Shown: piece by piece, positions 1 to 50,772 of the stretch | Layout: each line of letters begins with the position of its first letter | How positions within the stretch are numbered: the stretch's first letter is position 1 | Origin: Nitrosomicrobium frigidum (SeqCode) | GTDB taxonomy: Archaea; Thermoproteota; Nitrososphaeria; Nitrososphaerales; Nitrososphaeraceae | NCBI GenBank assembly: GCA_023251115.1 | Contig: JAHEZK010000008.1 | Coordinates: forward strand, 1 to 50,772 | Direction: 5' to 3' | Length of the DNA: 50,772 bases | Notes under the pieces: model-generated | The model's input: the letters and a program-made list of their open reading frames with translations, nothing else | What the model was told of the DNA's origin: nothing | The model's database searches: none | Made by a program: the position numbers and the translations under genes

Positions 1-189
1 CTTCATTTTCACAAAAGTAATTCCTAAAATCAAAGCAAATATCAAAAGCCATGAAAGTAATTGATAATATATCGGAATTTTATACGTTGACAAGATTTCG
101 CTAATAAGGGTACCAGTCAGAACTGCTATCGCAATAGCTAGGAAAAGAAAACTGGAAACTCTAGATTCAATTCCTACATTTTTATGCAA
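1..189 (-). CDS. Partial membrane protein, N-terminal part (runs off left edge)
   Basis: Reading the minus strand gives an uninterrupted frame from a stop at 217-219 to the window edge. It holds two clear hydrophobic segments, one around SSFLFLAIAIAVLTGTLIS and one around YYQLLSWLLIFALILGITF, separated by a short polar loop. I therefore read it as the start of an integral membrane protein whose C-terminus lies outside the window. There is no ATG after the stop. TTG at 187-189 is the best candidate start; an ATT at 214-216 is the only earlier possibility. The family cannot be named from so little sequence, and a decayed gene end is possible. Confidence 0.45.
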   Translation of the reverse strand, partial: MHKNVGIESRVSSFLFLAIAIAVLTGTLISEILSTYKIPIYYQLLSWLLIFALILGITFVKMK

Positions 190-317
190 TGTTTCTATAA
201 ACTCTGTCTCTTTAATTTAAAGCATCTAGAAAATCTTAAAACCCTCATATAGTTGTGAATGGTCATATACGCATAGCTGCAATAAATAGAATAGGAGGCC
301 AATTCATATCAAAGCAC

Positions 318-674
318 TTATTGTTTTGAGCCACATTTAGGACAGAATTTTGATCCTATTTTTAGAGCATGGTTACAATTATGACAGTTGTTACCGGATG
401 CAACCTGTGTGAGATCCTTGAACATATCAGTTACGGCTCCACTCGGCTTGAAAGACTCATCAGTATCTGGAAGATAATCGTCCTTGTTTGATTGATTATT
501 TACCTCATTAATGTACGTCATCAATCGAGGTACAGTCTTGTTCTTTCCAGGAACATTTACTTGATCACCCAACCAAAGTGCAAATTTTTTTAGTGTCATT
601 TCAGGAGTTGAGAAAGTTAGAGAATGTGTAGACATATATTCTTCAGTTGCAGCTCTCCCGTTGAAGATCTCCAT
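318..674 (-). CDS. Small protein with C-terminal zinc ribbon (118 aa)
   Basis: The last 25 residues form a zinc ribbon with two knuckles (CHNC then CPKCG), a fold that binds one structural zinc. The rest is polar and helical, without a recognisable domain or membrane segment. It lies 29 bp downstream of another minus-strand gene that ends in the same kind of ribbon (CIHC ... CPKCG), so the two probably form a transcription unit and may be distant paralogues. The start is ATG at 674; a second ATG 13 codons in (MSTHS) is possible. The function is unknown. A protein- or nucleic-acid-binding role would be typical of such ribbons, but that is inference only. Confidence 0.75.
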   Translation of the reverse strand: MEIFNGRAATEEYMSTHSLTFSTPEMTLKKFALWLGDQVNVPGKNKTVPRLMTYINEVNNQSNKDDYLPDTDESFKPSGAVTDMFKDLTQVASGNNCHNCNHALKIGSKFCPKCGSKQ

Positions 675-703
675 GATAAATTACAAGAATATCGAGTTTT
701 TAA

Positions 704-1225
704 TTATTGCGAATTGCCGCACTTGGGACAGAATTTGGCAGCTAAGGGAATGGAAGATTTGCAGTGGATACAATTCTTTTTTGAATTTTGGCTTTTACCT
801 TCAGGCTTAATTGTTATATCAACAGGTCTGAGTCTGGGTTCGCTTAGTTGTTCAGGTTCGGGTAAAACATATTGATCTGCATCCGTTGATCTGTTGCCAA
901 TGCTTCCACCACTGTCAACAAACGCATTCACTCCGAATCCAGAACCAGAGGAAGGCTGTGCAATGCCACCAGTGGGATTTTTCATTGAAGAACCCTTATC
1001 TGTTGCAGATTTCATTTCCAATATCACTCTAATGGCCAAAAAATTTAATGCAGACAGGGAAATCATAAATTTTGCAATTTTGCTAAAAAATTCTTTATCA
1101 CCAATTTTTCCTTTTTTGTAAAGTTGAGTATCATCAATAAACGATTCATAATGTTCTTGAGTCTCGTTTACTAATTGTTTTAACTTTTCGCTCAGACCTC
1201 CAAGCGTATCGACTCCAAATGACAT
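704..1225 (-). CDS. Zinc-ribbon protein with helical N-terminus (173 aa)
   Basis: Residues 1-70 are predicted helical and amphipathic (LGGLSEKLKQLVNETQEHYE onward), with a mildly hydrophobic stretch around FMISLSALNFLAIRVILEM. A flexible Ser/Gly/Pro-rich linker spans about residues 75-145. The C-terminus is a zinc ribbon with knuckles CIHC and CPKCG. The architecture of oligomerising helix, disordered linker and ribbon resembles many uncharacterised archaeal proteins. It starts at ATG 1225 and is followed 29 bp downstream by the 118-aa ribbon protein, probably co-transcribed. I do not recognise a named family. Confidence 0.75.
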   Translation of the reverse strand: MSFGVDTLGGLSEKLKQLVNETQEHYESFIDDTQLYKKGKIGDKEFFSKIAKFMISLSALNFLAIRVILEMKSATDKGSSMKNPTGGIAQPSSGSGFGVNAFVDSGGSIGNRSTDADQYVLPEPEQLSEPRLRPVDITIKPEGKSQNSKKNCIHCKSSIPLAAKFCPKCGNSQ

Positions 1226-1390
1226 GATTAGTAAATTAGTATTGCAGTTTTATAAAAGTTTGAATACACAAAGAGGGAATTTAAAATACTTTATTTAGAA
1301 ACATATGAAGTTAGTTGTTCTGACAATTTGTTTTGATTAATTCAAATAGCCCCTAAATAATATACTTTGTTTAACTAGAATTCAAGTTAT

Positions 1391-1465
1391 GGAGGGGTGG
1401 TCTAGACTGGTTATGATACCTGCCTTACACGCAGGTGGCCATGGGTTCAAATCCCATCCCCTCCA
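1391..1465 (+). tRNA. tRNA-Val (anticodon TAC)
   Basis: The full cloverleaf is visible. The acceptor GGAGGGG pairs with CCCCTCC at the end. The anticodon stem is CCTGC/GCAGG with loop CTTACAC, so the anticodon is TAC (valine). The T stem is ATGGG/CCCAT with loop TTCAAAT. The discriminator is A and CCA is not encoded. There is no intron. Confidence 0.95.
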
Positions 1466-1594
1466 TACCGATACTTTCTAAATTATTTTGGTGATTTGAA
1501 TTGGTAATATCAAAGTCTTGGCAAACTCATATTCATGAATTGAAATACAATAAATTAAATTAAATACCACGGCAAGACAACAACACTATATCGA

Positions 1595-2296
1595 ATGACA
1601 CTAATTTCTGGTAAACTGATGTATATCGGTGTCATATCTGTTATTATAATTGCCGTCGCTTCCTATGGATTGTTTTTTTTCTTTCAGAGATCCAATGAAA
1701 CGAGTATGAGAAAGTATATTCGAACAGGAATTAGATCGTCAGATAAAGTCGACTAGCTCAATTTCTCAACATATTGGCTCCGATCTGCGGCTGGTAACTA
1801 CCATGCTTCAGCAGTTGACCGATTCCACATATTTGCAAAATGAAATGTTATCGGGAGATAATGTTACGAAAATACTTGAAGAAAAATTTGAACAGCTTAA
1901 CTCTGTCACGAAAGTTGATAGCCTTTTGATTACGGATGAAGAAGGAGTCATAACTAACCAGAAGGTATCAAAGGGTTTGAAAACGTTTGTGAATATTGAT
2001 ATTTCATCTAATGAATATATGAAACAAACCAGAGAAAGTCTTCAGCCTGTATATTCTAATGGTTTTACAGGAATAAGGCATACGATTCTATTTTTAAGAT
2101 GATATATGGAAACAACTTTACGGGAATGATCTTTACTCCCGGACTAGAATTGACAAAGAATTCAACTACTGAGGATGGAATTGTATACATTGCGCCATTT
2201 CATGGATTTCAGAATAAGATCCCTGCAGATATTCAATCTAAGTTCTCTCAATTGACTCAAGATGTAAGGAATAAAAAAATTATAATTCCAGAATGA
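1595..2296 (+). pseudogene. Broken Cache-type extracellular sensor domain
   Basis: ATG at 1595 opens a frame with one N-terminal membrane segment (YIGVISVIIIAVASYGLFFF). It stops at about 1756, but the continuation is clear in the +1 frame (IFEQELDRQIKST, then LRLVTTMLQQLTDSTYLQ), so there is a frameshift near 1705-1720. A second break near 2085-2105 separates LQPVYSNGFTGIR from YGNNFTGMIFTP, and the intervening Cache residues seem deleted. The order TM segment, long helix, DSLLITDEEGVI and SNGFTG fits the periplasmic Cache sensors that precede histidine kinases in these archaea. No signalling output domain remains. The Cache assignment is from family memory; the frame breaks are seen directly. 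Confidence 0.6.
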
Positions 2297-2375
2297 TTCC
2301 TAAATTGGAAACCTATTTTATTATTACAAATTACAAATAATCTCTGGTGGTAGAAATTAGAAAGTTGAAAGTTCG

Positions 2376-3857
2376 TTATACATCAGCGTACATGGTAAAC
2401 TCATGTGGGTGAGGCCGAACAGCAAGTTCCATGTGCTGCTTTGCAGCATCGTCAATTATACGTTCGATGACATGTTTACCAAATATTGGTTTCAAGAAGT
2501 CAGAGTCAGATTTTAATTCTTCAATAGATTCTCTTAAACTTGCCGGTAACTGTTTAATTTTATGTTTTTCTCTTTCAGCGTCTGTCATCTTGAATATATC
2601 AGCGTCTACATGATCCCCTATTTTGGGATCATTTGTTTCAGTTCTCTTTTTTATACCATTAAGCCCAGCTGCAACAATTGCAGAAAAAGCTAAATATGGA
2701 TTACATGATGGATCAGGGGCTCTAAATTCTATTCTTTTCAAATGTGCAAATTTTTCTCCCTTATAATGGGCTGGAATTCTAATTATTGCAGATCTATTAC
2801 CAGTACTCCAAGCAATATAAACAGGGGCTTCGTATCCGGGTATTAGTCTTCTATAAGAATTTGTAGTGGGTGCAACGATGGCTGCTAGAGCCTTTGCGTG
2901 ATCCAGTATCCCACCAATAAAATACCTCGCTGTTTGAGATAGCTCGGCGTATTTGTCATTTGGGTCATAAAATAGATTTTTTCCTTTATTCCAGAGACTT
3001 ACATTAACGTGCATTCCAGAACCGTTATCCAACGCGATTGGCTTTGGCATCATTGTAGCTATCATATTATGTTTCTGTGCGATGTTTTTGACAATGTACT
3101 TGTAACTTTGAACTGAATCTGCGGTATTAACCAGGGTGTCGTGACGGATATCAATTTCGCATTGTCCTGCAGTTGCTACCTCATGATGATGCGCATCACA
3201 AATTATACCGAAATTCGAACTCAGAACATCTACACATTCATGACGATAGTCCATTAGGGTATCTCCAGGTGGGCTTGGCAGATATCCTTCCCTCAAACGA
3301 AGAGTGTAGCCAACATTTTCAGTTGACCAGGGTGCTTCACGAGAAGTTATTTCATAGCTCTGACTGTGAAATGAGGTTAATGTATTTACTTGAAGTTTAT
3401 CGAAAACAAAGAATTCAACCTCAGGTCCCCAGTATGAAATATCATAACCGTTCTCTTTGACGTATTTTTCAGCATTCTTTGCAATTCCACGTGGATCGGC
3501 AAGATAGGGGTCTCTTTTCTCACCACCGGATATAATATCGCATATGAGTCTGGCTGTTGGATACTTTTGTATCCAAGGGATTAATGCATATGTGGACGGA
3601 TCAGGTCTTATTATCAAATCAGATTCGTGAATTTCTGTAAAGCCCTTTATTGATGAACCATCAAGTTTGGGAAGCCCGTCCTTAAAATCGTCCTCTCTCA
3701 GCATATTAGATGCCATCGTAGTATGGTGAAATCTTCCGAATAATCCGGTGAACTGTAAATCAACATATTTTATTGCATCCTCTTTGATTTTACGAAGAAC
3801 ATCGTCAGTAGTGTACGTTAAGGATTCAATTTTTCCATTAACTATTTTATAAGGCAA
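2376..3857 (-). CDS. glnA: Glutamine synthetase, type I
   Basis: This enzyme forms glutamine from glutamate, ammonia and ATP in the cytosol and is the main route of ammonium assimilation. At 493 aa it is the usual length for GlnA. The N-terminal beta-grasp part is followed by the catalytic domain. Visible signatures are the metal-binding YWGPEVEFFVFD, the histidine-containing NGSGMHVNVSLW, the substrate and ATP loop PGYEAPVYIAWSTGNRSAI, and the glutamate-binding EFRAPDPSCNPYLAFSA. It starts at ATG 3857 and diverges from the GINS gene across a 166-bp AT-rich spacer. In an ammonia oxidiser this gene draws on the same ammonia pool as energy metabolism. There is no adjacent PII gene. The assignment is secure. 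Confidence 0.97.
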   Translation of the reverse strand: MPYKIVNGKIESLTYTTDDVLRKIKEDAIKYVDLQFTGLFGRFHHTTMASNMLREDDFKDGLPKLDGSSIKGFTEIHESDLIIRPDPSTYALIPWIQKYPTARLICDIISGGEKRDPYLADPRGIAKNAEKYVKENGYDISYWGPEVEFFVFDKLQVNTLTSFHSQSYEITSREAPWSTENVGYTLRLREGYLPSPPGDTLMDYRHECVDVLSSNFGIICDAHHHEVATAGQCEIDIRHDTLVNTADSVQSYKYIVKNIAQKHNMIATMMPKPIALDNGSGMHVNVSLWNKGKNLFYDPNDKYAELSQTARYFIGGILDHAKALAAIVAPTTNSYRRLIPGYEAPVYIAWSTGNRSAIIRIPAHYKGEKFAHLKRIEFRAPDPSCNPYLAFSAIVAAGLNGIKKRTETNDPKIGDHVDADIFKMTDAEREKHKIKQLPASLRESIEELKSDSDFLKPIFGKHVIERIIDDAAKQHMELAVRPHPHEFTMYADV

Positions 3858-3989
3858 TCAGAACCGATTATATTATTCTCATAATTAAGTTTTAAATTGA
3901 GATAATATGATTTCGTTTGACGTGTAGACTTTGGACAATTCTTTTTACATTATTAAAAAAATTACTTGATTAAAATTTTAATAAACTGG

Positions 3990-3999
3990 TATTTAAATA
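3990..3999 (+). promoter_or_regulatory. TATA box of the GINS gene
   Basis: TATTTAAATA lies about 25-34 bases before the TTG start at 4024, in a very AT-rich spacer. That spacing predicts transcription starting at or just before the start codon, so the mRNA would be leaderless, as is common in this group. This supports TTG 4024 over the internal ATG at 4054. Confidence 0.55.
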
Positions 4000-4023
4000 G
4001 AAATTACTAAAAGGTAGAAATTA

Positions 4024-4668
4024 TTGCCAAGTATAGATGATAATAGCAACAACATGAGTAATCCCGAAAACATGATCGGCTTGGAGTTTATACTGGAACT
4101 TTTAAAAAAAGAAACGCAAATTCCCCAGATCCAAGCCATATCACCTGACATTTATAGAAAAATTGCACAGATAATCAGGGACCTTTCGATCCAAAAATAT
4201 GAAGACTTGGAATTGGACATACATCATGAACTCATCAAATTACTAACACTATCTACAAAATCATTGTTTGAATTAAGAATCCGAAAGCTCTTAGAAAGTT
4301 CTAACGGTCAACATCTGTCATATCCTTCATTATTGTCTAGCGATGACTATTCAAAATTAACTGATGAAGAGAAGTTTATTTTTGAAGAAGAAAGAAAAGT
4401 TTCACAAAGAAAGGAACTTATCATACAGTCTTTAATTGACGGAAATGTGAACAATTTAGATACAATATCAAGAATCATAAGATCCAAAATGATTATCATC
4501 AGATTTTTAGAATCTACGGATCAGTTCATGGGGGTTGATATGGCAAAATATGGTCCATTCATTAAAGAGGATATTGCGATATTACCCTTTGAAAATGCAA
4601 GATCTTTAATCGAAAGAAAAATTGCCATTGAAATAAATGATTCAAGATTTCACGTTAAGGAAACATAG
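4024..4668 (+). CDS. GINS complex subunit (Gins51/Gins15 type)
   Basis: GINS joins MCM and Cdc45/GAN to form the replicative helicase. The 214-aa protein has an all-helical A domain (about residues 15-165) followed by a small beta-strand B domain at the C-terminus: MGVDMAKYGPFIKEDIAILP, then ENARSLIERKIA. A C-terminal B domain marks the Gins51 (Sld5/Psf1-like) class rather than Gins23. The TTG start is supported by a TATA box about 28 bases upstream; ATG at 4054 would remove ten polar residues. It is transcribed away from glnA and is followed by a small membrane protein 39 bp downstream. The B-domain pattern makes the family call good; low overall conservation of GINS leaves some doubt. Confidence 0.8.
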   Translation: MPSIDDNSNNMSNPENMIGLEFILELLKKETQIPQIQAISPDIYRKIAQIIRDLSIQKYEDLELDIHHELIKLLTLSTKSLFELRIRKLLESSNGQHLSYPSLLSSDDYSKLTDEEKFIFEEERKVSQRKELIIQSLIDGNVNNLDTISRIIRSKMIIIRFLESTDQFMGVDMAKYGPFIKEDIAILPFENARSLIERKIAIEINDSRFHVKET

Positions 4669-4707
4669 ATATTTGTTTTTATTTATTTTCATGAATAGTA
4701 AGTCTTC

Positions 4708-4989
4708 TTGCCTCACAATGGAATCGATATTGACACGTATATCCTACTCACGATTTATCCCATAATTTCATTTTTTGCAATAGGTTTTGTAGGAAGGAAA
4801 TTAAATCTAAATGAAGCACTGAAGTATTTTTTCCAGGGTGTAAGTTGTCTTTTATTTGCTTTATTATACATTGTCATGATCCCAAGAGGAGGAGCTCAGG
4901 GTCTTGCGATAGTTTTGATATTATTTGGGATCTTGTTATTATTTATGGCAAGAAAACACAAGGTGTCACCAAAAGATAAAACCCTATAA
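4708..4989 (+). CDS. Small membrane protein (93 aa)
   Basis: Three hydrophobic segments are visible: TYILLTIYPIISFFAIGFVG, FFQGVSCLLFALLYIVMIP, and GLAIVLILFGILLLFMA. A basic C-terminal tail (RKHKVSPKDK) suggests a cytoplasmic C-terminus. The start is TTG at 4708; the ATG at 4691 is in another frame. It sits 39 bp after the GINS gene and could be read through from it, but I see no functional link. The family is not recognised. Confidence 0.6.
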   Translation: MPHNGIDIDTYILLTIYPIISFFAIGFVGRKLNLNEALKYFFQGVSCLLFALLYIVMIPRGGAQGLAIVLILFGILLLFMARKHKVSPKDKTL

Positions 4990-5041
4990 TATGGGATTCT
5001 GGTTCCAAATTTGTCTAGTCTAAATTTAAGAATTTTTATTG

Positions 5042-6076
5042 TTATGAATGAGAATATTTTCTTCTTCTGTACTCAATTAGTCCCATTAACTGATATCCGT
5101 ACTCTAAATTGTGTTTCACATGATTTATCCCATGCGAACCATGCGGAATGAATTTACCGTCTAACACATTCTCCACATACGTCTTTACTTTTCTAATCGA
5201 AATTGTTGCGTGTTGCAGCTGTCTTTCATTTAATTTTCTTCCCAATTCTTTTTCAATTTGATGACTAAACTCTACCGTTCCGATAAGTTTTGAATATTTT
5301 TGTAATTTGCTATAATTTACGCATAAATCAGTTATTTTCTTGTAATCTTGTTCTGGTATCTTTGTAAGCAATTCATTCAGTTCATTTTTTTTCCTATCCG
5401 TAATAAAACTAAGGCTATTGACAAGGTCTTTCTTGCTTAGGGTATTTTCCTTTAGTATAGTAGGCGAAGTCAGCACGGAGTTAGTATCATTTGGTTTTTT
5501 CTCATCGATAGTGATGGTTTTTTGTAAGTCCGCAACTATAGGTACTGATGGTCCAGACACATCTAATTTATTATTCATGGCATCGTGCTTGTTTTTCAGA
5601 TAATATCTTTCCAATCCATAGAGATTTACCTTTTCTCCTCTAATATCATGACCTCTTCTAATTATTGAAATAACATTCAAAATAATTTTTGGATAATAGT
5701 TTCTATGGTCGTCATCGACAGTTTCATAATTCTCCATTATATCCTTGTATATACTAAAGATAGCATCGCTGACCACCTTATTCATTAACTGGTTTTCAGA
5801 ATTCACATTGGTTTCGTATTTTCTACTATCCAAACCTCTTGCTCCAATCGTTAGAAAGTCACAGAGTTCGGCTTTTGAAAAAATATAATTATTTTCGTCG
5901 CATGTCACAACTATTGCTTTCATAATATTTATCCAAAATTCATCGCTGTTAGAAGTAGCCAGATTTTTCATTAATGACAAAGTATTCTGTTTTATTTTAT
6001 TATCGGTTATTCGCAATTCATCTAATGTTTGAGAAAGTATTCTTTCTGGATTAAGGGTGATATTTTTGTTTGTCAA
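5042..6076 (-). CDS. Uncharacterised protein with conserved-looking C-terminal His motif (344 aa)
   Basis: No named family is recognised. Residues 1-150 are helical and charged. A Ser/Thr/Asp-rich, probably flexible linker spans about 165-210. A helical C-terminal part ends in PHGSHGINHVKHNLEYGYQL (about residues 312-331) followed by a basic tail. The dense His/Asn/Tyr pattern looks like a conserved functional site, perhaps metal- or nucleotide-binding, and loosely recalls HD-type motifs; this is inference. There is no signal peptide or membrane segment, so it is cytosolic. It is a single minus-strand gene, convergent with the small membrane protein gene, with only 52 bp between the two stops. 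Confidence 0.7.
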   Translation of the reverse strand: MTNKNITLNPERILSQTLDELRITDNKIKQNTLSLMKNLATSNSDEFWINIMKAIVVTCDENNYIFSKAELCDFLTIGARGLDSRKYETNVNSENQLMNKVVSDAIFSIYKDIMENYETVDDDHRNYYPKIILNVISIIRRGHDIRGEKVNLYGLERYYLKNKHDAMNNKLDVSGPSVPIVADLQKTITIDEKKPNDTNSVLTSPTILKENTLSKKDLVNSLSFITDRKKNELNELLTKIPEQDYKKITDLCVNYSKLQKYSKLIGTVEFSHQIEKELGRKLNERQLQHATISIRKVKTYVENVLDGKFIPHGSHGINHVKHNLEYGYQLMGLIEYRRRKYSHS

Positions 6077-6216
6077 TAATTGTTCACTCTTATTATGCTA
6101 TAATACTAATTATAGTATTGCTATTTAAAGTAAATTTCTAAAAATTAGTTAAAATTGTTATGACGCTAGATTCCTATTTAATCTAAATCTAATGAGTTTA
6201 CTTACGACCAGCCGTA

Positions 6217-7026
6217 TCATATTATTTTTAGTATTTTTCCATTATTTTTTCGAATTGTAGTAGAGAGCTGACTTGAAACTTTTTCAAGCAGGCGGGTAAC
6301 TTGATCTTTTTTGGTCCCCTTTGAAACAATTTGAATTCTTATCGTTGGGATATTATTATTGATGTAACCCCGAGGATGGGTTTTTAGATAAAGTTTGTCA
6401 TTTGGTGCAGATGCAACTATTTTTGTCAACCTTGACGAAATCATAGCCTCACTAATACCTTGAACAAAGTAATTAATCTCGGCTATTGTAAAATTGCCTA
6501 TTTCCTCCTTAATTTGGGGTAAAATGCTTCTTAAGACTATTGCCTTCATTTCATTTGGAACACCTGGTAAGCATATTATCCGTGTTTTGTTAACAGAAAG
6601 TAATACGGCAGGGGCATTTCCCACAGGATTCTGAATTGGAGTCGATCCGACTGGAATTTTCGCCATCTTCAATCTTGCTTTATTTAATTTCACTTTTTGG
6701 TGCCTGTCATTATAACTTTTTTTTACCATATCCAGTGCTATATTGTTCAAAACTAAATTTTTTTTCAGTGCTTTACCAATTCCTAGTAATGTTTTATCGT
6801 CATACGTTGGACCCAATCCCCCACAAACAATTATCCAACCAGGTTTTCTTTTAAGAGAATCTGTTAATGCCAAATTGATTTCATCAAAGTCATCTCTGAT
6901 TACACTGACCTTTCTTACGAATCCACCAATTCTAGTAATTTTTTTTGATAACCAATGAGCATTCGTGTTTAAGGTAATTCCAGAAAGTAACTCATTGCCA
7001 ATACATAAAATTTCAATAATATGCAT
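6217..7026 (-). CDS. CinA-like molybdopterin-binding-fold protein (COG1058 type)
   Basis: The 269-aa protein starts MHIIEILCIGNELLSGITLN, the typical opening of the CinA N-terminal (MoCF/MoaB-fold) domain. It goes on with the family signature VCGGLGPTYDDKT, then a short proline/asparagine loop (STPIQNPVGNAPA) and ICLPGVPNEMKAI. In bacteria this domain carries ADP-ribose pyrophosphatase activity and is often fused to a PncC nicotinamide-nucleotide amidase domain. Here the amidase domain is absent, as is usual in archaea. A role in NAD-derived nucleotide clean-up is therefore likely but not proven. The next minus-strand gene ends 43 bp upstream of its start. Confidence 0.85.
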   Translation of the reverse strand: MHIIEILCIGNELLSGITLNTNAHWLSKKITRIGGFVRKVSVIRDDFDEINLALTDSLKRKPGWIIVCGGLGPTYDDKTLLGIGKALKKNLVLNNIALDMVKKSYNDRHQKVKLNKARLKMAKIPVGSTPIQNPVGNAPAVLLSVNKTRIICLPGVPNEMKAIVLRSILPQIKEEIGNFTIAEINYFVQGISEAMISSRLTKIVASAPNDKLYLKTHPRGYINNNIPTIRIQIVSKGTKKDQVTRLLEKVSSQLSTTIRKNNGKILKII

Positions 7027-7069
7027 TAAATTATCTTGAGGTGGAATTCAATGTCCTGTATGCTGGGAG

Positions 7070-7507
7070 TTATTGATGTAAACCGCATATTTGAAATGCA
7101 AACGTAATATATCCAACTATTTTTGCAGATTGTCTAAAAGGGTAGAAATTATTAGTATCTTTTGGCATTAATTCATACTTTAATGAAGCAGCTTCTGCCT
7201 TTGCTATAGATTGCCGTACTAGGTAATTCTCAAGTATGGAATCCCAAGGCAATTGAACGCCAGTGTCTTTGCTTTTGGCAACTATGGAGACTATCCTATT
7301 TGTATTGTTTTTGTCTAGAATCACAGAATATTCATAATCATCTTTTTCTTCCAGTGGATCACGTGTAGTAAATGGATCAATTTGAACATATTTCTTAATC
7401 TGTTCTCTCATAGAGACTGACAATTTATTCATTAATACCAGATCTGCTAAAGTTAGTGTTTTTAATTGACTTGGAGATGGGGGTTTTATTTCAGTGGATG
7501 CCAGCAT
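7070..7507 (-). CDS. Hypothetical protein (145 aa)
   Basis: No family is recognised. The protein has a proline-rich start (EIKPPSPSQ), a helical segment (LADLVLMNKLSVSMREQIKK) and an acidic patch (DPLEEKDDYEYS). There is no strong membrane segment. It reads in the same direction as the CinA-like gene 43 bp downstream and may share its transcript. The start is ATG at 7507. Codon usage resembles that of its neighbours, so I take it as a real gene. Confidence 0.55.
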   Translation of the reverse strand: MLASTEIKPPSPSQLKTLTLADLVLMNKLSVSMREQIKKYVQIDPFTTRDPLEEKDDYEYSVILDKNNTNRIVSIVAKSKDTGVQLPWDSILENYLVRQSIAKAEAASLKYELMPKDTNNFYPFRQSAKIVGYITFAFQICGLHQ

Positions 7508-7612
7508 AGGATGAAATTGATAAATTCATGATTATATAATTTTTGATGTTTATAAATAGCCAAGGGGCTCAATATTTATAGAATTATAAAGATTATCAAT
7601 ACTAAATCCATT

Positions 7613-7741
7613 GCCGGGGTACCCAAGCTAGGTAAGATATATGATTCCCTAAAAGGGGTCAGCCTCGAGATCAAAATTACCAAAACCGATGCGCAAGCTG
7701 ATGTTCGCGAGAACTCGTGGGTTCGAGTCCCACTCCCGGCG
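7613..7741 (+). tRNA. tRNA-Ser (anticodon CGA) with a canonical intron and a D-arm insertion
   Basis: The acceptor GCCGGGG (7613-7619) pairs with TCCCGGC (7734-7740, one G-T), with G discriminator at 7741. The T arm is GTGGG/CCCAC. The long variable arm TGTTCGCGAGAACTC marks a class II tRNA and nearly matches tRNA-Ser(GCT) at 50250. The anticodon stem is TCAGC (7659-7663) with GCTGA (7697-7701), and the loop starts CTCGAG. This puts a 26-nt intron at about 7670-7695, the usual 37/38 position. The D stem CCC (7622-7624) can only pair with GGG (7655-7657) if about 19 nt (about 7636-7654) are removed. Without both insertions the molecule is 84 nt, exactly a tRNA-Ser. Bulge-helix-bulge motifs were not clearly resolved by eye. 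Confidence 0.85.
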
Positions 7742-7818
7742 CTCTAACAGCGATAGCAGTGAGAATTCTAAATTTTATTAAATAGGTCTTGATTTACTGC
7801 AGTAATGCTGTGCTGTTC

Positions 7819-7968
7819 TTAACCACATTGTGCAATTAGTTCATTTTCATGCGTGAAACATACATGTTCAAGTTTTGTGTAGTCTTGAAAGGAATATTTG
7901 CAACCACATTGATATTCTAGTATTTTCTTATTTACCTTATATCCGTTTGAAGAAACTAGCTTGGACAT
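7819..7968 (-). CDS. Cysteine-containing microprotein (49 aa)
   Basis: ATG at 7968 opens a 49-codon frame ending at TAA 7819. The product has an unusual QCGCKYSF knuckle, then HVCFTHE and a terminal AQCG. The four cysteines with nearby histidines could hold one zinc ion. It is basic at the N-terminus (KVNKK). The gene lies alone between tRNA-Ser and the metallophosphoesterase gene, and its start region faces that gene's promoter. No family is recognised. It is short, but the clustered cysteines argue against a chance frame. Confidence 0.5.
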   Translation of the reverse strand: MSKLVSSNGYKVNKKILEYQCGCKYSFQDYTKLEHVCFTHENELIAQCG

Positions 7969-8168
7969 AGTATATTAGCAATAAACACATATATCAACTT
8001 TAATTGGATGTTGGAATCTACTGCGCCTTCTTGATTCTCTAAGTTTGAAATCGTCCAAAATTTCTTATATGATTAGATTAAAATAGATCACGACAGATCA
8101 AAGGAAGGGAGTGTAAAATAGATTTATTTTCATTTTTAATTTTTAAATTATCTAGAAAAGAAATTTCC

Positions 8169-9092
8169 GTGTTATTTATGATGGTGTTTCTCTCCATTGG
8201 ATTTAGCACCTTCACAATCTTTGTAAATTATGCATTCGGAACGGCTCAAACAAATAATTCTGAATTTAATTTTGTAGCTGCAGGAGACTTTGGTTGTGGT
8301 AATAATGCGAATAGAACAATAACCAATATGTTACTCAGGCAACCAGAAGTGGTCATAGGGCTAGGAGACCTATCGTATCAGAAAACCCCAGATTGTTGGT
8401 TTCGTGTTGTTTCTCCATTAGATACCGATGGAAGATTAAAAATTGCGATTGGAGATAATGAGATGTTTCCTGCTAAATTTACTGAATATATGAAACATTT
8501 CAATATGGATAGTCCATTTTATTCATTTGATTATGGAAATGTTCATTTCGTTTCAATGGCAACAGCCAAAAATAACGTTATACCATACAATGAAACTTCA
8601 GAACAATATAAGTTTGTTAACGATGATCTCAAAAAAGCGTATGATAATAAGAGTATTAATTGGATAATAGTATATACATTTAGATCATTCTATTCATCTA
8701 ATACGACGCATCCGGGGCTTGATGAATTGCAGGATCTTTATCACCCACTGTTTGATAAATATGGCGTTGATGTTGTTCTACAGGCCCATAATCATAATTA
8801 TCAAAGGACATACCCTCTAAACTACAATGAGACTAGAACTTTTACTCCCATAATAACGGATAGAAACACTGAGAAATACGAGAATGACCCCAAAGGACCC
8901 ATATTTGTCACCTTAGGAACGGGCGGAGAAGATTTGTATGAATTTACAGGCCAGGCTCCTTATGTCATTAGTCAATTTCTGAGACATGGGTTCTTGAATA
9001 TAGATATAGTGGAAAATGGAAAAAGGTTGAATGCCGTCTTTTACGAGAACAGAGAAAACTCGGACAAGGACCATTTCTCTATAATAAAATAG
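8169..9092 (+). CDS. Secreted metallophosphoesterase of purple-acid-phosphatase type, with altered active site
   Basis: An N-terminal hydrophobic stretch (about residues 2-24) acts as signal or anchor, so the enzyme domain would be outside the cell. The calcineurin-like fold is clear: AAGDFG (D40), GLGDLSY (D67, Y70), the GNHE position, and QAHNHNYQRTYP (H207, H209). Two metal-site positions deviate. GNHE reads GDNE (residues 95-98), and the usual histidine of the HxP-type motif reads Phe (VYTFRSFYSS, about residue 171). Known family members need Asn and His here, so activity may be lost or changed. The start is GTG 8169, with ATG at 8178 or 8181 as alternatives. The fold call is firm; the substrate is unknown. 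Confidence 0.85.
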   Translation: MLFMMVFLSIGFSTFTIFVNYAFGTAQTNNSEFNFVAAGDFGCGNNANRTITNMLLRQPEVVIGLGDLSYQKTPDCWFRVVSPLDTDGRLKIAIGDNEMFPAKFTEYMKHFNMDSPFYSFDYGNVHFVSMATAKNNVIPYNETSEQYKFVNDDLKKAYDNKSINWIIVYTFRSFYSSNTTHPGLDELQDLYHPLFDKYGVDVVLQAHNHNYQRTYPLNYNETRTFTPIITDRNTEKYENDPKGPIFVTLGTGGEDLYEFTGQAPYVISQFLRHGFLNIDIVENGKRLNAVFYENRENSDKDHFSIIK

Positions 9093-9183
9093 GTATGAAG
9101 TCTGGATAATAGGTAGTAAGTCCCTTGCAACTAATGATATTGAAATGTTTGACCGATAAAAAATTAGTCGAAAATACTGTTTG

Positions 9184-9396
9184 TCATTCGTTAATTACAT
9201 CTTCCAGTAAATATTTTGGTATTTTAGCCAATTGTTCTACTTTCCAATGACAGCTCCAGCAAAACCCACAAACAACGCATGTAAATTGTGTCCTTACTTT
9301 ACACGACTTGCATTCTTTATACTCCAACTCTATACTGTTTCTCAAATACTCATGCTTATGGTACTTGTTTTTTTTCCCGATTAGTCGGGAACTCAT
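9184..9396 (-). CDS. Small zinc-binding protein with CxxC pairs (70 aa)
   Basis: Residues about 29-50 carry the cysteine pairs CKSC, CVVC and CWSC within a short span, with a flanking histidine. This is enough for one or two zinc sites. The N-terminus is very basic (RLIGKKNKYHKHEYLR), which would suit nucleic-acid binding. The start is ATG 9396. An 18-bp inverted repeat overlaps codons 2-7. No family is recognised. Confidence 0.65.
   Translation of the reverse strand: MSSRLIGKKNKYHKHEYLRNSIELEYKECKSCKVRTQFTCVVCGFCWSCHWKVEQLAKIPKYLLEDVINE
9374..9391. repeat. Inverted repeat at the 5' end of the 70-aa zinc protein gene
   Basis: TTCCCGATTAGTCGGGAA has perfect 7-bp arms and a 4-base loop. It lies inside the first codons of the minus-strand gene, only three bases past the start codon. 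In that mRNA the hairpin would be followed by a run of A. It could affect translation initiation, or it may be a coincidence of the codons for SRLIGK. Confidence 0.4.
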
Positions 9397-9702
9397 TTCT
9401 ATCTATCTAAATTAAGCCCATTCTGAAATATAACTCTTTTAATTAGCGTATCATAATACCAAATTACATACCGTTCTTTGTAGTATAATAGAACAAGAAT
9501 GTATTTTGATACAATGATATCATAAAATAGTAATATAATGTCGCTTAGACATTTTTTGATTGTGTTGATATTCACTATCAACATATTAATGAATGTGAGG
9601 TAAATTGATCTATATTCCTATTTGTATTTTGAAATCAAAATTATTGAAATAAATATAAAGAATTTGAGTTACTTTTGAATATCCTATTAGACTGGCAGTT
9701 GT
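9397..9702. other. AT-rich spacer with no supported gene
   Basis: A 61-codon minus-strand frame (9399-9584) exists, but it reads as low-complexity Ile/Tyr/Leu sequence expected from AT-rich DNA and has no motif. I see no RNA gene or repeat. The spacer probably holds the promoter of the 70-aa gene. Confidence 0.4.
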
Positions 9703-9837
9703 TTACTTCCACCCTCTTCGATCGCCTTCTAATAACCCAGAATCACCATGAATTCTATCGATGTGTTTGGATAACTCTTCGTTGTTGTTAAACTTCGATG
9801 CGCAATAAGGACATGATACTTGAGGACTGTTTGACAT
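9703..9837 (-). CDS. Single C2H2 zinc-finger microprotein (44 aa)
   Basis: The 44-residue protein is almost nothing but one classical C2H2 finger. CPYC (C9, C12) is followed 12 residues later by H25 and, after four more, H30 (KHIDRIH). The hydrophobic core positions (F16, L22) are right for the fold. A short charged tail follows (EGDRRGWK). The start is ATG 9837 and the stop TAA 9703. Such one-finger proteins are common in Nitrososphaeria, and their targets are unknown. The complete motif makes a chance frame unlikely. Confidence 0.7.
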   Translation of the reverse strand: MSNSPQVSCPYCASKFNNNEELSKHIDRIHGDSGLLEGDRRGWK

Positions 9838-9936
9838 GGTGGTATAGTTGGATCTGTTCAAATTAATTCTTTCTTTTGACTAATTATCCGGATAGGCTAA
9901 AAGCAAAGATTGAACTCAATATCATGAGAAAAATAT

Positions 9937-10074
9937 CTAGTGTTTTTCGTAAGATATCAGATCATCATCTGTTTCTATTATCCATTCCACTAACGTATCA
10001 TCTAACCTATGATATTTTAAATGCTCTCTACGTTTTTCTTTAATTATTTCTTCCTTACAAATTCCGCATTTCAT
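9937..10074 (-). CDS. C2H2 zinc-finger microprotein (45 aa)
   Basis: The protein begins MKCGICKEEIIKEKRREHLK and continues YHRLDD, giving C3, C6, H18 and H22, a compact C2H2 finger with an 11-residue spacer. The C-terminal half is acidic (ETDDD). It begins at ATG 10074 and ends at TAG 9937, 99 bp upstream of the other finger microprotein on the same strand. A perfect 16-bp palindrome lies 46-61 bp before the start and may be its operator. The function is unknown; a regulatory role is plausible. Confidence 0.65.
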   Translation of the reverse strand: MKCGICKEEIIKEKRREHLKYHRLDDTLVEWIIETDDDLISYEKH

Positions 10075-10119
10075 GAAAAGATTTGGGAGTGGTAATGTCA
10101 AGGTCCAATTTTAAGATAT

Positions 10120-10135
10120 ATATCACTAGTGATAT
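10120..10135. promoter_or_regulatory. Perfect 16-bp palindrome, candidate operator
   Basis: ATATCACTAGTGATAT is a perfect dyad without a spacer. It lies 46-61 bp upstream of the ATG of the 45-aa finger protein, next to an AT-rich TATA-like stretch in that gene's promoter. The size and position fit a dimeric repressor site. The winged-helix gene at 10276-10542 is a candidate binder, by proximity only. Confidence 0.45.
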
Positions 10136-10275
10136 TTGAGATGCCTACCACGACTGTTTTCGAATGTAGATGAATCATAATATCGATTAGAATTAGATTG
10201 TAGATTGGAGTACAACAACATTACTGGGAGAGTCAAAAAATAAAAAAATAGATTAAAAGGAAAAAATGAGTGTTT

Positions 10276-10542
10276 TTAGATTCTCGATTCTTTTATTGAA
10301 GTTTGTAGAAGCTCGCCGATTTCATTGTGCATTTTCAAGAAGTTTAATCCTTTCTCCGTTGTTTTGTATGTTTGTGAGCCTTCTAAATATTCTAGTAAAT
10401 TATTTTCAATTAGTACAGAGAGATACTCCCTCAATTGAGCATAGCTAAGAAAAGCTTTGTACATTATTCTGGTCTTTGTTGTCCCACCATTTGCTGCTTC
10501 TAGGATCATTGCTACTATTTCTGTTCTACTTCTGTATTTCAT
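10276..10542 (-). CDS. Winged-helix transcriptional regulator (88 aa)
   Basis: The opening KYRSRTEIVAMILEAA, followed by the recognition-helix region SYAQLREYLSVLIENNLLEY and the wing YKTTEKGLNFLK, is the standard short winged-helix (HTH_45-type) regulator found many times in each Nitrososphaeria genome. These bind DNA as dimers, and their ligands are mostly unknown. I chose ATG 10542; a GTG four codons upstream (10554) is in frame. It stands alone between the microprotein cluster and cdvA. Confidence 0.85.
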   Translation of the reverse strand: MKYRSRTEIVAMILEAANGGTTKTRIMYKAFLSYAQLREYLSVLIENNLLEYLEGSQTYKTTEKGLNFLKMHNEIGELLQTSIKESRI

Positions 10543-10713
10543 ATCAAGATACACTAAACTTATTTATTTTAATGTATTGGCACAATAATCTAGAACATAA
10601 ATACATTGACCGAATATTCTAATTTGTTATGCTCTATGAATCTGCTTAATCTGAATTTTCGATAAATATTGAGAATAAAAAAGTTTGGGAGTCGCTAACT
10701 CATACTCCGGTCA

Positions 10714-11496
10714 TTATGCAGTATCTCTTGTAAGCACTTCGTTGAGCCAATTACTCTCTGTCTCATCATTCTGCACATCTTCTGATGGGGCTGATTCTTG
10801 TTTTTCATTGTTATTAATATTCTCAGAGATAGGCGCCGGGTCGCTAACTTCGTCAATAATCTCTTGACTTTCAATTTTTGTCTCTTCTAATTCAACGGTA
10901 GGAGCTTCTACGTGTGGTTGAGTAATTCTTAAGAGAAAGCTTGTTATTTCATCTTTTTCTAGCGTAATTCGATCTAGTAATTCGATTGAATTTGTATTGA
11001 TTTGTTGATAAGTGTCTTCAGCAATATCATTACTTCTGTACTGTAACTTTGCATCGAAAATTATAGTTTTGATAGTTGTACTCTGTGAATCCAGCTCTTG
11101 TAGTCTTGAATTCAAAGCATTTATGACGTCTTGTTCATTGTTTTCCAAATCAACGAGTCTCTTCTCGTATATTAAATGCAAAACTTCAGCATCGTCTTTC
11201 ATTAGATCGTTTTCTTCAACCAAGTTTTCAAGAGCCTTAACTCTCTTGATTGTAAGACTCTTCTGTCTAAGCACTTTTTGTGCTTCCATACGCCACTTTG
11301 GGATAAAAATCACGTAATCCCCTTGCACGAGCAGTTGTTCGTATAATAGCTGTTTTAGTCCGATTGAACCACAGTCCACGCCGACCGACTCGATAGAACC
11401 ATCAATATCAGTAACTAAACCAATTACTTTCCCCACATATGCACCGTACATATCTTTTACTTGCTTTCCTACAAATTCGAGCTTTATATCGCTCAT
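10714..11496 (-). CDS. cdvA: Cell division protein CdvA
   Basis: CdvA is the archaeal membrane-associated protein that recruits the ESCRT-III homologue CdvB to mid-cell. The 260-aa product has an N-terminal PRC-barrel-like domain (LEFVGKQVKDMYGAYVGKVI onward, about residues 4-70). A long coiled coil follows (about 75-195: RVKALENLVEENDLM, then EKRLVDLENNEQDV). The tail is acidic and disordered and ends in SNWLNEVL, which resembles the CdvB-binding peptide at CdvA C-termini. I chose ATG 11496. The open frame runs 51 codons further, but that part has no PRC-like sequence and would overlap the divergent thyX start. The other cdv genes are not in the window. Confidence 0.88.
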   Translation of the reverse strand: MSDIKLEFVGKQVKDMYGAYVGKVIGLVTDIDGSIESVGVDCGSIGLKQLLYEQLLVQGDYVIFIPKWRMEAQKVLRQKSLTIKRVKALENLVEENDLMKDDAEVLHLIYEKRLVDLENNEQDVINALNSRLQELDSQSTTIKTIIFDAKLQYRSNDIAEDTYQQINTNSIELLDRITLEKDEITSFLLRITQPHVEAPTVELEETKIESQEIIDEVSDPAPISENINNNEKQESAPSEDVQNDETESNWLNEVLTRDTA

Positions 11497-11638
11497 GAGA
11501 ATTTGTCGATATATGGATATAATGATGGCATTGTTAAAAATAATCAATAATTTAGTAGATGTTTTAAAACTTGATGAACCGAAAGATGAAGATTCTTGAC
11601 TGAATAAATATGTATAAGGACAATTTTGTATTAGTATT
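11497..11638. promoter_or_regulatory. Divergent promoter region of cdvA and the ThyX gene
   Basis: The spacer is 142 bp. Toward thyX, AAATATGTATAAGG at about 11606-11619 is placed about 25 bases before the ATG at 11639, which fits a TATA box and a leaderless transcript. The cdvA-facing half is AT-rich but shows no equally clear box. Confidence 0.45.
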
Positions 11639-13288
11639 ATGAATTTCAACTCCGTTTACGATTTTTCAGACAAAGAAAAGTCAATACTTGATCAACATTT
11701 TTCAAATACAGATAAGCACGTATTTGCTATTACAACTCCTCGACAAGTTGATAGAGGCGCGCTTATGTCGAGATATTCTAGATCAGATAAAACGATGAGG
11801 AAGATTTTTTTGGACGAGTTTATTACTAATCCGAGTAGAGGAAAGGAGTTCTATAGCAAAATCCTATCAGAATATGGCGATGATTCTGTTGCTGAATTGG
11901 GAGAAGCACAAATCGCAATAGAGTGGGTTTCCAACATTGCAGCTAAAAAGATTGAGGATCAAAGGATTGGGTTGTCCTATTTAGAAAAATCATCTCGCTA
12001 CATACCATTTGATCAGAAAGTTGGTAACACGTATAAATATTATAGGGACGAAAAGATACTCGGATCAAAATACGCAGATCAATATATAGAATCCTGTGAT
12101 TATGCGTTTGATGTTTATAGTAAAAGTATCAGTGTAATGCAGAAATTTATTTCGGAAATAGAACCCATTGATGATTTCGTATATTTTGATTCAATTTCAA
12201 AAATAGAAAGTCCTTTTTCGAAACTAATCGGTGAACAGGATATAGAATCCGCCAAGAAGGTATACAATAGTACTGTTAGATCCAAGACTTTAGATATTCT
12301 GCGTAATTTGTTGCCAGCAGCGACTCTTACCAATTTAGGTATAACAGGAAATGGTAGAGCATTTGAATATCTCCTAACAAAATTGTATTGTTCTGAATTA
12401 AATGAGCTCAAGGAATTGGCCCGTTTAGTTAATTCTGAACTTGATTGCGTTATACCATCTTTTATTAAACGTGTAAATGAAAAACATGGGAAATCTCTTC
12501 AATTATTTATGATAAATACAAATAAAGAGATTTCAAAATTGACAGATAAATATCTGTGTGATATTCAACCTGACTTTTCTCCTGCGGATGTGAGATTGAT
12601 TGATTATGTAGATAATAAAGATGCAGAAGTAAAAGTGGCTTCTGCAATATTGTATGAAAATGCACATGGACAGTCACTTCATGATATAATCAAGTTGGTT
12701 GGATCCTTTCCGCAAGAGAGAATAAATGAAATAATCTCAGCTTATACAAAATTTCGTGAAAATAGGAGACATAGACCGGGCAGAGCGTTTGAGATGGTCG
12801 AATATTTATTTGAAATGTTTACCAACTTTGGGATGTTCCGTGACTTACATCGTCATAGAATTCTCACTATGGAAAGACAATTACTTTCAACTAAACATGG
12901 ATATGACATCCCCAAAGAAATTATTGATTCAGGTCTCGAGAAGGATTTCAAAGACTGCATGTCCCTTTCTAAGAATACTTATGAAAATATTGCAAAGACA
13001 TTACCTATTGAAGGTCAGTATGCGGTTAATTTTGCTTATAAATATCCATATTTCATGAAAATTAATTTAAGAGAACTTTACCATATGATCGAATTACGTA
13101 CTATAGCACAAGGGCATCCTGACTACCGCTACATTTGTCAACAAATATATAAAAAAATCAATGATATTCATCCACTACTTACCAAAGGGATGAAATTTGT
13201 AGATTTGAATCAATATGAACTTGGTAGATTTGATACTGAGAAGAGAAGAGAAATGAAGAGAAGAGAATTGTTATCTCCTAAGAATTAA
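11639..13288 (+). CDS. ThyX-like protein with two fused ThyX domains (549 aa)
   Basis: ThyX makes dTMP from dUMP with FAD and methylene-tetrahydrofolate. Standard ThyX is about 220-250 aa; this protein is twice that and reads as two ThyX-like halves. The first half has LGEAQIAIEWVSN and GLSYLEKSSRY, which matches the SxNxxSxRY part of the ThyX motif (Leu for Asn), while the preceding RHR reads QRI. The second half has FRDLHRHRILTMERQLL, which keeps RHR but not SxRY. Each half thus keeps a different part of the signature. The gene diverges from cdvA and is convergent with FEN-1. Whether it is catalytic is open; the ThyX fold itself is well supported. Confidence 0.8.
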   Translation: MNFNSVYDFSDKEKSILDQHFSNTDKHVFAITTPRQVDRGALMSRYSRSDKTMRKIFLDEFITNPSRGKEFYSKILSEYGDDSVAELGEAQIAIEWVSNIAAKKIEDQRIGLSYLEKSSRYIPFDQKVGNTYKYYRDEKILGSKYADQYIESCDYAFDVYSKSISVMQKFISEIEPIDDFVYFDSISKIESPFSKLIGEQDIESAKKVYNSTVRSKTLDILRNLLPAATLTNLGITGNGRAFEYLLTKLYCSELNELKELARLVNSELDCVIPSFIKRVNEKHGKSLQLFMINTNKEISKLTDKYLCDIQPDFSPADVRLIDYVDNKDAEVKVASAILYENAHGQSLHDIIKLVGSFPQERINEIISAYTKFRENRRHRPGRAFEMVEYLFEMFTNFGMFRDLHRHRILTMERQLLSTKHGYDIPKEIIDSGLEKDFKDCMSLSKNTYENIAKTLPIEGQYAVNFAYKYPYFMKINLRELYHMIELRTIAQGHPDYRYICQQIYKKINDIHPLLTKGMKFVDLNQYELGRFDTEKRREMKRRELLSPKN

Positions 13289-13318
13289 TAAAACACCACT
13301 AAAACAACAAAAAAAGAA

Positions 13319-14347
13319 CTAGAACCACTTTTCCAGTGACTGGTTCTTATTTTTATCTGAATCTTGAACTTTTTGTAATGCGGAATTAACACGATCTAAT
13401 GAAAAATTCCTTTCACTACACAAAAATTGTACTATCTTGCCATATTCAACCGACTCAAATTTAATGTCTTCAGTACTAACATTTGCAACTCTTGGTTTCA
13501 AGAATATTTCCCTAATCTCTTCATATGGAATATTAGATAATGGTTCTTGAAGTTGGTCTATGTTTTCCAATTTTGAATATTTTTGAATTAGTTTCAATGC
13601 AGTCTTCGGACCTATGCCTGATATGCCGCCAAAGTTATAATCCGTTCCTATTAAAATTCCTACATCAACCATTTGTTCAATTGTTAATTTAGTTTGCTTG
13701 AGTATATCTTCAAGATAATATATTTCTATAGGAACATCAATGTAGGCGTTCCTATTGGGAACTTTTCTTTTACCACTTATTGTGACATTTCTTACCAGTC
13801 GTTTTGCACCGAATAAGATGGAATCATAATCCTGACTTGCGCAAATATGGACTAGATCAGAGTTGGTTAGATTTGACGCAGTTGCTTCTCCTTCTGACGG
13901 AGCTTGTATTGTTGGTATTCCTAAAAAAGAGAGCAGCTTCTTTGATTCGTCTATCATTTTGTCGGTCAGGACTGATGTTGCTTGACTATATTTTCTTGCT
14001 TCTTCCAGTTTCCCCTCGACAAGTGCTTTCTCATATTTTTCAGCAGCTACTTCTTTAATTTGATGTCTGCGTTGGATTTCATTAACTTTTAGAGGACTAG
14101 ATACTCCGTCAAAGACATAAACAAGTTTGATACCTTCTGCTAGTAAATTGATATTACGATAGAATAAGCCGCTCAAGTGACTGGTTACTTCTCCTTGAGA
14201 ATTAGTAAGAAGTTCCCCGGTAGATCCTCGAATTGTAGATAGAAATTGGTGAATAGTATTGAAAGCATCAACAGCAATTATTTTATTTGCAAGATCACCT
14301 AACTTTATGTTTGTATAAGTTAGAATTGGTTTGAGATCTAGGCCCAT
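13319..14347 (-). CDS. fen: Flap endonuclease 1
   Basis: FEN-1 removes 5' flaps during Okazaki-fragment maturation and base excision repair. The N-region (MGLDLKPI, IAVDAFNTIHQFLSTI) and the internal nuclease region (PSEGEATAS, ASQDYDSILFG) hold the acidic metal ligands. The helix-hairpin-helix reads GTDYNFGGISGIGPKTALKL. The C-terminus ends QSLEKWF, a PCNA-interacting PIP box. The length of 342 aa is typical. The start is ATG 14347; the 3' end meets the thyX 3' end with 30 bp between stops. Confidence 0.96.
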   Translation of the reverse strand: MGLDLKPILTYTNIKLGDLANKIIAVDAFNTIHQFLSTIRGSTGELLTNSQGEVTSHLSGLFYRNINLLAEGIKLVYVFDGVSSPLKVNEIQRRHQIKEVAAEKYEKALVEGKLEEARKYSQATSVLTDKMIDESKKLLSFLGIPTIQAPSEGEATASNLTNSDLVHICASQDYDSILFGAKRLVRNVTISGKRKVPNRNAYIDVPIEIYYLEDILKQTKLTIEQMVDVGILIGTDYNFGGISGIGPKTALKLIQKYSKLENIDQLQEPLSNIPYEEIREIFLKPRVANVSTEDIKFESVEYGKIVQFLCSERNFSLDRVNSALQKVQDSDKNKNQSLEKWF

Positions 14348-14456
14348 TAATGAGATTAGATTACATGATCTTTGTTTTATTTTTTTTCTATTTTATTTTT
14401 TCTACTTTTAAGGGAGTCAAATTGGACAGTATTTGGAAAAAAGTAGATAAGGCAAT

Positions 14457-14759
14457 TTGATTATTGTAATTCTCATTATGAGTCTGCTTATGAATATAAG
14501 TACTGTCATAAGTGTACTGAATGTTGCAGTCTTATTGACGTTGTTAGTAATTTATGCCAAGATATATTTCAAAAGTAAAGCGGTATTTACCATTGGCCTC
14601 ATGTTTTTTACGGTTATGTTAATGCTTCATAATTTGATAGCTATATATGCATATTTGGTTATGGCTCCCCTTTATCCTAGTGATTTGTTGCCATATTTTG
14701 TAGCTATACATCTGGCAGAACTTATTGGAATTATAGCACTGTTAAGAGTAACTCTATGA
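14457..14759 (+). CDS. Small three-helix membrane protein (100 aa)
   Basis: Nearly the whole protein is hydrophobic, with three predicted membrane helices: ISTVISVLNVAVLLTLLVIY, VFTIGLMFFTVMLMLHNLIA and YFVAIHLAELIGIIALLRV. The start may be TTG 14457 or the in-frame ATG at 14478 (MSLLMN). It diverges from FEN-1 across 109 bp containing long T tracts. The function is unknown. Confidence 0.65.
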   Translation: MIIVILIMSLLMNISTVISVLNVAVLLTLLVIYAKIYFKSKAVFTIGLMFFTVMLMLHNLIAIYAYLVMAPLYPSDLLPYFVAIHLAELIGIIALLRVTL

Positions 14760-14847
14760 ACACGAAGGTTCAACTATAGCTTAATTAGAATTCGGTTAAA
14801 ATTTTGATATTAGAAATTTTTAAAAAAATGAATATTGGGGTTATGGT

Positions 14848-15141
14848 TTAACCTTCTTCCCAACCTTTTACGAACAGACCACTCTTCTTTAGTGCAATAG
14901 GCTGACCTGGTGTATAATCCATTGGTCTCATCCAAAATATTGCTTTAGTTGGGCAAACGCCGATGCATGCACCGTCTGAAATGCATCTTTCAGGATAGAA
15001 TACAAAAGCTTTACCTCTTTTCCATCCTTCAACTGGTTTTACCCTCAATACATCTGGACCAAGAGAAGTACAAATTTCGACACATAGAGCACAGCCGATA
15101 CAATGTTGTTCGCTAATATCTGGAAGTATTGCTACTGGCAT
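14848..15141 (-). CDS. Dicluster ferredoxin with an Asp-type cluster
   Basis: This small electron carrier has 97 aa. The first cluster motif is CIGCALCVEIC (C14, C17, C20, C24), which would bind [4Fe-4S]. The second reads CISDGACIGVCP (C53, D56, C59, C63): the second cysteine is aspartate, as in Sulfolobus-type ferredoxins, where this site holds [3Fe-4S] or a convertible [4Fe-4S]. Residues 39-52 (GWKRGKAFVFYPER) link the clusters. A near-identical paralogue is at 40901-41194, and both genes share the same 16-bp promoter core. The start is ATG 15141. Confidence 0.93.
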   Translation of the reverse strand: MPVAILPDISEQHCIGCALCVEICTSLGPDVLRVKPVEGWKRGKAFVFYPERCISDGACIGVCPTKAIFWMRPMDYTPGQPIALKKSGLFVKGWEEG

Positions 15142-15169
15142 TTAATTCACTTAACAAGAAGTAAAGTCG

Positions 15170-15185
15170 AAACTATTTAAACACT
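15170..15185 (-). promoter_or_regulatory. Promoter core of the first ferredoxin gene
   Basis: On the minus strand this reads AGTGTTTAAATAGTTT, with the TATA box TTTAAATA inside, 29-44 bp before the ATG. The identical 16-mer lies 32-47 bp before the second ferredoxin gene at 40901. Confidence 0.6.
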
Positions 15186-15286
15186 GTGCTATTTTATAAC
15201 ACCGATATAAAATTCTAGTTTCTCATTTCGCTCAGTAGGGTAACTATAAATTCAAAAGATAGAAACTATATTTTAAGCGGTTTAAT

Positions 15287-15778
15287 GTGGTTCGTAAAAT
15301 CACAGTACTTGTACCTCTCATAGTTGCTAGTATAACATTGGGAATTTTGGGTTTAACATTTGTTCCAGAGGGAGTAAAAAATAGGAGTTTAGATTTTTCA
15401 AGAGGGACGATAGTCATTAATAATCATTCAATAAGTACCGAGATCGCTGAAACTCCAGCTGAGCGACAGAGGTGGCTGACTTTTAGAACGGAACAGCTCC
15501 CGCTTAACTCTTCACTTCTTCTTGTATATGACAAACCGGATTTGTATTCTCTATGGCTGTTGAACATACAATTCAATTTAGATTTGATTTGGCTTGATAA
15601 TTCAGGAAATATCGTTTACATGAAACAAAATGCGGTACCATGTAGTAATACGTTGGATGCCGCTAAATGTACCTACAAGAATACAATTCCTTCAAAATAC
15701 ATTCTCGCAGCAACATCTGGATTTATCAAATATCACAAGATTACAAACGATTCAAAGATAAAATTAATTTCGATATAG
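15287..15778 (+). CDS. Membrane-anchored or secreted DUF192 protein
   Basis: An N-terminal hydrophobic segment (ITVLVPLIVASITLGILGL) serves as signal or anchor. The rest is a DUF192 domain: IAETPAERQRWLTFR matches the family's opening ETPxERxxGLMxR, and YSLWLLNIQFNLDLIWLD matches the WMkNTxxpLDiifl core with several changes. The protein ends in a beta-rich region. The biochemical role of DUF192 is not established; in archaea it is mostly extracytoplasmic. The start is GTG 15287. Two cysteines (PCSNTLDAAKC) may form a disulphide outside the cell. Confidence 0.8.
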   Translation: MVRKITVLVPLIVASITLGILGLTFVPEGVKNRSLDFSRGTIVINNHSISTEIAETPAERQRWLTFRTEQLPLNSSLLLVYDKPDLYSLWLLNIQFNLDLIWLDNSGNIVYMKQNAVPCSNTLDAAKCTYKNTIPSKYILAATSGFIKYHKITNDSKIKLISI

Positions 15779-15810
15779 ATGTGGAATTTAGTGCAAGCTA
15801 GTTATGATTA

Positions 15811-17763
15811 TCATTTGGTTATATCTTGAAAGTCCCGATATACTTGTTTTATTTCTTCAATTGAAGCTTCATCCTCAAGTGTGCTAGTGTCACCAATCAT
15901 CTCAGAATTTGTACTGATGGATTTTAGCAACCTTCTCATTATTTTTCCACTTCTAGTCTTTGGCAGTTTATTTGTAAAATGAATTTCATTTGGAGTAGCT
16001 ATTGGTCCGACTGTCTTTCGAATGTGATTAACGAGATCTGCTCTTAATTCTGGAGACTCTTTATATCCACTTTTAAGAACCAGAAATGCGACTATTGCTT
16101 CTCCTTTTTGCTCATCGGGTTTACTGATTACAGCTGCTTCGGCTACTGCTTTGAACGAAACAAAAGCACTTTCCAATTCCATGGTTCCTAATCGGTGTCC
16201 GGCAATTTTGAGTACATCATCTGATCTTCCCAATAACCAGATGTAGTTATCTTGATCTATAAGTGCAAAATCACCAGAATAATAAAATCCTTGAAATTTG
16301 TTCCAGTATGTATTAACATATTTATCGTCATTGTTCCACAGAGTCATCAACATCCCTGGCCAGGGTTTTTTGATGACCAAATATCCCTTACTATTGGGTT
16401 CCACATCGATACCGTTTTCGTCTACTAATCCAATATCTATTCCAGGTACTGGAAAAGTTGCTGAACCCGGTTTCATAGGTATTGTGTCAATACCCAGACA
16501 TTGACTTATCATAGTTCCACCTGTTTCTGTTTGCCACCATGTGTCAACTATTGGGCATTTTTCTTTTCCAATAGTTTTGAAGTACCATAACCAGACTTCA
16601 GGATTTATTGCTTCACCCACAGTCCCTAAAAGCCGCAATGAAGATAAGTCAAAACTATTAGGGAGTGACAAGTCGTATTTCATGTATATACGCAATGCTG
16701 TTGGAGTAGTGTATAGAATTGTTGCCCTATGTTTTTCGACCAATGCCCAGTATCTATCAGGTGTCGGATAGTCAGGAGTTCCCTCATAGATAATACTGGT
16801 GACTCCATGCAATAAAGGACCGTATACCATGTAGCTATGTCCTGTGACCCATCCTATATCTGCGGTGCATAAGAAAATGTCTTCGTTTTTATAATCAAAT
16901 ACCCATTTTGCTGTTGCATAAATATGGGTAAGATATCCTCCGGTGCTATGTAGTACTCCCTTTGGTTTTCCAGTGCTGCCGGAAGTATATAATATGTAGA
17001 GGGGGTGAGTACTTTCAACAAGTTCAGGTTGACAGTAGAATTTTTCTTTTCTTACAAGTTCGTGCCAAAGATGGTCTTTGTCCTTTAAGTTGATTTCATT
17101 CGTTCCTCTTTTAAGGACAATTACATTTTCTATTGAAGGTGTTGTTTCAATTGCGCTATCGACAATTTTTTTTAATTCAAGTATTTTCCCGCGTCTTATT
17201 CCTTCATCAGCAGTAATAATGACTTTAGATTTTGAATCATTTATGCGATCTGTTAATGCTTGGGAGCTAAATCCGGTAAAAACAACAATATGGATAGCTC
17301 CAATTCTGCTACATGCTAGCATTGCAATCGGCAATTCAGGAACCATTGGCAGGTATATCGTAACTCGATCTCCCTTTTTGACGCCCAAATTGCGCAATGC
17401 ATTTGCGAATCTGTTTACTTCAATGTAGAGTTGATTGTAAGTAATAGTACGAACGTCCCCAGCTTCGCTTTCCCATATTATTGCTGCTTTATTTTTATTG
17501 ATATTATCTATGTGCTTATCGAGACAATTTACTGAAGCGTTAAGCAAACCACCTGTAAACCATTTTGCAAAAGGTGGGTGCCAGTCTAAAATTTTGTCCC
17601 ATTTTTTACTCCATATCAAATTGTCTGCTTGCTGCGCCCAGAATTCCTCTATATTCTCTAATGCCTTTTTCCTTGTTTCATGAAGAATTTTACCTTGGAG
17701 ATTAATTTCTAGAGTCTTGTTCTCATCATCCGATATTGTTGTTGAGCTTTTTTGCTCTATCAT
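15811..17763 (-). CDS. acs: Acetyl-CoA synthetase, AMP-forming
   Basis: This enzyme activates acetate to acetyl-CoA through acetyl-AMP. At 650 aa it has the full domain set: the N-terminal ACAS_N region with [15 protein letters not shown], the P-loop-like [18 protein letters not shown], the adenylate-binding [12 protein letters not shown], the hinge region [10 protein letters not shown], and the C-terminal acetylation-site motif [14 protein letters not shown]. It starts at ATG 17763. It is a single minus-strand gene whose 3' end faces the DUF192 gene. Close homologues include propionyl-CoA synthetases, so the acyl preference is inferred. Confidence 0.95.
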
Positions 17764-17951
17764 CTAAATGTGTAATTTCATACTGTTTGTATTAAAAGGC
17801 TTGTATGTGTGCTATGAATAATATTTTATTTTAATTGTTGTGTGGGAAGCTAAAGGCATATGCCTTCTACTGCCAACAATCGGCGGATATAATGTTCGTT
17901 TGTTTGAATTCTGGGATGAAAAAAATAAATCCATGATGGAGAAGAAATGAA

Positions 17952-18434
17952 ATGTTGTTAGAATGGAATGAGAAGATAAAAGCGCACTTAATGTGGATTT
18001 GGGGAGGAGAGGATGGTTTTATGAAGAGGAAAAAAGAAGGAATGTTTGTTGTAACGGAGAGAAATCTGATTTTTATTACAAAGACCAACATGTCATATAG
18101 AATTCATGAAGTGCATTCACATCGTCAGCTATTACGATTCAAAGAGAATAAGGATGTATTTTTGCCTTTAGAAGGATATGGCATTACTGAATTAAGGAAT
18201 GATATTGAAAAAAGCGATCAAAATATTGTATTTGCATTTGCTCAAATTTCAGATATGTATTTTCTTGAAAAAAGATGGGGTAGTCAGCTTAAAATGAAAG
18301 CCAACTTTGAGGAAAAACAGAAAAATTACAGCTTTGCAATTGTAAGGGGTTGGGTGAAATATCCCGCAAAAGATCCCTTACTGTTTCAACATGTGGATTG
18401 GAATCCAATAATAGATTTATACAAAATGTCATAA
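17952..18434 (+). CDS. Hypothetical protein, possibly PH-like (160 aa)
   Basis: No family is certain. The order of a tryptophan-rich start (AHLMWIWGGEDGF), a strand-rich part with GMFVVTERNLIFITKT and a later helix resembles the small bacterial/archaeal PH-like domains that open with a similar 'variant of a conserved start, then VTxxxLIF' pattern. I give this as a weak suggestion. There is no membrane segment. It starts at ATG 17952 and reads toward cbiE, 113 bp away. Confidence 0.6.
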   Translation: MLLEWNEKIKAHLMWIWGGEDGFMKRKKEGMFVVTERNLIFITKTNMSYRIHEVHSHRQLLRFKENKDVFLPLEGYGITELRNDIEKSDQNIVFAFAQISDMYFLEKRWGSQLKMKANFEEKQKNYSFAIVRGWVKYPAKDPLLFQHVDWNPIIDLYKMS

Positions 18435-18547
18435 GAGTTTGTATTTACTTTTGTTTTCGTCGTTTTTGGGTTTTAACTAAAAAGGATCCCCTTGCTAAAG
18501 AAAGGAAATAAAATATACAGATAATATCATTACTTCTGATTGTTTTG

Positions 18548-19282
18548 ATGGAAAATAGTACCATTGGTAAGAAATTATTTCTTGTAGGAGTGGGTCCAGG
18601 GTCATCGGAATACTTGACAGACATAGCAAAAAATGTAATAAGAAAATCCAAATATTTGATCGGATATAAATACACGCTTTCTATTGTAAGAGATTTGATC
18701 ATTCCTAATTTCCATCAGGTCTATGAAGTAACCATGAGAGATCAGGATCAAACTTATAATGAGGTGTATAAAAAAATGGGAAAAGATGAAACTTGTACCA
18801 TTCCTTTCACTGGTGATGTAAATTTTTCAGAATCTGAAGTTGTTGATAGATTGCTGGAAATTTTTGGTAAGGATAATGTTGAATTAATGCCTGGAATAAG
18901 TTCCATTCAAGTTGCTGCTTCAAAGGCAAAAATTCCGCTGGACAAGACTAGAGTAATTAGTTTCCATGTTACCGAGGATATTGGGGATAAGAAGAAAGAG
19001 CTAGTCGAAGCCATACAGGATAAGAAGAGTGTGATCCTGGTACCTAGACCATGGAACAATAATGCAGAAAAAAACTTTATGCAATCAGAAATAGCCTCAT
19101 ATTTAAAAAACGAGGGCATAGATACATCAACTCTAAAAGTTTGGGTGTTTGAATTTTTGACGACGGAAGAAGAGCGCGTATTTAGAGGTAGACTGAATGA
19201 ATTAGAAAAAATGAACTTTAGCCCACTGTCGGTAATGGTTATTGATCAGGTTAGTCGCAAAACGTATTTGCAGTTTGAATGA
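18548..19282 (+). CDS. cbiE: Cobalt-precorrin-7 C5-methyltransferase (CbiE type)
   Basis: This enzyme is part of anaerobic cobalamin biosynthesis and uses S-adenosylmethionine. The tetrapyrrole-methylase fold shows the N-terminal SAM loop LFLVGVGPGSSEYLTDIA, the region IPFTGDVNFSESE, and the substrate loop ELMPGISSIQVAASKAKIP. The C-terminal half ends VMVIDQVS. At about 244 aa it carries only the CbiE part, without a fused CbiT. Ammonia-oxidising archaea make cobalamin, so the assignment fits, but no other cob genes are nearby. ATG 18548 is preferred over TTG 18545. Confidence 0.87.
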   Translation: MENSTIGKKLFLVGVGPGSSEYLTDIAKNVIRKSKYLIGYKYTLSIVRDLIIPNFHQVYEVTMRDQDQTYNEVYKKMGKDETCTIPFTGDVNFSESEVVDRLLEIFGKDNVELMPGISSIQVAASKAKIPLDKTRVISFHVTEDIGDKKKELVEAIQDKKSVILVPRPWNNNAEKNFMQSEIASYLKNEGIDTSTLKVWVFEFLTTEEERVFRGRLNELEKMNFSPLSVMVIDQVSRKTYLQFE

Positions 19283-19313
19283 GAAGTATTGGTTTGCATG
19301 GTGTATGTTTTTG

Positions 19314-19844
19314 CTATTCTAAAAAATTTAAACCTCCAGATTGTACTATTAAATCCCATTCAATAATGGCACTAAATAACAAAATTATAGCTACTATTCC
19401 TATTTCAATTCCAGTATGAATAAGACTTTCTTTAATATTGCTTCTCTTTAAAATGCGAATTAAGAGCAGATAACTTCTGGATATGGCTATGCCGTAAGAT
19501 ACAAGCTCCATAATTCCAAATATTGTTAAAAATACAAGTATTGGTGGTATCTGAATTGGTAAATCTCGTGTTAAGATCATAAAAATATTGCCTGTACTGA
19601 GTCCTGAAAAAAGACCAAATACAATTCCGAAACCTGGGAGAAACATTAGAATTGAAATTAGAAAGTTATTGAGGAATATACCCACACTATCAATATTTTT
19701 GATTTTGTTTTGAAATTGCTCCTTTAGAAGGGTTGAAGTAGATTCGTCTAAAGTGACAGACGTTCCAATAATAAAAAAGATTAAAAATGCAACAATACCA
19801 AGTCCAAGATAAAGCAGCCTCTTCCTAAGGTCGTATTTGTACAT
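19314..19844 (-). CDS. SpoIIM/DUF95-family membrane protein
   Basis: The roughly 176-aa protein has about five membrane helices. The family core is FLNNFLISILMFLPGFGIVF followed by GLFSGLSTGNIF, which matches the 'N...A...G...G' pattern of SpoIIM-like proteins. In non-sporulating archaea the role is unknown; membrane remodelling or transport has been suggested for relatives. ATG 19844 follows an in-frame TTG at 19853. It is convergent with cbiE and lies back to back with the DP1 gene. Confidence 0.75.
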   Translation of the reverse strand: MYKYDLRKRLLYLGLGIVAFLIFFIIGTSVTLDESTSTLLKEQFQNKIKNIDSVGIFLNNFLISILMFLPGFGIVFGLFSGLSTGNIFMILTRDLPIQIPPILVFLTIFGIMELVSYGIAISRSYLLLIRILKRSNIKESLIHTGIEIGIVAIILLFSAIIEWDLIVQSGGLNFLE

Positions 19845-19935
19845 GTATACCAATCACAATGTTTACTTTTTAATAATGTATTGAATAAAACAAAACCTTT
19901 TTAGCGTTTATGATTGTTCTGTTCAATAACAAGAC

Positions 19936-21447
19936 TTGGATTCGGTTTCTGTTGCATTGATTTATGCGATAAATAAGGGATATCAAGTTCATCCTGATGC
20001 TTTCGCCTTTCTAAAATCTCTTGATTGTGATGTTGAAAAAATAATCAAGACCATAGTTGATGCTAAAAATAAATTCAAAAAAAAGTCACCAATATTAATC
20101 GATGATATAAAAAGTGCAATTTCTGGGGATAGTGATAATAATGATCATATTGACGAACCGGTCATAGCTGACACTAACTCAGAAAGTAATGGGGAAAATT
20201 ACAAGATCATTTTTGACCCTACGTATAAGATAAACGCACAAGACGATAAGGATTTTGTTAAATTATTTGATAGCCGATACAGAAAAACTCTGAAAATATT
20301 ATCAATACGTTCGGAAAGCAGGCAAATAAGAAAAATAAAACAAATTAAGGATCTTAGGAATAAATCCAGGTACACTTCTTTAGAGAGCGAGGGTGAAAGG
20401 GGAAGGACATTTGATTCTGCATTCGTGGCAGGATTGATTATGTCAAAGAGAAATAGAAAAAATGATGTAGAGCTGATCATTGATGATACTACTGGCAGTA
20501 TTCCCGTGATATGTAAAACAAGGGAGCTTATCAATGAATCATCAACGCTTGTCTTGGATCAAATGCTGATGTTGGAAATTTCGGTTGGTAAAAGAAATTC
20601 AACTGATTTTGTAATTAAAGATATTATTTTTCCCGACATTCCAGAACATGTTGCGTCAAAATCTGGTACAGAGTCGTATGTAGCCCTTATTTCAGATTTA
20701 CATGTAGGTAGCAAATATTTTATGGAAAGTGAATTCAATGACTTTGTAAATTGGCTATCTTCAGATGACGATGAAATTGTACGAAAAATCAAATTTGTTT
20801 GTATAGCAGGAGATATAGTTGATGGAATAGGAATTTATCCTAATCAGGATAGAGAACTAATCGACATAAATATTAACAAGCAAATTTCCTATGCGGCGGC
20901 CCTACTCCAAAAAATTCCCAAAAGGATGCATGTGTTTTTGATTCCCGGTAATCATGATCCTGGAAGAAGAGCCTTACCGCAGACTGCGTTGACAAACTTG
21001 CGTGATTTTCAACCCTTGGAAAACTTTAGTATTTTAGGTAACCCCTCATATGTTGAATTAAACAAAGTCAAGTTATTGATGTTCCATGGCCAGAGTTTGG
21101 ATGATGTGATTGCTACAGTCCCGGGATTGAGTTATTCGAAACCTGTGGAAGCAATGAAAATTTTATTGAAATCTAGACATTTGTCACCAATATATGGCAA
21201 CCGTACTCCAATTGCTCCAGAGTCCGAGGACATGTTGGTGATAGATGACGTTCCTGACATATTCCATGCCGGGCATGTACATATCACCCAAGTTGGGAGA
21301 TACAAGGGAACACTTATGGTAAACTCTGGAGCATGGCAAAAACAGACAAAATTTCAACAAACAATGGGTGTTACGCCGACTCCTGGAATTTGTGTATTAG
21401 TCAATCTGGCAACCCTTCAATTTCTTAAAAAAGATTTCAATTATTAA
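19936..21447 (+). CDS. polB: DNA polymerase D small subunit DP1 (proofreading exonuclease)
   Basis: DP1 is the 3'-5' exonuclease subunit of archaeal replicative polymerase D. The N-terminal part (residues 1-110) is helical and charged, an OB-fold region follows, and the C-terminal half is a calcineurin-like phosphoesterase with intact motifs: LISDLHVGSKYF, IAGDIVDGIG, IPGNHDPGRRA, MFHGQSLDD and HAGHVHITQ. The length of 503 aa is typical. The start is TTG 19936. Its 3' end overlaps the orc1/cdc6 3' end by 11 bp in convergent orientation. DP2 is encoded 4 kb to the right on the same strand. Confidence 0.96.
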   Translation: MDSVSVALIYAINKGYQVHPDAFAFLKSLDCDVEKIIKTIVDAKNKFKKKSPILIDDIKSAISGDSDNNDHIDEPVIADTNSESNGENYKIIFDPTYKINAQDDKDFVKLFDSRYRKTLKILSIRSESRQIRKIKQIKDLRNKSRYTSLESEGERGRTFDSAFVAGLIMSKRNRKNDVELIIDDTTGSIPVICKTRELINESSTLVLDQMLMLEISVGKRNSTDFVIKDIIFPDIPEHVASKSGTESYVALISDLHVGSKYFMESEFNDFVNWLSSDDDEIVRKIKFVCIAGDIVDGIGIYPNQDRELIDININKQISYAAALLQKIPKRMHVFLIPGNHDPGRRALPQTALTNLRDFQPLENFSILGNPSYVELNKVKLLMFHGQSLDDVIATVPGLSYSKPVEAMKILLKSRHLSPIYGNRTPIAPESEDMLVIDDVPDIFHAGHVHITQVGRYKGTLMVNSGAWQKQTKFQQTMGVTPTPGICVLVNLATLQFLKKDFNY

Positions 21448-22666
21448 TGTCATGAATTAGAGGCGACAGAATTGGATCACTTCTAATAGCTTCCTTTACA
21501 GACGAAATGGGAATATGCAGTTTTATTCTTTGGGTCCTGCCGTACCGGCCCTGGTTCACAATATTGGTCGTTATCAATCCTAGTTGATCCAACTCTCCAA
21601 CAATTTGTGTCATCCTTCTCTGAGTTAGCGGCTCCTGTTGAAGTCTTGAGCAAAAATTTTGATAGATTGAATAAATTTCTCCAGTACTTGAATTTTTAGA
21701 TCTTATTGTAGAAAGAATTACCAATTTGGTATGGAGAGTTGAGTTGCTCAATATTTCAAAGTTGGTGTCGCTGTCAATTTTCTTTTGCGCATGTCTGATG
21801 TGTTCTTCTGAAATTTTCATTGTCATTGATCTTTCTGCAATTTCAGCAGCAACTCTCAAAAGGTCAATGGCCTTTCGAGCATCGCCTGTTTCTCTACCGG
21901 CGATTGCAGCACATAAATTGATAACGCCACTAGGAATGACGTTGTCATAGAATGCAAGTTTGCATCTGTCAATTAAAATTTGTTTTAATTGTTCTATTGT
22001 GTATGGGTTGAAAACTAGTTCTTCTTCGCTTAAACTACTCTTGACTCTTGGGTCTAGTTTATCCTTAAAAGTTAAGCTATTCGAAATACCGATCAAGCTA
22101 ATGAATTGTTCTGAAGAAATTCTTTCATTAGCTCTTGTAAAGTTATACAAAATATCATCGCCTTTTTTATTGACAAGTGAGTCTATTTCATCTATGACAA
22201 GCACAACCTTGATTGACTTGCGTTTTATGAAGTCAAGTATTCTGTCCGTGGCTTCGCTCATAGACAGGCCTGTAAAAAACACTTGCATTTTTTTTTCTTC
22301 TTTATTTATGCCAAGTAATTCAGCGATTTCATATAGTATCTTGTATGGTGTGTTTGAATTCTTTGCGTTAATAAATGGCACTTGGAGATTAATGTCAAGT
22401 TGTTTGGTCTTGTTATAAAGGTGGTCAATGACGTTTTTTACTACAGCTGTCTTTCCTGTTCCAGGTTTTCCAAAAATCAACAAATTAGATGGACGCCCTT
22501 TTTTTAGTATGACAGACAGAGATTGTGCGATTGCAGTGCTTTCTTTAGTTCTGAATAATAGCTTATCAGGAACGTAGTCTATAGTCAGGACTTGCCTGTT
22601 TTTTATAATATTCTTATTCTTAATTGCGCTATCAAAAATAGTGTCTAATATGTCATCATCATCCAA
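21437..22666 (-). CDS. orc1/cdc6: Replication initiator Orc1/Cdc6
   Basis: Orc1/Cdc6 binds origin ORB sequences and loads MCM. The AAA+ domain shows Walker A GKPGTGKT (residues 66-73), Walker B VLVIDEIDSL, sensor 1 region LIGISNS, and sensor 2 GDARKAIDLLR. A C-terminal winged-helix domain follows (about residues 310-400, ending HIPISSVKEAIRSDPILSPL). The length of 409 aa is normal. The start is TTG 22666 (no ATG at the N-terminus). Its promoter lies in the adjacent 430-bp region that carries four ORB-like elements, so it may regulate itself. Confidence 0.96.
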   Translation of the reverse strand: MDDDDILDTIFDSAIKNKNIIKNRQVLTIDYVPDKLLFRTKESTAIAQSLSVILKKGRPSNLLIFGKPGTGKTAVVKNVIDHLYNKTKQLDINLQVPFINAKNSNTPYKILYEIAELLGINKEEKKMQVFFTGLSMSEATDRILDFIKRKSIKVVLVIDEIDSLVNKKGDDILYNFTRANERISSEQFISLIGISNSLTFKDKLDPRVKSSLSEEELVFNPYTIEQLKQILIDRCKLAFYDNVIPSGVINLCAAIAGRETGDARKAIDLLRVAAEIAERSMTMKISEEHIRHAQKKIDSDTNFEILSNSTLHTKLVILSTIRSKNSSTGEIYSIYQNFCSRLQQEPLTQRRMTQIVGELDQLGLITTNIVNQGRYGRTQRIKLHIPISSVKEAIRSDPILSPLIHDINN

Positions 22667-22683
22667 TTACAGACGCCTCCGGC

Positions 22684-22701
22684 ACCCCTCTTTTTCTCCT
22701 G
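22684..22701 (-). repeat. ORB-like element 1
   Basis: The minus strand reads CAGGAGAAAAAGAGGGGT. It keeps the CAG...GAAA core and the G-tract of the archaeal ORB. It lies on the orc1 side of the AT-rich stretch, G-tract toward orc1. Confidence 0.6.
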
Positions 22702-22732
22702 TATCTCAATACAATAAACTCATTTAGTACGT

Positions 22733-22828
22733 GGTATATATATAAAATAAAAACTCCTAAATCAATTTTCTTTTATTTATTTGTTAATTGTCATCATTTC
22801 TATAATCAGTTGAGACATATAAAATTTC
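22733..22828. other. AT-rich stretch, candidate duplex unwinding element
   Basis: The stretch contains TATATATATAAAATAAAAA and TTTTCTTTTATTTATTTG with few G/C bases, and is flanked by inverted ORB-like elements. It may also hold the orc1 promoter. Confidence 0.6.
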
Positions 22829-22848
22829 AATGAGAAATGCAGGGGTGG
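22829..22848 (+). repeat. ORB-like element 2 (inverted)
   Basis: The plus strand reads AATGAGAAATGCAGGGGTGG. The orientation is opposite to elements 1, 3 and 4. GAGAAAT and AGGGGT match the shared core; the middle differs at two bases. Confidence 0.6.
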
Positions 22849-22909
22849 AGTAACCACCTTATTTACTGTTAATGTTTGTTAACTCAAAAGTAGAAAAAAC
22901 TCCTTGATA

Positions 22910-22929
22910 TGACCCCTTTATTTCTAGTG
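22910..22929 (-). repeat. ORB-like element 3
   Basis: The minus strand reads CACTAGAAATAAAGGGGTCA, differing from element 4 at one position in 20. It starts 61 bp before element 4 in the same orientation. Confidence 0.75.
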
Positions 22930-22970
22930 CAGACTAATTAACAGATATCTACAATGTAAAGACAGCAACA

Positions 22971-22990
22971 TGACCCCTTTATTTCTACTG
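22971..22990 (-). repeat. ORB-like element 4 (best match)
   Basis: The minus strand reads CAGTAGAAATAAAGGGGTCA and is preceded by TTTTC, so the dyad part TTCCAGTAGAAA is also present, as in canonical archaeal ORBs. Confidence 0.8.
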
Positions 22991-23096
22991 GAAAATATTT
23001 GGTAAAGGTTATCGCAAAATTGATAACTACAATTGTGTCAATGATGCTCGAATACTACGTGATAATTAGTTAACAATAGCTGAGCTCTTTGTTAGC

Positions 23097-23618
23097 TTGT
23101 TAATCACTTTAATTGTTAAGTGTGATGTGATTTCAAATCCCATTCTGTCCGTCTCAAGAAAAAAGATTAGAATCGAATTGGAGGATGAAAATGGGGAAAA
23201 ATACAACTTAACTCTCCAAGGGACTTTATCAAAAGAAAAGATAATGAATCTAATTGAATTTGTGCAATTGTTTGAAAAAAATTCTATCAATACCAGTCCA
23301 GAGCATAGAGAAGGCGGTACAAAATTAGCCTCAAAGTTATGGAATTTAATTGCCGAGAACTTTAGATATCACGCCTTTACCTCATCTGATCTAGCAAAAA
23401 TTTACAAGGATATGTACTATGATTCTATCCAGCTAAGTGTCGCCTCTATCTACTTGTCACGATTCTATCTGAAAAAACAGCTTACAAGATCAAAAAACGG
23501 CAAACAATGGGTTTACGCCATTGTTAAAGAAAGCCAAAATAACATTGGCGAATATTTAGAAAAATCTAACCATCCGAAATTGTTGTCTGTTCCAACAGTT
23601 TACGACCTTCACCTGTGA
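23097..23618 (+). CDS. Origin-adjacent hypothetical protein (up to 173 aa)
   Basis: No named family is recognised. The N-terminal third is beta-strand-like (RKKIRIELEDENGEKYNLTL). The C-terminal two thirds are helical, with a probable winged-helix part (FTSSDLAKIYKDMY, then SVASIYLSRFYLKKQLTRSK and a KQWVYAIV wing). A DNA-binding role is plausible. TTG 23097 and the in-frame GTG 23127 are both possible starts. It is the first gene to the right of the predicted origin, and its 3' end overlaps the convergent membrane-wHTH gene by 53 bp. Confidence 0.75.
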   Translation: MLITLIVKCDVISNPILSVSRKKIRIELEDENGEKYNLTLQGTLSKEKIMNLIEFVQLFEKNSINTSPEHREGGTKLASKLWNLIAENFRYHAFTSSDLAKIYKDMYYDSIQLSVASIYLSRFYLKKQLTRSKNGKQWVYAIVKESQNNIGEYLEKSNHPKLLSVPTVYDLHL

Positions 23619-24201
23619 TTTTATATTTGTAAGGCCTGACACTCTCATCTCTCATGACAATATTTTCCGAATACATCTTTTTGAGCAATCTGGAGGTATG
23701 TTCACGCGATTTGTTAATTTTTCTTTGAATCTCCCGGGAAGTTAATGGTACTTCCAACATCCTTAGAATCGAATCCACTGTATTCGCCCGTAAAGTATCT
23801 TCCTCTCCAGGTGATATATCCTCTCCTGTGACATTCAAATTCTTAGTCACAAGCACGCTATTATGTGATATCGCTTTATGTGAACTATCCTTGGCCATAT
23901 CACCAAATTTAGCAGTTGCCAAAAATTCATTTTCCTTAATGATGTTTTTTTCTGAATTGATCTTCTGATCAATCACATCCAATTTACTTCGTAGGTCGGA
24001 AATAATCTCGTTATATTCATCGAACTTGTGTAAATATCCCTCTATCAACATATCTTTCATCTTATAATCTCGTTCATCCCGGCCTTTGATATCTCTGAAA
24101 TAACCAATATACAAAAAGGCGAAAAAGGATAATACTAAAAATATCATTGAAATCAAAGTATCGGATAATGAATAATCCAAATTAAAACCAAATATATTCA
24201 T
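23566..24201 (-). CDS. Membrane-anchored winged-helix protein with coiled coil (211 aa)
   Basis: One membrane helix lies near the N-terminus (LISMIFLVLSFFAFLYIGYF). A coiled coil follows at about residues 45-90 (EYNEIISDLRSKLDVIDQKI). The C-terminus is a winged helix (about 138-205: EVPLTSREIQRKINKSREHT, then YKYKITGEGRKLLEQ). This is a membrane-bound transcription-factor-like architecture. The ATG at 24201 lies inside a direct repeat of TCATGTGAT (24199-24207 and 24209-24217) that could be a binding site or chance. The partner and target are unknown. Confidence 0.78.
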   Translation of the reverse strand: MNIFGFNLDYSLSDTLISMIFLVLSFFAFLYIGYFRDIKGRDERDYKMKDMLIEGYLHKFDEYNEIISDLRSKLDVIDQKINSEKNIIKENEFLATAKFGDMAKDSSHKAISHNSVLVTKNLNVTGEDISPGEEDTLRANTVDSILRMLEVPLTSREIQRKINKSREHTSRLLKKMYSENIVMRDESVRPYKYKITGEGRKLLEQTTISDG

Positions 24202-24243
24202 GTGATATCATGTGATTAAACACGGACATTTATTAAATTTTTT

Positions 24244-24612
24244 CTATATTAAAACTAGTTTTCTTATCACATTATCCATCAAGGATATCACATTACTTAA
24301 TGTAGAGTTACCGATTTCGTCACTAGGTTTATTTAATATCACATTCAATTGATCGTTCAACTGATTCAGTATCGCAAAGGTCTCCACATCGACCACATTA
24401 AGAAGTCGCAATAACAATAATGTGTAAACGGTCCTTTTTACCTTGTTTCTACACTGGCCCAATTGTCGATAATACGCACCTGCGGAGATGTTTCCGGCAC
24501 GTTTTTCACGCAGTACTTTATTGTAAATAATTGATGTTTGTTTCTTTGTAAATATAGAATTTTCAATAAAATGATTGAAAATTGAAGTATAATTAAGATT
24601 GTCGCTTTCCAT
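24244..24612 (-). CDS. Hypothetical helical protein (122 aa)
   Basis: The protein is all-helical and charged. A helix-turn-helix-like segment reads ISAGAYYRQLGQCRNKVKRT, followed by a hydrophobic helix VYTLLLLRLLNVVDVE, which may be a dimer interface. I do not recognise a family. It lies 42 bp upstream of the membrane-wHTH gene on the same strand and could be co-transcribed. It diverges from the GGGP synthase gene. The start is ATG 24612. Confidence 0.68.
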   Translation of the reverse strand: MESDNLNYTSIFNHFIENSIFTKKQTSIIYNKVLREKRAGNISAGAYYRQLGQCRNKVKRTVYTLLLLRLLNVVDVETFAILNQLNDQLNVILNKPSDEIGNSTLSNVISLMDNVIRKLVLI

Positions 24613-24743
24613 ATACTATACAAATTTGTATAGTACTCTATTTAATTTATTTTACTGTACTCGTTTTGAGTTGTATCTGTTGAGTATAGACTTGTCTACA
24701 TTCTCTGATGAGATTATTATTATACGAGTAATTAGTTTGAGAA

Positions 24744-25490
24744 ATGATGGAAATACAGAGCACAGAACAATACATTTTGAATGAAATCAAGAGACAAAAG
24801 ACATTGTGTTTTCCACTTATAGACTCTGAAAACTCCTTTAAGACAATAGAGCTGGCAAAAAAATTAGAACAGCTAGGAGCTTCAGCAATTTTAGTTGGTG
24901 GCTCATCAACTTCAGATCAAATTGAATTGTCTAGTTTTGTGACGGAATTAAAGAAGAATGTCAAGATTCCTGTTATTCTATTTCCAGGAAATATCACAGG
25001 AATATCACCAGCGGCAGACGCAATTTTATTTAGCTCGTTACTAAACTCCGAAAATCCATATTATATCACAGGCGCCCAAGCGCAAGGAGCCTTAGTTGTA
25101 AATAAGTATAATATAGAAGCCATTCCTACCGGCTATCTCATAATTGGAGATGGGTCTACTGCCTGGTTCATAGGTCAAGCCAAGTCCATCCCATTTAACA
25201 AATCAAATATTGCAGTAATGTACGCCCTAGCTGCTCTGTATATGGGCATGCGATTTCTATATCTTGAAGCTGGATCCGGCGCGTCACAAAATATTCCACC
25301 AGAAATGGTAAGCACCGTAAAAAAATACTATAAAGGAATATTGATAGTTGGTGGTGGGATTAATTCTGCGGAAACCGCAAAAAAAATATCTGATGCTGGG
25401 GCAGACATCATAGTTATTGGTACTATGATTGAAAAAGTAAAGGACTGGGAGTCAGAATTTGTTAACATCATCAAAGCACTAAGAAATTGA
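24744..25490 (+). CDS. Geranylgeranylglyceryl phosphate synthase
   Basis: This enzyme joins geranylgeranyl diphosphate to glycerol-1-phosphate, the first committed step of archaeal ether lipids. The 248-aa TIM barrel shows ILVGGSSTSDQ, VILFPGNITGISPAADAILF, the family-typical YLEAGSGASQNIP and the phosphate-binding ILIVGGGINSAETAKKI. The start is ATG 24744, with a second ATG next to it. Its stop overlaps the DP2 start by 4 bp (TTGA), so lipid synthesis and replication genes are translationally coupled here. Confidence 0.95.
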   Translation: MMEIQSTEQYILNEIKRQKTLCFPLIDSENSFKTIELAKKLEQLGASAILVGGSSTSDQIELSSFVTELKKNVKIPVILFPGNITGISPAADAILFSSLLNSENPYYITGAQAQGALVVNKYNIEAIPTGYLIIGDGSTAWFIGQAKSIPFNKSNIAVMYALAALYMGMRFLYLEAGSGASQNIPPEMVSTVKKYYKGILIVGGGINSAETAKKISDAGADIIVIGTMIEKVKDWESEFVNIIKALRN

Positions 25491-28400
25491 CTAATCATGC
25501 TAATGAAAACCAGGATACTCAAATTCCATCATATTATGTAAAATATCACCAAAAAATTTCAAAATATCTTGAAGACGCCATTTCTGTAGCCCAAGAGGCT
25601 AAAAAAAAGGGTCTCGATGTTTCTGATAAAGTTGAATCGCCGATAGGATACGACTTACCAGACAGGATAGCAAAGATACACGAAATTGATATTTCCAGTA
25701 GATTAAGAATACTGCTGCCAGAACTAGGAAAAGAACTAACTGCATTAAAGATAGCCGAGGAAATTGTACTTGGAAAATACGGGGGAATCACTATTGAAGA
25801 AAGACTAAACAATGCGGTAAGAGTAGGACTATCCGTTGTAACTGAAGGTGTGACTGTAGCCCCTCTACAAGGAATCTACGATGTTAAAATAAAAACAAAT
25901 GCCAATAAATCTGAATATTTATCAGTTTCTTTTGCTGGTCCAATAAGATCCGCAGGTGGAACTGAAGCTGCCGTAACTATGCTGATAGCTGATCACGTCA
26001 GAAGAATTGTAGGATTAGACAAGTACATAGCAAATTCATTTGACGATGAAATTAGTAGATATGTTGAAGAATTAAGGATTTATGAAAGAGAAGTGGGAAA
26101 TTTCCAGTTTAAGGTTTCAGATAAGGATGTCATCCATTGCGTAAGTTCTCTTCCTGTAGAAATTGATGGGGTTGATACGGATCCTGTAGAGGTCGTGGGT
26201 CATCGGAATCTTCAAAGAGTTTCTACCAACAGAGTTCGTGGAGGTGCACTAAGGGTAATGAATGATGGTTTGATAGGTAGAAGCAGAAAATTATTGAAGA
26301 TTGTGGAGACCCTGAAACTGGAAGGATGGGAGTGGCTCAAAACTCTTGAAGGAGCAATTCAAACTCCAGAGGATGATGCTGTATCCCACAGGATGACTGA
26401 AGTCATCACCGGAAGACCTGTTCTTTCAATGCAGAAAAAAATCGGCGGTTTTAGATTACGGTATGGCCGATGCTGCAATACTGGATTTGCCACAATCGGA
26501 ATACACCCAACTATTCCAATATTATTAAACTACGCAATTGCTGTAGGCACACAAATAAAAATTGACGCACCAGGAAAGGCTTCAACTATTGCGCTAGTAG
26601 ACAGTATCGAGCCACCAATAGTAAAACTCAATGATGGAAGCGTTATGAAAATAGAATCAATAAATCAAGCAAAATCCATAGCAAGTAAGGTTACAAAAAT
26701 TCTTTACCTAGGTGATATTCTAATTAGCTACGGCGATTTTCTTGAAAACAATACTCAGCTTCTTCCTTCATCATACGTTGAAGAGATTTGGGCTCTGGAA
26801 TTAGAAAGTAAGCTTGCCAGCAAGGACCCTGATTCATATTTTAAAATATTTGATAGGGAAAGGTTAACCGAATTAGTTCAACATCCATTAGAAAAGAAAC
26901 CATCAATTATTGAAGCATTTAAGATTAGTCAATTTTTCGAAATACCTCTTTATCCTGGATATGTTCTTTACTGGACTGCGTTAACTCTAGATGAATTCAA
27001 CCATCTAATAACGAAATTGATGGAAAGTGGAGAGTCGATAAAAAATACAAATGAGAGAGCTTCTTTAGTTTATGATTCAGAAGTAAAAAAAACTCTTGAA
27101 AAACTTGGTATAATTCATTCGCTTTCTCTTGAGGGCAGCAGAATAAGGATAGACGATCCTGATCAACTCTACATACTCAGGGAATTGATAACAAAGTGTA
27201 TCGATTATGGATCAAAAATCAACAAACTCTTGGAATCAAGCTTTGTCTTGGACACTGATCCAAACTATACCAAGACACATATTTTGGATGTCATCTCCCA
27301 GTTACTAAATGTTAGTATAAAAGAAAAATTTTCTTCTTCAATAGCTGTTCGTGTTGGGCGCCCGGAAAAGGCTGCAGAAAGGAAAATGAAACCTCCAGTT
27401 CATGTCTTATTCCCGATTGGGACAAACGGTGGACCAACCAGGGATATTTTGAAAGCGATGCAAAGACCACTATATATTGAAATTGCGAACAGATTTTGCA
27501 GCAACTGTAAATCACCATCAATATCTGTTTCGTGTCAAGATTGTCTCTCTAACACCCCTATTCGGATAATGTGCTCAACCTGTAGATATGAAGTTAATGA
27601 TGAGGAGTCAAGTGGACATTGTCCTGTTTGCGGGAATCGTCTAAAAACACACTCGCCTACCAATTATCCTCTCAAAACAGTGGTTGAAAAGGCCAAAAGA
27701 CATCTGGAAATACAACCAGTAGAGCCACTTAAAGGTGTCAAATTCCTGATGGGCAAAAATCGATGTGCAGAGCCTATAGAGAAAGGTATCTTAAGGCAAA
27801 AGCACAATTTGTATACTTTTAAGGATGGAACTATACGCTTTGATGCCACAAACGAACCTCTAACTCATTTTAAGCCCAAATGGATTAAGACAGATATTAC
27901 AAAATTAAGAGATCTGGGATATCATAGAGACCATGTAGGAAATAACTTGGAGTCAACTGATCAGCTGCTAGAATTATTCATACAGGATGTAATAATCCCA
28001 ATTCACGCTGCTGAACACTTGGTAAAAATTGCACAGTTCGTAGATGAAGAACTCATTAGATTCTATGGACTTGATGCATTTTATAAGATAGGTTCAATTG
28101 ACGACTTGATTGGACACTTTATTATTGGTTTAGCACCGCACACATCGGTAGGTATAATCGGAAGGGTAATTGGATTCGTCAATTCCCAAGTTTGCCTAGG
28201 TTCACCAATCTGGCATTCTGCCAAACGAAGAGACTGTGATGGTGACGCAGATTCTATAATGTTACTAATGGATACTTTTCTAAACTTTTCAAAGGAATAT
28301 TTGCCAGATAGAATTGGTGGCCTAATGGACGCACCTTTACTTATTCAACCTCTAGTATTTCCACATGAAGTTCAAAGGCAGGCCCATAACATAGATGTCG

Positions 28401-28984
28401 ATGAAAGATACCCATTGGATTTCTATACATCTTCTTGGAATATGGAAAAAACCAATCTATTTGACAACATTGATCTTATCAAAAAAAGATTAGGTCATCC
28501 AAATCAATTCTTTGATTATAAATTCACTCATACTACGGACAATATTATGCTAGATGAATCACACAGTTTGTATTCAACCCTGAGCACTATGGAAGAAAAA
28601 CTACAGATGCAGATAAGCACAGCCAAGCTAATCAACGCAGTTGACGCAGATGAAGTGATGTCCATGGTATTAACGACCCATATTTTGCCGGATATAATGG
28701 GAAATTTAAGGGCTTATTCATCACAATCATTTAGGTGTACCAAATGTGGACAAAAATACAGACGAATGCCACTTGCAGGTCGATGTCTGGAATGTCATAA
28801 TGTATTGTTACAAACTGTCACACGGGGTTCCGTTGAAAAATATGTACAGACTGCATTGAACATCTGTTCAGAATTTAAGATAAACGAATATCTGACAAGC
28901 AGGATTAACACATTACAAACAGAACTAAATTTACTTTTTAAACAAAACATCAAAGATCAGCACACAATTATCGATTTCATTTAG
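25487..28984 (+). CDS. polC: DNA polymerase D large subunit DP2 (catalytic)
   Basis: DP2 is the polymerising subunit of archaeal PolD, with a two-barrel active site related to RNA polymerase. The 1165-aa protein is full length with no intein. Visible landmarks are the conserved SVSFAGPIRSAGGTEAA (near residue 150) and VRVGRPEKAAERKMKPPVH. A zinc-ribbon region with CSNC, CQDC, CSTC and CPVCG follows (about 670-720). The catalytic KRRDCDGDADSIMLLMD is near residue 920, and a C-terminal zinc ribbon CTKC...CLEC is at about 1085-1105. The start is TTG, overlapping the GGGP synthase stop. The end (KQNIKDQHTIIDFI) may contact PCNA. Confidence 0.97.
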   Translation: MTNHANENQDTQIPSYYVKYHQKISKYLEDAISVAQEAKKKGLDVSDKVESPIGYDLPDRIAKIHEIDISSRLRILLPELGKELTALKIAEEIVLGKYGGITIEERLNNAVRVGLSVVTEGVTVAPLQGIYDVKIKTNANKSEYLSVSFAGPIRSAGGTEAAVTMLIADHVRRIVGLDKYIANSFDDEISRYVEELRIYEREVGNFQFKVSDKDVIHCVSSLPVEIDGVDTDPVEVVGHRNLQRVSTNRVRGGALRVMNDGLIGRSRKLLKIVETLKLEGWEWLKTLEGAIQTPEDDAVSHRMTEVITGRPVLSMQKKIGGFRLRYGRCCNTGFATIGIHPTIPILLNYAIAVGTQIKIDAPGKASTIALVDSIEPPIVKLNDGSVMKIESINQAKSIASKVTKILYLGDILISYGDFLENNTQLLPSSYVEEIWALELESKLASKDPDSYFKIFDRERLTELVQHPLEKKPSIIEAFKISQFFEIPLYPGYVLYWTALTLDEFNHLITKLMESGESIKNTNERASLVYDSEVKKTLEKLGIIHSLSLEGSRIRIDDPDQLYILRELITKCIDYGSKINKLLESSFVLDTDPNYTKTHILDVISQLLNVSIKEKFSSSIAVRVGRPEKAAERKMKPPVHVLFPIGTNGGPTRDILKAMQRPLYIEIANRFCSNCKSPSISVSCQDCLSNTPIRIMCSTCRYEVNDEESSGHCPVCGNRLKTHSPTNYPLKTVVEKAKRHLEIQPVEPLKGVKFLMGKNRCAEPIEKGILRQKHNLYTFKDGTIRFDATNEPLTHFKPKWIKTDITKLRDLGYHRDHVGNNLESTDQLLELFIQDVIIPIHAAEHLVKIAQFVDEELIRFYGLDAFYKIGSIDDLIGHFIIGLAPHTSVGIIGRVIGFVNSQVCLGSPIWHSAKRRDCDGDADSIMLLMDTFLNFSKEYLPDRIGGLMDAPLLIQPLVFPHEVQRQAHNIDVDERYPLDFYTSSWNMEKTNLFDNIDLIKKRLGHPNQFFDYKFTHTTDNIMLDESHSLYSTLSTMEEKLQMQISTAKLINAVDADEVMSMVLTTHILPDIMGNLRAYSSQSFRCTKCGQKYRRMPLAGRCLECHNVLLQTVTRGSVEKYVQTALNICSEFKINEYLTSRINTLQTELNLLFKQNIKDQHTIIDFI

Positions 28985-29251
28985 CTCAATTGGTTTCTGA
29001 AACCATATGATCATGAGAGGCTAGAAGTAATAAGAAAAATTACACAATTAGATTTTTAAATTTGAATCTAAATTTCTGGACAGACTTGAAATGTTGCGTT
29101 CAGGATATTCCGCTATTTTCACGCTTAAAATAATGAGAATTGGAAACTTGTTGCATACACAATAAAAATAATCAAAAATCATGCAATTAGAATATAAAAC
29201 ACTGATTAGGTAATTGGAAAATATGCTGACAATAGATGGTGAAAGCGCTTT

Positions 29252-29929
29252 TTGAAGCAGAGTACAGCTCACATTGCTATATTTGACACTTTTAAAACAA
29301 AGAAAAACAAATTTACAGGTGAAGCTAAAAGGCAGAGAGGTATAATTACGCACCTAGCTTTAGAAAAAAATCCAGAGCTTAGAACAAGAACATCAATTGC
29401 CCATGCAATAGCAAAAAATAACGGTATATTATGGCAAAATATCTACTCTGGAATATTCAAAGATCTCGATGAAGTTTTGATACCGTCAGGAGTAGTCAAA
29501 GAAGGAGGCCGTCTGCCATTAAGACGAGGCCCCAAGGCACTACAATTAGAGGGAGTTCCCTTCTATGAATTAACAGAAACCGGAATTCTGGTTGCATCAT
29601 CAATTGAGGAATTGGGAAATATTAGAATGAAAATCCTTGAATCCTATTTCAATTCTATGAATAACAGCTCCTCTGGTAATGATATTATGAAAAAAAGCAT
29701 TTTACTACTATTAAAAACAATACCATCTTTTGTATTAAAAATTATTGGTGCATATATTTACGCTTACACCACGGATGAGATTGATTCCATAACTCCGATA
29801 ACTATCGATAAATTTCGTTCTGTATTGAAAGAACAGATAGGCATAGAAAGAGAGTTTATCGAATCATACGATATGCTGTCTCAAAACCAAAAAGTGCTAC
29901 TAAAAGATTTTTTCAAAATAATAAGCTAA
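29252..29929 (+). CDS. Hypothetical helix-rich protein, possibly DNA-binding (225 aa)
   Basis: No named family is recognised. The N-terminal half looks like a helix-turn-helix region: GEAKRQRGIITHLALEKNPE, then IAHAIAKNNGILWQNIY. A basic loop follows (GRLPLRRGPKALQLEG), then the short phrase FYELTETGILVAS, which resembles the end of a winged helix. The C-terminal half is helical with a moderately hydrophobic segment. The start is TTG 29252. It lies 267 bp after DP2, so a separate promoter is likely. Confidence 0.68.
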   Translation: MKQSTAHIAIFDTFKTKKNKFTGEAKRQRGIITHLALEKNPELRTRTSIAHAIAKNNGILWQNIYSGIFKDLDEVLIPSGVVKEGGRLPLRRGPKALQLEGVPFYELTETGILVASSIEELGNIRMKILESYFNSMNNSSSGNDIMKKSILLLLKTIPSFVLKIIGAYIYAYTTDEIDSITPITIDKFRSVLKEQIGIEREFIESYDMLSQNQKVLLKDFFKIIS

Positions 29930-30124
29930 TCAACAAGATGACCACTTTTCATTTAATTAATGCTTTATCATACCATTAATCCTTTGATGTTCAGTTTCTC
30001 AGAATAATTTTATTTATTTATGAAGATCATAACACATTAAATTACTTCGGTCCAAAAATTCATTTCACGTTACCGTCCAAACAAACGCTTATAATTTACC
30101 AAATTAATTAATGATATATTATTT

Positions 30125-31045
30125 ATGGTCGACATGAAGATTGTTTTTCTTGGAACCTCAGCAGCTATTCCAACTCAAAAGAGAAGCTTATCTTCAATTG
30201 TCCTCAAAAGAGCTGGTGAGCTGTTAATATTTGATGTCGGTGAGGGAATGCAAAAAAATTTCCTTCAAGCCAAACTTGGAGTTAATAAGAAAATGAAAGT
30301 ATTCATAACACATTTACATATTGATCATTGTTTAGGTCTCTTAGGATTTTTTCAAACAATGTCTCTTCTGGGACGCACAAAAAAAATTGATGTATATGGC
30401 GAATCAAGATTGAAAGAATTCATCAACCAGAATTTTCACATTATAAATATTGAACTTTCATTCGAAATCGATATTCACACGATAGAGGGGGAAGGTATTA
30501 TTGCAAACGAAAATGATTACCAAATCAGCTGTTGTAGAGCTGACCATTCAGTACCAGCTTTCTCTTATTGTATTAAAGAGCATCAAAGGCCAGGTATATT
30601 CAATATAGATAAAGCAACGAAACTGGGCATTCCTAAAGGAGAGTTATATCACAAGTTGCAAAATGGTGAAGATGTAATTGTAACTGGTAAATTAGTAAAA
30701 TCAGACGAAGTAGTTGGACCCAAAAGAAAAGGCCGCAAAATAGGAATATCGGGAGACACACGTCCGTCTTTCAAATTAAGAAATTTTTTTGATTCATGCG
30801 ATATCCTAATTTTCGAGTCAACTTATGCTCATGATTACCAACAAAAGGCAATCGAGACATTCCATTCTACATCTGCAGAGGCTGCTCTACTCGCCAAAGA
30901 GTCAAATTGCATCAAGCTTATTCTCACACATTTTAGTTCAAGATATAATGATCCGGCAATTCTTTTAGATGAAGCTAGAGACATACATGCTAATGTAGAT
31001 TTAGCAGAAGATATGAAAACCTTTTACGTTCCATATGCGGTATAA
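30125..31045 (+). CDS. rnz: Ribonuclease Z (tRNA 3' processing)
   Basis: RNase Z cuts precursor tRNAs after the discriminator base, which matters here because the tRNAs lack an encoded CCA. The 306-aa metallo-beta-lactamase fold shows FLGTSAAIPT, IFDVGEGMQKNFL, the zinc motif FITHLHIDHCLGLLGFF, CRADHSVPAFSY, IGISGDTRPS, FESTYAHD and the last histidine in LTHFSSRY. The order and length match short-form archaeal RNase Z. ATG 30125 is used; an in-frame ATG at 30134 is equally possible. Confidence 0.95.
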   Translation: MVDMKIVFLGTSAAIPTQKRSLSSIVLKRAGELLIFDVGEGMQKNFLQAKLGVNKKMKVFITHLHIDHCLGLLGFFQTMSLLGRTKKIDVYGESRLKEFINQNFHIINIELSFEIDIHTIEGEGIIANENDYQISCCRADHSVPAFSYCIKEHQRPGIFNIDKATKLGIPKGELYHKLQNGEDVIVTGKLVKSDEVVGPKRKGRKIGISGDTRPSFKLRNFFDSCDILIFESTYAHDYQQKAIETFHSTSAEAALLAKESNCIKLILTHFSSRYNDPAILLDEARDIHANVDLAEDMKTFYVPYAV

Positions 31046-31117
31046 CAAATCGGTATACTTGATTTAACACTTTTAACACTTTTAAATAGTCATTGAAAAT
31101 ATTTTCATACTCTTACA

Positions 31118-32008
31118 TTGCAAAAAAATAATACTGTAATAATTTCGGATGATCGAAATTCTTCCATTGCAAAAAAGATCTCATTAGACTTGCACGTAGA
31201 GTACAAGAACGCGCAATTGCGCTTATTTGCTGACGGAGAAAGCAAAATTAGGCTAGAAAATGTAGCAGGAAACAACTGCATAATCATAAATTCTACGTAT
31301 CCTCCAACTGACAGACATCTCATGCAATTGTTCATGATTATCTATAAATGCAAACAAGACGGTGCCAGTGATATTTGTGTAGTGAGTCCATATTTAGCAT
31401 ACACAAGACAGGATAAGGTATTTGTCGAAGGAGAGATAGTAACTAATAATTTAGTCGGGGAAATTCTAGCAACATTAGGAACTACAAAATTGATAACTAT
31501 TGACAGCCACAATCCAAGCGCAGTTAATTACTCTTATGAATCAATAGATCTCACCGCCATTCCATCTCTAGCAAATTTTGCTAAAAAAAATTTCAGACTA
31601 AACGACCCTATAGTCATTTCACCTGATGAAGGGGGAATACAAAGAGCCAAGAGATTCGCAGAGATAATCAATACGAATATGCTGTCTCTAGTCAAGACAC
31701 GAGATAGATTCACCGGCGATATATCAGTATCAATTAATGACCAACAATCTGTGAATAAAAGAGACGCCCTCATCGTAGACGATATGATAAGTACCGGTAG
31801 TAGTATAGTAAAGGCTACTGAATTATTGAAAAAAAATAATATTGCTAATGTGTATGTTTTGTGTACTCACGCGCTCCTACTCGACGATGCGAAGGAAAAA
31901 TTACTCAAAGCTGGTATCAAAGAACTAATATCTACAAATTCAATTCCAAATGAGTTTGCCAAAGTTGATTTAAGTGGTGTTATATCAGATTATTTTTCAA
32001 GTCATTGA
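31118..32008 (+). CDS. prs: Ribose-phosphate pyrophosphokinase
   Basis: This enzyme makes PRPP from ribose-5-phosphate and ATP for nucleotide, histidine and tryptophan synthesis. The 296-aa archaeal class protein has the ATP/Mg region SPYLAYTRQDKVF, the divalent-metal region TIDSHNPSAVNYS, ISPDEGGIQRAKRFA and the PRPP-binding loop ALIVDDMISTGSSI. The start is TTG 31118. It follows RNase Z by 72 bp with a likely separate TATA box (TTTTAAATAG near 31079). Confidence 0.95.
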   Translation: MQKNNTVIISDDRNSSIAKKISLDLHVEYKNAQLRLFADGESKIRLENVAGNNCIIINSTYPPTDRHLMQLFMIIYKCKQDGASDICVVSPYLAYTRQDKVFVEGEIVTNNLVGEILATLGTTKLITIDSHNPSAVNYSYESIDLTAIPSLANFAKKNFRLNDPIVISPDEGGIQRAKRFAEIINTNMLSLVKTRDRFTGDISVSINDQQSVNKRDALIVDDMISTGSSIVKATELLKKNNIANVYVLCTHALLLDDAKEKLLKAGIKELISTNSIPNEFAKVDLSGVISDYFSSH

Positions 32009-32036
32009 TTGTAAGTAATAATATTCGAAAACAGCT

Positions 32037-34154
32037 TCAAACTTTTATAATAATTGTAACTTGATTGTTGATAGTTCTATCAAGCTCTTCAGTTACTGCT
32101 TTTAGGACATGTGTCGTAGACGACAAACTGGAAAAATCTAATAACCTTTTTCCATCAACGATATGAATCTGTGGAGCAAGTTCATCTTTGGAAAGACCAC
32201 GTTCTTTAATTAACGTTTGAATCTTAAATTTCATTTCTTTGGGATCGCCACTATATACTTCTGCATTCTCAATTGACACCCTCACATGACCGTATTTATC
32301 AAGAACTAAAACAGGTTGCTTTTTTGATTTTAAAAATAATTTCTTTTTATGGATTTCACAAGCAAATATGTAATAATCCTTCATATTAAAAATTCTATGT
32401 ACTCCTTCATTGATACCAAATAACTCACAAGCCAGTACTTCTGCTTCCTCATCATCAATTTCTTTTATATCACTTCCTCCAACATCTAACTTCATATTGC
32501 CATAAACAGTAACGCGTAAGAGAGACTTTTCGCTAATATATTCAGATTGAGTAGAAATTGATTCAGGAAGCGCTCCTTTTGAAATAGCGATTTTTTCAAC
32601 TTCCTGAATAAAAACTGATATGTCGTGAGGACTAGGATTATCTATTAATTTTTCTCTTTCCTCTCGTATAGATGCTGTACAAACACCAATAGATGAGATA
32701 ACTTCTGAGTTGTCAGCAATTCTATATTGAGCATCCAATTTGTCTGCAATCAAAGGTACAAGAACCGAAGCGCCTCCTCCGCCACCAATTAGGACAAATT
32801 TTTCATCTTTTATTTTATATTCCTTTAGTAAATTTCTAATTGTCTGCAATATCTTTCTGGTTGATAAATCAAGAATTTTGTTTGCTACATCTTCCATATT
32901 CATACCTAATCTCTGTCCTAAAATTGATAACGCTAATTGTGCAGATTGTTTGCTACCTTTTGCATAATCATTATCCGGGATAAGTCCTAATGCATTGGCT
33001 GCACAAGTAGTGGTTATCGCAAATCTCTTTCCAGCCCCAACTTCAATTCCTATATAATCAATCGGATCTCCCTCTTTGGGCATAAATGTTACTATTTGTC
33101 CTCCTTCTAAATCTTGAGGTTCAGCAAAACATGAATATTTCAAGCCGGAGATATGCGCCGATCTAGGTCCAACATCGGTTATCTTTTTCCCAGACCATCT
33201 CACAAGAGAACCCCCAGCAATTCCGACTACTCTCACATCCAGGGACTTTATACATGTCGGATGGTCCATGATTGTGACGTATTTAACTTCAGGTTTACCA
33301 TTTTTTATAACACAAATGTTTGTTGAAGTACCCCCAACCTCAATGAAAATTCCATTGAGTATTCTTAAGTGTAGTAATGCTCCTGCGACGCTTGCCGCCG
33401 GTCCGGATAAAACAGTCAAAATTGGTTTAGTTTTAAAAGTATTCATATCAGTTAAACCTCCATCTCCCTTCATTATTGTGATTGGTGCAGAGATTTTTTG
33501 CTCTCGGACAGCCTTTTCCACATATTTTGCAGTACCTATAGCTTTTGGTAATATACTTGCATTTATCGCAGCCGTCAGGGTCCTTATTTCAAGACCATAT
33601 ATTCCTGTCAGTTCGTGCCCTGCAGTTGCTGGTAAATCTGATTTTTGCATGACATACAATTCATTACTTGGATCATCGACACCATAAGCCTCGCTAACTA
33701 TCAGGACTCTTGCGCCTTCCTCCTTCAATTCATTTATTATTTGAGTGATTTCTTGACTATCCAAGAACTTTGAAGTATCCAGGAATTTGTAGCAACTTTT
33801 TAAATATTTATTAGGTCCGAGTTTAATATTGCCTAAATTTGTTCTTTTAACGATATCATTTTTTTCCAAACTTACTCCCATACCAATTATTCCTACCTTT
33901 GCAGTGTCTCCTTCCAATAATGCATTAACAGCCTGTGTTGTACTATGAGAAATTAATTCAATGTTTGATTCGTTAATGCTCTCTTTGTTTATGAGTTTGA
34001 TTAAGGATTCTACAATACCCGTTGATACACCCTCGTCTGAGAAATGTGATGTGGGAACCGTGACTTTTCCTACTATCCGGCCAGTATTCATATCTATTGC
34101 TACTGATTTTGTAAAGGTACCTCCAACATCAACACCAATTCTTATTCTACTCAT
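32037..34154 (-). CDS. hyuA: Hydantoinase/oxoprolinase A-family protein
   Basis: The family hydrolyses cyclic amides (5-oxoproline, hydantoins) in an ATP-dependent way or carboxylates ketones, usually with a HyuB partner. The 705-aa protein has the N-terminal actin-like phosphate loop RIGVDVGGTFTKSVAID, ISHSTTQAVNALLEGD, the central IFIEVGGTSTNICVIKNGKP and VGAGKRFAITTTC, and the ATP-site loop VLIGGGGGASVLVPLIA. No HyuB is in the window. ATG 34154 follows an in-frame GTG. The substrate cannot be told from sequence alone. Confidence 0.85.
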   Translation of the reverse strand: MSRIRIGVDVGGTFTKSVAIDMNTGRIVGKVTVPTSHFSDEGVSTGIVESLIKLINKESINESNIELISHSTTQAVNALLEGDTAKVGIIGMGVSLEKNDIVKRTNLGNIKLGPNKYLKSCYKFLDTSKFLDSQEITQIINELKEEGARVLIVSEAYGVDDPSNELYVMQKSDLPATAGHELTGIYGLEIRTLTAAINASILPKAIGTAKYVEKAVREQKISAPITIMKGDGGLTDMNTFKTKPILTVLSGPAASVAGALLHLRILNGIFIEVGGTSTNICVIKNGKPEVKYVTIMDHPTCIKSLDVRVVGIAGGSLVRWSGKKITDVGPRSAHISGLKYSCFAEPQDLEGGQIVTFMPKEGDPIDYIGIEVGAGKRFAITTTCAANALGLIPDNDYAKGSKQSAQLALSILGQRLGMNMEDVANKILDLSTRKILQTIRNLLKEYKIKDEKFVLIGGGGGASVLVPLIADKLDAQYRIADNSEVISSIGVCTASIREEREKLIDNPSPHDISVFIQEVEKIAISKGALPESISTQSEYISEKSLLRVTVYGNMKLDVGGSDIKEIDDEEAEVLACELFGINEGVHRIFNMKDYYIFACEIHKKKLFLKSKKQPVLVLDKYGHVRVSIENAEVYSGDPKEMKFKIQTLIKERGLSKDELAPQIHIVDGKRLLDFSSLSSTTHVLKAVTEELDRTINNQVTIIIKV

Positions 34155-34264
34155 CACAAAAACCGCATGATATTTTTCTCATCATCACTTATTATTTAAA
34201 TCCTGTTAGATTTTTGCGTCATAAAGCTATGTATTAAATATTGCAATCACACTTTTTGCTGGAT

Positions 34265-34837
34265 TTAATATGATACTAATTTCAATATTTCTTGCCTGTC
34301 TTTTAAGGTAGGCATCCAATCGATATTTTCAGTTTTCCTTTTTGATTCATCACTCAAAGCCTCGATTAAATGTTTGATTATCTCTTTACTGGGTGTTGTA
34401 GTAGTATCAAACTCGATTATCATTTCTTTACCAAATTTTTTTATACTATCATACAAAGTCATACCTAGAATTTCGCTTGTTATGTTTTCCCTTATTTTCC
34501 TCAAATCATAATTTCTTTTCTTAAAAGTTTGTAAAAGATTTTCAGGTGAACGCCTTAAAACTACGACCAAATCAACCTGATCGGGCATTAACAAATAAGG
34601 AGCAAGGTGTCCTGTAATAATTACGTCCTGATATTGCTTTATTTCCCTTCTAAGCATTAGTGTTGCCTTTTTTAGGTAGACATCATAGACGTCTAATGTC
34701 TTATCTATGAATACAAGCCTATTTTTTATCACAAATTCATTTAAATTGATTATTTTAAATCCTAATCTTTTTGAAAGCATACTACTGAGTGTACGTTTTC
34801 CAACTCCTGGATTTCCTGTAACGACAATTCTTGACAA
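34265..34837 (-). CDS. AK6/Fap7-type nucleoside monophosphate kinase
   Basis: Fap7/AK6 proteins are small adenylate-kinase-like ATPases that help late small-ribosomal-subunit assembly. The P-loop is GNPGVGKRTLS, with Arg where Thr is more usual after the lysine. The family features GHLAPYLLMPDQVDLVVVLR and the lid-side LLQTFKKRNYDLRKIRENI are present. The length of 190 aa is typical. The start is TTG 34837. It lies 110 bp downstream of the HyuA gene start, same strand, and diverges from the aCPSF2 gene. Confidence 0.82.
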   Translation of the reverse strand: MSRIVVTGNPGVGKRTLSSMLSKRLGFKIINLNEFVIKNRLVFIDKTLDVYDVYLKKATLMLRREIKQYQDVIITGHLAPYLLMPDQVDLVVVLRRSPENLLQTFKKRNYDLRKIRENITSEILGMTLYDSIKKFGKEMIIEFDTTTTPSKEIIKHLIEALSDESKRKTENIDWMPTLKDRQEILKLVSY

Positions 34838-34953
34838 CTGTTAAGATAAGCGTAACTCTAATTTTATCCTGTCGTTTTATTTTGTTATAATATCCCACAG
34901 AGAAGATAAAATGAAAGACTTAAAACATGTATGCTTAAACAGGTTATTATTAT

Positions 34954-36216
34954 ATGAAAATAACGGTTTTAGGTTCCGGTAAAGAAGTAGGACGTTCTGG
35001 ATTTATGGTAACATCAGATGGTTCCAATATCTTGTTAGACTATGGAGTGTTATTAAAGAAAGAGCCATCATTTCCAATTCACATTAGACCAAAAGATATC
35101 AGTACTGTTGTTCTTACCCACGCTCATTTGGATCATTCTGGATTTATTCCATCACTTTTTTTATCCAATGCCAACATCTCCGTATTAGGAACAAATCCAA
35201 CCTTTGAACTTTCCAATTTACTTATCGAGGATATGATCAAAATCTCCGGCGATTATCTGCCATTTGATCATGCAGGCTTGTATAATATGATGAATCATTC
35301 AAAAACCCTGCAATATAAGGAAAAGCACTTAATAAATGACATGGAAATTACATTGCACGAATCCGGACATATTATAGGAGGCTCGTCAATAACTGTTGAA
35401 AGTCAGGGCAAGCGAATTTTTTATACGGGAGATATAAACAGCAGGGGGTCAAAATTACTGAGAATGGCGGATTTGGATTTGCCTGAAGTTGATGTCTTAA
35501 TAGTTGAAAGTACGTATTCTCAAACAGAACAGACACCACGAGACCAATCTGAAAAAGCTCTGGTAGAGTTTGCTCATGACGTTGTTGAAAGAGGAGGAAT
35601 CCTTTTCATACCCGCGTTTTCCGTTGAAAGAGCACAAGAGATTGCATCTGTTTTGAAGGCCAGTAATTTCAAATACAAACTGGCAATGGATGGGATGGCA
35701 TTGAAAGCCAATGAAATAATGTTAAGAAATCCATTATTTCTAAAGGATCCAGAAGTGTTCAAAAAAATCCTGTCAGAGATTGAATGGGTGCAGGGATGGC
35801 ATAGGCGAAAACAGTTGATAAAAGAACCTGGAGTAATAATCTCTCCTGCAGGAATGCTGGTAGGTGGAACAGCGCTGTTCTATTTACAGGAAATCGCAAA
35901 AAGTCCTAATAATGGTATAGCTTTAGTTTCGTACCAAGGTAAAGGCACTCCAGGTCGACTTCTACTTGAAAAAAGACTTGTATCATATAATGGAAGAATG
36001 AAAAATAGTCTCGCTGAAGTAAAACATTTTGAATTCTCAGGGCACAGTAGCAGAAGCGAACTGTTTGAAATAGTTGGCAAAATCAAAGGCAATCCCAAAG
36101 TTCTTACAGTTCATGGAGACGATATGTCATGTACCACGTTTGCCAATGAAATCAAAGAAAAGTATGGACATGATGCAATAGCTCCAGACAACGGGCAAAT
36201 TGTAGAAGTAAATTAG
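34954..36216 (+). CDS. Beta-CASP ribonuclease aCPSF2
   Basis: The 420-aa protein combines a metallo-beta-lactamase domain with a beta-CASP insert and lacks the KH domains of aCPSF1/FttA, which marks it as aCPSF2. The metal motifs are VVLTHAHLDHSGFIP, HESGHIIGG and FYTGDINSRGSK. The beta-CASP motifs are FIPAFSVERAQE (A), VIISPAGMLVGGTA (B) and HFEFSGHSSRSEL (C). Related enzymes act as endo- and 5'-3' exonucleases in mRNA turnover. The start is ATG 34954. It is a single gene, divergent from the AK6-type kinase gene. Confidence 0.92.
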   Translation: MKITVLGSGKEVGRSGFMVTSDGSNILLDYGVLLKKEPSFPIHIRPKDISTVVLTHAHLDHSGFIPSLFLSNANISVLGTNPTFELSNLLIEDMIKISGDYLPFDHAGLYNMMNHSKTLQYKEKHLINDMEITLHESGHIIGGSSITVESQGKRIFYTGDINSRGSKLLRMADLDLPEVDVLIVESTYSQTEQTPRDQSEKALVEFAHDVVERGGILFIPAFSVERAQEIASVLKASNFKYKLAMDGMALKANEIMLRNPLFLKDPEVFKKILSEIEWVQGWHRRKQLIKEPGVIISPAGMLVGGTALFYLQEIAKSPNNGIALVSYQGKGTPGRLLLEKRLVSYNGRMKNSLAEVKHFEFSGHSSRSELFEIVGKIKGNPKVLTVHGDDMSCTTFANEIKEKYGHDAIAPDNGQIVEVN

Positions 36217-36306
36217 GAAAAACATGCGAAGTCCAATCTGGATCTGATGCAATGTGAGGAATTGGCTGGAAACTATTTTATAATGTTGATATTTATTCTA
36301 AATTAA

Positions 36307-37545
36307 ATGCAAACTTCTAATTTAACAAAATACCTCATTAATTTTAAGATTGCTTTAATTGTTGCAATATTCAGCTTATTGCTAACTAATTCATTTGTAC
36401 TCGTCTCACACGGTTTGGAGACAAATCAATTATTTTTTGGTGTAAATATGAAAGGATACTATACAAGCATGCCACAGAGCAGAATTATAGGAAGTATTAT
36501 GCCACCGAACTATTTTGACGATAGCTTCAAGCTAATTTCAGAAGCTGGTATGAATCATGTGCGTTTTGTATTTTATTGGGAATCCTATGTAAAAGATCCC
36601 ACGAATTTCATGCTAGAATTGCAATCTGTAGCACAAGCTGCGGATAAACATAACATTAGTGTAATTTATGATAACCATCAATTTCACACTTCATCATGGT
36701 TTAATCCACAAAGAGGAACGGGATTCCCTTCATTCCTCTTTCAGAACAACCCATCCTATCCTGCTGGAAATGGTGGTGGACCTAAATATGAACCTGCAAA
36801 ACTGTGGTGGACAGATTGGTGGAATCGAGCAGTTAAAGATGCAAATGGTACTGATGGATGGACTTTACAAGCTGAATTCTTGGAGAAAATAATTAATACT
36901 TTAGAAAGTCATAAAAGCACTCTAGGTTACGAAATCCTTAGCGAACCACAAGTCCACAATGCTGACCAGTGGGAAAAGATTGGCCAGTACAATACATTTA
37001 TTGTTAATGAATTGAGAAAATTCACGGACAAAGTACTGGCTTATAGCATGAACATCCCAGTTGATCTGAAAAGCCCTATAAACCTAATACCTGAAAACCT
37101 GGCTAAAATGAAGCCACAAAACAGTACAAACGTAGTTTTTAAGGTAAGCATATACGGACTACCAACAGGCTCATATCAACAACAAAGGTTGACTACTTTT
37201 CTCCAGGCTTCAAATATGACAGGTGTTCCCCTATACATAGGAGAATGGAACAATGTTCTACGAGAGAAAAACATTAATGAAGAAGGAGCAACAGTATTTG
37301 AGATAAATCCTTTTGAGAGTGACATTAATCAACAGGAAGCTAATCAGTTTGTCAAGACTTTCAAGGATCTTGGTATTTGGGGGCTAGCTTACTGGAAATG
37401 GGATTATGTTTTACAACAAACTCCGAATTTTAATTTGATTTCAATAAGCGATAACGGGGATATAGTTACTAACAAATATTTTAAACAATTGAAGATTGCA
37501 TTAGACAGTAATTATGGTAGTCAACCTAGTCAAGAGAGTCAATGA
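36307..37545 (+). CDS. Secreted glycoside hydrolase family 5 (cellulase-like)
   Basis: A signal or anchor helix (IALIVAIFSLLLTNSFVLVS) precedes a TIM-barrel GH5 domain. Expected features are GMNHVRFVFYWESY, YDNHQFHTSSWF, the acid/base glutamate in YEILSEPQVHN (usually NEP, here SEP), and the nucleophile in LYIGEWNNVL. The product would act outside the cell on a beta-glycan, perhaps on the cell's own surface or on soil polysaccharides. The Asn-to-Ser change before the acid/base residue is notable and may alter activity. It starts at ATG 36307 and is not in an operon. Confidence 0.85.
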   Translation: MQTSNLTKYLINFKIALIVAIFSLLLTNSFVLVSHGLETNQLFFGVNMKGYYTSMPQSRIIGSIMPPNYFDDSFKLISEAGMNHVRFVFYWESYVKDPTNFMLELQSVAQAADKHNISVIYDNHQFHTSSWFNPQRGTGFPSFLFQNNPSYPAGNGGGPKYEPAKLWWTDWWNRAVKDANGTDGWTLQAEFLEKIINTLESHKSTLGYEILSEPQVHNADQWEKIGQYNTFIVNELRKFTDKVLAYSMNIPVDLKSPINLIPENLAKMKPQNSTNVVFKVSIYGLPTGSYQQQRLTTFLQASNMTGVPLYIGEWNNVLREKNINEEGATVFEINPFESDINQQEANQFVKTFKDLGIWGLAYWKWDYVLQQTPNFNLISISDNGDIVTNKYFKQLKIALDSNYGSQPSQESQ

Positions 37546-37603
37546 TACAACGAAGTAATATAATTTATTTTTGATTGTGTAAAATGCATCACCCTGATTT
37601 CTA

Positions 37604-37819
37604 ATGATAGTAAAAAATACTGATCCATACAAAATAAAAAAATGCATAACATGTAAGAAAGAAATTCCGCTCCAAGAAAAATATTTTACATATCCATTGT
37701 CATTTCAATGTATATGCTTAGGTTGTTCACTGAAAGAAATTCCCAAGATAATTGAAGTTCTAGAAGCGGATTTGGAGAAAACAAGAGGATTGCTAAATTC
37801 AGATACGAGTGCTGTTTAA
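37604..37819 (+). CDS. Small cysteine-rich protein (71 aa)
   Basis: CITC near the N-terminus pairs with CICLGC after a 22-residue loop, a pattern for a single zinc site. The C-terminal half is helical (IPKIIEVLEADLEKTRGLLN). The start is ATG 37604. It lies 12 bp upstream of the OGG1-like gene, same strand, suggesting co-transcription and a possible link to DNA repair. The family is not recognised. Confidence 0.7.
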   Translation: MIVKNTDPYKIKKCITCKKEIPLQEKYFTYPLSFQCICLGCSLKEIPKIIEVLEADLEKTRGLLNSDTSAV

Positions 37820-37831
37820 TAACAAGCCCCT

Positions 37832-38710
37832 ATGCTGTCTAATTCAAAATTTAATCCTGAAATTAGTATCAATAGTGGACAGATGTTTTTATGGGAAAAA
37901 CATAAAAATACGTGGTATGGAATCTATGGAGATCATGTTCTGAAATTTTCATTTAAAAATAATGAAGTAATATTTTATTCAACGCCCGGGTTTGATAATT
38001 GGGAAAATTTCATTTTTAGGTTAGACGATAATATTCATAATATTTTTTCCAACTTTTCCAATGATACTTTTCTGCTTAAATTAGTTAAAAAATATAATGG
38101 ATTACGTCTGTTACGTCAGGATCCCCACCAATGTATGATTTCTTTTGCATGTTCAAGTAATACAAACATCTCAATGATACGTATTATGCTAAAAAATTTA
38201 TCTATGAAATTTGGTACGAAAAAAGAGATTGATAATCAAATATTCTTTACCTTCCCCTCAATGAAAAATCTGTACAACGCATCAATCAACGAATTATGCT
38301 CCTGTAGTGTTGGGTATAGAGCAAAAGCTATTAAATCTATTGCTGAAAAAATTGTCTCAGGACAGCTAACAACTGATGAATTAAATCGCTGTAAATATGA
38401 TGAGGCCAGAGCATTACTTACAAGTATATACGGAATTGGAAACAAAATTGCCGACTGTATATTGTTGTTTTCTCTAGAAAAGACGGAGGCATTTCCAATT
38501 GACGTGTGGATGGGCCGTGCAATAGTAATGTACTACAAAAAATTAATCGATAGTAGAAATGTCACGTTTATGAACGAAAACAAGAAACTAAGCAATAACC
38601 AATATTCAGTTTTGTCAGAAATAATGAGAAAGCATTTTGGTAAATACGGCGGCTATGCCCAACAGTATCTCTATTACCACATTCGAAATATCAAAAATAA
38701 AAAATGGTAA
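37832..38710 (+). CDS. ogg: 8-oxoguanine DNA glycosylase (OGG1-type HhH-GPD)
   Basis: This enzyme removes 8-oxoguanine from DNA and cuts the strand. The N-terminal part starts with the OGG_N pattern SINSGQMFLWEK. The helix-hairpin-helix and catalytic motif reads SIYGIGNKIADCILLFS, where the lysine in NKIADC is the expected catalytic one, followed by AFPIDVWMGRAI with the catalytic aspartate. The length of 292 aa fits eukaryote-like archaeal OGG1. The start is ATG 37832. Confidence 0.92.
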   Translation: MLSNSKFNPEISINSGQMFLWEKHKNTWYGIYGDHVLKFSFKNNEVIFYSTPGFDNWENFIFRLDDNIHNIFSNFSNDTFLLKLVKKYNGLRLLRQDPHQCMISFACSSNTNISMIRIMLKNLSMKFGTKKEIDNQIFFTFPSMKNLYNASINELCSCSVGYRAKAIKSIAEKIVSGQLTTDELNRCKYDEARALLTSIYGIGNKIADCILLFSLEKTEAFPIDVWMGRAIVMYYKKLIDSRNVTFMNENKKLSNNQYSVLSEIMRKHFGKYGGYAQQYLYYHIRNIKNKKW

Positions 38711-38756
38711 CATCAATCACATTCAAAAACGCATCTTTGTATGTCAACTATGTTTC

Positions 38757-39590
38757 TTATCCAAATTCAATTCTCCATAAGGAAACTAAATTGGATTTGA
38801 TCTCGCTATTTTTGGAAAGTTGTTGATTTTCAAAATATCCGTATCCACATTCATCCATTACCTGTTCAAAATCATACTCGGTTAGGTCCTTTTTTTGGTT
38901 ATGAGTTAACGCATCCCTAATTTTATCAGTATGTTCTATATTCTTTGTGTAAACATACCATAGATTGTGCGCCCCGCGTAGATCAAATAGGTAATCGTAC
39001 AATTCCTTTGACATCTTGGTATAATATTTATTCATAATCACGTGGTTTACATCCATCCATGATGGAGTTCTCCACCAAGCTATCCTTTCAAAACCAAACT
39101 CCTCGAACTCAGCTCCCAAACTAATTCCTTGGTCAAGAGTTGTTACTATGACGTCTGTTTTACTTGCCACAGCTTTTCTAAAATCAACTCCAGGGTCCAT
39201 CCATCCTACAAATATTACATCATACTTTTCATTCAAATCCAACGATACATCTTTAATATGAATATAGTCTGGCTTTACCCTGTTAAATTCATAGAAAATG
39301 CCAGCATCCTTTTCTATGCCAATAGCATCTGGTATAAATTCTCTAATTTTTTCCAAGAAATCTCCATATCCACATCCCACATCCAAATATCTTGGATTTG
39401 GAGAAATTGATTTTGCTAGTGCAACCACACGCAGCACGTCTACTTTTCGATAACCAAAATACGTACCGCAAATATATGGAAATATGAAACGTTCGTGTAA
39501 AGGAGAAACGAAAGAATTTCTAAACTTTCTTAACTCACTATAAGCTTCATATAGTTTTCTGGTACTGTACGTCTTGGTATTGTATGTCAT
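38757..39590 (-). CDS. SAM-dependent methyltransferase, copy A (277 aa)
   Basis: The Rossmann SAM-binding motif I is PRYLDVGCGYGDFLEKIRE (about residues 78-96). The acidic end of strand 2 follows in DAIGIEKDAG, and strand 4 reads YDVIFVGWMDPGVDF. The substrate is unknown. The adjacent upstream gene (copy B) encodes a paralogue with a 110-residue identical central block; the flanks differ. The two genes are 1 bp apart and must be one operon, with copy B first. It starts at ATG 39590 and ends facing the OGG1 gene. Confidence 0.82.
   Translation of the reverse strand: MTYNTKTYSTRKLYEAYSELRKFRNSFVSPLHERFIFPYICGTYFGYRKVDVLRVVALAKSISPNPRYLDVGCGYGDFLEKIREFIPDAIGIEKDAGIFYEFNRVKPDYIHIKDVSLDLNEKYDVIFVGWMDPGVDFRKAVASKTDVIVTTLDQGISLGAEFEEFGFERIAWWRTPSWMDVNHVIMNKYYTKMSKELYDYLFDLRGAHNLWYVYTKNIEHTDKIRDALTHNQKKDLTEYDFEQVMDECGYGYFENQQLSKNSEIKSNLVSLWRIEFG
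39166..39497. repeat. 332-bp direct repeat, copy A
   Basis: It matches 40010-40341 at a constant offset of 844 bp with a single difference (CTCCAGG versus CTCCTGG). It encodes the SAM-binding core of methyltransferase A. Sequence on both sides diverges sharply, apart from a second near-identical stretch of about 45 bp at about 39055-39103. Confidence 0.95.
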
Positions 39591-39591
39591 T

Positions 39592-40419
39592 TTAGTTAAA
39601 GGATACCTTCCATAAAGCTCTCTTCAGCGTTAAGATTGGAAGTTCTTCATTATAATGAAATCCACATTCATCCATTACCCCTTCAAAATCATACTTGTCA
39701 ACGTCTAAAGAAAGCTCAGATTCCTTTTTAATCCGCGACCTTAACATGTCATGTATAATCGAGGACAAGTCTTCTTTTGCGTATACATACCACATTGTAT
39801 GCGCAGACCGCAAATTGAATAATCCTTTTTTTATCTCATTTGCAAGTGGTGTATAATAATTATTCATAATCTGATAATTTACATCTATCCATGATGGAGT
39901 TCTCCACCAAGCTATCCTTTCAAAACCAAACTCTTCGTATTCACATCCACCATTTATACCACATTGACCTCCTGTATCAAAATTAGTAATAATACAATTG
40001 GTAGATCGTGCCACAGCTTTTCTAAAATCAACTCCTGGGTCCATCCATCCTACAAATATTACATCATACTTTTCATTCAAATCCAACGATACATCTTTAA
40101 TATGAATATAGTCTGGCTTTACCCTGTTAAATTCATAGAAAATGCCAGCATCCTTTTCTATGCCAATAGCATCTGGTATAAATTCTCTAATTTTTTCCAA
40201 GAAATCTCCATATCCACATCCCACATCCAAATATCTTGGATTTGGAGAAATTGATTTTGCTAGTGCAACCACACGCAGCACGTCTACTTTTCGATAACCA
40301 AAATACGTACCGCAAATATATGGAAATATGAAACGTTCGTGAAATGTAAATTTGCTATTTTTTCTGAACTCTTGATATTTTAAGTATGCTCCACGAAGAT
40401 CGTTAATTTGAAAAGGCAT
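39592..40419 (-). CDS. SAM-dependent methyltransferase, copy B (275 aa)
   Basis: It has the same fold as copy A: motif I YLDVGCGYGDFLEKI and strand 4 YDVIFVGWMDPGVDF. The N-terminal 27 residues and the region after about residue 140 differ from copy A. Around residues 147-160 it carries a cysteine/glycine-rich insert (FDTGGQCGINGGCEYEEFG) absent from copy A. The different termini with an identical core suggest two substrates or two states of one enzyme. It starts at ATG 40419 and is first in the two-gene operon. Confidence 0.82.
   Translation of the reverse strand: MPFQINDLRGAYLKYQEFRKNSKFTFHERFIFPYICGTYFGYRKVDVLRVVALAKSISPNPRYLDVGCGYGDFLEKIREFIPDAIGIEKDAGIFYEFNRVKPDYIHIKDVSLDLNEKYDVIFVGWMDPGVDFRKAVARSTNCIITNFDTGGQCGINGGCEYEEFGFERIAWWRTPSWIDVNYQIMNNYYTPLANEIKKGLFNLRSAHTMWYVYAKEDLSSIIHDMLRSRIKKESELSLDVDKYDFEGVMDECGFHYNEELPILTLKRALWKVSFN
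40010..40341. repeat. 332-bp direct repeat, copy B
   Basis: This is the partner of 39166-39497, with one mismatch seen by direct comparison of the two stretches. It covers the SAM-binding core of methyltransferase B. Confidence 0.95.
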
Positions 40420-40560
40420 ACATTAATAGATTAGAAATTTTACTCAAATTTAACCTATTATTTTAATTTTAAATAACATGGCAATTTGAAAACTAATCGA
40501 CAAACTTGTTTAGTATCAAATTGCCAAAAGGCTTATAAAGTTCTTCTCTGACTTTTCATT

Positions 40561-40785
40561 ATGACTCGTTCATTTGAAGATTGGTGGAAAACTGTTCCCG
40601 GTGATCTGCAGGCAAAATCTCGTAAAGGTGATGAAGGAAACAAACCATTGTTAAACCAGGTTAACTATGTTTTACTTCATCTTCATTTAGCTGGAAAGCA
40701 CGATGCAAAACCTAGTCACGATGAATTGAAGGACTGGCTTCACAGCGGTCAGGTCGATGTACTAAGGATGGCACCTAAGAAGTAA
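40561..40785 (+). CDS. Small conserved-looking protein (74 aa)
   Basis: The protein is soluble, rich in charged residues, Trp and His (FEDWWKTVPGDLQ, LHLHLAGKHDAKPSHDEL, KDWLHSGQVDVLRMAP). It has no cysteine and no membrane segment. A TATA-like TTTAAATAA near 40468-40476 is rather far upstream. Its G/C-richer, well-structured codons suggest a real and well-expressed gene. The family is not recognised. ATG at 40561 is the start; a T-rich terminator follows the stop. Confidence 0.72.
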   Translation: MTRSFEDWWKTVPGDLQAKSRKGDEGNKPLLNQVNYVLLHLHLAGKHDAKPSHDELKDWLHSGQVDVLRMAPKK

Positions 40786-40793
40786 CTTTCCAT

Positions 40794-40812
40794 TTCATTT
40801 CCTTTTTTTTCA
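40794..40812 (+). terminator. T-rich transcription terminator after the 74-aa gene
   Basis: The stretch TTTCATTTCCTTTTTTTTC, starting 9 bp after the stop codon, is a pyrimidine/T tract of the kind that ends archaeal transcription. No hairpin is needed or seen. Confidence 0.5.
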
Positions 40813-40853
40813 TATATTGCTGTTTTATTATAACACTGTTTTGTAAACTACAT

Positions 40854-40869
40854 AGTGTTTAAATAGTTT
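40854..40869 (+). promoter_or_regulatory. Promoter core of the second ferredoxin gene
   Basis: AGTGTTTAAATAGTTT, with TATA box TTTAAATA, lies 32-47 bp before the TTG start. It is identical to the minus-strand promoter 16-mer at 15170-15185. Confidence 0.6.
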
Positions 40870-40900
40870 AAAACATATGGTCCTTTAGTGATTTAGTAGA

Positions 40901-41194
40901 TTGCCTATTGCAATACTTCCAGATGTTGATGAACAAAGATGTATTGGCTGTGCTCTATGTGTAGAAATATGTACTGCTCTTGGTCCAGATGTATTGAGGG
41001 TAAAACCAGTAGAGGGATGGAAGAGAGGTAAAGCTTTTGTATTCTATCCTGAAAGATGCATTTCAGATGGTGCATGTCTAGGCGTTTGTCCAACTCATGC
41101 TATATTCTGGATGAGACCAATGGAATATACACCAGGACAACCAGTTGCTTTACACAAGAACGGTGTATTCGACAAGGGTTGGGAAGAAGGCTAA
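40901..41194 (+). CDS. Dicluster ferredoxin with an Asp-type cluster, second copy
   Basis: It has 97 aa, the same length as the paralogue at 14848-15141, with only scattered substitutions, mostly conservative and near the C-terminus (for example ALHKNGVFDKGWEEG). Cluster I is CIGCALCVEIC; cluster II is CISDGACLGVCP, again with Asp for the second Cys. The start is TTG here and ATG in the first copy. It is flanked by T-rich terminators on both sides, so it is monocistronic. Two near-identical ferredoxins suggest high demand or partner-specific electron transfer. Confidence 0.93.
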   Translation: MPIAILPDVDEQRCIGCALCVEICTALGPDVLRVKPVEGWKRGKAFVFYPERCISDGACLGVCPTHAIFWMRPMEYTPGQPVALHKNGVFDKGWEEG

Positions 41195-41212
41195 GAAATT
41201 TTCACATACCTT

Positions 41213-41233
41213 CATTTTTTAATTTTATTTTTA
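41213..41233 (+). terminator. T-rich terminator after the second ferredoxin
   Basis: Two T tracts (CATTTTTTAATTTTATTTTT) begin about 18 bp after the ferredoxin stop codon. This is typical of an archaeal terminator. Confidence 0.5.
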
Positions 41234-41398
41234 GATATTGATAATTTAATCTAATTATAAAAGTACAACGCTATCTGAACTATCCTTAAATGTTCATTCA
41301 TTCACTAACTTGTCATTAACAGATGGTTAGTTATACAATCAGTCCAAACTAGTGTCAAGCTTTCTGAAATTAGCATCTTTGGAAATTGAATTCTAAAC

Positions 41399-42016
41399 TT
41401 AAACTAAATATTTATTATAATCCACAACTCTCGAAGCTTTTTCATAATCTAATATCTGATCGTTTAAACTCAGCGTAAAACCGATCTCATCTATCCCTTC
41501 CAAGAGCATTTTTTTCCTGGTCGGATCGATATTGAAGTTCATTTTTTTCCCAGATATAGAAATTGTTTGCTTATCTAAGCTTATTTCTGCAATTACGTCA
41601 TCAGTGTGTACTAAATTAAAAATGTATTCTATTTCACTTTGACTCAAGTATATAGGCAATAATCCTCTTTTAAAGCAGTTATTATAGAATATGTCTGCAA
41701 ACGAGGAGGCGATTACAACCCTAATACCATAATCAAACAATGCCCAAACGGCATGTTCCCTGGAACTTCCACATCCAAAGTTATCTCTTGTCAATAAGAT
41801 TTGTCTTTTCTCAAATTTTGGGTCATTGAGAATAAAGTCCTTCTTAGGTCTTCCATCATGGCCAAAACGCCGATCATAAAAAAGAAAGTCACCATATCCA
41901 CTTTTTTGGATGAGTTTCAGAAATTGTTTTGGTATTATCTGATCAGTATCTACGTTCATCATGTCCAACGGAATCATTTGGCTTTTGATATCAACAAAGC
42001 GTTCCACATTTATCAC
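41399..42016 (-). CDS. leuD: 3-isopropylmalate dehydratase, small subunit
   Basis: LeuD pairs with LeuC to isomerise 2- to 3-isopropylmalate in leucine synthesis. The 205-aa swivel-domain protein has VDTDQIIPKQFLK, LLTRDNFGCGSSREHAVWAL and VVIASSFADIFYNNCFKRGLLPI, the standard motifs of bacterial-type LeuD (about 200 aa, versus about 165 in the archaeal type). The start is GTG 42016, 4 bp after the leuC stop, so translation is probably coupled. Confidence 0.95.
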   Translation of the reverse strand: MINVERFVDIKSQMIPLDMMNVDTDQIIPKQFLKLIQKSGYGDFLFYDRRFGHDGRPKKDFILNDPKFEKRQILLTRDNFGCGSSREHAVWALFDYGIRVVIASSFADIFYNNCFKRGLLPIYLSQSEIEYIFNLVHTDDVIAEISLDKQTISISGKKMNFNIDPTRKKMLLEGIDEIGFTLSLNDQILDYEKASRVVDYNKYLV

Positions 42017-42020
42017 CAGA

Positions 42021-43457
42021 TTATAACCAATCTCTTACATCAACAAAATGTCCTTCTAAGGCACATGCTGCAGCCATTATTGGACTTACAAGATGTGTTC
42101 TTCCGCCAGCACCTTGTCTACCCTCAAAATTCCTATTAGACGTACTTGCGCAACGTTCACCTGGTAATAAAATGTCAGGATTCATTCCAAGACACATACT
42201 GCAACCTGACTCCCTCCACTCAAAACCTGAATCCTTGAAAACTGTATCCAGTCCAAGCTTTTCAGCATCTGATTTGACCTTTTGGGATCCTGGAACTACC
42301 ATGGCTCTTACTTTGGTAGATACCTTTCTTCCTTTAACAACTAATGATGCTTCTATAAGATCTTCTAATCGTGAATTCGTACAAGATCCTATAAAGACTC
42401 TGTCAACGTGCAAATTAGTCAGGGGCGTTCCTGGCTCTAAATTCATGTATTCCAGCGCTCTGACAGCCAGCTTCCTCTTGTTCTCATTGCCTTGAGCAAA
42501 TTCCTCCGGGGAAGGGATAGAGTCGGTTATGTCAGCAACCATGGACGGGTTTGTGCCCCAAGTTACTTGAGGTGCAAGATCAGTAACATTAATCGTTTCA
42601 ACTCGATCAAATTTTGCGTTAGCGTCACTTTTCAGATTTGCCGTCCAAAATTCTATCAGTCCTTCCAATTCTGTTTCTTTGGGAGCATATCTCCTTCCCT
42701 TTAGATAATTGAATGTGGTTTCGTCAGGTGCAATTAATCCAGCTCTCGCTCCCCCTTCAATAGACATATTGCATATAGTCATTCGCTGTTCCATTGATAA
42801 TCTAGAAATTACATCTCCTCTGTATTCGATTACAGTACCAGTACCTCCATCCGTACCTATTTTACGAATAATCTTGAGTATGATATCCTTAGAGGTTATA
42901 GCATGACTTTTTCTCGGGTTGCCTTCGATTTTGATTAAGAAAGATTTAGGTTTGTACATCCATATACATTGAGTAGCCAGAACATGCTCGACCTCGCTAG
43001 TTCCAATTCCAAAGGCAAGAGCTCCGAATGCACCATGCGTTGATGTATGACTGTCACCGCAAACAATGGTAGTACCAGGCAATGTGAAACCAAGTTCTGG
43101 TCCAATGACATGAACTATACCTTGCTCTGGACTATTAATGTCATAGATAGTTATCCCAAATTCTTTACAATTTCTTGTAAGCGTTTCCAATTGCATCTTC
43201 GATACACTATCAACTATGGGAAGTGTTCTATTTTCAGTCGAAACATTATGGTCCGTCGTCGCAATGGTTAATTCGGGGTGCCTTACCTGTCTGCCGCTTT
43301 GCTTTAGACTTGCAAAAGCTTGAGGAGACGTAACTTCATGTACTAGGTGCCGGTCAACATAAATTAATGAAGGGGCATTTGTGTCGCCAGTATTTTTATT
43401 TCCATCGTCTATAACCACATGACTATCCCAAACCTTTTCAAAGAGCGTTTTTCCCAT
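42021..43457 (-). CDS. leuC: 3-isopropylmalate dehydratase, large subunit
   Basis: This aconitase-family enzyme carries a [4Fe-4S] cluster. The cluster cysteines are in [14 protein letters not shown] and [12 protein letters not shown], and the active-site region [20 protein letters not shown] is intact. [20 protein letters not shown] is also present. At about 478 aa and starting [15 protein letters not shown], it is the longer bacterial-type LeuC, not the shorter archaeal/HacA type. I chose ATG 43457, as family members start MGKT; ATG 43466 is in frame. Confidence 0.95.
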
Positions 43458-43545
43458 TATCAACATATTGTTAGTTGATTCCGAATATAATCATATTACT
43501 AGCAGTGTCTGATTTGCGATAAAAATTAAACTACAAAGTGACAAT

Positions 43546-43560
43546 GCTTAAATTTAGTAT
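43546..43560 (+). promoter_or_regulatory. TATA region of the proteasome beta gene
   Basis: GCTTAAATTTAGTAT lies about 20-33 bases before ATG 43579, the spacing for a leaderless start there. This argues for ATG 43579 over the in-frame GTG at 43573. Confidence 0.4.
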
Positions 43561-43578
43561 TCATAGAAATTAGTGCTA

Positions 43579-44247
43579 ATGTTTCAGCATGACAATAAGA
43601 ACTATGAAGAGTATATTATGAACCACATAAAGAAAGGAACGACTACGTGTGCTTTGACATGCAAGGATGGAGTTGTTCTAGCAGCCGACACAAGAGCTAG
43701 TGCTGGTTATTTTATTGTAGATAGAAATGTTATGAAAATCCAAAAGATAGACGAACATTTAGGCATGACAATTGCTGGGGGTGTTGCTGATGCTCAAAAT
43801 TTGGTCGATCTTTTGAGGTATAATGCAAATCTGTACAGATTATCAAATAACCAAAAATCGATTCCTGTTAAATCTGCCGCAAGGCTGTGTTCTAATGTTC
43901 TCTTCAACCAGAGATACTATCCTTATTACGTACAACTAATCATGGCAGGATTTGACAAGAATAGTGACGGTTCACAAATATACAACATTGACCTATTCGG
44001 TTCCATGACTACTGAAAAGTTTATTTCAACAGGCAGCGGCTCTCCGGTTGCATACGGATACTTGGAGTCAGAATACAAAAAAGACCTTAGTGTAAATGAA
44101 GCATACAAAATAGCAATACATGCAATTGCTGCAGCTATTAGAAGAAATTCTGGAACCGGTGATAACATCAATGCTGTCATTATAGACAAGGATGGATATC
44201 GAGAATTATCTAAGGAAGTAAAAGACGCAGTACAGGCTGTTTATTGA
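43579..44247 (+). CDS. psmB: Proteasome beta subunit
   Basis: This is the catalytic subunit of the archaeal 20S proteasome. A propeptide of about 20 residues ends in KKG, followed by the new N-terminus TTTCALTCKDGVVLAADTRA after self-cleavage at Gly-Thr. Thr1, Asp17 and Lys33-equivalent residues (in ADTRAS and VMKIQKID) and SGSGSPVAYGYLE with RRNSGTGDNINAV are as expected. The N-terminal threonine is intact, so it should be active. The alpha subunit is not in the window. Confidence 0.95.
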   Translation: MFQHDNKNYEEYIMNHIKKGTTTCALTCKDGVVLAADTRASAGYFIVDRNVMKIQKIDEHLGMTIAGGVADAQNLVDLLRYNANLYRLSNNQKSIPVKSAARLCSNVLFNQRYYPYYVQLIMAGFDKNSDGSQIYNIDLFGSMTTEKFISTGSGSPVAYGYLESEYKKDLSVNEAYKIAIHAIAAAIRRNSGTGDNINAVIIDKDGYRELSKEVKDAVQAVY

Positions 44248-44348
44248 CAAGCCCCTCCCTTCTCTTAATTTAATATATCTACTTTTGCTTGTTTGATGAG
44301 TCTAGCTAATAGATTCAAATCAAAAATCCGATATGTAATAATCATAAA

Positions 44349-44519
44349 TTGATTAATATTCAAGATAGAAAATATCAAAAACTCAAAGGTCAGGTAAAAC
44401 GCTTTATTCAAAAAAACAAGAAATTAGATCATTCAATGATTCTTAACAACATGAACATAGACTATGATACTCTGATGCGAATAATAGCTGAATTAAAAAG
44501 TGACGGTGATTTGATATAA
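44349..44519 (+). CDS. Putative winged-helix-like microprotein (56 aa)
   Basis: A TTG start at 44349 gives 56 codons without interruption. The N-terminal half is very basic (KYQKLKGQVKRFIQKNKKLD). The C-terminal half, MNIDYDTLMRIIAELKSDGD, reads like the last helix of a small winged helix. Its stop (TAA 44517-44519) lies only 4 bp from the stop of the convergent XPF-type nuclease gene. It is too short for certainty, but composition and pattern favour a real gene. Confidence 0.45.
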   Translation: MINIQDRKYQKLKGQVKRFIQKNKKLDHSMILNNMNIDYDTLMRIIAELKSDGDLI

Positions 44520-44523
44520 ATGA

Positions 44524-45234
44524 CTACTCGATATGTTCCAGTAATGTTTTCTGACTTGCTTCATCAACATCATTATATGCATTATCCAATATTTTGCGTA
44601 TTCTATGAGCACGTGCAGTTCCAAATCCAGGGATTTTAGCCAGTTCGGCGGCCGATGCGTTTAATGCTCTCTTGGGAGTGTTGAATTCCCTCAGCATTTT
44701 TACAGCAAACATACCACCTACTCCAGGCAAAGAAGAAAGAACAGATAATTGCTGTATTTGCTCTGAGGTCTGCTTTCTAATTTTTCGTAATAGGGGTCCG
44801 TATGAATATTTTTTCGATAGCTTGTTTGCAATAGCAATGAGAAAACTTGTTGTATGTTCAATGTTTGGCGTATGAACTAAAGGTATCTTAAAATCTAAAA
44901 CTATGGTTATAAGCGAATCATAAACTAACTGAATTTTTTGGTCATAGCTACGGAAGGATTTGTTAGAATCAGATTTCAGATCTTCAATGATATTTCCTTC
45001 AACAATTAATAGCGGTGAAGAGAAATGTTTTATGAGCTGCGAACACTGAATAAATAATCTTCCATCGTAAAAAGAACTTAACAAATCAGAAATAGTTTTC
45101 CTTTCGATTGCTACATTGTTGAAGACAATATAATCTCCAACTTTCAAAGTAGCAAAGTCTACAAAAACCCCTGATTGCTTCAGCAATTCTGGAATTCCAC
45201 TGTTTCTTTCTCTTTTATCAACCACTATCCTCAA
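44524..45234 (-). CDS. XPF/ERCC4-type structure-specific endonuclease
   Basis: The N-terminal nuclease domain has the full catalytic set: VDKRERNSGIP, VGDYIVFNNVAIERKTISDL (the ERKxxxD motif) and YDGRLFIQCSQL. The C-terminus has tandem helix-hairpin-helix motifs (LSSLPGVGGMFAVKMLREFN and LAKIPGFGTARAHRIRKIL). It has no helicase domain, so it is the short XPF form of 236 aa, which usually acts with PCNA on flaps and forks. The start is ATG 45234, close to the tRNA-Thr gene. Confidence 0.93.
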   Translation of the reverse strand: MRIVVDKRERNSGIPELLKQSGVFVDFATLKVGDYIVFNNVAIERKTISDLLSSFYDGRLFIQCSQLIKHFSSPLLIVEGNIIEDLKSDSNKSFRSYDQKIQLVYDSLITIVLDFKIPLVHTPNIEHTTSFLIAIANKLSKKYSYGPLLRKIRKQTSEQIQQLSVLSSLPGVGGMFAVKMLREFNTPKRALNASAAELAKIPGFGTARAHRIRKILDNAYNDVDEASQKTLLEHIE

Positions 45235-45292
45235 GAATCATCTACATAGGAAATATAACTAAAGTTTTAAAAATATTGGTATATTATTAGTG

Positions 45293-45365
45293 AGCCTCTA
45301 GTGGGACTCGAACCCACGGCCTAAGGTTTACGAAACCTTCGCTCTACCAACTGAGCTATAGAGGC
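45293..45365 (-). tRNA. tRNA-Thr (anticodon CGT)
   Basis: On the minus strand the acceptor GCCTCTA pairs with TAGAGGC. The anticodon stem is AAGGT/ACCTT with loop TTCGTAA, so the anticodon is CGT. The T arm GTGGG/CCCAC has loop TTCGAGT. The discriminator is T, usual for archaeal tRNA-Thr. There is no intron and no encoded CCA. Confidence 0.95.
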
Positions 45366-45498
45366 CTGTCATGGTTACATTTTCAATCAGATAGCCAATT
45401 TAACTATTTTCTAATTTGATACAGTATTTTGTACGTCCCACTGAATTTCATATTATTATGAAGCAAGATTAAATAGTTGAAAATTCAAGTTTTTAAAA

Positions 45499-46839
45499 GT
45501 GAAAATTTCAATCTCTGGTATTCGTGGTATCTTTGGACAAGATTTGAATCTACATACCATTATGAATTTTTCAAGATTATTTGCGTCATTTCTCATTAAT
45601 AATTCTACTAAAACAGAGAATAAATGTCTGGTTGCAAGAGATACAAGGCCATCTAGTTATTTAATTCTTCAGACAGTATCAGCAGCGATTATGGAACAAG
45701 GAATAAATGTGTTGGATCTGGGCATCGCTCCAACACCATTCGTATTTCATGAATCAATAAAGTATGGTAACGGTATTATAGTAACAGCATCTCACAATCC
45801 TTTTGAATGGAACGGTCTAAAATTCATAATAAATGGAAGGGGAATTTTTGAAAAAGAACTTGATTTGATTCAACAAGAAAACATCCTATCAAGCACGCAA
45901 TTTGGAAAAATGTATGCGTTAAATTCAAACTATATATCCGATATTCTTGAATTATTGCGAAAGAGTGGATATCTTGAAGACAATAGAAAAAAAAGAAATA
46001 CAATCGGCTTGGATCCTGGAGGAGGAGCTATATCTTCATATATTCCAAAATTATATAATTCATTAAATCAAGAATTCTACACAATTAATGACATTGCAGG
46101 TATCTCATCAAGATCTCCCGATCCTACAACAGATGACTTGCTTGAACTAAGAAAGCTTGTATTGTCTAAAAAGCTAGATTTGGGATTTGCATTTGACATG
46201 GATGCAGACAGACTTGTAGTAGTAGATAAAAATGGTAACAAGCTTTCACCAGATCTTACACTTTTATTATGCATTGCAAGTATGTTAGACCATGGATCAA
46301 AAAAATTTGTTGCCAGTTTAGATACTAGCAATAGCATTAAACACATTATAACTGAATATGGTGGATCTTTATATCATTCTAAAGTTGGAGAAGCTAATGT
46401 AGTAAAAGAAATACTCCGGTTAAATGCAGACGCAGGTGGTGAGGGAAGCAGTGCCGGGTTTATTATGCCAAAATTTGACATGTGTAGAGATGGCATATTG
46501 GCCAGCGCAATTATCTCCTCATTAAGTGATGATCTATACAACTATTGTATGGAAATCGCATCAAAATACTCAACTATTAGATCAAAAATTCCTATGGAAT
46601 CAAGTTTTCAGAAACAAGTAATAGAAAAATTCGGAGACAAATTTCAGGAAAAGTCCTATGACATAGTAAGGATGGACGGCACGAAAATTATGATTGATGA
46701 TAATTCTTGGATTCTAATTAGATCCTCTAATACAGAACATGCTGTTAGAATTTCAGTAGAATCAACTCCGGATAATGTACAAACTCTTTTTAACGAAGTT
46801 AAACAAAAGGTATTGTCTATTTATGAAGAGATTAAATGA
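45499..46839 (+). CDS. glmM: Phosphoglucosamine mutase / phosphomannomutase family
   Basis: The alpha-D-phosphohexomutase family moves phosphate between C6 and C1 of hexose phosphates for surface glycans and UDP-sugars. The 446-aa protein begins ISGIRGIFGQDLN and has the phosphoserine loop IVTASHNPFEWNGLKFI, the metal loop FAFDMDADRLVVVD and the sugar-specificity loop region GGEGSSAGFIMP. A GEGS loop is seen in archaeal GlmM-like enzymes, but the exact sugar is not certain. The start is GTG 45499. It overlaps the next gene by 17 bp. Confidence 0.88.
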   Translation: MKISISGIRGIFGQDLNLHTIMNFSRLFASFLINNSTKTENKCLVARDTRPSSYLILQTVSAAIMEQGINVLDLGIAPTPFVFHESIKYGNGIIVTASHNPFEWNGLKFIINGRGIFEKELDLIQQENILSSTQFGKMYALNSNYISDILELLRKSGYLEDNRKKRNTIGLDPGGGAISSYIPKLYNSLNQEFYTINDIAGISSRSPDPTTDDLLELRKLVLSKKLDLGFAFDMDADRLVVVDKNGNKLSPDLTLLLCIASMLDHGSKKFVASLDTSNSIKHIITEYGGSLYHSKVGEANVVKEILRLNADAGGEGSSAGFIMPKFDMCRDGILASAIISSLSDDLYNYCMEIASKYSTIRSKIPMESSFQKQVIEKFGDKFQEKSYDIVRMDGTKIMIDDNSWILIRSSNTEHAVRISVESTPDNVQTLFNEVKQKVLSIYEEIK

Positions 46840-47836
46840 AAGAGAAATCATAGATCTCTTTATTTCATATTTCAATAACCCCTTACTTGATAAGGTAAAG
46901 GGAGATGACTTGGTAATCTCTCCGCTCAATAATAGCGTGATAAAACAAGCGATCAAAACAAACAGGATAAACATTGTATTAAAGAGTGATATGTTAGTTG
47001 AAAGCACGGATGCGCCAAAAATTATGAAACCATGGCAAATAGCAAGGAAGAGTATATTGGCGTGCGTAAGTGATTTTGCTTCCAAAGGTATACAACCTTA
47101 TGCATGTCTTATTTCTATTGGAATACCAAGAAAATATTCAAAAAAAGACATAATTGATCTGGCGGCTGGATTTTCACTCGCATCAAGGGAGTACAAAGTA
47201 CCAATATTGGGAGGAGATACCAATGAATCTAAAGAGTTAATTATTGACTGTAATATGGTGGGCATTACTTCTTTATCACGTAATAAAATTCCAAGTAGAA
47301 ACGGTGCAAAAGCTGGTGATTTAATAGTAACATCCGGAAAATTTGGATATACTTCATCAGGATTGAAAATAATCCTATCTCACCTGCACGCAGAAAAAAA
47401 ATTTAAAGCAAAATCTATATCGTCGGTAACGTTCCCAAAGCCGAAAGTTGAATTTGGATTCCGGCTTGCAAAATACTTTTCATCTTCAATTGACTCTAGT
47501 GATGGGCTATCTTCCTCACTATACGAACTTGCTAGAGAAAGTAACAAGGTTGACTTAATTATTAATAAAATCCCTAAACCAAAGGAATTGTGCCATTTCG
47601 CCAGTTTGAACTCCATCAGTACCGAGGATTTGCTTTTTTTTGGTGGAGAAGAATATGAAACCGTTGCTACAATCCCAAGATCAAATTTCAAGAAAATGCT
47701 CAATGAGGCTAAAAAGCACAGAATCCATGTATTTCATATTGGTGAGGTATTAACGGGTAGAGGGAATGTTCTCTATGAAAAAGAAGGAATTCACAAGCTT
47801 GTTAGAGATAAAGGATTTGTCCACTTTGCAAAGTAA
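46823..47836 (+). CDS. thiL: Thiamine-monophosphate kinase (ThiL) family
   Basis: ThiL phosphorylates thiamine monophosphate to the coenzyme. The family's GDDLVISPLNN, the metal motif ILKSDMLVE, SVSDFASKGIQPYACLISIG type region and YKVPILGGDTNE and IDSSDGLSSSLYEL are present. The order fits the PurM-like ATP-binding fold. At 337 aa it is normal. I chose ATG 46823 (MKRLNEREI); the 16 codons before it overlap the preceding gene and look unlike the family. The 17-bp overlap with glmM implies coupled translation. A related AIR-synthase-like kinase is the alternative. Confidence 0.85.
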   Translation: MKRLNEREIIDLFISYFNNPLLDKVKGDDLVISPLNNSVIKQAIKTNRINIVLKSDMLVESTDAPKIMKPWQIARKSILACVSDFASKGIQPYACLISIGIPRKYSKKDIIDLAAGFSLASREYKVPILGGDTNESKELIIDCNMVGITSLSRNKIPSRNGAKAGDLIVTSGKFGYTSSGLKIILSHLHAEKKFKAKSISSVTFPKPKVEFGFRLAKYFSSSIDSSDGLSSSLYELARESNKVDLIINKIPKPKELCHFASLNSISTEDLLFFGGEEYETVATIPRSNFKKMLNEAKKHRIHVFHIGEVLTGRGNVLYEKEGIHKLVRDKGFVHFAK

Positions 47837-47875
47837 AATTGTGCGAACATAATCTCTAAAATGTTGTTTGAGGGT

Positions 47876-48283
47876 TTATACTCTTCTTCCCCTACGGCCA
47901 CCGGGTTTCCTCGTTGTATCATGAGGAATTGGAGTTACATCATCAATCCTGCCTATCCTAAATCCAGCTCTGGCAAGCGCCCTAATTGCAGCCTGAGCAC
48001 CGGGTCCTGGAATTCGTGGTCCTACGCCTCCAACGGCTCTTACTCTTATATGCAAAGCGTTGATACCTTTGGTTTTTGCAATATCCGCTGCGGCTACTGC
48101 AGATTTCATTGCAGCATACGGAGATGATTCATATCTGTCGGCAGTCACATGTCTCCCGCCAGAACTAAAGGCAATTGTTTCAGCCCCGCTAATGTCCGTG
48201 ATATGAACTAGAGTGTTATTATAACTGCTAAATATATGGGCTACACCCCATTTGTACTGAATTACTTCTTCAACTTCTGACAT
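47876..48283 (-). CDS. rps11: 30S ribosomal protein S11 (uS11)
   Basis: The 135-aa protein has the S11 features [58 protein letters not shown] and the basic tail [15 protein letters not shown]. It starts at ATG 48283. It stands alone here, not next to rps13, rps4 or rpoD genes as in many archaea. It is convergent with the ThiL gene (39 bp between stops). Confidence 0.97.
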
Positions 48284-48450
48284 TAAATCGTTAAATTAAA
48301 TTTTTCAAAGGGTGTTAAAAACCTATCCTACTTGCATACAGGCAATTAGCTTGATTCTCATATTTTAAACACAACACAAAGTAACTAAGGCAAATAAATA
48401 CACAAGCTACAGCACAACTTTAATGAAGTGGATTATCCTGTAAATTATCC

Positions 48451-48615
48451 ATGAAATGGTTCAATCATGACAAAACAGACGAGGAACCCAAGCTGATAGC
48501 CTGCAAGTATTGTGATATGAAATTTCAAGACAAAGAACGATTAAAAAGACACACCAGGAAAGCCCACAGTGAAAAAGGTGGAGACATGCCAAAGTTCAAT
48601 CTTTTTGGCAATTAG
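48451..48615 (+). CDS. C2H2 zinc-finger microprotein (54 aa)
   Basis: The ATG at 48451 opens a 54-codon frame ending at TAG 48613-48615. CKYC followed 12 residues later by RHTRKAH gives a classical C2H2 finger with the phenylalanine and leucine core in place (MKFQDKERLKRHTRKAH). It lies 20 bp upstream of the rhomboid gene, same strand, so both are probably co-transcribed. It is the third one-finger protein in this window. Confidence 0.7.
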   Translation: MKWFNHDKTDEEPKLIACKYCDMKFQDKERLKRHTRKAHSEKGGDMPKFNLFGN

Positions 48616-48635
48616 AGTCCATATAGACGATAAAC

Positions 48636-49622
48636 ATGTTTCCACTTCATGATGACACCCAGAGAATCCACGGTAGACCGTACGTAACTTATCTGCTAAT
48701 TGCCATCAATGCTATAGTTTTTTTAGGAGAAGTGATTGCTACAGCAAATTTTTCTAATGAAGAGGCAACAAATACTTTGTTGCAAAACTATGGTGCTATT
48801 CCATATAAAATACTTCAAGGTGATATATTTTCGGCTGTCAGTGCAATGTTTCTTCATGCTGGTGTAGCTCACCTTATAGGTAACATGTTATTTCTGTTTG
48901 TATTTGGGGACAATATCGAGGACAAATTTGGTCGAGTCAAATTTGTCCTTGTATACATTGGTTGGGGTCTAGCAGCAGCATTCGCCCACAGTTTCTACAC
49001 GATGTCTACAGGCGAAGGAGGAATTCCTGCTATTGGTGCATCAGGAGCAGTTTCAGGAGTGCTTGGAGCATATCTTGTGCTATTTCCAAGAGCAAAGATA
49101 TTTACGGTAATTGCTGCATTTTTTATTACAACTGTAAAAATACCAGCCATAGCATACATTCCTTTTTGGTTTATAATGCAGGTTATCTTTAGCCTATTGA
49201 ACCAATCTGGCGGTGTGGCCTATGTTGCACATATAGGAGGCTTTCTCGCGGGATTGCTAACAGGATACTTATTGAAGAACGTGGTTACTAGATATGGAAT
49301 GGTAACACCACAAATACGATATCCCGCAAAGGATCGACAAAAAATTAGTAATATCCCAGACATGACCGTACATACTCAACCAGAGGTCATCAAGGGATCT
49401 AATTTTTATGAAATTATTGCCGAAATGCCAGGACTGACGTCCCAGTCAGATATACAGGCAAACTATGACCCTAACACTCAAAGTGTACGGATATTTACTC
49501 GCGGTCCGAGAAAATATGACATAAACGTTAGAATATCTGATATCCAAGATGGAAATATCAAAATTGATCAAATAGAATATCTCAATGGGATAGTACGGAT
49601 TAGAATATCAAAGCAACTTTGA
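48636..49622 (+). CDS. Rhomboid serine protease fused to an Hsp20-like domain
   Basis: Residues 15-215 form a rhomboid intramembrane protease with about six membrane helices. HLIGNM carries N83, the nucleophile loop is AIGASGAVSG (S136), and the catalytic histidine is in VAHIGGFLAGLLTG (H199). After a polar linker, residues 250-328 read like an Hsp20/CS beta-sandwich: NFYEIIAEMPGLTSQSDIQA, then SVRIFTRGPRKYDINVRI and NGIVRIRIS at the end. The protease triad is intact. A chaperone-like domain on a rhomboid would be a substrate-capturing module; that is inference. The start is ATG 48636. Confidence 0.88.
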   Translation: MFPLHDDTQRIHGRPYVTYLLIAINAIVFLGEVIATANFSNEEATNTLLQNYGAIPYKILQGDIFSAVSAMFLHAGVAHLIGNMLFLFVFGDNIEDKFGRVKFVLVYIGWGLAAAFAHSFYTMSTGEGGIPAIGASGAVSGVLGAYLVLFPRAKIFTVIAAFFITTVKIPAIAYIPFWFIMQVIFSLLNQSGGVAYVAHIGGFLAGLLTGYLLKNVVTRYGMVTPQIRYPAKDRQKISNIPDMTVHTQPEVIKGSNFYEIIAEMPGLTSQSDIQANYDPNTQSVRIFTRGPRKYDINVRISDIQDGNIKIDQIEYLNGIVRIRISKQL

Positions 49623-49660
49623 TATTTTTTGATGCTTGAAACTTTGTAAATTTATCTGAA

Positions 49661-50104
49661 TTATTTTGTTATTTGATCAATAATTGATGAATCATATAAG
49701 CTTCTACTTAATTCCCTGTATTTCTTATTAATAAAATCTAGAGATTCAACGAGCTTCTTTGATTTTCCATATTTGAATCGAACTAACTCTTTGTGTTTCC
49801 AAAAATGCTTTGCATCTGCAACATATATAGTCGTAAAATAATCAGGGCCAATAAGATTATCTGGCAACTTGATATTGTAGGGGAAAAGATATTCTACACC
49901 AAACCATTCGTCTCCGTCAGGATAATCATTACCTGTTATAATATCAAAATAAAGATGTAGTTTATCCTCTACAGTGAATCCTTCGTCTTTTATGAGAGGA
50001 TGTCTAACATTAGATTTGTGATAATCAATTTTTAACAATTCTACTTCAAAATAAGTTTTTATTAGTGCTCGCCTAAAAATTTCATTGGATTCCCTCAGAT
50101 TCAA
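49661..50104 (-). CDS. Hypothetical protein (147 aa)
   Basis: No family is recognised. The protein is soluble and rich in Tyr, Phe and Asp. A patch GNDYPDGDEWFGVEYLFP and DYFTTIYVADAKHFWKHKE suggests an alpha/beta fold with an acidic surface. The start is ATG 50104. It lies between the rhomboid gene (convergent) and tRNA-Ser(GCT). Confidence 0.6.
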   Translation of the reverse strand: MNLRESNEIFRRALIKTYFEVELLKIDYHKSNVRHPLIKDEGFTVEDKLHLYFDIITGNDYPDGDEWFGVEYLFPYNIKLPDNLIGPDYFTTIYVADAKHFWKHKELVRFKYGKSKKLVESLDFINKKYRELSRSLYDSSIIDQITK

Positions 50105-50249
50105 AGATAATATAATAACACATGATGACTATTTTATAATCTTTTTAGCAGAAGAATGAAAAATTTGTTATGCCAGCTTGAAATCAATTGAATATATGGA
50201 ATCATCTACATAATTAATATTATAGCAAAAAATCTAAATCATCACTTAA

Positions 50250-50333
50250 GCGGGGGTCGCCTAGCCTGGTAGGGCGTGGGATTGCTAATCCCATGTTCGC
50301 AAGAACTCGTGGGTTCGAATCCCACTCCCCGCG
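50250..50333 (+). tRNA. tRNA-Ser (anticodon GCT)
   Basis: The acceptor GCGGGGG pairs with TCCCCGC (one G-T), with G discriminator. The D arm is GCC/GGC, the anticodon stem TGGGA/TCCCA has loop TTGCTAA (anticodon GCT), the long variable arm is TGTTCGCAAGAACTC, and the T arm is GTGGG/CCCAC. It has 84 nt, no intron and no CCA. It is the unsplit counterpart of the CGA tRNA at 7613. Confidence 0.95.
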
Positions 50334-50718
50334 CTTCTCTTAGGGTTTTACACCAAAATAATAAAAAGGAAAAAGCTAAGAATTCTAATTGTAAACGCAA
50401 TTTGCCAATAACCTCAGACAAAACATCACAGCCATTTAATGCAAAAGATAAAGTTTGTCCAACAGTTATCGACTATTTCAAATAATCGCTAGATTTACTA
50501 TCGCCCAAAGAAAGTATTCTGGAAATCTCTCTAGAAACGAGTTCTCTCAATACTCCTATCATTTCTGAAAAAATCCGACTCCTATGAATTTAACGTCTAT
50601 TAGTTTCTGGTTTGACTAAAGACAATAAAGACAATATAAGAAGAAAAATGAGAACTAAACTTTAGAAAACTGAGTGGCGAATAAAAAGAAAGAAATGAAA
50701 AAAGGAAGAAAAAAAGGA
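50334..50718. other. Gene-poor stretch after tRNA-Ser
   Basis: I see no convincing gene here. A plus-strand frame ending at 50485 begins inside the tRNA and has no recognisable motif. No attachment-site repeat of the tRNA 3' end is present downstream. The right part is purine-rich (AAAAGAAAGAAATG). Confidence 0.4.
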
Positions 50719-50772
50719 TCACTTTTCTTCCAATTCCTTTATTCTCTCCCTAATTCCTTGAACTTCCTTCTC
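50719..50772 (-). CDS. C-terminus of a coiled-coil protein (runs off right edge)
   Basis: The minus strand reads EKEVQGIRERIKELEEK and then TGA at 50719-50721. The heptad-like, strongly charged helix is typical of a coiled-coil end. Only 17 residues are visible, so the family cannot be named. Confidence 0.4.
   Translation of the reverse strand, partial: EKEVQGIRERIKELEEK

Follow-up and report, generated by a model that had tools for sequence, protein, structure and literature searches.

Few archaeal replication origins have been mapped, and to our knowledge their non-initiator parts are hardly known. The Sulfolobus origin oriC1 has an inverted pair of ORB elements flanking an AT-rich stretch, in the order ORB3-DUE-ORB2 (PMC12141716). 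Orc1 origins of the Sulfolobales can also hold a second, non-ORB motif, ucm, which has its own binding protein, UBP (PMC12141716). The common archaeal ORB is given as TCCA[CG]T[TG]GAAA[TC][GA]AAGGGGT (Ori-Finder 2 / DoriC; PMC4164010). For Nitrosopumilus maritimus, the passages of PMC4010727 and PMC4588119 that draw on Pelve et al. 2013 give a single mapped origin. The predicted origin of Nitrosocaldus cavascurensis is placed, in the relevant passage of PMC5797428, before the ORB repeats and the cdc gene by analogy with N. maritimus.

The locus described here appears, as far as those passages describe them, to be of the same class as the N. maritimus and N. cavascurensis origins. It lies in a window of 50,772 nucleotides (the whole stretch of DNA that was analysed), part of contig C32 (52,969 bp) in a genome of 1.80 Mb, 137 contigs and 91% completeness. 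This genome contains archaeal amoA, and the nearest named relatives of the window are Nitrososphaeraceae/Nitrososphaerales records, so the source is an ammonia-oxidising archaeon. We have little doubt that the locus is where this ammonia-oxidising member of the Nitrososphaeraceae begins to replicate its chromosome, as an Orc1-1-type origin; probably the genome has no other of this type. The call is supported because the layout is conserved, the ORB is nearly unique to the locus, the initiator matches Orc1-1/ORC1, and strand skew switches here in three of four complete relatives. The features are collected in the table.

Table. Features of the origin and its gene neighbourhood, with positions in the window
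Feature	Position	Strand	Remarks
DNA polymerase D small subunit (DP1) gene	19936..21447	+	
orc1/cdc6 initiator gene	21437..22666	-	409 aa, Orc1-1 type; Pfam Cdc6_lid + Cdc6_C; TIGR02928
ORB D (copy 1)	22684..22703	-	TACAGGAGAAAAAGAGGGGT; PWM 27.3, own copies left out
AT-rich stretch	22704..22826		candidate duplex unwinding element and presumed orc1/cdc6 promoter, from composition and layout
TTAACA box 1	22782..22787	-	
ORB C (copy 2), inverted	22827..22846	+	TCAATGAGAAATGCAGGGGT; PWM 24.5
TTAACA box 2	22867..22872	-	
TTAACA box 3	22877..22882	-	within GTTAAC
ORB B (copy 3)	22912..22931	-	TGCACTAGAAATAAAGGGGT; PWM 27.7
TTAACA box 4	22938..22943	+	in ORB A-B spacer
Degenerate TTAACAnTGTTAA palindrome	22948..22960	-	TTTACATTGTAGA; 3 mismatches; centred in ORB A-B spacer
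ORB A (copy 4), best copy	22973..22992	-	TCCAGTAGAAATAAAGGGGT; PWM 32.4
TTAACA box 5	23070..23075	+	within GTTAAC; block conserved in genus
TTAACA box 6	23098..23103	-	block conserved in genus
TTAACA box 7	23114..23119	-	block conserved in genus
Divergent winged-helix protein gene	23127..23618	+	from family alignment; start uncertain, ORF opens at 23097
DNA polymerase D large subunit (DP2) gene	25487..28984	+	

The initiator gene beside the origin has a TTG start with GGAGG upstream. The best PDB matches of its product are Sulfolobus Orc1-1 (2qby_A, 6.6e-89) and Aeropyrum ORC1 (2v1u_A, 7.3e-87), and its winged-helix stretch (TQRR..., GRYG) is conserved. The divergent gene encodes a protein for which an AF2 model predicts a winged helix at pLDDT above 90, with ArsR/SmtB/PadR-like folds; searched against the PDB, this protein had no match by sequence alone, and a profile gave only E 0.017 or worse. 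Members of its family neighbour origins across much of the order, and also do so in Bathyarchaeia. Between 19936 and 28984 the window holds, in turn, DP1, cdc6, the origin, the winged-helix gene, a PcrB-like gene and DP2, so that both polymerase D subunits flank the origin. Most of the family shows the same grouping; several Nitrosocosmicus-like loci are exceptions, with DP1 elsewhere.

The four ORB copies reported in the initial annotation, written here as 20-mers with GGGGT at the end, are all real, and the positions given for them were correct within 2 bp. Their arrangement is also as it had described. ORBs C and D are inverted, with their G-tracts outward, on the two sides of a very AT-rich stretch (22702-22828 is 79.5% AT, and only 0.26% of 127-bp windows are equally AT-rich), and ORBs A and B are direct repeats 61 bp apart. 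ORB D sits between the orc1/cdc6 start codon, which is within about 40 bp, and the promoter-like AT stretch. When a matrix was built from the genus while excluding the four sequences of the window, it recovered exactly these sites in the 50 kb, with scores of 24.5-32.4; the next site reached 10.8, and 20 shuffled windows gave 15.5 at most.

This layout is kept in 12 of 12 sampled genus genomes. Read in the direction of cdc6, the elements upstream of the gene are ORB A, ORB B, the inverted ORB C and, close to the start codon, ORB D. This order recurs in the family outside the genus; across 34 Nitrososphaeraceae origins, A and B are spaced 60-63 bp apart. A modified form extends across the order, Bathyarchaeia and Aigarchaeota-type loci; in most loci of the last two groups A, C and D remain but the A-B pair is lacking. 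ORB C remains an inverted element in the 12 genus genomes and most relatives, and ORB D aligns in all 12, with an equivalent site in other families. Among the families compared, f1 is Nitrososphaeraceae, and we infer that f8 is Nitrosopumilaceae and f2 Nitrosocaldaceae. The ORBs of f8 are TGGAGTGGAAATAAAGGGGT-like. In f2 (L105-L107, L250, L251) a GGTGT ending replaces GGGGT, and these origins have up to three direct ORB copies, with a 41-bp spacing beside a 60-bp one.

The resemblance to archaeal ORBs seen at the outset is borne out by the genus consensus, TCCAGTGGAAATAAAGGGGT, which fits the published common archaeal motif exactly (PMC4164010). The window's own copies have dyads that are degenerate relative to this consensus and carry at least one mismatch to the common motif in the dyad half, ORB A having one mismatch against the regular expression (PMC4164010). 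Because the consensus fits the published motif, the genus defines no new ORB. The initial annotation had proposed both an Orc1-dependent origin and an element set that could define the ORB of the group. The former is supported by the layout, the near-unique ORB, the initiator match and the skew in three of four relatives; the latter is not supported, the element being the common archaeal ORB already published (PMC4164010), and an origin of the phylum having already been mapped in N. maritimus, according to the passages cited above.

A search for the element across the genome, which had been proposed as a check, found it nearly confined to this locus. The 17-mer TGACCCCTTTATTTCTA occurs exactly twice in the whole 1.80-Mb genome, both times at this locus, and at 3 mismatches it is found in five places elsewhere, versus 20 for a reversed-pattern control. 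In a set of 13 genomes, a search that allowed up to 3 mismatches placed the ORB almost exclusively at this locus, and the control gave 0-1 hits per genome. A genome-wide pattern, GGGGT-13N-TTAACNNNGTTA, was discarded as too strict, its control hits being about as many as its real ones.

One ORB-like element lies singly outside the origin, at G000:C6:5472-5493 on the minus strand, and reads [TC]AGAGTGGAAAnnnAGGGGTTC followed by TTAGTAAGATTCTTACnTAAGAATCGTTCC. Such a distal element (L190-L196, L238, L244-L249) is present in 7 of 12 genus genomes, with a weaker version in an eighth. It lies in a gene-poor stretch and adjoins the same small secreted-protein genes even though the flanks diverge, and it is possibly a candidate Orc1 site away from the origin. 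An Rfam search of the distal loci and the window returned only three tRNAs, all in the window.

The genome also encodes a second Orc1/Cdc6 paralogue (G000:C35:11550-12704; 29% identical). It turned up in every sampled genome of the genus and in most of the family; the complete genomes of genus g2 and families f2, f3 and f8 gave no copy of it. No word of the [AG]GGGGT/ACCCC[TC] type occurs in up to 400 bp upstream of this gene in 12 genomes. A second Orc1/Cdc6-defined origin in the genome was considered and rejected, as no ORB-like cluster lies in this stretch upstream of the second paralogue. Separately, some assemblies have two close cdc6 copies (G084:C53 and G084:C60; L058 and L059). One of these has an ORB-like element upstream of the second copy (C53), and in another the copies are on two contigs, each with an origin-like region, which both mixed strains and a duplication would fit.

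For the species itself, assembled in 137 contigs, strand skew was read on its own contig, and for complete relatives in sampled 20-kb stretches. Three of the four complete relatives have a switch of third-position keto skew at the cdc6 locus, with side coefficients of 0.087 in G128, 0.023 in G047 and 0.039 in G017 (t = 8.3), and in these three the best skew axis is within about one sampling step of cdc6. The fourth, G068, gave no skew signal at all in the sampled stretches. A skew minimum at the site had been set in advance as a test, and GC skew within the contig does not pass it: the cumulative curve for the window does not bottom out there. Corrected for gene strand, the keto skew of the contig has its strongest split at the locus (t = -5.6), with a sign opposite to that of the relatives. 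Split near 22800, the third-position keto skew of the window is +0.061 on the left and -0.046 on the right. The sign of the window is also seen near the origin at ten further genus loci whose flanks could be used, an agreement that is not independent evidence because they have the same genes in the same orientation.

The locus shares with Sulfolobus oriC1 its polar ORBs, an inverted pair flanking an AT-rich stretch, and an adjacent initiator gene of Orc1-1 type. Unlike oriC1, it has a further direct ORB pair at 61 bp and, in place of a ucm match at the origin, TTAACA boxes; and whereas Sulfolobus has three origins, this genome apparently has one ORB cluster. The ucm motif, taken as ATTATACAAAC from the oligonucleotides of the paper, has four 1-mismatch matches in the window, equal to chance, and none within 5 kb of the origin. 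The ucm/UBP system was therefore rejected for this locus, ucm not being in the unwinding element. As a type of element, ucm/UBP in Sulfolobales is nevertheless the nearest precedent. TTAACA, like ucm, is a second, non-ORB motif in an Orc1 origin that is limited to one archaeal lineage, but ucm differs from it in sequence and occurs once, in the DUE, where TTAACA forms many boxes.

The TTAACA repeats were absent from the earlier reading of the region. Seven copies lie within 338 bp (22782-23119), the densest cluster in the 50 kb, and 46 are spread over the remainder. A count of hexamers over 480 bp upstream of cdc6, taken across 32 Nitrososphaeraceae origins, put GTTAAC first in enrichment (142 observed vs 3.3 expected), followed by AGGGGT (111 vs 2.4) and TTAACA (247 vs 15.4). 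In individual origins TTAACA counts are about ten-fold above composition. The TTAACAnTGTTAA palindrome has a fixed position near the centre of the A-B spacer. With up to 2 mismatches allowed, the share of spacers that contain it is 83% within the genus, 59% elsewhere in the family and 50% in the order's other families, versus 0.6-0.7% for shuffled spacers. A literature search for TTAACA with archaeal origins returned no description, and the passages on N. maritimus and N. cavascurensis in the sources above contain no such element, the motif description of Pelve et al. 2013 being outside this comparison.

To place the boxes phylogenetically, TTAACA was counted in the 600 bp upstream of cdc6. 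In the first genome set it is dense in families f1, f2, f3 and f8, whereas few copies occur in f4-f7 and f9-f12 or at Bathyarchaeia, Aigarchaeota-type and Thermoproteia loci. The motif had first been found by after-the-fact enrichment, and 20 further genomes served as an out-of-sample test. In these, the counts were 6 and 6 in f2 and 5 to 13 in f8, with 0 in four of four f9 origins, 1 in f10, 1 and 3 in f11, and 2 in f6. Families f1, f2, f3 and f8 carry amoA, which was not detected in the genomes listed for the remaining families. Families with amoA have 4-17 TTAACA per origin (n=45, mean 9.9), and those of the same order without it 0-3 (n=18, mean 0.67). Origins of the amoA-positive families are also more AT-rich (68% vs 60%), and control words of the same composition have no difference comparable to that of TTAACA. 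At the level of sequence comparison, this shows that dense TTAACA at this spot is confined to ammonia-oxidising archaea among the compared origins. The amoA-positive families are probably one clade, so a single evolutionary event is likely, and a p-value for the counts ignores ancestry; the distribution follows that clade and may be one inherited event.

Several other accounts of these elements were weighed. The ORBs might regulate only orc1/cdc6 transcription, with the active origin elsewhere. The nearness of ORB D to the start codon and the promoter-like stretch fits this idea, as does the lack of a GC-skew minimum at the site on the contig itself. Yet skew switches at this locus in three complete relatives, 13 genomes contain no other ORB cluster, and four polar elements with a conserved 61-bp pair exceed the needs of an operator. 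The single mapped origin of N. maritimus (as given in the citing passage of PMC4010727) and the placement by analogy in N. cavascurensis (the passage of PMC5797428) argue in the same direction, and we consider the account very improbable. That AT-rich DNA and chance alone produced the TTAACA repeats is hardly credible at all: an AT-rich region does raise the frequency of any A/T word, but the control words lack the difference between ammonia oxidisers and other archaea, the excess over composition is seen origin by origin, and the ORBs of the window themselves outscore shuffles.

It is unlikely, though less so, that the TTAACA boxes are operators at which an ordinary transcription factor controls the two divergent genes, in a role unrelated to replication. 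The boxes do lie between those genes, several adjoin the start of the winged-helix gene, and the winged-helix protein could regulate its own gene. However, TTAACA persists in genera without the winged-helix gene at the origin, boxes are missing in families that have this gene beside the origin, and, across families, one box keeps a constant position in the middle of the 61-bp ORB pair. The winged-helix protein is not an obvious reader of TTAACA and was set aside, since the distributions do not match. In favour of the second Orc1/Cdc6 paralogue as reader is its presence throughout the sampled genus and most of the family, but g2, f2, f3 and f8 all have TTAACA boxes and in none was the paralogue found, and some f10 and f11 genomes have the paralogue where the sampled origins are without boxes. 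Its distribution contradicts such a role, and we regard sites for this paralogue as extremely improbable.

Taken as a whole, the locus is best explained, in our view with good confidence, as an Orc1-1-type origin with TTAACA as a second, lineage-specific element. By analogy with Sulfolobus (PMC12141716), Orc1-ATP made from the adjacent gene would bind the ORBs, one per ORB, and the inverted C-D pair would direct MCM loading onto the AT-rich stretch. From the position of ORB D near the orc1 promoter, Orc1 may also repress its own gene. The TTAACA boxes and the palindrome between A and B would be sites of a separate, lineage-specific DNA-binding protein, which, acting between A and B, would shape or activate the origin. 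Such a role could be likened to that of ucm/UBP in Sulfolobus or, at E. coli oriC, of IHF/Fis, none of them related by descent.

The ORB part of this origin is by itself ordinary, and the TTAACA box is the part that is worth specialist attention. The boxes are likely to be functional parts of the origin. We give about even chances to the stronger proposal that TTAACA is an essential second origin element of the ammonia-oxidising archaea, recognised by a dedicated protein that is not known outside them in the archaea and works with Orc1 at the paired ORBs as an initiation cofactor of this lineage, and that this trait is derived and common to all of these archaea. The box can serve as a bait sequence for capturing its binding protein (e.g. 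TTAACAATGTTAA) and as a signature for spotting origins in the many fragmentary genomes of the group. For the non-initiator parts of origins, it offers a concrete, testable candidate in a very abundant group of archaea.
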